Origin: Candidatus Marinimicrobia bacterium CG08_land_8_20_14_0_20_45_22
Lineage (GTDB): Bacteria; Fidelibacterota; UBA2242
DNA length: 34,950 nucleotides
Direction of reading: 5' to 3'
Assembly: GCA_002774355.1 (NCBI GenBank)
Contig: PEYN01000074.1
Span: 1 to 34,950 of the forward strand
Positions within the stretch are counted from its first letter, which is position 1. Every line of letters starts with the position of its first letter. Both the position numbers and the translations under genes were made by a program. The notes under the pieces were generated by a model that saw only the letters and a list, made by a program, of their open reading frames with translations, was not told the DNA's origin and made no database searches. This document shows positions 1-34,950 of the stretch, one piece after another.

Positions 1-2364
1 ATAGGTAATCGTATCGGGATGGGTCGTGTCGTCGAACCTGATTAAATATTCGCTGTCGGTTACCAGAGCCGGATCGAGAAAATCCAGCAGGACATCGCCG
101 CTGCCCCAGCCCTGCAATTTCACGATGCCGTCAGCCGTCTGCGGCGCGACATATCCCGCGGCCGGCGCATTGGGCACCACGACGGCTGTGTTTTTATCGG
201 TCTTGACAGTGCCATAGGTGTCTTTAAAAATCGTCTTGGTACATTCCGATGGCAGAATATACTTCGCCGCCCAGCCCTGGTCGTAGGAAACCACGGCATA
301 ATAATAAATCTTGCCGTTCTGAACATCGGTATCCACATAGGAATGTTTCAGCCCATTGTCGGATCCGAGATAATATTTCACGCCGTCCACATCGATATCG
401 AAAAAGTCCCTGACGCTGTCCACGAGATCGAAATGAGCCAGCGGATTGTAAAAGGTCGCCTCGCCGTAGCCGTTGGTGATGATATAATCGTCGTTGAAGG
501 CCTCATCGCTGGCCCGGTAAATCCGGTAGCCTTCAAAATCATAGCCGCCGGTTTCCGGATTGGCAAACGAGTCGTACGAATTTTCAGCGGCATCATCCCA
601 GTAAAGCGTAACCTTGCCATCGCCGGGCACAGCGGTTAAGGTCGGCTTGGCGGGCGGTGTGGCAAAATTATAATTGGCATTGTAAATATCCTGAACCACC
701 TCTTTATTGCGCTTCAGGTCGTCAAGGGTCTTGCCGAAAACGAGTGCCAGAGAGAAGCGTTCGGAATGTCCCGGCGGCATTATGAAAGGCCCCGACCCGA
801 ACAAAAATGCGATGTTACCATTTTGACTGCCGGTATCGAAATGATAATTGGAAATGCGCTCCCAGACGGTTTTGTCGTACTGGAATTCGACGCCCTGCCC
901 GATATGAAACGAATCGAAGGCCGTCAAACCGATCTGGTCCGATTCATCCTTGTCGGTTTTATCGAAATTCGGTTCGCCGGCAGTCGGCTGGCCATCCCCT
1001 TCCCCATAATCACCGGTTCCGGCGACGCCATCCTCACCAACATCATCCAGATCGGAATCCCAGTCGCTGTCATTGTCGAGGCCGTCGGAGCGGTCTTCAT
1101 CGATCAGAAAATTATCAAAACCGGTTTCGCCGATCCAGTCGCGGTATTTCAGGCCGGCATGGACGCTTTCGTTTTCATCGATGATACCGTCCAGGTCGTC
1201 GTCTATCCCGTTAAAAGGAGTTTCGCTGACAGTCTGATTCCGGATAAAATAATGTTCTCCGGTACCTTCGGTAATATACAAAGTATCATCGACAAAACGG
1301 TAAAAAGTGCCTTCGCCGGCGGTTTCGAAGTTGACCACTTTGCGACCCCAGTTATTATCAGAATCGAGATTGTTGTAATCAATTACCACCAGGTCACCGG
1401 AAATTATACGGGGCTGGAAATCGCTGGAGCTGAAAGTCGAGCCGGTGCCCGCACTGCCATCGCCGTCGTTATCAATACCGTCGTAAGGATTGCCGGGACT
1501 TTCCAGAAAAGCATAGCCGCAATAGCCGGTTTCCCAGTTATCGTCACCCAAACCATTGCCGTCCCAGGTATAGGCCAAATCGTAGTCCAGACTATAATAA
1601 GCGTTATCGTCATTCGAATCGTTTTGCCCGCCCACGCCGGAGTCGATATACATCCCGAAAACCGCCTTGTTGTAATGAGTGGTACTGACATTCGTGATAT
1701 CATAATGCCAGAAGATAATGTCCTCAGCTAATACGTTCGACCATTGAAAGCCGCGTACTGCCATGCGCACTCCTAAACCGCCGCGCGAACTGTCGTCTTC
1801 ATCGCAATTGAAAAGCCCGTTAAAATCCCGGCCGTGATCATGGTAATCATCAACCACAAAATAACTTTCCTGGTCGGCATTGGTACGTTGCCCGAAATAA
1901 CCGTCCCAGACATTGTGCCAGGCCGCGGACTGATCCGGCCAGTATTCCGGCCAGGTGTTGGGATCGTCGCTCATCGCGATATAATCCTGATTCGGATCGG
2001 TAAAGCCCGGTAAAGGCTGCCAGCCAAATTCAATGCCGGTCGAACCCGATTCATAATGTTCACGGTAGCCGCCCTCGACAATGTGAATTGTGTCGCCGTT
2101 GGTCAGGTTTACTTCGGCGGCTACGATCGGATAAATCCCATCCATATACGAATGCTGACTGCCGCGCGGCCAGACGCCGGATGGCTCTTTGCCCCACCAG
2201 GCGACTTCGCCAAAATTCCAGAAGAGGGTCTCCACCAGATTACCGTTATGAAGGCCTTGCTTCCGGTATTTCCGGTCGCCGTGTAATTCATCGATGTTAC
2301 CCTGGGCCAGCATCCACGAGGCGCAAGCCGTAAGCATTAAAACAACAACCCTTCCGTTTCTCAT
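1..2364 (-). CDS. Secreted Asp-rich protein with fibronectin-like domain, partial (3' end outside window)
   Basis: The reading frame stays open for 788 codons from the ATG at 2364 to the window edge, so the C-terminus is missing. The first ~20 residues form a signal peptide (MRNGRVVVLMLTACASWMLA). Residues ~290-470 hold several Asp/Asn-rich stretches such as DGIDNDGDG and NGIDDDLDG, which resemble calcium-binding loops of thrombospondin type 3 or dockerin kind. Around residues 620-720 a fibronectin type III-like segment is visible (PPAKPTLTAVPGDGKVTLYW, then FEGYRIYRA). The start overlaps the stop of the TonB receptor gene as ATGA, so the two are probably co-translated. In FCB-type genomes such large secreted proteins often follow TonB receptors and end in a T9SS sorting domain; here that end cannot be seen. 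The function is unknown; a surface or extracellular partner of the receptor is an inference. Confidence 0.8.
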   Translation of the reverse strand, partial: MRNGRVVVLMLTACASWMLAQGNIDELHGDRKYRKQGLHNGNLVETLFWNFGEVAWWGKEPSGVWPRGSQHSYMDGIYPIVAAEVNLTNGDTIHIVEGGYREHYESGSTGIEFGWQPLPGFTDPNQDYIAMSDDPNTWPEYWPDQSAAWHNVWDGYFGQRTNADQESYFVVDDYHDHGRDFNGLFNCDEDDSSRGGLGVRMAVRGFQWSNVLAEDIIFWHYDITNVSTTHYNKAVFGMYIDSGVGGQNDSNDDNAYYSLDYDLAYTWDGNGLGDDNWETGYCGYAFLESPGNPYDGIDNDGDGSAGTGSTFSSSDFQPRIISGDLVVIDYNNLDSDNNWGRKVVNFETAGEGTFYRFVDDTLYITEGTGEHYFIRNQTVSETPFNGIDDDLDGIIDENESVHAGLKYRDWIGETGFDNFLIDEDRSDGLDNDSDWDSDLDDVGEDGVAGTGDYGEGDGQPTAGEPNFDKTDKDESDQIGLTAFDSFHIGQGVEFQYDKTVWERISNYHFDTGSQNGNIAFLFGSGPFIMPPGHSERFSLALVFGKTLDDLKRNKEVVQDIYNANYNFATPPAKPTLTAVPGDGKVTLYWDDAAENSYDSFANPETGGYDFEGYRIYRASDEAFNDDYIITNGYGEATFYNPLAHFDLVDSVRDFFDIDVDGVKYYLGSDNGLKHSYVDTDVQNGKIYYYAVVSYDQGWAAKYILPSECTKTIFKDTYGTVKTDKNTAVVVPNAPAAGYVAPQTADGIVKLQGWGSGDVLLDFLDPALVTDSEYLIRFDDTTHPDTITY

Positions 2365-5006
2365 AAGTTCACCTTCAAACCAATCGTAACTTGCCGGGGG
2401 GCCGTGTAGTAATCCGGTCGTGTCAGGAAATCCTCCAGGGTATGAATCGGCTGCTCGGGCACGTAAGTCGGAATGAGTGACGTTGCCGGATCGCCAGTAT
2501 CTGTGTAAACACTGACGGCATTCAAGCGATCAAAAAGATTCTTTACCTGTGCAAAGAAAATCAAACGGACCTTTTTCAACGAAATAATATACTCGGCATT
2601 CAGATCGACATTAAATGTGTACGGTTTGCGCTCGGAATTCTCGAACGAGGTACGCTGGTTCTGATACTCGGGTGTGTAAGGCAGACCGCTGCCGAAGCCG
2701 GCGATGATTCCGGAGCTCCACTTTTTATCTGTCAGGTTCAATGACAGATTCAGAGTGTGGGTCTGATCCCAATCCAGCGGCACGGTCTGAATCTCGCTGG
2801 CGCGCGGCGGATCGGACTGCTGGTCGTAAAACACGGCCCTGGGGTCCGACGCATTGCCTTCTGCCACCTGATAAGTATAGTCCAGCGCCGCGGACAGAAT
2901 TCCGATCTGGCTTTGGGACAGTGAGACGGCAATCCCGCGCACGTTGCCGTAATCCTGGTTCACATAACGCGCGTAGCGGTCGCCGATTATATACAGTTCT
3001 TTGATTTCGGTGCCGACCAAATCGCGAATATCCTTGTAGTAGCCGGTCAATTCCACGACCAGACCGGGGCCAACCATCTGCTGCAGTCCGATCTGATAAA
3101 TGGTAGTCTTCATCGGTTCCAGGTCGGCATTGCCCATGATGGTATTCAAACCACCGCCCTCGACTTCGAATTCCGAATTATAATACAGGTACTCATAGTT
3201 TGGTATCTGAAAAAAATTGCCGTAAGAAATGTGGATCGCACCCTGGTCGGTGATCGGAAAAGACATGCCCAGACGCGGACTCAATTGCTGTTTGACGGAC
3301 GCCTTCGTATAGGGCTCGTCTGTCTCGTAATAACTGCCGTCCGGGTCGCGTAGATCTTTTGGCACAACTCCGTCGGGTTCGAAATAATCCCAGCGCAAAC
3401 CAAAGGTCAGGTTGATCCGCTGGAATTCAATTTTATCTTCGAGCCAGGCCGCAATTTCCTGCGGTTTGTGGCGATACTCGTTATTGTTCACGCTCTCGGC
3501 CGGATAGATCTGCGGTTTCCAGTCGGTTGTCCGGTCCAAATACAGGCTGTATTCATGCAGCCAAAGATTACTATGAGTATATTCCCAACCGGCCTTGATC
3601 TCGTTCCTTTGATTGATTTGGGTGATCAGGTTCCACTTCAGGGTATTAGCCCGGGTGGTGCGGTAGAAATGGCTCATATCCATACCGCCGGTGTAAAATC
3701 CATATCCGAGACGGCGTAATAATTGCGAGCTGACATAGTTTTCATCGTACGGATCCGCATAAACGTAGGATTCGTAGTTATTATAGAGGTAATTGTATTT
3801 TAAAGTGTAAAAAAGATTCTTTCTGACCACATGGGTCAGCCCGAGGGAATATTGATAACGATTCTGATATTTGGTCACGATTCCATCGGGATTGTATTTA
3901 AAATAATGATCGTAATCCTTGTAGTTACGATCAGAGTAACTGCCCTGTAAATCCAGGGTCAGGCGGCTGGTCAGTTGAGTCGCTATTTTACCTGTGAAAC
4001 TGATTTTTTCATTAGGATTCATGGCCCGGGCCCGGCTGTCTCCGTTGCGTTCGATAGTCCAATTGTCCGAATTCGTATCGTCCGTATTCGACGAATCCGA
4101 CAGTAAAAATTCCTGCTTGCCGTATAAATAACCGTCCGAGACCGCCCGGCGCCCCGATAAATAAAACGAGGTTTTCGGGATTAATGGCAAAGGTCCGGCC
4201 AGACTTAATTCCAGACTATTAATGGCCAAAGAATCGACATCGTCGATATTATAAAATGGAGTCGTATGGTTGCTGATAAAATCGCCGCTGTAGAGTTCGG
4301 CGTTGATGTGATAATCCTCGTCACCGGTTTTGGTAATTACATTGACGACGCCGGACATCGCCTGGCCGTATTCGGCGCTAAAAGTTCCGCTGATTACCTT
4401 GACTTCCTGGATCGAACTGTTTTCGATTTCCACCGCCAGACTGCGATCATACGGATCGGAAACGGAAATGCCATCGACCATATAAGTAACTTCGCCGGCG
4501 CGTCCGCCTCGGAAATGTCCGTCCACTACTCCGGCCTGTAAATTGATTAGTTCCTGAAAATCGGTCACCGGCATTTTGGCAATCTCATCTGAGCCAATCA
4601 CTGATATCGTCGAAGTCCGGTCACGTTGAATTTCCGGTCGACGTCCCAGCACGATCAATTCCTCCGCGCTTTCGAGGACGGTTTGCGAAAGATTAAAATC
4701 CTGCACGGTCGTAAAATCGGCGTGCACCGGCACATTGTTTAACTGAATCGCCTGATAACCGATCATGGAAATTTTCAAAGCATATTCACTGGGCGGAATA
4801 TTGAGAATGACATAGTAGCCATTCAGATCGGTTGCGGCTCCCAAACCGGTTCCCACGAGAATGACATTAACGCCAGTCAGCGGGGCGCCACTTTGTTTAT
4901 CGGTAATAGAGCCGGTGATTTTACCGGCGGTACCAGCCATTAGATAAAATGGTAAAAAAACGAAAAATTCTGCTATGACAAGGGGCTTAAACATGCGTTT
5001 TATCAT
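2361..5006 (-). CDS. TonB-dependent outer-membrane receptor with carboxypeptidase-regulatory-like domain
   Basis: The protein has 881 residues from the ATG at 5006. Residues 1-24 are a signal peptide. Residues ~27-110 form a carboxypeptidase-regulatory-like beta-sandwich (GKITGSITDKQSGAPLTGVN). A plug domain follows at ~125-250, with YMVDGISVSDP and SGVVNVITKTG as its typical segments. The rest has the aromatic, alternating pattern of a 22-strand barrel and ends in VTIGLKVNL, a usual outer-membrane C-terminus. An upstream extension to 5114 is open but overlaps the preceding gene and encodes no signal peptide, so 5006 is preferred. The gene sits between a CBM9 sugar-binding secreted protein and a large secreted protein, behind a LacI regulator. 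Carbohydrate uptake is therefore the likeliest role; the substrate cannot be read from the sequence. Confidence 0.9.
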   Translation of the reverse strand: MIKRMFKPLVIAEFFVFLPFYLMAGTAGKITGSITDKQSGAPLTGVNVILVGTGLGAATDLNGYYVILNIPPSEYALKISMIGYQAIQLNNVPVHADFTTVQDFNLSQTVLESAEELIVLGRRPEIQRDRTSTISVIGSDEIAKMPVTDFQELINLQAGVVDGHFRGGRAGEVTYMVDGISVSDPYDRSLAVEIENSSIQEVKVISGTFSAEYGQAMSGVVNVITKTGDEDYHINAELYSGDFISNHTTPFYNIDDVDSLAINSLELSLAGPLPLIPKTSFYLSGRRAVSDGYLYGKQEFLLSDSSNTDDTNSDNWTIERNGDSRARAMNPNEKISFTGKIATQLTSRLTLDLQGSYSDRNYKDYDHYFKYNPDGIVTKYQNRYQYSLGLTHVVRKNLFYTLKYNYLYNNYESYVYADPYDENYVSSQLLRRLGYGFYTGGMDMSHFYRTTRANTLKWNLITQINQRNEIKAGWEYTHSNLWLHEYSLYLDRTTDWKPQIYPAESVNNNEYRHKPQEIAAWLEDKIEFQRINLTFGLRWDYFEPDGVVPKDLRDPDGSYYETDEPYTKASVKQQLSPRLGMSFPITDQGAIHISYGNFFQIPNYEYLYYNSEFEVEGGGLNTIMGNADLEPMKTTIYQIGLQQMVGPGLVVELTGYYKDIRDLVGTEIKELYIIGDRYARYVNQDYGNVRGIAVSLSQSQIGILSAALDYTYQVAEGNASDPRAVFYDQQSDPPRASEIQTVPLDWDQTHTLNLSLNLTDKKWSSGIIAGFGSGLPYTPEYQNQRTSFENSERKPYTFNVDLNAEYIISLKKVRLIFFAQVKNLFDRLNAVSVYTDTGDPATSLIPTYVPEQPIHTLEDFLTRPDYYTAPRQVTIGLKVNL

Positions 5007-5031
5007 GTTCGGTATTCCGCTCGGTTTTGAA

Positions 5032-5061
5032 CGGCAGCTCCCCGAGACCGGGGAGCTGCCG
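5032..5061 (-). promoter_or_regulatory. Intercistronic stem-loop between CBM9 protein gene and TonB receptor gene
   Basis: Arms 5032-5043 (cggcagctcccc) and 5050-5061 (ggggagctgccg) are perfect 12-bp complements around a 6-base loop; one further G-C pair would leave a tetraloop. It lies in the 64-base gap between the stop of the upstream gene and the ATG of the receptor. On the transcribed strand it is followed by TTCAAAAC, not a U-run, so it is not a canonical intrinsic terminator. An mRNA-stabilising, processing or attenuating element that sets the ratio of the two proteins is the likely role (inference). Confidence 0.7.
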
Positions 5062-5070
5062 CAGAACAAT

Positions 5071-6837
5071 TTACTTGGATAGAACCATTTTGGCAACCTT
5101 GAAATTGTTGCCATAATTGACCTTATACAGATATAAACCGGTTGGTGCCGGCAAACCGTTTTCTGTCAAGCCGTTCCATTCAAAGCGATGATAACCGGAA
5201 GGTAACTCGCTGTTAATCAAGGTGCGGATTCTCTGGCCAAGAATATTGTAAATGTCCAGGCGAACCTTTCCGCTTGTCGGAGTCGAAAAAGAAATCGTAG
5301 TACTCGGATTGAACGGATTGGGATAGTTCGGATATAGCTCGAAGCGATCCGCAACGGCGGTTTTTTCATTATCAACATCAACGGCTTCAGAAGTCGACAG
5401 AATCACGCCGCGGTACATAAAATATTTCTCGAAGTTCGGATCGACCCACTGTGTGCCCCACCAGTTCGGAGCGTAATCTGAAATATGTTCCTGGTAGGCA
5501 TCCACACTGCCGTAGTCCAAATCCCAGACACAGGCGCTTAGCATTACCGTATCGCCTACCTGATAACCGAAGTCGGCTGTATGAATCACGACCTCAAGAC
5601 TGTAGCCGGCGTCAACTCCATTGGTCTCCGTCTGCGTCACAGTTCCGGTCGGCTCATAAGACGCTCCTTCGGCTCCACCGGTCGGCACCGCCGAACTCGT
5701 CTGGAAGGTAATTCCCGAGCCCTCCGTTCCGTTGAAGTACATAGCCTTGATCTCCATCCGCTCGCCTGACGACGGAATCATACCGTAGTTCGTCATCCAC
5801 AGGAACAGTCCATCCGCTTCCCAGCCGGGTGACCATTTGCAAACAGAAGCATCGTCGGAGGTTAATCCGATATACAGGTCAGTGCCATTGTGCATGAACT
5901 TTAGAGTGGCATTGCTGCGGTCGGTGTAACTGTTGAGCGTATCGCCCCATTGCATGTAATAGCCGCCGGTTCCCAGTTCGGAATCCACGCCAATGTCAAC
6001 ACTCTGAGCATTTACCCAGAAGGATTCATTCAACTGACCGTCAAGTGTAATTACACCGGTGGTCGCATAGGCCGTTCTGGTCGGCGGATCGGCCAGTTTC
6101 AGGGTGCGGAATTCACTGCCCCATTCGCTACCCCACCACTGCTTGTAATAAGAACCGGTAGGCTTCCAGGGATTGTCCGTTTCGTAATAATTGTCGGGAT
6201 CAAAAATATTGATCATTACTTCAACTTCAGCGTACGGATCGGTATAACCCAATTGATCCAGATGAATCACCATTTCCGCCGTGTAGCCAGAATCCACCTG
6301 AGTAGTATCATTCACGACAGTACCCGCATTCTTAAAAGCGGCACCTGATCCTGAATTAGGATAAACCCCCGGCATTTCAAAAGCGATATCCGGATCGGTT
6401 CCACTCTTATTGAAAAACAACTTGTATTCAACTGCCGTCCCACTGGCATCCTTGATTTTCATGAAAAGCCCGTCACCTTCCCAGCTGTCGCCAAATTTAC
6501 CGACCGATTTGTCATCGGAATCCAGGGCTATGAATAGATCGAGACCGTCGTGCATTACTTTGACATAGGTCGTGGTTGTATCCACGTATGTTCCCGTAAC
6601 CTGAATGCCGCCGGTCGGTGTATATTGGACATCTCCGATAATGCCTTTTGCATTGAACACCAGGTAATCGTACCGGCGCGCCCATTCGGTTTCGCCAAGA
6701 ACACCATCAATCACAGGCGCATTCTCAACTGAAACCACTCGCACAGAGGATGGATCGATATGACTGTTTTGCGCCGGGATAAGCCGTACGGTGCAAACCA
6801 GCATTAAAACAATCCAAACCGTAAGAATTTTTCTCAT
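5071..6837 (-). CDS. Secreted protein with two CBM9-like sugar-binding domains and a T9SS type A sorting domain
   Basis: The product has 588 residues. A signal peptide covers residues 1-22 (MRKILTVWIVLMLVCTVRLI...). Two family 9 carbohydrate-binding-module-like repeats follow. Both open with an IDG/LDG...W motif (VIDGVLGETEW near residue 45, ITLDGQLNESFW near 265). Both contain a matching middle block (VKVMHDGLDLFIALDSDD and LKFMHNGTDLYIGLTSDD, then WEGDGLFM and WEADGLFL). Residues ~500-588 are a type IX secretion sorting domain with NYPNPFNPSTTISF and a final KMVLSK. A strong ribosome site (AAGGAGAG) precedes the ATG at 6837. The gene lies 68 bases after lacI and before the TonB receptor, consistent with a secreted or surface-anchored glycan-binding protein. 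No catalytic domain is seen. Confidence 0.88.
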   Translation of the reverse strand: MRKILTVWIVLMLVCTVRLIPAQNSHIDPSSVRVVSVENAPVIDGVLGETEWARRYDYLVFNAKGIIGDVQYTPTGGIQVTGTYVDTTTTYVKVMHDGLDLFIALDSDDKSVGKFGDSWEGDGLFMKIKDASGTAVEYKLFFNKSGTDPDIAFEMPGVYPNSGSGAAFKNAGTVVNDTTQVDSGYTAEMVIHLDQLGYTDPYAEVEVMINIFDPDNYYETDNPWKPTGSYYKQWWGSEWGSEFRTLKLADPPTRTAYATTGVITLDGQLNESFWVNAQSVDIGVDSELGTGGYYMQWGDTLNSYTDRSNATLKFMHNGTDLYIGLTSDDASVCKWSPGWEADGLFLWMTNYGMIPSSGERMEIKAMYFNGTEGSGITFQTSSAVPTGGAEGASYEPTGTVTQTETNGVDAGYSLEVVIHTADFGYQVGDTVMLSACVWDLDYGSVDAYQEHISDYAPNWWGTQWVDPNFEKYFMYRGVILSTSEAVDVDNEKTAVADRFELYPNYPNPFNPSTTISFSTPTSGKVRLDIYNILGQRIRTLINSELPSGYHRFEWNGLTENGLPAPTGLYLYKVNYGNNFKVAKMVLSK

Positions 6838-6852
6838 CGTTTCTCTCCTTTT

Positions 6853-6866
6853 TTAATCGTTTACAT
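6853..6866 (-). promoter_or_regulatory. Candidate LacI-family operator (imperfect) in front of the CBM9 gene
   Basis: The minus strand reads ATGTAAACGATTAA. It shares the ATGTAAAC half-site with the two strong operators upstream of lacI, but the other half is degenerate. It lies 16-29 bases upstream of the CBM9 gene start, overlapping the region just ahead of its ribosome site. It may allow a second control point within the operon. The match is short, so this is tentative. Confidence 0.4.
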
Positions 6867-6905
6867 TTTAATACATACACATACAATATTTTGAATCATA
6901 CATAT

Positions 6906-7931
6906 TTATTTTGCTTGCTTTGCGCCGCAGGATTCCCGAATTATCATTTCAAGCGGTATGACAATACGTTCGGCAACTGCAATCTGCTGTTCTGAAACGT
7001 TTTCTATTTTCTGTAACAGGGTTTTCCCAACTACCAGACCAAGATCGAAAAGCGGAACATGCACCGTAGTCAATGCCGGGGTAATATATTGTGACGTTGA
7101 AATATCATCGAATCCGACGACAGCGATGTCGCCCGGGACTTTTAATCCAAAATCTTTGATAGCCTCGATCGCCCCGATCGCCATGGCGTCATTGGCCGCA
7201 AAAATAGCCGTTGGTCGCGGAGACAACGTTGCTAAACCTTTCTCAAAAGCTTTATATCCGGAATATTCTGTAAAATTGCCCTGAACAACGTATTCGTCTT
7301 TAACGGTTATCTTATTATTCTGGAGAGCTTCCAGGTATCCTCTATATCTTCTCTGCGAATCGTAGTTGTGGACTGGTCCCTTGATAAAAGCAATCTCTTT
7401 GTGCCCTAATTCGATTAAATGATTGGTCATTTTCACGGCCATATTAAAGTTGTCCAGCACAACCGAGGAAGTACCCGGTTTACCGCGCGGCACCGATATA
7501 AACACTGCCGGAGTCTTATATTTTGCCTGAAGAGCATAGATTTCATCATTTTGCAGCGAAGGCGCCATAATAATCAATCCATCCACGGTTCGGCCGTTTA
7601 AAAACTGTGAAACCGCTTTCATTTCTTCCTCTTCATCATGAGCACTTCCGATGATTACATGGTAGTCATGTTGATTAACAAAATTGAAAATGCCGCGGAT
7701 AATTTCAGTAAAATAAGTGCTGCTCGCATCCGGAAAAACCATACCGATTATTTTGGTGTGTTTGTTCTGTAAAAACCGCGCGCCGATGTTCGGTGTAAAA
7801 TTATGTAATTTAATGGCATTTAGCACTTTTTTGCGCGTCACAGCCTTCACCTTTCCAGTGTTGTTCATCACGCGTGAAACCGTCGCGGTTGATACACCCG
7901 CCTGTTTTGCCACGTCTACGATTGTTGCCAT
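6906..7931 (-). CDS. LacI-family transcriptional repressor
   Basis: The product has 341 residues from the ATG at 7931. The N-terminal LacI helix-turn-helix and hinge helix are clear (ATIVDVAKQAGVSTATVSRV, then NNTGKVKAVTRKKVL). A periplasmic-binding-protein-like effector domain follows (KIIGMVFPD..., AIFAANDAMAIGAIEAIKD, VVGFDDISTSQYITPALTTV). A possible TTG start at 7961 would add ten residues that do not resemble the family, so the ATG is chosen; AGGA lies about 10 bases before it. It is the first gene of the minus-strand unit containing the CBM9 protein and the TonB receptor. Two operator copies span its own promoter region. Autoregulation and repression of the downstream genes until a sugar ligand is bound is the expected behaviour; the ligand is unknown. 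Confidence 0.93.
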   Translation of the reverse strand: MATIVDVAKQAGVSTATVSRVMNNTGKVKAVTRKKVLNAIKLHNFTPNIGARFLQNKHTKIIGMVFPDASSTYFTEIIRGIFNFVNQHDYHVIIGSAHDEEEEMKAVSQFLNGRTVDGLIIMAPSLQNDEIYALQAKYKTPAVFISVPRGKPGTSSVVLDNFNMAVKMTNHLIELGHKEIAFIKGPVHNYDSQRRYRGYLEALQNNKITVKDEYVVQGNFTEYSGYKAFEKGLATLSPRPTAIFAANDAMAIGAIEAIKDFGLKVPGDIAVVGFDDISTSQYITPALTTVHVPLFDLGLVVGKTLLQKIENVSEQQIAVAERIVIPLEMIIRESCGAKQAK

Positions 7932-7964
7932 ATTCCGCTTATCCTGTTTAGAACCGAACAAAAA

Positions 7965-7980
7965 ATGTAAACACTTACAT
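7965..7980. promoter_or_regulatory. LacI-family operator, copy 1
   Basis: The site reads ATGTAA-ACAC-TTACAT: two perfectly inverted hexamers around a 4-base centre, of the size and composition used by LacI-family repressors. It sits across the expected start of transcription of lacI. Confidence 0.75.
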
Positions 7981-7981
7981 T

Positions 7982-8010
7982 AATGTAGCCAATCTAAGTT
8001 TGTTTGTCAA
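7982..8010 (-). promoter_or_regulatory. lacI proximal promoter (copy 1)
   Basis: On the minus strand the -35 box TTGACA lies at 8010-8005. The -10 box TACATT lies at 7987-7982, with a 17-base spacer. The operator at 7965-7980 starts 1 base after the -10 box and would cover the transcription start. The -10 box is also part of a perfect 12-bp palindrome (7976-7987). Confidence 0.75.
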
Positions 8011-8036
8011 TAGTTTTTTTACTTTCAATACAAAAA

Positions 8037-8052
8037 ATGTAAACACTTACAT
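8037..8052. promoter_or_regulatory. LacI-family operator, copy 2
   Basis: Identical to copy 1 and exactly 72 bp away, which is close to seven helical turns. The spacing would let dimers on the two sites lie on nearly the same face of the DNA. Confidence 0.72.
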
Positions 8053-8053
8053 T

Positions 8054-8082
8054 AATGTAGCCAATCTAGGTTTGTTTGTCAA
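8054..8082 (-). promoter_or_regulatory. lacI distal promoter (copy 2)
   Basis: This is the second copy of the promoter, 72 bases further upstream. TTGACA is at 8082-8077 and TACATT at 8059-8054, with the same 17-base spacer. It is not damaged by the single difference between copies, so both promoters could fire. Confidence 0.7.
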
Positions 8083-8101
8083 TAGTTTTTTTACTTTCAA
8101 T

Positions 8102-8324
8102 CTGGCCATCTCCCCTGAAAATGCTTATTCAGAGTATTTCTTACAAATAGTAATTAAAGCAGTTATTATTTATGGCAGGAGCGCCCTTTCGTCTATAATA
8201 AATGAAAACAGATTAACCTTTCCATATATCGGACTCACGCTATGTAATAAATAATTGCATTGCTGAATCGGGTTTCCGAAATTTGATTTCGGTGGTCATA
8301 ATTGTTAAAAAAAGCGAATAGAAA
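8102..8324. other. Divergent intergenic region between lacI promoter and molybdenum hydroxylase operon
   Basis: No gene is seen here. At 8276-8292 there is a 7-bp inverted repeat (CCGAAAT/ATTTCGG, 3-base loop), ending about 32 bases ahead of the first oxidoreductase gene. CATAAT at 8297-8302 is a possible -10 box for the plus-strand operon, but no good -35 box accompanies it. The inverted repeat could be an operator or a leader hairpin. Confidence 0.4.
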
Positions 8325-9137
8325 ATGCACGTAAATATTAAAGAGTGGTTTCGTCCGGGCAGTGTGGACGAAGTTTTGGAGATTATACAAAACGGCAAGG
8401 GGATTCCTTACGCCGGTGGCACTGGATTGTTGAAAGGGCAAGTTACGGGATTGATCGATCTGCGGCGGTTGAATCTAAATTATATCCGAGAGACTGAAGC
8501 CGGAACTGCAATCGGCGCCAATACAAAGTTTAATGACATTGCGCATTTTCAATGGTCAGATGGGCGCAGGATTCTAGCCCAGGCGCTTGGCCGGGCGGCT
8601 TCCAATCCTCTGCGGAATTTGATCACGCTGGGCGGCTCACTGGCTTTTCGACCGGTCTGGTCGAATGTCCCGACGCCGCTACTGGCGCTGAATGCAATAG
8701 TCAAGGTCGCGGGCACGCAAGTGGCGGCATATCCGATCGCCGATTTTCTACAATTAAAGCGCGGGAGCAAATTTTTGATTACCGAGGTTTTGATTCCACC
8801 GGCATCTGGCCATGGCATCTATTACCGCTTTGCGCGGATACGCTTCGACTACTCGGCGCTCGATCTGGCGGTTTATCTGGAGACTGATTCCGGCGTTATT
8901 AATCTTGCCCGTCTCGCCGTCGGTAACATTGTTTCGACTGCCAATCGCCTGACGCAAATCGAAAACCAGTTGGTTGGTTTACAAATATCTGATCCGCTGG
9001 TTAATGAAATCCTATCTACCGTGGAAATCAAGCCGGTTCGCAATCCTAATTTTAGTCGCGAATTTTTACTCAATTTACTGAAGACCGAAATGGAACGGGC
9101 TTTCACTAAAATCAGGGAGCGGGTCGATGCAAATTAA
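8325..9137 (+). CDS. Molybdenum hydroxylase FAD-binding subunit (CoxM/XdhB family)
   Basis: The product has 270 residues, near the usual 260-290 of this family. The two FAD-contacting segments of the PCMH-type domain are visible: IPYAGGTGLLKG near residue 27 and ASNPLRNLITLGGSLAFR near residue 95. The C-terminal CO-dehydrogenase flavoprotein region follows. This subunit takes electrons from the 2Fe-2S clusters of the small subunit and passes them to an acceptor. It overlaps the next gene by 11 bases. The ribosome site is weak, which is usual for a first gene in AT-rich leaders here. The substrate of the complex cannot be told from this subunit. Confidence 0.9.
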   Translation: MHVNIKEWFRPGSVDEVLEIIQNGKGIPYAGGTGLLKGQVTGLIDLRRLNLNYIRETEAGTAIGANTKFNDIAHFQWSDGRRILAQALGRAASNPLRNLITLGGSLAFRPVWSNVPTPLLALNAIVKVAGTQVAAYPIADFLQLKRGSKFLITEVLIPPASGHGIYYRFARIRFDYSALDLAVYLETDSGVINLARLAVGNIVSTANRLTQIENQLVGLQISDPLVNEILSTVEIKPVRNPNFSREFLLNLLKTEMERAFTKIRERVDAN

Positions 9138-9585
9138 ACTGACGATTAATGGAAAGTTAAAGTCTCTGGAAATTCATCCCGGCGAAACTCTGCTCGAGAC
9201 CCTGCGCGGTAATGGCTATACCGGAGTAAAATATGGTTGCGGAACCGGCGACTGTGGAGCTTGCGTCGTTTTGCTGAATGGCAGACCGGTTAATTCCTGT
9301 CAGGTGCTGACGGCGGCTGTGGACAACGAATCTATCACGACTATTGAAGGTCTCAGTACAATGGACAATCCACACCCGATTCAGGAGGAATTGGTCAAAG
9401 CCGGCGCGGTGCAGTGCGGCTACTGTACGCCTGGCATTGTACTCTCGGTGTATGCTTTGCTGAAATCCAATCCGCATCCGACCGAAGACGAAATCAAGAA
9501 TGCACTCGACGGACATCTATGTCGTTGTACGGGATATGTGAAGATTCTTGAAGGGGTGAAAAATGCGGCGGAGAGAGCTAATTAG
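9127..9585 (+). CDS. Molybdenum hydroxylase 2Fe-2S subunit (CoxS/XdhC-type small subunit)
   Basis: The product has 152 residues, typical for the small subunit. The N-terminal plant-type ferredoxin cluster is shown by YGCGTGDCGACVVLLNG with a further Cys in VNSCQ. The C-terminal four-helix 2Fe-2S domain has VQCGYCTPG and HLCRCTGYVKI. It relays electrons from the molybdenum site to the FAD subunit. Its start lies inside the FAD subunit gene, so translation is likely coupled. Its TAG stop (9583-9585) directly abuts the heptamer array of the inserted cassette, so the last codons may have been altered by the insertion. Confidence 0.94.
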   Translation: MQIKLTINGKLKSLEIHPGETLLETLRGNGYTGVKYGCGTGDCGACVVLLNGRPVNSCQVLTAAVDNESITTIEGLSTMDNPHPIQEELVKAGAVQCGYCTPGIVLSVYALLKSNPHPTEDEIKNALDGHLCRCTGYVKILEGVKNAAERAN

Positions 9586-9616
9586 TTACGAGTTCCGAGT
9601 TGCGAGTTCTGGGTTG
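9585..9616 (+). repeat. Left terminal heptamer array (GTTNCGA)n
   Basis: Four consecutive 7-base units (GTTACGA, GTTCCGA, GTTGCGA and the degenerate GTTCTGG) plus a partial fifth. It begins at the last base of the 2Fe-2S subunit stop codon and is the inverted counterpart of the array at 10040-10068. Confidence 0.85.
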
Positions 9617-9645
9617 AACTTAGGTTATTACTGAAATAATAAATA

Positions 9646-10029
9646 ATGAGCACTTTTAAGACATACCAGGAAATTGAAGCTTGGCAAAAAGCCAGAGAGT
9701 TGACAAATAGAATCTATTCATTGACCAAGCAAAATGAATTTCATAAAGATTATGCCCTGACTGATCAACTACGCCGTGCCTGTATTTCCATAATGAGTAA
9801 CATTGCCGAAGGATTCGAGCGCGATCGCTCCAGAGAATTTGTTCAATTCTCACTTTACGCTAAAGGCTCGACTGGAGAAATTTCTAACCAATTAATCATC
9901 GCTCTCGATCAAAAATATATCGATGCTCATCAGTATAAAGAATTATCTGATTTAGCTAATGAGATCGGCAAAATGATTGGTGGAATTATTTCTTATTTGC
10001 AAAAAGAAAAACATCAGGATTCTCGATGA
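9646..10029 (+). CDS. Four-helix-bundle protein (23S rRNA intervening-sequence protein family)
   Basis: The product has 127 residues, the usual length for this family (TIGR02436 type). Family landmarks are visible: the opening FKTYQEIEAWQKARELTNRI, the middle LRRACISIMSNIAEGFER, and GSTGEISNQLIIALD. Homologues are found inside 23S rRNA intervening sequences, and a relative (Avd) serves diversity-generating retroelements; the role of stand-alone copies is not known. No ribosome site precedes the ATG. The gene lies between the 2Fe-2S and molybdopterin subunits of an oxidoreductase, with which it has no known functional tie, and is bounded by inverted heptamer arrays. It is in the same frame as the downstream subunit, separated only by its TGA stop and an open linker. 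Confidence 0.9.
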   Translation: MSTFKTYQEIEAWQKARELTNRIYSLTKQNEFHKDYALTDQLRRACISIMSNIAEGFERDRSREFVQFSLYAKGSTGEISNQLIIALDQKYIDAHQYKELSDLANEIGKMIGGIISYLQKEKHQDSR

Positions 10030-10039
10030 ATAATAAAAC

Positions 10040-10068
10040 TCGCAACTCGTAACTCGGAACTCGCAACT
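10040..10068 (-). repeat. Right terminal heptamer array (GTTNCGA)n, inverted
   Basis: Read on the minus strand it is GTTGCGA, GTTCCGA, GTTACGA, GTTGCGA. These are the same three heptamer variants as on the left side in the opposite orientation. It starts about 10 bases after the four-helix gene stop and ends directly before the conserved N-terminal coding region of the molybdopterin subunit. Confidence 0.85.
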
Positions 10069-10122
10069 GTAAACAAGTCTGTTAAGAAAATCGACGGACT
10101 GTCGCTTGCCACTGGGCGGGCT

Positions 10123-12390
10123 ATGTTCACCGATGATTTTCAGATGGCTGGTGCGGCTTACGTGAAGTTTCTCTATTCGCCGCATGCGCACGCCCGGATA
10201 ATTGCGATTAACACAGCCGAAGCAGAGAAAATCCCCGGAGTTCTCGATATTGCTCATTATGGCAATGTTCCGGCAATCCTGCATACCACCGCAGGACAGG
10301 GCTATCCGCAACCGTCGCCGTACGATACGGTCATGTTCGATTCGAAAATGCGCTTCGTGGGTGATAAAGTCGCGGCCGTTCTGGCTGAGACGCCGGAAAT
10401 CGCCGAAGAAGCCACTTCCCAAATCGAAGTCGAATACGAGATCCTGCCAGCGCTCTTTGATTTTGAAAAAGCCATGGATCCCGGCGCGCCGGTCTTGCCT
10501 ACTGAACCGGGCAAAGGTTACTTGGCCGGTATGCCGTACGACGCCAGCCGTAATCTTTGCGCAGAAGTTGACGCCAACGTCGGTGATTTTGAAAAAGGCT
10601 TAGCCGAAAGCGACCTGACTTTTGACGAAACCTATTATTCGCATTATGCTTCGCATGCTATGCTCGAGCCGCATGCGGTTTTAACTTATCTCGATGAAAA
10701 ATATCGGCTGGCAATCGTTTCCTCTACGCAAGTTCCGTTTCACGCCCGCCGGATTTGCGCTCAGGTGTTGCAGATTCCGGAGAAGCGCATCCGGGTCATC
10801 AAGCCGCACATCGGTGGCGGCTTCGGTGGTAAGCAGGAAGTTTTTCTGGAGTATTACGCCGGCTGGTTTACTCTGCGTACCGGTCGCCCGGTTAAGATTA
10901 CGCTTACCCGCGCCGAAGTTTTACGAGCGTCGCGCTATCGCCATCCGATGCGGATCAGATTGCAGGCTGGCGTGAAAAAAGACGGCACGATCCACGCCAT
11001 CTGGCTGGATGCTCTGATGAACAACGGTGCTTATGGTGCGCACGCTCTGACAGTGCTTTCCAATGCCGGTTCGAAAGTTTTACCATTGATTAACAAAGCC
11101 CCACATCAACGCTTTACTGGCAAGACTGTTTACACGAATCTGCCGGTTGCCGGCGCCTACCGCGGTTATGGCGCGACGCAGGGCTACTTCGCTCTAAACC
11201 AGATGATGGACGATATTGCCCGCCAATTGCATATGGATGTCGTTGAACTTTATCGTAAGAATGTCATCCGAATCGGCGAGACGTCACCGATTTTTGAGAA
11301 ACTCGGCGAAGGCAAGGAAGGCGTGTCCATGAACATCGAATCCTGCGGCCTGGAAAAATGTATCGAATTTGGACTGAAAGAGATTGACTGGTACAACCGC
11401 CGCGGCAAGCAAATCCGCAAAGGCGCGAAAGTCCGTGGGCTCGGCATGGCCGTCATGATGCAAGGCAGTGGCATCCCGCGGGTTGATATGGGTGCGGCGT
11501 ATATCAAAATGAATGAAGACGGTTCATTTAATTTGCAAATTGGTGCGACTGACCTCGGCACTGGTTCCGATACCGTTCTGGCGCAGATCGCGGCCGAGAC
11601 GCTGGGCGTGCCGGTCGAGGATATTATCGTTTGCTCTTCGGATACGGACATGACTCCGTTTGACGTCGGCGCGTATGCCAGTTCGACAACCTACATCTCC
11701 GGCGAAGCCGTGCGTAAATGCGCGACGGAAGTCGCTGAGCAGATTCTGAAGGTCGCCGCGGAAATGTCCGGCCAGCTGATTGAAAGGCTGAAAATCGAAA
11801 ATAAGCAGGTTGTCTGGCTTGCCCGTACTGCGGAAGCAGGCGGGCAAGGCGGAGCGCTGACATTCAGGGCTATTTGCCAGTATGCCTTTTATACCGAAAA
11901 CCAGTTCCAAATCCAGGCCGTTGCCTCGAATGTCTCGCCGGTTTCGCCGCCGCCTTTCGCGGCCCATTTTGTTGAAGTTGAAGTTGATACTGCCACCGGG
12001 ATCGTCAAAGTCATTAAATATGTATCGGCGGTCGATTGTGGAACGGCGATCAATCCCAAATTAGCCGAAGGTCAGGTCGAAGGCGCGGTCGTCAACGGCA
12101 TTTCCTGGGCTCTGACCGAGGAATTCCGTTTTAGCGAAACCGGTGCGCAGATGAATACCGATTTCGGACGCTACAAGCTTTTCACGGCGGCTGACATCCC
12201 GGAGATAAAGACGATCATTATACCGACTTATGAGCCCAGAGGACCGTACGGCGCCAAATCAATCAGTGAAGTCGTCATCAACGGCCCGGCCCCGGCAATT
12301 GCCAATGCGATTTACGATGCGATCGGGATTCGCTTCCGGGAGTTGCCGATCACGGCCGAGAAGGTTTTCCGGGCGCTTAAAGCTTCTTAA
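10123..12390 (+). CDS. Molybdenum hydroxylase molybdopterin-binding large subunit (XDH/CoxL family), 5' end disturbed
   Basis: The product has 755 residues from the first ATG. It contains the molybdopterin loop GGGFGGKQEVFLEYYAG and the segment AYRGYGATQGY. The C-terminal active-site region is GAKSISEVVINGPAPAIANA, where the catalytic Glu is kept but the usual GVGE/GIGE becomes SISE. The family's conserved N-terminus (VNKSVKKIDGLSLATGRA) is encoded in frame upstream, at ~10069-10122. No ATG, GTG or TTG exists in that frame back to the TGA of the four-helix gene at 10027. The cassette insertion therefore probably removed the native start. Translation from 10123 would lose about 18 conserved residues; use of a rare start such as ATA or CTG is possible. 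Residues ~565-575 are encoded by a hairpin palindrome absent from normal family members. The substrate is unknown (purine, aldehyde or other N-heterocycle). Confidence 0.88.
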   Translation: MFTDDFQMAGAAYVKFLYSPHAHARIIAINTAEAEKIPGVLDIAHYGNVPAILHTTAGQGYPQPSPYDTVMFDSKMRFVGDKVAAVLAETPEIAEEATSQIEVEYEILPALFDFEKAMDPGAPVLPTEPGKGYLAGMPYDASRNLCAEVDANVGDFEKGLAESDLTFDETYYSHYASHAMLEPHAVLTYLDEKYRLAIVSSTQVPFHARRICAQVLQIPEKRIRVIKPHIGGGFGGKQEVFLEYYAGWFTLRTGRPVKITLTRAEVLRASRYRHPMRIRLQAGVKKDGTIHAIWLDALMNNGAYGAHALTVLSNAGSKVLPLINKAPHQRFTGKTVYTNLPVAGAYRGYGATQGYFALNQMMDDIARQLHMDVVELYRKNVIRIGETSPIFEKLGEGKEGVSMNIESCGLEKCIEFGLKEIDWYNRRGKQIRKGAKVRGLGMAVMMQGSGIPRVDMGAAYIKMNEDGSFNLQIGATDLGTGSDTVLAQIAAETLGVPVEDIIVCSSDTDMTPFDVGAYASSTTYISGEAVRKCATEVAEQILKVAAEMSGQLIERLKIENKQVVWLARTAEAGGQGGALTFRAICQYAFYTENQFQIQAVASNVSPVSPPPFAAHFVEVEVDTATGIVKVIKYVSAVDCGTAINPKLAEGQVEGAVVNGISWALTEEFRFSETGAQMNTDFGRYKLFTAADIPEIKTIIIPTYEPRGPYGAKSISEVVINGPAPAIANAIYDAIGIRFRELPITAEKVFRALKAS
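11818..11848. repeat. Palindromic element inside the molybdopterin subunit gene
   Basis: CTTGCCCG (11818-11825) and CGGGCAAG (11841-11848) pair perfectly. Inside, CTGC (11828-11831) and GCAG (11836-11839) pair around a GGAA tetraloop. It encodes part of LARTAEAGGQGGALTF, a Gly/Ala-rich stretch where relatives have a short turn. It looks like an in-frame insertion of a dispersed palindromic repeat. Confidence 0.6.
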
Positions 12391-12396
12391 CCTGCA

Positions 12397-12430
12397 GAAT
12401 ATTTAGATATTTAGACAAGATTAACAAAAT
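12397..12430 (+). repeat. Left flanking repeat of the cyclase island
   Basis: The core TTTAGACAAGATTAACAA at 12410-12427 matches 17 of 18 bases of the inverted copy at 13578-13595. Both copies are preceded, reading outside-in, by GAATATTT. The sequence resembles the TTAGACAGGATTAACAGGAT type of dispersed intergenic repeat seen in many bacterial genomes (recalled, not searched). Confidence 0.65.
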
Positions 12431-12511
12431 ATTTTCTAAACAGATTACAAAGAATTTCTAATATTCCGATATCAACACTTCTGCTTCATTATGGAATTAT
12501 CGGGGTGCTAA

Positions 12512-13186
12512 TCATTTACAGATTTGTGAATTTTTTACTTTTTTTGATCTTAGTATAAAAATATTTCTACCTGTATAGTCTAAGAAATAACAAGAGAATT
12601 TTTTATTATGCTTTGCGTGAATTGTAAACTTTTTGCTAATTCTGATACCAACATTTGGAAGATTACCAATTTTATTTAGAGCCTTTTCTGATATGATAAC
12701 AGTATTTTCATGACCATAAAAATCATGAGAAATATTTATTATTTCCTGACTGTTATTGGGCGATAATAGTCGAAAAATTTCATTCATTGCAGAACCCACG
12801 AAATTTTCCCGATTAGTAATATCTATATAAGGAAGAGTTGTTCCAAAATGTAATGCAAGTTTGACACCTTTATAGTCAAAATTGTACTTTTTAAATGATT
12901 CAATAAGAGTATTTCGTAGAGATAGGGCAAACAAAATACAATCATTAGCATAAAACAGACTATTTATTTTATGACCAATAAAATAAAATCCATCACCGGT
13001 TGAAATAAAAGCAGAAAAAATATTCTCTTCTTTATATCCTCCCTTATGTAGAAGACTTTTAGATTCTGAGGTGACAAGATTGATTAGTTTAAGTTGATGA
13101 TCGTCTGTAAGTTCTGAAAAACAACAAATATCGAGTAAAATTAAAAATCTATGTTCCTTTGAAAAATTAGATAAATCCAGGGTCAA
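12512..13186 (-). CDS. Class III nucleotide cyclase homologue, stand-alone
   Basis: The product has 224 residues consisting mainly of one cyclase domain. The first metal-binding Asp lies in LLDICCFSELTD (D19) and the second in FISTGDGFYFIG (D65). The helix carrying the transition-state pair reads FVGSAMNEIFRLL, where N135 and R139 keep the N-x3-R spacing. KLALHFGTTLPYIDI corresponds to the strand of the 'gihtG' block. All positions needed for catalysis are thus kept, although the overall match is distant. Translation likely starts at TTG 13186, since AAAAGGAA lies 8 bases upstream and no ATG occurs near the start. The gene is markedly AT-rich next to its neighbours and lies between inverted repeats, which suggests recent acquisition. 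It could be a signalling cyclase or a Pycsar-type anti-phage cyclase, but no effector gene adjoins it. The nucleotide used is unknown. Confidence 0.72.
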   Translation of the reverse strand: MTLDLSNFSKEHRFLILLDICCFSELTDDHQLKLINLVTSESKSLLHKGGYKEENIFSAFISTGDGFYFIGHKINSLFYANDCILFALSLRNTLIESFKKYNFDYKGVKLALHFGTTLPYIDITNRENFVGSAMNEIFRLLSPNNSQEIINISHDFYGHENTVIISEKALNKIGNLPNVGIRISKKFTIHAKHNKKFSCYFLDYTGRNIFILRSKKVKNSQICK

Positions 13187-13193
13187 TTTTTAG

Positions 13194-13201
13194 TTCCTTT
13201 T
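13194..13201 (-). promoter_or_regulatory. Ribosome binding site that supports the TTG start of the cyclase
   Basis: The minus strand reads AAAAGGAA with an 8-base gap to TTG at 13186-13184. This is the only good start context at the beginning of the open frame. Confidence 0.6.
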
Positions 13202-13515
13202 CTATATCTAATTTAAATCTTAGACAAAGTTTGTTAATAAACCAATAAGAAAGAATATATAGACCTTATTTCAAATTTAATGTCTATAAATCTAATGCCC
13301 AATGCCCGAATAAACATCTGTTTCGACAAACCCCGTTTGGTATTTGGAAATTCCCTTCTACAGTCATTGCACATTGTATTTGAATCGGTCACGGATTATA
13401 TCTGCCTAAACAGAAAAGTGCTCCAGTATTGTTGAAACACACCAAAGTAAAATTTTTAGAATTATCTACATGCTCCTCTATAAGTATTCCAGAAAATTAA
13501 TCCGATTCTTCATTC

Positions 13516-13547
13516 GACCCGGCAGGGGTCAGGTCTCATTCAGAATG
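13516..13547. repeat. REP-like hairpin remnant
   Basis: GACCC (13516-13520) and GGGTC (13526-13530) pair around GGCAG and are followed by AGGTCTCATTCAGAATG. GGGGTCAGGTCT-type sequences commonly accompany REP-associated (IS200-like Y1) transposases in related genomes, so this may be an orphan end of such an element. That link is from memory and tentative. Confidence 0.35.
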
Positions 13548-13568
13548 ACATTATTAGGAATATATATC

Positions 13569-13603
13569 CTGTAAATCTTGTTAATCCTGTCTAAAAATAT
13601 TCC
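13569..13603 (-). repeat. Right flanking repeat of the cyclase island (inverted copy)
   Basis: Read on the minus strand the core TTTAGACAGGATTAACAA (13595-13578) matches the left copy at 17 of 18 bases and is followed by GATTTACAGGAT. It lies just beyond the glyS stop codon. Confidence 0.65.
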
Positions 13604-13611
13604 GCGGTTTC

Positions 13612-15096
13612 TTATAGTGCCAGTTTATCCCGCAGAACCTTGACGATATTATCCTTGGGAATTCGGACTTGTTCTAGCGTATCACGGTCACGTAGAGTCA
13701 CCGTTCCGTCTTCCAAAGTCTGCGAATCGACCGTAACTCCAAACGGTGTGCCTGCCTCGTCTTGACGACGATAGCGTCTGCCGATAGAACCGGTCTGATC
13801 GTAAAATGCCGCCATCTGCTTTTTCACGTCCGAAAAAATCGCCGAAGCGATTTCCGGCATTCCGTCTTTATTCACCAACGGTAAAATGGCAACTTTGATC
13901 GGCGCGAGTTTTGGATTGAGTTTTAAGACGGTCCGATCATGTTCCGTGTCTTCCCAATAAGCATCGGAGAGAACCGTCAGAATCGACCGATCGACGCCCG
14001 CGGAACTTTCGACGACAGCCGGAACGATATGTGTGTTGGTTTCTGTTTCAAAATAGGACATTTTCTTGCCGCTTGCCTTAATGTGCTGATCCAGATCGAA
14101 TGTCTGCCGATCGGCAATGCCTTCCAATTCCGACCAACCGAACGCAAATTTATATTCAACGTCAGTGCAAGCCCGCGCGTAATGCGCTAATTCTTCCTTC
14201 GCATGCGCTCTGAGTCTCAAATTCTCGCGTTTGATGCCAAGTTTCTGATACCACTGGAATCGCTGTTCGACCCAGTATTCATGCCACTTCTGGCTTTCTT
14301 CCGGTTTAACAAAATATTCGAGTTCCATTTGTTCAAATTCGCGCGATCGGAATATAAAGTTTCCCGTCGTGATTTCGTTCCGAAATGCTTTTCCGATCTG
14401 ACCAATCCCAAACGGCAGTTTGAGCCGCGTCGTATTGACAACATTATCGAAATTGACAAAAATTCCTTGCGCGGTTTCTGGTCGTAGATAGACTTCCGAA
14501 GCAGTGTCTTCCGATGGACCGAAATGCGTTTTGAACATCAGATTGAATTGCCTCGCCGGAGAAAGTTCGGTGGAACCGCAGGTTGGACAAGCGATCTTTT
14601 CCAGAAAAATGCTTCCAGCGGTTCCGCATTTTGGGCAGTCGGATTTCTGATAAAATGTCGGCTCCTGCGCGTATAGATCGTCTTTGAAATAAGTCCGAAA
14701 TTCGTCTTTTACTTCAATAAACCCGCCATTGACACGAAATTGAAAATCGCATTTTTCACATTTGAAATAATGCAGAGCCTTGTCTTCCCGAAAACGCGCC
14801 TTACATTTCTTACAATCGATGAGCGGATCGTGAAAATTTTCCACGTGCCCGGAGGCTTCCCAAACCTTAGGATGCATCAAAATGCTTGCGTCCATCCCGA
14901 CAACTTCTTCTCTGCCGGTGACATTTTCCTGCCACCAAAGGTCTTTGACATGACGTTTGAGTTCAACGCCCAGCGGACCGTAATCCCAACAGCTGGTAAT
15001 CCCTCCGTATATTTCACTCGACTGAAAAATAAATCCCCTCCGTTTGCAGAGAGAATACAATTTATCCATTAACTCATTCTTTTCAGATTTTGCCAT
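13612..15096 (-). CDS. glyS: Glycyl-tRNA synthetase, dimeric (alpha2) type
   Basis: The product has 494 residues and charges tRNA-Gly with glycine in the cytoplasm. It is the single-chain class II enzyme (GlyQS/GRS1 type), not the separate alpha/beta form. The N-terminus is diagnostic (CKRRGFIFQSSEIYGG, then WDYGPLGVELKRH). Two Cys-rich blocks follow (CKKCKARF with CEKCDFQF, and CPKCGTAG with CPTCGS), which probably bind zinc. Class II motifs 2 and 3 appear as FGIGQIGKAFRNEI and SSAGVDRSILTVL. The C-terminal anticodon-binding domain has KVAILPLVNKDGM and RYRRQDEAGTPFGVTVD. AAGGA stands before the ATG. It follows topA by 16 bases and probably shares its transcript. Confidence 0.96.
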   Translation of the reverse strand: MAKSEKNELMDKLYSLCKRRGFIFQSSEIYGGITSCWDYGPLGVELKRHVKDLWWQENVTGREEVVGMDASILMHPKVWEASGHVENFHDPLIDCKKCKARFREDKALHYFKCEKCDFQFRVNGGFIEVKDEFRTYFKDDLYAQEPTFYQKSDCPKCGTAGSIFLEKIACPTCGSTELSPARQFNLMFKTHFGPSEDTASEVYLRPETAQGIFVNFDNVVNTTRLKLPFGIGQIGKAFRNEITTGNFIFRSREFEQMELEYFVKPEESQKWHEYWVEQRFQWYQKLGIKRENLRLRAHAKEELAHYARACTDVEYKFAFGWSELEGIADRQTFDLDQHIKASGKKMSYFETETNTHIVPAVVESSAGVDRSILTVLSDAYWEDTEHDRTVLKLNPKLAPIKVAILPLVNKDGMPEIASAIFSDVKKQMAAFYDQTGSIGRRYRRQDEAGTPFGVTVDSQTLEDGTVTLRDRDTLEQVRIPKDNIVKVLRDKLAL

Positions 15097-15112
15097 ACCG
15101 TTCCTTTATGCT

Positions 15113-17329
15113 TCAAATCTCATCGTATTCCGTTTTACACTTCGGACAGAAAATCACCGTCTTCTTATCTTTTGTCTCTTTTTTCTCGAGAAGCGAATAA
15201 CCGCAACCCGGACAGGTTTTTTTGACCGGTTCGTTCCAAGTCGCAAACTTGCAGTCGGGGTAACGACTGCATCCGTAAAATATTTTTCCCTTTTTCGTAC
15301 GCTTTTGCACGATCTCGCCGTCACAATCCGGTTCTGGGCAAGGAATGTTCAGCGAAAACGGTAACGTGGTCTTACATTTTGGATAGGCAGTGCAAGCCCA
15401 AAACTTTCCAAATCTGCCTTCGCGTACTGTCATTGGACTTCCGCACTTCGGACATTTTTTCTCTTCGTACGGAACTTCCGGTTCGACACGGTTCAAAGGT
15501 CTGGTGTTTTTACATTTTGGGAAAGCGGAACATGCCAGAAATTTACCGTTCCTGCCCCACTTGATAACCATCGGCGATCCGCAGAGTTCACATTTTTCTC
15601 CGGATTCTTCCTGAAGATTGCTTTTAATGTCTTTCCGCTTCAGATCAAGCCTTTCGAGCGACTTCTTGAACGGCTTATAGAATTCACGCATCACATCCAA
15701 CCAATCTTTGGAATTCGATTCAACCTCGTCGAGATTCTCTTCCATTTCGAAGGTAAATTTGACATTGAAAATCTCCGGCATTCCAGCCACGAGAATTTCA
15801 TTGACCGTTTTGCCCAAATCAGTGGGAAAAAAGAAGCCCGTTTTCTGTTCGACGTATTTTCTCAGTAAAATGGTTGAAACGATCGTCGCGTATGTGCTAG
15901 GTCGTCCAATACCGAGATTATCCAATTCTTTGATCAGCGTGCCTTCGGTAAACCGTTTGGGCGGCTCGGTAAATTTTTGCTCAGATTTGACATCGCTCAG
16001 ACGAACCGGGTCCTCGTTTTTAATCTTCACCGGAAGCGGATTCTTTTTTTCTTCGTCATCTTTATCTTCACGCCAAACGTGCAAATAGCCGTCGAAAATC
16101 AGGTCGTTGCCGATTGCGCGAAATAAATACTGATCGCCTAAAACATCGATGACTTTTTGGTTGTAAACCGCATTCGCCATCTGGCAGGCAGTAAACCGAT
16201 TCCAAATGATTGCATATATTTTTTTCTGATCGGGAGTCAAACTGCCCGCGATAGATTCGGGTGACAAGTTAAAGTGTGTCGGTCGGATGCCTTCATGCGC
16301 ATCCTGAACATTCTTTTTCTTAGTTTTATAAAAACGCGCGTTGGTCGGCAAATATTCAGCGCCGTAGCGTGTTGAAATATACTCGCGGACGCCGCCGATA
16401 GCCTCCTTCGAGATTCGCACCGAGTCAGTTCGCATGTAAGTAATCAATCCAACGGGCGCGCCGTCGATTTCGATACCTTCGTAAAGTTGCTGGGCGATTT
16501 TCATCGTTTTCGACGAACCGAATCGAAATTTGCGTGTCGCTTCCTGTTGAAGAGTACTTGTTGTAAATGGCGGTGACGGCGATTTTTCGACCTTTTTCTC
16601 CGTCACGGATTTTACTAGATAGATCGCTTGCCGGATTTTTTCCAAATGCTCCGCCGCCGTTTTTCTATCGGATACATCGATACTTTTCCCGGCAATTTCC
16701 ACACATTTCGCGGTGAATTTTTCGTCTTCGCGCGTCATAAAATCAGCCGAAATCTCCCAAAATTCTTTGGGAACGAATTTCAGGATTTCATCTTCGCGCT
16801 CGCAGATAATTCGGACGGCAACCGATTGCACTCGCCCGGCGCTGAGCCCGCGATACAACGTTTTCCATAAAAATGGACTGACTTGATAACCGACGATCCG
16901 ATCTAAAATCCGCCGTGCCTGCTGAGCATTAACAAGACTCATGTCGATTTTACGCGGATGCGCCAGACCGTATTGAATGCCGCTCGGCGTGATCTCGTTG
17001 AACAAAACTCTCTGAACCTGATGATCGTCGACATTCAATGCCGCGGCGATATGCCATGCGATCGCCTCGCCCTCGCGATCCGGATCGGGAGCAAGCAGAA
17101 TCCGACCGGCATCTTTGGCGGCTGAACGCAGTTGTTGAATGATTTTCGCCTTACCTTGAATAGTAACATATTTCGGTTTAAAATCGGCGGCAATATCGAT
17201 CCCGAATTCCTTTTCCGGCAAATCGCGGATATGCCCCACAGAAGCCAGAACTCGATAATCTTTTCCAAGGAATTTTTTTATCGTTTTCGCCTTGGATGGC
17301 GATTCTACAATTAGCAAATTTTGATACAT
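15113..17329 (-). CDS. topA: DNA topoisomerase I (type IA)
   Basis: The product has 738 residues and relaxes negative supercoils. The TOPRIM domain shows LLIVESPSKAKTIKKF at the N-terminus and the metal-binding acidic cluster in APDPDREGEAIAWHI. The active-site Tyr is residue 298 in LITYMRTDSVRIS. The C-terminus holds four tandem zinc ribbons (CELCGSPM..., CPKCGSPM..., CPEPDCDGE..., CPGCGYSL...), which bind single-stranded DNA. The first three show the usual family pattern, while the last is shorter and reads CPKCKTEYDEI at the end. A GGAGA ribosome site precedes the ATG. It lies 146 bases after cysS and 16 bases before glyS. Confidence 0.97.
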   Translation of the reverse strand: MYQNLLIVESPSKAKTIKKFLGKDYRVLASVGHIRDLPEKEFGIDIAADFKPKYVTIQGKAKIIQQLRSAAKDAGRILLAPDPDREGEAIAWHIAAALNVDDHQVQRVLFNEITPSGIQYGLAHPRKIDMSLVNAQQARRILDRIVGYQVSPFLWKTLYRGLSAGRVQSVAVRIICEREDEILKFVPKEFWEISADFMTREDEKFTAKCVEIAGKSIDVSDRKTAAEHLEKIRQAIYLVKSVTEKKVEKSPSPPFTTSTLQQEATRKFRFGSSKTMKIAQQLYEGIEIDGAPVGLITYMRTDSVRISKEAIGGVREYISTRYGAEYLPTNARFYKTKKKNVQDAHEGIRPTHFNLSPESIAGSLTPDQKKIYAIIWNRFTACQMANAVYNQKVIDVLGDQYLFRAIGNDLIFDGYLHVWREDKDDEEKKNPLPVKIKNEDPVRLSDVKSEQKFTEPPKRFTEGTLIKELDNLGIGRPSTYATIVSTILLRKYVEQKTGFFFPTDLGKTVNEILVAGMPEIFNVKFTFEMEENLDEVESNSKDWLDVMREFYKPFKKSLERLDLKRKDIKSNLQEESGEKCELCGSPMVIKWGRNGKFLACSAFPKCKNTRPLNRVEPEVPYEEKKCPKCGSPMTVREGRFGKFWACTAYPKCKTTLPFSLNIPCPEPDCDGEIVQKRTKKGKIFYGCSRYPDCKFATWNEPVKKTCPGCGYSLLEKKETKDKKTVIFCPKCKTEYDEI

Positions 17330-17350
17330 ATATTCTCCATAGCGGGTGGC

Positions 17351-17385
17351 AATTTAATCACTCAGGCACAAAGAGGCTAAGCCTT
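17351..17385. repeat. Possible copy of a dispersed intergenic repeat
   Basis: AATTTAATCACTCAGGCACA followed by AAGAGGCTAAG resembles the widespread 'accac-aggcac-aaag-gacactaag' kind of bacterial intergenic repeat. It lies in the 146-base gap between cysS and topA. One copy only is seen in the window, so the call rests on recollection. Confidence 0.3.
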
Positions 17386-17475
17386 TTTTCCGTTTCTACA
17401 AACCATTAAAATCACAGAAAAACGAATTTTTCCATTGGTTGACCGGCGCTGTGGAAAAGACTTTCCGCTTAATTT

Positions 17476-18879
17476 TTAGGTCGTAATTTTCCGCTTCCAG
17501 ACGACGCCTTTTGGCGTGTCTTCTATAACGATTCCCTTTTCAAGCAAAAGTGCTCTCAGTCGGTCGGATTCCTTCCAATCTCGATTTTGCCGGGCAGTCG
17601 TCCGTTGATTTAAAAGCGCCTGTTCCTCATCAGTCAGACTTTCTGACTTTGATGAAAAAATATTCAAGACCTCGTCAATTTTCATTAGGAAACGTTCAAT
17701 GAGTTTTGCATCGGCTTGCGATAGCGATGCTTCTTGTCGAAAGGTATTGACCTCATGCATCAGCGTAAAAACTACCGACAGCGCCTCGGAGATATTCAGA
17801 TCGTCGTCCAGCGCCGATTCAAATTTTTGACGCGCGTCGGAAACAATTGTCGAAAGTTGCACCGCACCGGCGGTTAAATTATCGCCTAAAGATTTTCTAA
17901 AATCTCTCAGACGTGTGATCATTTTTGCCGACATGTCCAGTTTTTCCTCGCTGAAATTCAGTTTCTGCCGGTAATGCGTGCTGAGCAGAGTTAGCCGGAT
18001 CGCCGTGGAATCAACGCCTCTTTCAAGCAATTGCCGGAGATAAATAAAATTACCAAGCGACTTGCTCATTTTTTTGCCATCGACGAGCAAATGTTCGCAG
18101 TGAAGCCAGAAATTGACAAATTTTTCACCTGACGCGGCTTCACTTTGCGCGATTTCATTTTCATGATGCGGGAAAATATTGTCGACACCGCCAGTATGCA
18201 CGTCGAAATGTGTGCCAAGATATTTGGAACTCATCGACGAACATTCGATATGCCAGCCGGGTCTCCCTTTGCCTAATTCTGTTTCCCAAAAGGCTTCGCC
18301 GTCTTCCGGTTTCCACCCTTTCCAGAGCGCAAAATCTCGGATTTCTTCCTTCTCATATTCATCGGAAGCAACACGTTCACCGCGAATCATTTCCGTAACA
18401 TTCAGGCGCGCCAACTGACCATATTTCGGGAACTCAGAAACTTTAAAATAGATCGAACCGTCGTCCGTTCGGTAGGCGGCGCCGTTAGCCAGTAATTTTT
18501 TCACCATTTCGACCATTTCAGGAATGTGCGCCGTCGCCGCTGGATAATATTCCGCGCGTCCAATTCCTAACGAATCTATATCCTGAAAAAACGCCTCTGT
18601 ATAAGGTTTTGTAAATTCCGCAATCGGTTTCCCTACTTTCTGGGAATCGCGAATGATCTTGTCATCAATATCGGTAATATTCATAACCTGAATGACGCGA
18701 TAGCCTTTAAATGTCAGAAACCTGTGAAGCAAATCTTCAAAAATATAGGCTCGGAAATTGCCGATATGCGCAAAGTTATAAACGGTTGGCCCACATGTGT
18801 ACATCCGGACAACGCCCGGTTCAATGGTATAAAAATCCTCTTTTTTTCGAGAAAGCGTATTGTAAAAACGTGTCTTCAT
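17476..18879 (-). CDS. cysS: Cysteinyl-tRNA synthetase
   Basis: The product has 467 residues, the usual length for this class I enzyme. The zinc-binding and HIGH region is MYTCGPTVYNFAHIGNFRAY, and later zinc ligands lie in WHIECSSMS and FPHHENEIAQSEA. The KMSKS loop is KKMSKSLGNFIYLRQLL. The C-terminal DALR helical domain follows, and the end LLEKGIVIEDTPKGVVWKR is standard. The start overlaps the stop of the UpxY-like gene by 4 bases (ATGA), so the two are translationally coupled. Confidence 0.97.
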   Translation of the reverse strand: MKTRFYNTLSRKKEDFYTIEPGVVRMYTCGPTVYNFAHIGNFRAYIFEDLLHRFLTFKGYRVIQVMNITDIDDKIIRDSQKVGKPIAEFTKPYTEAFFQDIDSLGIGRAEYYPAATAHIPEMVEMVKKLLANGAAYRTDDGSIYFKVSEFPKYGQLARLNVTEMIRGERVASDEYEKEEIRDFALWKGWKPEDGEAFWETELGKGRPGWHIECSSMSSKYLGTHFDVHTGGVDNIFPHHENEIAQSEAASGEKFVNFWLHCEHLLVDGKKMSKSLGNFIYLRQLLERGVDSTAIRLTLLSTHYRQKLNFSEEKLDMSAKMITRLRDFRKSLGDNLTAGAVQLSTIVSDARQKFESALDDDLNISEALSVVFTLMHEVNTFRQEASLSQADAKLIERFLMKIDEVLNIFSSKSESLTDEEQALLNQRTTARQNRDWKESDRLRALLLEKGIVIEDTPKGVVWKRKITT

Positions 18880-19472
18880 TTTTCTATTCCCAAGGGCAAA
18901 GTATACAATTTTTTCCTTGTCTCCTCAGAGACCGGTTTCAATAAATTGAAGTTGACCTGAACTTCAAATGCCATTTGAACGGCATCTAAAGCGATGACAA
19001 ATTTCTCCTTGTTTTCAATTCGTTGGATTTTCCCAATGACGCCTTTCATAGGTCCGGAGCTGATCTCTACCATTTTCCCCACCTGCAAATAATTTTTCGC
19101 AGATAATCCGACGCCACATTCAAGAACACGCTTCAGGGCATCAATTTGAAAATCCGGAATGGTCGCATATTGTCTTTTGAACGTTACAATACGAACAACG
19201 CCGTACGTTTCCAAGACATAGAGTGTTTGTTTCAGCAAAATGCGTACAAAAACGTAGCCGCGTATGAGCGGCTCTTGAACCATCTGTTTCCTGTCGCTCC
19301 AATTATGAATGTCGCTAACTAAAGGAAGGTAACTTTCGATTCCCTTAACGGTCAGCAACTCCACGACTTTCTTTTCGTGGCGCGATTTTGTGTAAACGGC
19401 ATACCAATGAAGAGAACCATTGTGCAATTCTGTGTTGTTTAGCATCACTTTTTCGCCGGTGTCGATTTTCAT
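18876..19472 (-). CDS. NusG paralogue, UpxY/RfaH-type transcription antiterminator
   Basis: The product has 198 residues. The NGN domain runs over residues ~20-120 (LHWYAVYTKSRHEKKVVELL, then PLIRGYVFVRI). A KOW domain follows at ~135-185 (VGKMVEISSGPMKGVIGKIQ). The opening WYAVYTKSRHEKKV is typical of the UpxY branch, which in Bacteroidota sits at the head of surface-polysaccharide loci and acts on the adjoining transcript. Here it lies between ddl and cysS, overlapping each by 4 bases, with no glycan-synthesis operon directly downstream except gmhB and ddl upstream. It may act at a distance or be a relic. It is not the housekeeping NusG, since no secE or ribosomal protein genes adjoin. Confidence 0.88.
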   Translation of the reverse strand: MKIDTGEKVMLNNTELHNGSLHWYAVYTKSRHEKKVVELLTVKGIESYLPLVSDIHNWSDRKQMVQEPLIRGYVFVRILLKQTLYVLETYGVVRIVTFKRQYATIPDFQIDALKRVLECGVGLSAKNYLQVGKMVEISSGPMKGVIGKIQRIENKEKFVIALDAVQMAFEVQVNFNLLKPVSEETRKKLYTLPLGIEK

Positions 19473-20458
19473 CTGCTAAGTCCAAGTTTAATAATTTTTT
19501 CCAGCAATTCGTTAAAGGAAATGCCGTCGGCTTTTGCGGCTTTTGGAACTAAACTCAACGATGTCATGCCGGGCAATGAATTCATTTCCAGAAAATAGGG
19601 TTTGTGATCGAGGCTGAGCCGCAAATCCATTCTGCCGTAACCGGAACAGCTCAGCGCTTTGAATGCAACGACGGTCCAGTCCTGAATGAGACGTGTCAGC
19701 ATGGGTTCGATCTCTGCCGGCGTCCGGTATTCGCTCATGCCGCTTGTATATTTACATTCATAATCGTAAATGCCGTGTTTCGGACAAATTTCGACAATCG
19801 GCAACGCCTTATCTCCCAAAACCGCGACCGTCAGTTCACGACCTTCAATGAACTTTTCGACAAGAATGGAGCCGTTGTACTTCCGCGCAATTTTCAGGGC
19901 ATTACCAAGCGATTGAACATCGCGCACGATCGTCAAACCGACTGTCGAACCTTCATGCGCTGGTTTTACAACAAGCGGCGGTTGAAATTTCGTCAGAATC
20001 GCTTCGATTATCTCGGCATTTGGGCGTTTCCCATCGTTCTGAAAACTCAACCATTCGGGCGTCGGAATGCCATGTTTTTCAAACAAAACCTTCGAAACGA
20101 TTTTATCCATAGCGATAGCACATCCCTCAACGCCGGAGCCGTTGAATTTCAAACCCATCGTCTCCAGAATTGCCTGAACGGCACCGTTTTCACCAGTTCC
20201 GCCGTGAAGTGCATTGAAAACAAATTTCGCCGACTGAACTTCAGGAGCGGTTAAAAGTGTCACCAGATTCCGATCGCCGTTTCGAATCATTTTCGGCGTC
20301 GGCTTCATTGGACTTTTTATCTGTTCAATCGGAAGTACTGTATCGAGGCAGAGTACATCGTGGCCATTTTCTTTCAGCGCATTGGCAATGTTCATCCCAC
20401 TGTTGAGCGAAACTTCCCGTTCCGATGAAGCGCCACCTTTTAGAACGACAATTTTCAT
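19469..20458 (-). CDS. ddl: D-alanine--D-alanine ligase
   Basis: The product has 329 residues from the ATG at 20458 and forms the D-Ala-D-Ala dipeptide for peptidoglycan. The N-terminal substrate loop is LKGGASSEREVSLNSG. ATP-grasp motifs are VKPAHEGSTVGLTIV, EKFIEGRELTVAVLG, KYTSGMSEYRTPAEI, and GYGRMDLRLS with YFLEMNSLPGMT, which provides the metal ligands. An open extension to 20647 overlaps gmhB in another frame and has no resemblance to Ddl, so the ATG in the ATGA overlap with gmhB is chosen. The 3' end overlaps the UpxY-like gene by ATGA. Its position with gmhB points to a cell-envelope gene group. Confidence 0.95.
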   Translation of the reverse strand: MKIVVLKGGASSEREVSLNSGMNIANALKENGHDVLCLDTVLPIEQIKSPMKPTPKMIRNGDRNLVTLLTAPEVQSAKFVFNALHGGTGENGAVQAILETMGLKFNGSGVEGCAIAMDKIVSKVLFEKHGIPTPEWLSFQNDGKRPNAEIIEAILTKFQPPLVVKPAHEGSTVGLTIVRDVQSLGNALKIARKYNGSILVEKFIEGRELTVAVLGDKALPIVEICPKHGIYDYECKYTSGMSEYRTPAEIEPMLTRLIQDWTVVAFKALSCSGYGRMDLRLSLDHKPYFLEMNSLPGMTSLSLVPKAAKADGISFNELLEKIIKLGLSR

Positions 20459-21015
20459 ACCGATTTTCCCTTCTTCTCCCTTTTGATCAATTGAGCCGCC
20501 GTCAATAAATTTTCCGTGATGTATTCGGGCGACGGATCCCAATTTTCGGCGTCGGCCGTTTCGCGCACGCCGGTTTTCACAAGAATCGTACGGCATCCGG
20601 CATTCACGCCAGCTTCGACATCCTTTTTCGAATCGCCGATGAACCATGATTGCGACAAATCGATTTCATACGCGTTCGCGGCTTTAAGCACATTGGCAAT
20701 CTTTGGTTTTCGGCATTCGCATCTCGATATATCGGGATGATGCGGACAATAGAAAATTCCATCGAGATTAATCCCATTTCTCCGAAATTCTTTCGTAATG
20801 AATTCGTGAATTTCCTGAACTTTTTCGACTGTTGTCAATCCTTTAGCAATACAAGCTTGATTCGTGATAATCACCAGACGAAACTCCAAATCAGAGAGAA
20901 TTTTCAAGGCTTTGATTGTAAACGGAAATAACCGAAACTCATCGAGATTTTTAATGTAATCCCGACTGTCAGCATTTAGAGTTCCATCCCTATCTAAAAA
21001 TACCGCTCGGTTCAT
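20455..21015 (-). CDS. gmhB: D-glycero-D-manno-heptose 1,7-bisphosphate phosphatase (HAD-IIIA)
   Basis: The product has 186 residues and removes the 7-phosphate in ADP-heptose synthesis for LPS inner core or related glycans. HAD motif I is AVFLDRDGTLNAD with both catalytic Asp residues, motif II is VIITNQACIAKG, and motif IV is WFIGDSKKDVEAG. The zinc loop CPHHPDISRCECRKP has the Cys-His-Cys-Cys pattern of GmhB. No other heptose genes are in the window. The corrinoid protein gene ends 27 bases upstream, and the 3' end overlaps ddl by ATGA. Confidence 0.92.
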   Translation of the reverse strand: MNRAVFLDRDGTLNADSRDYIKNLDEFRLFPFTIKALKILSDLEFRLVIITNQACIAKGLTTVEKVQEIHEFITKEFRRNGINLDGIFYCPHHPDISRCECRKPKIANVLKAANAYEIDLSQSWFIGDSKKDVEAGVNAGCRTILVKTGVRETADAENWDPSPEYITENLLTAAQLIKREKKGKSV

Positions 21016-21042
21016 AAAATAGTATTGGCGCTGATTTGCCTC

Positions 21043-21672
21043 TTAGGATGCCATTGCATTTAGAACTTTTTCCACTCCTTCAACGGCATTTTTTGCAAAT
21101 AGGTCTGCATGAATAAGATTCGCATATTCTTCAGAAACAGGCGCTCCTCCGACAATAATGATTGACGGAATGCCGTTCTCTTTCAGTAATTGAACGATCT
21201 TTTCCATATTCATCATCGTTGTCGTAAGCAATGCCGATAGACCAATAACGTCCGGTTGATGTTTCCGCGCTTCCTGAACAAATTTTTCCGCAGATACGTT
21301 GACGCCCAAATCAATAATTTCGAATCCCGCACCTTTGAACATGATCGCCACCAAATTTTTCCCAATATCGTGCAGGTCGTCCTGAACCGTTCCGATCATC
21401 AACTTCCCTTTTGGAGGAATGCCGCTTTTTAACATCAGCGGCTCGAGCCGTTCGATTCCTTTGGTCATAGCACGTGCCGAGATGAGAACTTCTGGAATAA
21501 AGATTTCGCCATCCCTAAACAGAGCGCCAACGATGGACATTCCCTTGATTAAACCGTTGTCCAAAATTTCGTTAGCCGACAACCCTTCATCCAGCGCTTC
21601 TTCGACATGAGATAAAAGTTCTTCAGAATTTCCGTTTACCAATTCATCGGATATTTTTTCTAAAATTGTCAT
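21043..21672 (-). CDS. Corrinoid (B12-binding) methyltransferase protein
   Basis: The product has 209 residues from the ATG at 21672; a TTG directly before it is less well placed relative to AGAGGAAG. Residues 1-~85 form the helical cap domain (MetH/MtaC type, EEALDEGLSANEILDNGLI). The rest is the Rossmann-like B12-binding domain. His101 in DDLHDIGKN is the lower cobalt ligand of the DxHxxG motif, and LSALLTTTMMNM and IIIVGGAPV are further family blocks. Such proteins carry a methyl group between two methyltransferases. It is divergent from a UroD-family gene and a homocysteine methyltransferase, its probable partners. Downstream it leads into gmhB and ddl, with which it may be co-transcribed. 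Confidence 0.92.
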   Translation of the reverse strand: MTILEKISDELVNGNSEELLSHVEEALDEGLSANEILDNGLIKGMSIVGALFRDGEIFIPEVLISARAMTKGIERLEPLMLKSGIPPKGKLMIGTVQDDLHDIGKNLVAIMFKGAGFEIIDLGVNVSAEKFVQEARKHQPDVIGLSALLTTTMMNMEKIVQLLKENGIPSIIIVGGAPVSEEYANLIHADLFAKNAVEGVEKVLNAMAS

Positions 21673-21676
21673 CAAC

Positions 21677-21738
21677 TTCCTCTGTTTAAAATCGGCGTAA
21701 CTTACAATGAGAAAATGTAAAATAATAGTGCAGAGGAA
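21677..21738 (-). promoter_or_regulatory. Inverted repeat able to mask the ribosome site of the corrinoid protein gene
   Basis: TTCCTCTG at 21677-21684 and CAGAGGAA at 21731-21738 are perfect complements. On the minus-strand transcript the left copy contains the ribosome site (CAGAGGAA, 7 bases before the ATG at 21672), and the other copy lies 46 bases upstream. Pairing would hide the ribosome site if transcription starts far enough upstream. No cobalamin riboswitch motif was found in the 118-base gap. Confidence 0.35.
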
Positions 21739-21793
21739 AAAGAAAACCGTTAAATTACCGCAAGTTTTTTAACGTAGAAATTAACGAGGCTTC

Positions 21794-22825
21794 ATGAATC
21801 CGAACATTGAACAGTTTAAAAAAACTCTCAAACGGGGAAAAGCCGATTATGTACCCATTTGCGAACTCGGCGTTCATCCGATCATGAAAGAACGTCTGCT
21901 CGGCAGACCGATCCACTCGCTGAAAGACGATGTCGATTTTTGGAATAAGGCTGGCTACGATTATATCAAACTTCAACCAATCGCCGATTTCAATCCCGGA
22001 AAACTATCCCTGCAGGACGCCGAGAACATCAAACTTAAAGATGACGGAACCGTTACGAGAAATTGGGCAACTGAAGGAAAAGGGTTTATTTCCGATTGGG
22101 AAGGTTTTGAAAAATACCATTTCCCTAAAAATGAAGATTTCAATTATTCACGATTTGAGAAGGTTCGCGCATTGCTTCCAGAAGGTATGGGCGTCATTGG
22201 TCAGTACGGAGATATTTTCACGATGGTCTGGGAAATGATGGGATTTGAGCAGTTTTCGTTTGCCCTGTACGACAACCCGGATTTAGTTTCCACTTTATTT
22301 GATAAAATTGGAAATCTCGTTTTGAGTATGTTCACCTATTTTGCGGAAAGCGATGCCGTGGATGTCTTATGGTACAGCGACGATATTGCCTATAGTTCCG
22401 GTCTGATGATGTCCCCGGCAATTCTTCGACAATATTTTTTCCCTTGGCTGAAAAAGATTGGTGATCTGGCCAAGAATTACGGGAAGCCGCTGATTTATCA
22501 CACCGATGGCCTGCTCTATTCCGTGATGGAAGATATAATCAGCGCCGGCGTTGATGCTCTTCATCCAATCGAACCGAAAGCGATGAACATCGCTGAAGTC
22601 AAACAACGCTTTGGTGATCGACTATGCTTGATCGGCCACGTCGATGTTGATCTTCTCAGTCGCGGAACGCGCGAAGAAGTCCGCCAAAAAGTCAAAGAAA
22701 ACATCGAAGTCGCGGCTTACAATGGCGGGTACTGCGTCGGCTCCGGCAACAGCATTCCGGAATATGTCATTTACGATAATTATATAGCCATGTTGGATGC
22801 GGCGAAAGAATTCGGTCGACAATGA
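21794..22825 (+). CDS. Uroporphyrinogen decarboxylase-family (MtaA-like) protein
   Basis: The product has 343 residues with a URO-D fold, the fold used by methylcobamide:CoM-type methyltransferases. Visible segments are the C-terminal LIYHTDGLLYSVMEDIISAG, DALHPIEPKAMNIAEVKQRF, LCLIGHVDVDLLSRGT and GGYCVGSGNSIPEYV. The His-x-Cys zinc motif of MtaA is here HTD, with single Cys in GGYC, so the metal site differs from classical MtaA. It is not HemE, since the typical N-terminal RQAGRY motif is absent. It starts 121 bases from the divergent corrinoid protein and overlaps the PAP2 gene by ATGA. A role in methyl transfer to or from the corrinoid protein is inferred from this context. GAGG precedes the ATG. 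Confidence 0.85.
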   Translation: MNPNIEQFKKTLKRGKADYVPICELGVHPIMKERLLGRPIHSLKDDVDFWNKAGYDYIKLQPIADFNPGKLSLQDAENIKLKDDGTVTRNWATEGKGFISDWEGFEKYHFPKNEDFNYSRFEKVRALLPEGMGVIGQYGDIFTMVWEMMGFEQFSFALYDNPDLVSTLFDKIGNLVLSMFTYFAESDAVDVLWYSDDIAYSSGLMMSPAILRQYFFPWLKKIGDLAKNYGKPLIYHTDGLLYSVMEDIISAGVDALHPIEPKAMNIAEVKQRFGDRLCLIGHVDVDLLSRGTREEVRQKVKENIEVAAYNGGYCVGSGNSIPEYVIYDNYIAMLDAAKEFGRQ

Positions 22826-23586
22826 AAAAACAAATCGGAATCGTGGAAATCGCTCTCCTATTTTGCCTATCAGCTTCAACTGCGCTTCCGGCGGAAATGC
22901 CGAATCCGTTACGCCAACCAGTCGATTATGTCCGATGGTATCCCAACCACTATTGGAACGGATTCAAAGGAATCGCAGATGTTCGGTTTCACCGAAATCT
23001 TCTCATCGCTGGAGCGGTTGCGATTCCGGTTGCTTTTTTACTCGACGATGTAGTTCACGATTATGCCGTCGATCATGGATTTTATTCATCCGAAATTTCC
23101 CGAATCGGCGATCTGTACGGCTATCGGTGGGGTTATGTCGGAGCCGCCGGTTTGGTCACTTTGACCGGATTTGTAGGCGGACAATCTTTTCAGCAGACAT
23201 TTTCTGATGTCGAATTACTCGGAGAAGCGATCATCACCGAAGGAATTATCGTCGGACTTGTGAAAGAAATTTCACATCGCCAACGACCTAATGGCGAAAA
23301 TTACCACTCGTTTCCATCGGGACATACCAGCGGTTCATTTACACTCGCCGCGTGTCTGAACAAGATCTACGGTAAAAAGGTCGGAATTCCCGCGTACGCC
23401 ATGGCAACCTTCGTCGCTTCCAGCCGCATTAACGATAATAAACATTACCTTTCCGACGTCGTGACAGGCGCAATCGTTGGAACGATCATCGGAAAAAGTT
23501 TTTCGCGCGAACATCACCAAATGTGGCACGTTCAGGCCAGTCAGTCGAACCAAACATCGACAGTCACGATTTCCTGCAATTTTTAA
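22822..23586 (+). CDS. PAP2-family phosphatase, secreted or membrane-attached
   Basis: The product has 254 residues. It begins with a signal peptide (KKQIGIVEIALLFCLSASTA). All three phosphatidic-acid-phosphatase motifs are kept: KEISHRQRP (K148 to P156), FPSGHTSGS, and SRINDNKHYLSD with the catalytic His. Several hydrophobic segments flank these. Such enzymes remove phosphate from lipid phosphates such as undecaprenyl pyrophosphate or phosphatidic acid on the outer side of the membrane. It lies inside a methyltransferase gene set, overlapping the gene before (ATGA) and the gene after (TAATG), so it is co-translated with them although no functional link is evident. Confidence 0.92.
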   Translation: MKKQIGIVEIALLFCLSASTALPAEMPNPLRQPVDYVRWYPNHYWNGFKGIADVRFHRNLLIAGAVAIPVAFLLDDVVHDYAVDHGFYSSEISRIGDLYGYRWGYVGAAGLVTLTGFVGGQSFQQTFSDVELLGEAIITEGIIVGLVKEISHRQRPNGENYHSFPSGHTSGSFTLAACLNKIYGKKVGIPAYAMATFVASSRINDNKHYLSDVVTGAIVGTIIGKSFSREHHQMWHVQASQSNQTSTVTISCNF

Positions 23587-24509
23587 TGCTCATGATGGAT
23601 TTTCCCGAACGACTCCGCGATAATAAACCCTTGATTCTTGACGGCGCTATGGGAACCGAACTGGCGCGGCGCGGCTTTCCGGTTCGACTCCCGTTATGGT
23701 CGGCACAATCGGTTTTGGAGCATCCGGACGCAGTTAGGAAAATCCACGAAGATTATATCGTTTCGGGCGCCGACATATTAACGACCTGCACATTTCGCAC
23801 AGACACGCGTACGTTTCAAAAAGCCGGTTTAAGTTCAGCCGACGCGAAAAGGGCAACTTTTCAAGCAGTCGATCTCGTAAAACAATCAATCCAAGATAGT
23901 CAACTTGTTCGGAAAGTTTGGATCGCTGGTTCAATGTCGCCGCTCGAGGACTGTTATCACCCTGAATTAGTGCCTGATCCTGCCACGGCGCTTCGCGAAC
24001 ACAATGAAAAAGCCAGTTGGTTACACGAGTCTGGCGTCGATTTTATCCTCATTGAAACCATGAATACTCGCTCAGAAGCAATTACGGCAACGAAAGCCGC
24101 GCTTTCAACTCAATTACCGGTTATTGTCTCATTTATTTTAAACAATGATGGACAAATTTGGAATGGCGATGCTTTGACTCAAACCGCAAGTGAGATAATA
24201 AAACTCGGTGCTACGGGCATCTCGATCAACTGCACGCACCACCGGATCATTACTCGTGCCATCGAAGACCTAAATCAGAATGGAATTAAACCGGTTTGTG
24301 CATACGCAAACGCCGGCATTTATAATCCTCATTCCGGCTGGGAAACCGATCCGATTTTTACCTCGGAATTCTATGCTGAAACGGTTTTTAGTTGGTTGCA
24401 AAAAGGAGTTCACATCGTTGGCGGATGTTGCGGTATTAATCCAAAAACGATCAGCGCCATCGTAAAAAAAGTCCAGCGTGACGGGGAATCACTCTGGACT
24501 GGAGGGTAG
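23586..24509 (+). CDS. Homocysteine S-methyltransferase-family protein
   Basis: The product has 307 residues from the ATG that overlaps the PAP2 stop (TAATG); further ATGs at 23592 and 23595 are alternatives. The N-terminal LILDGAMGTELARRGFP is the family signature. The three zinc Cys residues are C216 in ISINCTHH and C281/C282 in GGCCGINP. It has only the homocysteine-binding barrel, like the first module of MetH or like MmuM/BHMT enzymes. The methyl donor could be S-methylmethionine, or the corrinoid protein encoded nearby. Context favours the second, making a split methionine synthase. An in-frame upstream extension to 23523 lies inside the PAP2 gene and is rejected. Confidence 0.92.
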   Translation: MLMMDFPERLRDNKPLILDGAMGTELARRGFPVRLPLWSAQSVLEHPDAVRKIHEDYIVSGADILTTCTFRTDTRTFQKAGLSSADAKRATFQAVDLVKQSIQDSQLVRKVWIAGSMSPLEDCYHPELVPDPATALREHNEKASWLHESGVDFILIETMNTRSEAITATKAALSTQLPVIVSFILNNDGQIWNGDALTQTASEIIKLGATGISINCTHHRIITRAIEDLNQNGIKPVCAYANAGIYNPHSGWETDPIFTSEFYAETVFSWLQKGVHIVGGCCGINPKTISAIVKKVQRDGESLWTGG

Positions 24510-24636
24510 TGAGAATTAGGGATAAAGAGTCTGGTAAAAAACCAATTATAAATTAACACTTACACGTTTAAATAAATTTGCGGCAAATCACATGATAATT
24601 TTTTTTGGTTAAAAAATGGAGAAAATCTCAGGTAAT

Positions 24637-25482
24637 TTAGTCGGCGCCTAAATTACTCCAATAAACAGAACCGGACGCCCCTCGAATCCAAGCAGAATTT
24701 CCATTGCCGGCTTCATCCGGGATATAATCATTACATGATCCGTTAAATCGCCAGATTCCAACGGGCAATACCGATAGACTTTCCATAAAATGCTCAAACA
24801 ATTTGTCAGGATGATTTTGATGAAACAGCACTTCATCGGAGCTGAGACATCGATTCCACAACCGGACTTCATCCACCAATCCAGTCCAAAAATTCCGCGC
24901 GCCGGTATTGCGTCCCGGCGATCTGTAAGCGCCGCCGATTAACAAATTGCTCAAGCCGACGTTAATGTCGATTCCGGCTAGCGCGAAGGAGGCAATTTCT
25001 TTTCCATCGAAGTAAAACCGCACATGAGACTCTTGCCGGGTTAAGCAAATTTGATGAAATCTTGACTGACGCCAATCCAGTGACGCCGGATGAAAACCGC
25101 CCATAGTTTGCTCATCGACAGTAAAATCGATCCGGCTTGAATCCGAATCTCCCTGAAAAAAACCAATCTCGGTCCCGCCCAGTTCGTTGCCAATCATCAG
25201 GATCGCCCGTTGAGAATCCGGAAGCGATGTGTCCGCCTGTATCCATATTTCAATGGAAAAATCTCTGGAAAAAATTGAATCCAGCGCCGCGTTCCCAGAA
25301 ATTTCCAGATAACTCCGACCGGAAAATCCAACCGAGTTAATATCGTTTGAGATTGCATCATCTTCGCAAGACAGAAGAAAAAAACTGATAACGACCGTGA
25401 ATAAAAATAAGAGCCTTTGAAGTCCATTCAAGTGTACTTTTTTACTGTCAGGTTTTTGCGATATTAACCCGTGAAAAATCAT
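24637..25482 (-). CDS. LamG-like (concanavalin A-like) lipoprotein
   Basis: The product has 281 residues. A signal sequence ends in the lipobox FFLLSC, with Cys39 as the lipidated residue followed by EDDA. The remainder is a LamG/jelly-roll domain: SYLEISGNAAL, FSIEIWIQADTS, HQICLTRQESHVRFYFDGK, LLIGGAYRSPG and WTGLVDEVRLWNRCLSSDEV are the standard strands. The domain usually binds glycans or proteins on the cell surface. It overlaps the preceding secreted protein gene by ATGA. The two are likely made together as envelope or surface components. No catalytic residues are identifiable. Confidence 0.85.
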   Translation of the reverse strand: MIFHGLISQKPDSKKVHLNGLQRLLFLFTVVISFFLLSCEDDAISNDINSVGFSGRSYLEISGNAALDSIFSRDFSIEIWIQADTSLPDSQRAILMIGNELGGTEIGFFQGDSDSSRIDFTVDEQTMGGFHPASLDWRQSRFHQICLTRQESHVRFYFDGKEIASFALAGIDINVGLSNLLIGGAYRSPGRNTGARNFWTGLVDEVRLWNRCLSSDEVLFHQNHPDKLFEHFMESLSVLPVGIWRFNGSCNDYIPDEAGNGNSAWIRGASGSVYWSNLGAD

Positions 25483-26627
25483 AGTTGCTGATACATTCTC
25501 CCCAGATTTTTCCCTTCTGCATCGAACGAATCGATACCGATTTTCAGATTTTCACCATCGAAAAAAAATGTCTGACTTCCGACAAACTTTTCGTCTTTTC
25601 CAAAAGTGACTTTCCTTGTAATCAACCGGAATTTGTCGAAATACATTTCGTAGGAGCTATACATTTCTTTTGCATCATCGTAAACCGTTCCGCGAGCGGC
25701 ATACGCATCGGTTTCGGATTTTTGAAAGACAAATTGATAATGATAATATTGATTCCCACTGTCGTCCATAACGATCAATCGTTCCAAACGATTGTCCGAT
25801 GAATAAAGGCATTTAATGACCCAGCCCGGTTTGACCATATTAAATTGCAAGTCGAAATAATAGGGATTCAGATCGGTCAGTTTACCGCCTTCGGGAAAAT
25901 CGATTCTCTGCTCCAAAATCGTACCGTTTGCGCCATAAGTAAATTTTCCGCGCGCAATTGGGTTTTTACCATTGATTAAATAGTCAACGTAACGGATTTG
26001 TCCAAATTCATCTCGCACCATTTTCGCACGGGGTATCGGCTTTCTTCCGTCGGGCGTAGTAAAATGAAAATATTTGTTAAATAGCAAATCAAATTGGAAA
26101 ACATAGGAATATTTGAAATTTCGTCCAACCAACAGCGGACTCGTTCTGCCAGGAATGAATTCGAGCGACTGAAGGTTTCCGGCAGTGTCGAACATTCCCT
26201 TAAAATGAGATTTTCCGACAATATCTTTCGGTTCCACAGATTGCGTCATCAGTTGATCAGCAGTCAGATTCGTCGCATAGTAGCGGACTTTCTCAGCCGA
26301 CGAGGCGCGGTCGCTGGAAAAATCAACCGGATTACCGGTTTTATCGAAGGAAGCGATAAAATCTGTCATATCTCGTAGATCGTCTTCACCAACTGGAACG
26401 ACGATATTTAAAGAATCAATCAGCAAATGAAATCCCTTTTTGTCACGATAAGAAGGCAGAAAATGAACGCCCGGTTTTTGATATGCTGGCAGATTTGGGG
26501 CCAATTTATCTTCAATTACAATAAACCGTGACGTCGATTCGTTTTTCCGATCATCGGTAACTAATTCTTTCCCGTCGATGCTTTCTATCAGGAAGCCCGC
26601 TAAAAAGACCAGGTACCACTGCTTCAT
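25479..26627 (-). CDS. Secreted protein of unknown function
   Basis: The product has 382 residues and was not assigned to a family. Residues 1-~19 are a signal peptide (MKQWYLVFLAGFLIESIDG). The C-terminal half holds loosely repeated units of the form 'F-x-Y/F-D-x-x-G-x-x-L', for example FTYGANGTILEQRID, LIVMDDSGNQYYHYQF and FFFDGENLKIGIDSFDAEG, which recall YD- or toxin-antitoxin-WapA-like beta hairpins. A GGAG site precedes the ATG. It overlaps the LamG lipoprotein gene by ATGA, so a shared role at the cell surface is likely. Nothing indicates enzymatic activity. Confidence 0.75.
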   Translation of the reverse strand: MKQWYLVFLAGFLIESIDGKELVTDDRKNESTSRFIVIEDKLAPNLPAYQKPGVHFLPSYRDKKGFHLLIDSLNIVVPVGEDDLRDMTDFIASFDKTGNPVDFSSDRASSAEKVRYYATNLTADQLMTQSVEPKDIVGKSHFKGMFDTAGNLQSLEFIPGRTSPLLVGRNFKYSYVFQFDLLFNKYFHFTTPDGRKPIPRAKMVRDEFGQIRYVDYLINGKNPIARGKFTYGANGTILEQRIDFPEGGKLTDLNPYYFDLQFNMVKPGWVIKCLYSSDNRLERLIVMDDSGNQYYHYQFVFQKSETDAYAARGTVYDDAKEMYSSYEMYFDKFRLITRKVTFGKDEKFVGSQTFFFDGENLKIGIDSFDAEGKNLGRMYQQL

Positions 26628-26718
26628 GAATTCTCCAATCTACTCTATTACTCCGGCAGACATTTAAATAACATGATAAAAATTGAAAAAGATTTTGATA
26701 ATAAGCAAAAGGTAAGAA

Positions 26719-27099
26719 TCAAAGAGAGGTTGAGACTTCCTTTCCGAATGGCGAGAGTGCCAGCGACAATAATTTGACATGTTGCTTGGCAAACGGAATG
26801 CCAACGATCGTCACGGCGCATATCAACGCGAAAACCAGATGAAAAAACGTTAGCCAGATACCGCCGAACAGGAGCCAAATCAAATTCATAACCGTCGAGA
26901 GGCAACCCGGCGCGGATGGTTTATAGCGTATCGTTTCACCAAACGGCATGAGTCCGAGAATTGACAATTTAATGCATTGAATCCCAAACGGAATGCCGAC
27001 GATCGTCAAACACAACACAACGCCACCCCACAAATATCCCAGAAAGATAAAAATCCCACCGCCAAGAAAAATCCACAATATATTTCCAAGAGTACTCAT
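26719..27099 (-). CDS. yccF: YccF-domain inner-membrane protein
   Basis: The product has 126 residues with two internal repeats. Each repeat has a membrane segment followed by a short amphipathic motif: LTIVGIPFGIQCIKLSILGL with MPFGE in the first, and VTIVGIPFAKQHVKLLSLAL with SPFGKE in the second. The segment FGGIWLTFFHLVFALICAVT is typical for the family. YccF-type proteins are integral membrane proteins of unknown role. The gene starts 3 bases after the phosphodiesterase stop, and its ribosome site AGGAAA lies inside the end of that gene, so the two form an operon. Confidence 0.9.
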   Translation of the reverse strand: MSTLGNILWIFLGGGIFIFLGYLWGGVVLCLTIVGIPFGIQCIKLSILGLMPFGETIRYKPSAPGCLSTVMNLIWLLFGGIWLTFFHLVFALICAVTIVGIPFAKQHVKLLSLALSPFGKEVSTSL

Positions 27100-27102
27100 T
27101 TT

Positions 27103-27825
27103 TCAGATTTCCTGATTGACTCTTACATTTGACCGGACGTCGATAACTCTATCAGGATAGTCGGTAAAAACACCGTCGACTCCCAAGTCGATCATCCGTT
27201 GAATATCATCCGGAAAATTGACAGTAAAAACGAAAACCTTGATCCCCCGGCGGTGCGCTTCTTCGATGATTTCTTCATTGACAAATTCGATGCTGATATT
27301 GATTGAATAAACGTCCAGTTCAGCGGCAAATTTCGCCCAGCCGATTGGTATTCCGAAAATTAGCGCACCGGTTTTTATTTCCGGAATCAGCGTTTTTATC
27401 GTTTTCAATTCATAATGATTAAAGGAAGAAACTTGAAATTGATCGTATCTCCAACCATGTTTGCGAACATACTCGTTGATCACGTTTGCTACCAATGGCG
27501 CTGTACATTCGTTTTTAACCTCGATATTCACGCTCGTCCGACGATTCACGAGGTCGAGTACTTCGGTCAGCAGAGGAATCCGACCGCCGCCTTTTACTTC
27601 TAACGATCGGATTTCGTCGAATGTTTTCTCTTCTACAAGTCCAGTCCCGGTTGTCAATCTTTCCAACCGATAATCGTGAATGACGACGAGATCGCCGTCA
27701 ACGATAAAAACGTCCAGTTCAATACCGTCAACACCAAGATCAATGGCTTTTTGAAAAGATGCCAGCGTGTTTTCCGGAGCGTAACCCGGCGCTCCCTGAT
27801 GTCCAAAACAGAGAAAAGAACTCAT
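27103..27825 (-). CDS. Glycerophosphodiester phosphodiesterase (UgpQ/GDPD family)
   Basis: The product has 240 residues without a signal peptide, so it is likely cytoplasmic, like UgpQ. The active-site blocks are FGHQGAPGYAPENTLASF (usually HRG; here Gln replaces Arg), DGIELDVFI with the metal-binding Glu and Asp, and VVIHDYRLERLT with the catalytic His. The barrel ends with GIKVFVFTVNF and LGVDGVFTDYPD as expected. It would hydrolyse glycerophosphodiesters from lipid turnover to glycerol-3-phosphate and an alcohol. It is followed after 3 bases by yccF and preceded at 66 bases by tex. The R-to-Q change in HRG is worth noting, but all metal ligands are kept. Confidence 0.92.
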   Translation of the reverse strand: MSSFLCFGHQGAPGYAPENTLASFQKAIDLGVDGIELDVFIVDGDLVVIHDYRLERLTTGTGLVEEKTFDEIRSLEVKGGGRIPLLTEVLDLVNRRTSVNIEVKNECTAPLVANVINEYVRKHGWRYDQFQVSSFNHYELKTIKTLIPEIKTGALIFGIPIGWAKFAAELDVYSINISIEFVNEEIIEEAHRRGIKVFVFTVNFPDDIQRMIDLGVDGVFTDYPDRVIDVRSNVRVNQEI

Positions 27826-27891
27826 GTTTACTGCCTCTCGCTTTAAATGAACAATTGTGCGATCCGTTGAAATTTAGTTCCGCCGATGCAT

Positions 27892-30060
27892 TTATTTCAC
27901 AGATTTCATGCTCAGTTGAATGCGACCGCGATCGATGTCTATCAAGATAACCCGCACATCGACAATATCGCCGACCGAAACGACCTGACTCGGATTTTTA
28001 ACGAACCGGTCCGAAATCTGGCTGATATGGACCAGACCCGCTTGTTTGACGCCAATATCGACAAATACGCCGAAATCAACGACGTTACGGACGGTTCCTT
28101 TAAGAATCATCCCTTCTTTTAGATCTTCAATTTTGAGAATGTCGCTTTTCAATATCGGTTTGGGCAATTCTTCGCGCGGATCGCGTCCCGGCTTCTCCAA
28201 ATCGGTAAGTATATCTTTCAAGGTTGGTTCACCGATGCCGATTTCTACTGCCAGATCGCTCATTCTTGTCTGGCTGTTTGAAATCATCAGCCGAATCTTC
28301 TGCTCGCCAATTCGAATATTCTCGATCTTATACTTTTTCAAAAGGCGGTTCGTCGCCTCGTAAGATTCCGGGTGAATCCACGTGTTATCCAACGGGTTTT
28401 CACCGCCCGAAATTCGGAGGAAACCGGCGGCTTGTTCAAATATACTGACACCGATTCCCAGAACATTTTTCAACTGTTCACGATTTTTGAAACAACCGTT
28501 TTTTTCTCGATGACTAACAATGTTTGCCGCGTTTCGACTGGTTAATCCGGAGACATAAGTCAATAAAGATAACGACGCAGTATTTAGATCAACACCGACA
28601 TGATTAACGCAATCTTCGATAACGCTGTGAAGCGATTCTGTCAATCGTTTTTGGTTAACGTCGTGCTGATATTGACCAACGCCGATGCTTTTCGGCTCGA
28701 TCTTCACAAGTTCCGCGAGCGGATCGAGCAAGCGACGGGCAATCGAAATATTGCCGCGCAAACTTGCCTCCAAATCTGGAAATTCCTCCTGCGCAATTTT
28801 TGATGCAGAGTAAACCGACGCGCCCGCTTCGCTGACAATAACGTAATATAATTCCCTGACGGTTTTCATCTCACAAATCAAATCGGCGACCAATGATTCT
28901 GTTTCGCGGCTCGCAGTTCCGTTTCCGATAGCAATGACATCAACGTTGTATTTCAGGATCATTTTCTTCAGAATAACTTTCGATTCATCGGCTTCATTTT
29001 GTGGTGGATGTGGATAAATAGTCACACCCGCAAGATATTTGCCGGTTTTATCGATAACCGCAACCTTTGAGCCGGTTCGGAATCCGGGGTCGATGCCCAT
29101 GATAATTTTGCCAGAAATGGGCGGTTGAAGAAACAGATTTTTCAGGTTAAGCGCAAATATCCGAATTGCCTGTTTCTCCGCCGTCTCCGTCAAACCGCTG
29201 CGAATTTCTCGCTCGATCGACGGCGCAGTCAATCGCTGATAACCGTCCCGGATCGCATCCAGTAAATATTTATGAAAAATCGACCGGGAATCGACGACCA
29301 TTTTCTTTCCAATCCGAAGTAAAATATCATCGATATTCACCGATATATCAACTTTCAGAATGCCTTCCTTTTCGCCACGATTGATCGCCAAAATTCGGTG
29401 CGACGGAATCTTGCTGATCGGTTCGGTGTACTCATAGTACATCTCAAAGACGCTTTTTTCGTCCTTATTCTTTGCTTCGGAAACGATGATACCGGTTTTA
29501 AAAGTAACCTCCCGAACCATCCCGCGGATGTCGGCGTTTTCTGAAATCGTCTCCGCAACGATATCTTGCGCTCCCTGTAATGCTTCTTCCGGTGTGTTTA
29601 CACCCGTTTCCGGATTCATAAAAGCCGCGGCGACATCCAGCGGATCGCCGGTCAGTGTCTGTTGCTCGAGAATCAGATCAGCCAAAGCCTGAAGCCCTTT
29701 TTCACGGGCAATTGATGCGCGGGTTCGTTTTTTAGGCTTGTACGGCAAATATAAATCTTCCAAATCCTGAAGTTTTGTCGTTGCCTCGATTTTCGCTTTC
29801 AATTCCGGAGTCAACTTGCCCTGTTCTTCAATACTGGACAGTACGGTCTTCTTGCGTTTTTCCAGTGAACGAAGATATTCCACCCGCTCCTGAATAAGCC
29901 GGATTTGGACTTCGTCCAGCGAACCGGTGCGTTCTTTTCGATAGCGCGCAAGGAATGGAATGGTGGCACCTTCATCCAGTAATTGGACGGTTTGAATGAT
30001 TTGGTTTGCCCGCAGGTGCGTTTCTTTTGCAACGATCTGATATATTTGTTGCTCGGTCAT
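27892..30060 (-). CDS. tex: Tex-family RNA-binding transcription accessory protein
   Basis: The product has 722 residues from the ATG at 30060; a TTG just before it is the end of the open frame and not needed. The Tex N-terminal helical region is seen in TIPFLARYRKERTGSLDEVQ and DLYLPYKPKKRTRASIAREK. The YqgF/RNase H-like domain follows (IMGIDPGFRTGSKVAVIDK), then the helix-hairpin-helix part (YVSGLTSRNAANIVSHREKN). A C-terminal S1 domain closes the protein (GMILKGTVRNVVDFGVFVDI with LVHISQISDRFVKNP). AGGAAA lies 6 bases before the ATG. Tex is conserved and involved in transcription and RNA metabolism. A promoter can be placed upstream at 30104-30131. Confidence 0.96.
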   Translation of the reverse strand: MTEQQIYQIVAKETHLRANQIIQTVQLLDEGATIPFLARYRKERTGSLDEVQIRLIQERVEYLRSLEKRKKTVLSSIEEQGKLTPELKAKIEATTKLQDLEDLYLPYKPKKRTRASIAREKGLQALADLILEQQTLTGDPLDVAAAFMNPETGVNTPEEALQGAQDIVAETISENADIRGMVREVTFKTGIIVSEAKNKDEKSVFEMYYEYTEPISKIPSHRILAINRGEKEGILKVDISVNIDDILLRIGKKMVVDSRSIFHKYLLDAIRDGYQRLTAPSIEREIRSGLTETAEKQAIRIFALNLKNLFLQPPISGKIIMGIDPGFRTGSKVAVIDKTGKYLAGVTIYPHPPQNEADESKVILKKMILKYNVDVIAIGNGTASRETESLVADLICEMKTVRELYYVIVSEAGASVYSASKIAQEEFPDLEASLRGNISIARRLLDPLAELVKIEPKSIGVGQYQHDVNQKRLTESLHSVIEDCVNHVGVDLNTASLSLLTYVSGLTSRNAANIVSHREKNGCFKNREQLKNVLGIGVSIFEQAAGFLRISGGENPLDNTWIHPESYEATNRLLKKYKIENIRIGEQKIRLMISNSQTRMSDLAVEIGIGEPTLKDILTDLEKPGRDPREELPKPILKSDILKIEDLKEGMILKGTVRNVVDFGVFVDIGVKQAGLVHISQISDRFVKNPSQVVSVGDIVDVRVILIDIDRGRIQLSMKSVK

Positions 30061-30063
30061 CAA

Positions 30064-30513
30064 TATTTCCTGTTCAATTAGTTTCTTCCTGAAAAAACGA
30101 TGAAATCTACGGCATCGAAGGGAAAAGTCAAATTTGAAATGAATATGAAAAAATGTTTTACATGATGTTTTTCAATTACTTGTGATAAAATGGTTATATA
30201 AAACGTAAGATTTAGACAATTTCTTTACGTAACAAATATTATTCTGTCTCTTTATCAATCTATTTCTCCAATAAAATTCGAAGTATTGTCAAAATCTTTG
30301 CGACGCCCCAGATACGTTGTTCGAGGGATTTGCTGTTCAGATAATTGATATTCATGGTACAAATATAAAAAAATCCAGTATCCGATTTTCTGCTCATCCG
30401 TATTCTTAAATTTCTTAAATTACTTTTGTTCTTTAACCATTTTTTCAGGAGCCGTCGGAGGAAAGATTTTCGTTTTAAAATGACTATTATCATCGAAAAA
30501 TAAGAGAAATCGG
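30064..30513. other. Intergenic region between divergent tex and nadC
   Basis: This stretch holds the tex promoter near 30104-30131 and should hold the nadC promoter on its right side, where TAAAAT near 30475 is a weak candidate. Short open frames on the minus strand (for example 30260-30493) have a Lys/Arg/Leu-rich composition that looks like chance AT-rich translation. No RNA gene or repeat was recognised. Confidence 0.4.
30104..30131 (-). promoter_or_regulatory. Probable tex promoter
   Basis: On the minus strand TTGACT (30131-30126) and TAGATT (30109-30104) are separated by 16 bases. The expected transcription start lies about 35-40 bases before the tex ATG. Confidence 0.45.
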
Positions 30514-31470
30514 ATGATGACCCGGATAGAACAAATCAAAAAAGTATTTGACGCTACTGGTGAACTAACGCCAGATGACAAAACATACCGCCGTTTTGCA
30601 TCGTCCTTTTTGAACCGTTTAATTTCGTTCGACATTGGCAAGGGCGACGCCACTGTATTTCCGGAAAACGTTTATCACTCTTCTGCTGAGGCTTTCATCA
30701 TTGCCAAATCGCCAGCGATTATTGCCGGTCTCGAAGAAACAACAATGTTTCTGAACGAATTTTATCTCACTGGAGAAACGAAATTTAGAAACGGCGATGC
30801 GATCGAGACGGGCGAAACCTTACTAAAAATTCGCGGCAACACCGGAGATATTCTCGCCGTCGAGCGAACGATTCTGAACGTTCTCCAGCGACTGAGCGGA
30901 ATCGCCACCGTGACCGAAGAATATTCCGAACGGCTCGCGGGAACGCATTGTTTCGTCGTCGCAACGCGTAAAACGCTCTGGGGAATGTTAGACAAATCCG
31001 CAGTTCAACATGGCGGCGGATTTTCGCATCGACTCGGTTTATACGACGCGGCGATGTTAAAGGAAAATCATCTCGCCGCCTTGAAGAATTCGGAGCAACC
31101 AAACGCTATTCGCGATTCCGTCCAGACAATCATCCAGATACATCCACATCTCCGTTTTATTGAGATAGAAGTTCGGTCGGAAGACGAATTCTGGGAAATC
31201 GCGGATATCTTTAAAACGATAAAAACACCAGTCCCAAAAGTCATCATGTTCGATCATTTTCAACCAACTGCAATCTCGCCAATTATCGCGGAATTGGTTC
31301 GGCGGAACTTACGTGATGAAATTTTTCTTGAAGCGTCCGGAAACGTTACGCTCGAAACGGTTTCCGATTATGCAAAATCCGGCGTCGATGTCGTCTCAGT
31401 TGGCGCATTGACACATTCGGTTAAAAGCGCTGATTTCAGTCTGCTTTTTTCAACGGACTCAGGAAAATGA
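30514..31470 (+). CDS. nadC: Nicotinate-nucleotide pyrophosphorylase (carboxylating), quinolinate phosphoribosyltransferase
   Basis: The product has 318 residues and converts quinolinate plus PRPP to nicotinate mononucleotide in NAD synthesis. It has the N-terminal domain (LISFDIGKGDATVFP) and the barrel motifs ILNVLQRLSGIAT, ATRKTLWGMLDKSAVQHGGG, FSHRLGLYDAAMLKENHL, VIMFDHFQP, and LEASGNVTLETV with VDVVSVGALTHS. It could be confused with ModD, which shares the fold, but ASGNVTLETV and the GGG-HR-L-D-KENH block fit NadC well. It overlaps the cysteine desulfurase-SelD fusion by ATGA. NifS-type genes adjoin nad genes in several bacteria, where they supply the NadA iron-sulfur cluster; nadA and nadB are not in the window. 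Confidence 0.88.
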   Translation: MMTRIEQIKKVFDATGELTPDDKTYRRFASSFLNRLISFDIGKGDATVFPENVYHSSAEAFIIAKSPAIIAGLEETTMFLNEFYLTGETKFRNGDAIETGETLLKIRGNTGDILAVERTILNVLQRLSGIATVTEEYSERLAGTHCFVVATRKTLWGMLDKSAVQHGGGFSHRLGLYDAAMLKENHLAALKNSEQPNAIRDSVQTIIQIHPHLRFIEIEVRSEDEFWEIADIFKTIKTPVPKVIMFDHFQPTAISPIIAELVRRNLRDEIFLEASGNVTLETVSDYAKSGVDVVSVGALTHSVKSADFSLLFSTDSGK

Positions 31471-33665
31471 AACCGATCTATTTCGACCATAATGCCAGTA
31501 CGCCGCTGATTCCCGAAGTCATTGCCGAAATGACGCCGTATCTTCAATCGGGATTCGGGAACCCGTCGAGCAGTCATTCCTTTGGGCAGGAAAGCAAACG
31601 CGCCATCGAATCAGCGCGAATGCAAGTTGCCAATCTGCTGAACTGCCAGTCCGAAGAAATTGTCTTCACCAGCGGCGGCACAGAATCGAATAATTTCGCC
31701 ATTCGAGGCGTTCTGGAAAACCACGCAAACGGTCACATCATTACCAGTTCAATTGAGCATCCCGCAGTTCTGGAAGTTTGTCGCTATTTAGAAAAGCACG
31801 GCTCTTCGGTCACATATTTACCAGTCGATTCCGACGGGCTTGTCAATCCGGATGATCTGCGGAAAGCGATTCGACCGGATACGATTCTGATTTCAATCAT
31901 GCTTGCGAACAACGAAGTCGGAACGATTCAACCAATTCAAACGCTGGCAGGAATTGCCCATGAATTGGGAATTCCGTTTCATACCGATGCGGCGCAAGCG
32001 GTTGGGAAAATTCACGTCGATGTCGCTGAACTCGGCGTGAATCTGTTATCGGTCGCCGGTCACAAAATGAACGCTCCAAAAGGCGTCGGCGCATTGTTTA
32101 TCAAAACGGGAACACGCCTTTCGCCGCTCCTTTTAGGCGCCGGACACGAGAGAGGATTGCGAGCCGGAACTGAAAATGTGCTGGAAATCGTTGGACTTGG
32201 AATAGCAGCTGAAAATTTCAGGAACAACGAAACGACGATTATTCAAAACCTGCGTCGTTTACGGGATGAATTCATCGCCGAAATCCAGAACGAATTGCCG
32301 GATGTTCGGTTCAATGGCTCCATCGAAAATTGCCTCCCGAACACAGCCAATCTTTGGTTTCCCGGCATTGACACCAACACGCTTTTATCCGAATTGCCAA
32401 ACGTTGCGGCATCCGCCGGAGCCGCATGTCACGCTAACGATGTTGAACCGTCTCATGTTCTCAAAGCGATGGGATTTCCGACCGAACGGATTCTCAGTTC
32501 CGTCCGTTTTTCCATCGGCAGAACGACAACTGAGTCCGAAGTTCAACAAGCCGCGCAATTGATTTGTGAAACAGTCCAAAAACTGACGGGAATGCCGGAT
32601 TTCCCGGAGCCATCCAAAAATGTGCCAACCGTTCGACTCACGCAATTCACACATGGATTAGGTTGTGCTTGCAAGATTCGTCCGCAGAGTCTGGAAAAAA
32701 TCCTGAAAAATCTGAAACCGACGCTGACAGCGCAGGCACAGGTTGGATTTGAGAGTTTCGACGACGCCGCTGTTTATCGGATCAACGATTCTACATCGAT
32801 CGTTTCGACAGTCGATTTTTTCACACCGGTTGTCGATGATCCGTTTGACTTTGGACGCATCGCCGCGGCAAATTCTCTGAGCGATATTTACGCAATGGGC
32901 GCCAAACCGCTCTTCGCATTAAACATCGTCGCTTTCCCAGAAAAGCGCCTGCCACTGGATGTTCTCGAGCAGATTCTACGCGGCGCGCAATCAATTGCCG
33001 ACGAAGTCGGAATCCCCATTCTCGGCGGACATACAATCGAAGACAACGAGCCAAAATTCGGCTGGGCGGTAAATGGAATCGCGCACCCGGACCGCATTAT
33101 CCGAAACATCGGCGCAAAAACCGGCGACGCTCTGGTTTTGACAAAACCGATTGGCGTCGGTATTCTCTCGACAGCGCTGAAACGCGGATTGATCGACACC
33201 TTGGAAACAGAAACGCTCGTCCGCATCATGTCAACGCTAAACGCCAAATCCGCCGAAATCATGAGTAAGTTTCCAATCCACGCTTGCACAGACATTACCG
33301 GATTTGGACTATTGGGTCATCTGCACGAAATGACCTCAGGCAGTCATGTCACCGCAAGAATTTTTTCCTCGCAGGTCCCAGTCATTTCCAGAACGATGGA
33401 AATGATCCGGCGAGATGTCATTCCCGGCGGCACCGACGCAAACCGGCAGTTTGCCGAACACTTTGTCGAATGGGATGATCGCGTTTCGCAATCCGTTCGG
33501 ATTCTTCTGTGCGATGCGCAAACGTCAGGTGGATTACTGGTCGCTTTATCGAAGAAAATCGCCGATGAATTAGTCAAAGAACTGCATGATGGCGAAGTTG
33601 AGACCGCCTCAGTGATTGGCGTCATAGAAACCGGTGAGGACGGAAAAATTCTCGTTGCGCCGTAA
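31467..33665 (+). CDS. selD: Fusion of NifS/selenocysteine-lyase-type cysteine desulfurase and selenide, water dikinase (SelD)
   Basis: The product has 732 residues. Residues 1-~375 are a PLP-dependent cysteine desulfurase: YFDHNASTPLIPEV at the start, Lys200 in AGHKMNAPKGVGALF for PLP, and active-site Cys321 in ASAGAACHANDVEPSHVL. The GAACH form recalls mammalian selenocysteine lyase more than the SSGSACTS form of IscS. After a linker (~376-388), SelD follows with LTQFTHGLGCACKIRPQSLE, where Cys400 aligns with the catalytic Cys and Lys403 with the essential Lys. Further SelD blocks are NSLSDIYAMGAKPLFALNI, GGHTIEDNEPKFGWAV, and ACTDITGFGLLGHLHEM. The enzyme would take selenium from selenocysteine and form selenophosphate in one chain. 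Both halves keep their key residues. It is coupled to nadC through an ATGA overlap and AGGAAA just before the ATG. Confidence 0.94.
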   Translation: MKPIYFDHNASTPLIPEVIAEMTPYLQSGFGNPSSSHSFGQESKRAIESARMQVANLLNCQSEEIVFTSGGTESNNFAIRGVLENHANGHIITSSIEHPAVLEVCRYLEKHGSSVTYLPVDSDGLVNPDDLRKAIRPDTILISIMLANNEVGTIQPIQTLAGIAHELGIPFHTDAAQAVGKIHVDVAELGVNLLSVAGHKMNAPKGVGALFIKTGTRLSPLLLGAGHERGLRAGTENVLEIVGLGIAAENFRNNETTIIQNLRRLRDEFIAEIQNELPDVRFNGSIENCLPNTANLWFPGIDTNTLLSELPNVAASAGAACHANDVEPSHVLKAMGFPTERILSSVRFSIGRTTTESEVQQAAQLICETVQKLTGMPDFPEPSKNVPTVRLTQFTHGLGCACKIRPQSLEKILKNLKPTLTAQAQVGFESFDDAAVYRINDSTSIVSTVDFFTPVVDDPFDFGRIAAANSLSDIYAMGAKPLFALNIVAFPEKRLPLDVLEQILRGAQSIADEVGIPILGGHTIEDNEPKFGWAVNGIAHPDRIIRNIGAKTGDALVLTKPIGVGILSTALKRGLIDTLETETLVRIMSTLNAKSAEIMSKFPIHACTDITGFGLLGHLHEMTSGSHVTARIFSSQVPVISRTMEMIRRDVIPGGTDANRQFAEHFVEWDDRVSQSVRILLCDAQTSGGLLVALSKKIADELVKELHDGEVETASVIGVIETGEDGKILVAP

Positions 33666-33696
33666 GATTATTTTCTTAGATTAAACCGAAAGCGCT

Positions 33697-34617
33697 ATGA
33701 CTCGATACCGAAGAGAATATATGAAAATCGCCCGAAAGATGACACTTTCGGATATTCAAGCCGGTGTTTCCGGAGATGATTTGTCACTCGAAAACCTCGT
33801 CGAAGACGGCCGCGTTAATCCGGCATCAAATTTCTTTCTCGGTGTCTTTAGCCAAAAAGGATTGCATCGCATTATTCAGGCATTTGGATTGGTCGATATA
33901 TTACATCAGACCGGGCTTGATAATATTACGATCGACATCGACACTTCCGATCCGCACACACATCGTCTATATACGTACACTGGCGCACATCAACCAGAGA
34001 ATATCATTTGCGAACTGGTTTTAAAACAAGGACCCTTGAATCTCAACGAACAAGATTTATCTATTCTTCCTGAACAGAAACCTAATCTTCTTCAGGTTGA
34101 ATGGCTTCTCCTCCAAAATCCAAAACGCGACTTTAGTGATGAGCGTCCACCGCTTCCCGGGCAAATGCACCCGGGGCTGGGAATTGGCGATCGCCTGCTC
34201 CAAATTTTAATTATCATGACCAGGCGGCTCCGTTTGGAAGGAATGGTGAACAAGCCTCGATATTTTCACACCGCATTCATGTTCACAAAAGGTTTCTCAT
34301 TCGTCAATCCGCAGAGTCAAGCGCAGATTTACGCGATCAGCAAAAGTCTCCTGCCGAAATATTCTTTCTATACCGTTGCGTGGGCGGCACATTTCAACTG
34401 CATCGTAAACGAGATCGATAATTCGTATATGGAATGGAAGCCCGATTACCTGCTCTTTCCGCTGTCGAAGGATTACATCAAATATTTCCGATCCAAACCT
34501 TATTTGAAAAAAATTCAACAATACTCAAAGAAGATGAAATACACTATCGATACCGAACGATTCGCTCGATGTATGCAGAAAAACAATTTGAAGATTTACG
34601 ATTCTCTGAACAAATAA
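33697..34617 (+). CDS. Protein of unknown function, possibly GNAT-like
   Basis: The product has 306 residues, or 298 if the ATG at 33721, preceded by GAAGAG, is the start. No signal peptide or membrane segment is seen. The middle part reads PPLPGQMHPGLGIGDRLLQI followed by MTRRLRLEGMVNKPRYFHTA and FTKGFSFVNPQSQAQ. This order (G-x-G-x-x-L helix, then a GF strand) resembles the acetyl-CoA-binding part of GNAT acetyltransferases, with a well-conserved look. The flanks do not resemble a GNAT domain. It lies between the SelD fusion (31 bases upstream) and thiamine pyrophosphokinase (18 bases downstream), so it probably belongs to the same transcript. The family was not recognised. Confidence 0.75.
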   Translation: MTRYRREYMKIARKMTLSDIQAGVSGDDLSLENLVEDGRVNPASNFFLGVFSQKGLHRIIQAFGLVDILHQTGLDNITIDIDTSDPHTHRLYTYTGAHQPENIICELVLKQGPLNLNEQDLSILPEQKPNLLQVEWLLLQNPKRDFSDERPPLPGQMHPGLGIGDRLLQILIIMTRRLRLEGMVNKPRYFHTAFMFTKGFSFVNPQSQAQIYAISKSLLPKYSFYTVAWAAHFNCIVNEIDNSYMEWKPDYLLFPLSKDYIKYFRSKPYLKKIQQYSKKMKYTIDTERFARCMQKNNLKIYDSLNK

Positions 34618-34635
34618 CCGTTTTACGCCTCTATC

Positions 34636-34950
34636 ATGAATTTTCCTGATACGACCGCCACACCTGAATCCTCGGTATTGATTTTGGGAAATGGTACCTA
34701 CCCACCGGATAAAATCCGGAATCGAATCGTTTCCTCGTTTTCATCGATTATTTGTGCGGACGGAGGAAGTCGGACCGCTCGGGAAATGGATATTCTTCCA
34801 ACGGCGATCATCGGTGATTTGGATTCATCCAACAAAAAAGATCTGAAATACTTTGCGGATCGGAATGTCCGCATTCTTCATCATACTTCACAGGAAGAGA
34901 ACGATTTGGAAAAATGCCTTCGGTACGTTTTCCGCAGAGGATACAAAAGA
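34636..34950 (+). CDS. Thiamine pyrophosphokinase, partial (3' end outside window)
   Basis: 105 codons are visible from the ATG at 34636 to the window end. The N-terminal catalytic domain of thiamine pyrophosphokinase is recognisable from IICADGGSRTAREMDILPTA, AIIGDLDSSNKKDLKYF and SQEENDLEKCLRYV, where the acidic residues bind magnesium and ATP. The usual 'KDxTDLE' block is here EENDLE. The enzyme converts thiamine to thiamine pyrophosphate. The rest of the protein, with the thiamine-binding domain, is outside the window. Confidence 0.88.
   Translation, partial: MNFPDTTATPESSVLILGNGTYPPDKIRNRIVSSFSSIICADGGSRTAREMDILPTAIIGDLDSSNKKDLKYFADRNVRILHHTSQEENDLEKCLRYVFRRGYKR

Follow-up and report, generated by a model that had tools for sequence, protein, structure and literature searches.

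Tandem duplication of a putatively autoregulated lacI promoter-operator unit at the head of a carbohydrate-uptake operon in a Neomarinimicrobiota genome

A gene for a LacI-family repressor in a Neomarinimicrobiota MAG (2.63 Mb, 213 contigs) is preceded by two adjacent, nearly identical segments, each resembling a complete promoter with its operator. The locus raises the question of whether these segments are a genuine, derived duplication of a working control unit and, if so, what a second copy would do to expression of the genes that follow. In the window, by which we mean the whole 34,950-nucleotide stretch analysed (contig C74), we read the arrangement as a lineage-specific tandem duplication of an autoregulated lacI promoter-operator that heads a carbohydrate-uptake operon and would modestly raise output while repression is kept, a reading to which we assign a probability of about 0.66.

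The duplication itself is clear. Tandem Repeats Finder returns 7958-8101 as the sole large array in the window (period 72, 2.0 copies, 98% matches, no indels), and a search of 459 kb of this genome turned up no other array with a period of at least 60 and above 90% match. The copies lie head-to-tail on the minus strand ahead of the LacI-family gene, the proximal copy adjoining lacI (7958..8029) and the distal copy behind it (8030..8101), and they differ, as the initial annotation had stated, at one base in 72 (7997 A versus 8069 G), which falls within the spacer between the -35 and -10 elements. Chance is excluded as an explanation, given that about 3e-34 tandem matches of 71/72 would be expected in the window. 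The junction between the copies reads ...TTTTTTGT joined directly to ATTGAAAG..., and since the array measures exactly 2 x 72 bp there is no junction microhomology, that is, no mark of slippage at the outer ends.

Each copy carries the same set of elements on the minus strand: TTGACA, a 17-base spacer and TACATT, followed two bases on by ATGTAAGTGTTTACAT lying over the predicted start, the layout that had been proposed for the unit. In the proximal copy the -35 element occupies 8005..8010, the -10 element 7982..7987 and the operator 7965..7980, covering a predicted +1 at approximately 7975; this operator lies 34-49 bp ahead of the lacI start codon (7931), with AGGATAA (7939..7945, minus strand) as the likely ribosome-binding site in between. 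In the distal copy the -35 element lies at 8077..8082, the -10 element at 8054..8059 and the operator at 8037..8052, with a start expected near 8047. When up to one mismatch is allowed, TGTAAnnnnTTACA occurs four times in the window against 0.76 expected, and the only perfect sites are the two in the duplicated copies; the whole genome contains two further perfect sites, neither of them in an evident sugar-operon promoter. The core TGTAAGTGTTTACA is an even palindrome whose centre is TG here, whereas most of the 14 orthologues described below have CG, and the departure from the usual CG may weaken repressor binding.

To place the duplication in its lineage, we compared the 400 bp upstream of 14 lacI orthologues (280 bp in one case) that are 50-70% identical and come from other MAGs, the closest relatives of the host genome being Candidatus Neomarinimicrobiota/Marinimicrobia MAGs. 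All 14 carry exactly one unit, TTGAC[AT]-(16-18)-TATATT-TGTAAnnnnTTACA with at most one operator mismatch, 39-57 bp ahead of the gene, and the proximal -35 and -10 elements of the window have their counterparts at the same place in every one of them. None of the 14 has a tandem repeat upstream of lacI or a pair of operators at 72-bp spacing, and a search at 75% identity over 40 bp detected no upstream duplication in a further 66 LacI-family genes of greater divergence. When one of the two window copies is deleted, the alignment to the closest relatives is restored on both sides, including the right flank. That the unit is conserved while the DNA around it has diverged argues strongly, from comparison of sequences, that both promoter and operator are genuine and that a single copy is ancestral. 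This agrees with the annotation of the duplicated segment as a genuine promoter-operator unit, and it makes the duplication the derived state, because the relatives are all single-copy. That the operator is kept in lacI's own promoter in all 14 orthologues also points to autoregulation.

The order of events can be partly reconstructed. Both window copies share TACATT, where all 14 relatives have TATATT, and both share the operator-centre TG; since these derived changes are present in each copy, either they preceded the duplication or homogenisation has since made the copies alike. The simplest order would have the point changes first and the duplication after, although homogenisation of older copies would yield an identical pattern. 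The description of the duplication as recent is upheld insofar as the copies are near-identical and the relatives single-copy, but it depends on one substitution in 72 bp, which homogenisation could also account for. The spacers of the relatives are too diverged to polarise 7997 A/8069 G, and the age of the duplication is uncertain because the window's own genus-mate (G001) lacks the locus, both lacI and the following gene being absent. In three orthologues of the 50%-identity group (L047, L049 and L051), an extra perfect TGTAAnnnnTTACA is seen approximately 330 bp upstream of lacI, which puts it some 270 bp beyond the main operator.

The repressor (6906..7931, minus strand, 341 aa) has the N-terminal LacI helix-turn-helix (Pfam LacI PF00356, 8.2e-19) and the periplasmic-binding-protein-like core (Peripla_BP_3 PF13377, 5.5e-37) of the LacI family, and the structures it matches best are those of PurR and CcpA. 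The presence of two operators for a LacI-family repressor close to a single promoter recalls O1 and O3 of the E. coli lac operon, and the pair could in principle have evolved for cooperative repression through a 72-bp DNA loop. The annotated distance of about seven helical turns is borne out at 10.5 bp per turn (72 bp = 6.9 turns), and in vivo lac looping data span spacings from 57.5 bp up (PMC1762422), yet the helical repeats fitted in vivo in the same work (10.95-11.6) would put 72 bp at 6.2-6.6 turns. Looping by O1 and O3, moreover, needs a tetrameric repressor, whereas the alignment of the window protein to LacI stops at residue 328 of 360 with approximately six residues remaining, so that the C-terminal tetramerisation helix is missing; the orthologues end near the same point, with one exception that has a longer tail. 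Since this tail is absent, lac-type looping by a tetrameric repressor is unlikely and was rejected as a mechanism, and dimers separated by 72 bp are not known to make contact. Coupled with the lack of any orthologue with sites paired at this spacing, these features make evolution for looping very improbable. The earlier suggestion of cooperative binding likewise finds little support, given that cooperativity in the LacI family has been linked to spacings of 22 and 32 bp, in a survey where tandem sites precede about 20% of LacI-family-regulated operons (PMC4052901).

The unit appears to serve more than lacI. Beyond the repressor gene on the minus strand lie a secreted protein with a T9SS sorting tail (5071..6837), found after lacI in every relative whose sequence covers this position; a TonB-dependent receptor-like outer-membrane protein (2361..5114); and a gene fragment truncated by the contig end (1..2364), encoding the N-terminal 788 aa of a protein conserved in the operon, approximately 1,100 aa long and without a Pfam match. 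The order lacI, secreted protein, TonB receptor, 1,100-aa protein, PorV-like protein and GH94 is kept; the PorV-like and GH94 phosphorylase-family genes are seen in relatives, some of which also carry sugar ABC transporter genes, and in the host genome they sit on contig C105. Between lacI and the next gene the window has neither a terminator nor a good promoter, and the same gap in seven relatives has no terminator and either no promoter or one weak promoter match. The unit therefore probably drives the whole sugar operon, such that the lacI promoter would be the promoter of the entire operon. Window positions 1-567 overlap positions 4669-5235 of L152 on C105 within the same gene, a gapless contig-end overlap of 567 bp at 88.4% identity; related strains thus seem to be mixed in the bin, and C105 may come from a sister strain. 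In three relatives (L024 7226-10735, L026 1334-4795 and L031 1357-4827) the secreted protein that follows lacI is doubled to approximately 1,150 aa and contains additional sequence in its middle, ahead of the sorting tail, which in L031 includes a PKD domain.

The gap behind lacI also contains a degenerate second operator, TGTAAACGATTAAA (6852..6865, minus strand); the seven closest orthologues keep TGTAAACGTTTACA in this gap, six of them perfectly and one with a single mismatch. The duplication could accordingly be viewed as a compensating cis-regulatory change caught early, in which the second operator was lost and the -10 element weakened, and copying of the promoter-operator restored both operator number and promoter strength. 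We consider this sequence of operator turnover unlikely.

Under the preferred reading, a duplicated autoregulated unit with modestly raised output, each copy would act as a promoter of the sigma-70 type whose start point is covered by a repressor site. The two stacked promoters proposed in the initial annotation are plausible, both units having TTGACA, a 17-base spacer and TACATT. In the absence of the sugar signal, a repressor dimer would occupy each site independently and block each promoter; in its presence both promoters would fire, the distal transcript crossing the proximal unit and carrying a leader 72 nt longer. When the starts of tandem promoters are separated by more than 35 bp, neither promoter occludes the other's start site, but a downstream promoter can nevertheless hold up polymerase (PMC8830795). 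The net outcome would be a modest increase in the output of both operon and repressor while repression is retained, and the second copy may partly offset the weaker -10 (TACATT rather than the relatives' TATATT). In a toy model of negative autoregulation, which has assumed parameters and serves as illustration, doubling the promoter number raised steady-state repressor 1.27-1.54-fold. The proposed higher dosage of the regulator is thus plausible but small, and incomplete as a description, because no terminator follows lacI and the operon as a whole is probably driven by the unit too. A wider regulon as the reason for extra repressor was rejected, as operator matches elsewhere in the genome are scattered and weak, and so was a structured distal leader RNA, the longer leader being no more stable than shuffled sequences (z = -0.26).

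It is also possible, though in our estimation distinctly less probable than an effect on expression, that the duplication is neutral and transient, seen in a single genome, without any effect on expression that selection has favoured, and probably due to be removed by recombination. A single difference in 72 bases, restriction to one lineage with all relatives single-copy, and the position of that difference in the spacer, outside the functional elements, speak for this; near-identical duplications of this kind are nevertheless rare here, as the 459 kb searched attest, and the identity of the functional elements between copies is uninformative at this age. The duplication is known from one MAG contig, the one genome for its species, and it might be an artefact of assembling a strain-mixed metagenome, the true genome being single-copy. 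The fragmentation of the MAG into 213 contigs and the overlap of C105 with the window start at only 88% identity lend some weight to this, as does the 144-bp length of the array, close to that of one short read. However, assemblers generally tend to collapse tandem repeats rather than create them, a base distinguishes the copies, and the array lies well within a 35-kb contig, and we consider an artefact quite unlikely.

Much about the locus is familiar from local LacI-family regulators of sugar metabolism (PurR/CcpA/RbsR-like), which have an even palindromic 16-bp operator over their own promoter, placed 30-140 bp upstream of the start codon, and sugar-uptake genes as neighbours; autoregulation is found in 72% of LacI-family regulators, a share that exceeds three quarters among the local ones (PMC4052901). 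The window differs from these in that its pair arose by copying of a whole promoter, at 72 bp, and in its TG rather than CG centre. Engineered clusters of the core tac promoter, in which tandem copies raise expression stepwise in E. coli, similarly place identical promoters head to tail before one gene, but the window case is natural, has two copies with a 72-bp period, and gives each copy its own repressor site; according to the 2012 paper describing those clusters, reports of natural tandem repetitive promoters in prokaryotes were lacking at that time (PMC3293061). Mycobacterial rrnA regions also have several tandem promoters and are thought to involve promoter duplication, but they drive rRNA genes from distinct promoters that lack repressor operators (PMC10218544). 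Natural bacterial cases in which a complete promoter and its operator stand copied head to tail have seldom been described. In this one, 14 relatives still show the ancestral single copy, which makes the locus a small, testable case of how the copy number of a whole control unit relates to the behaviour of a self-repressed circuit. The duplication is probably a real, modest, lineage-specific cis-regulatory change of ordinary mechanism that slightly adjusts expression, and its practical effect is probably modest.

Elsewhere in the window, a gene for a 23S rRNA intervening-sequence-type protein (9646-10029; PF05635, 1.7e-36) lies within a xanthine-dehydrogenase-like cluster, with the gene for the iron-sulphur subunit on one side and that for the molybdenum subunit on the other. 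It is adjoined by an array of the 7-bp repeat AACTCGC (10037-10068), and together they resemble an inserted cassette.
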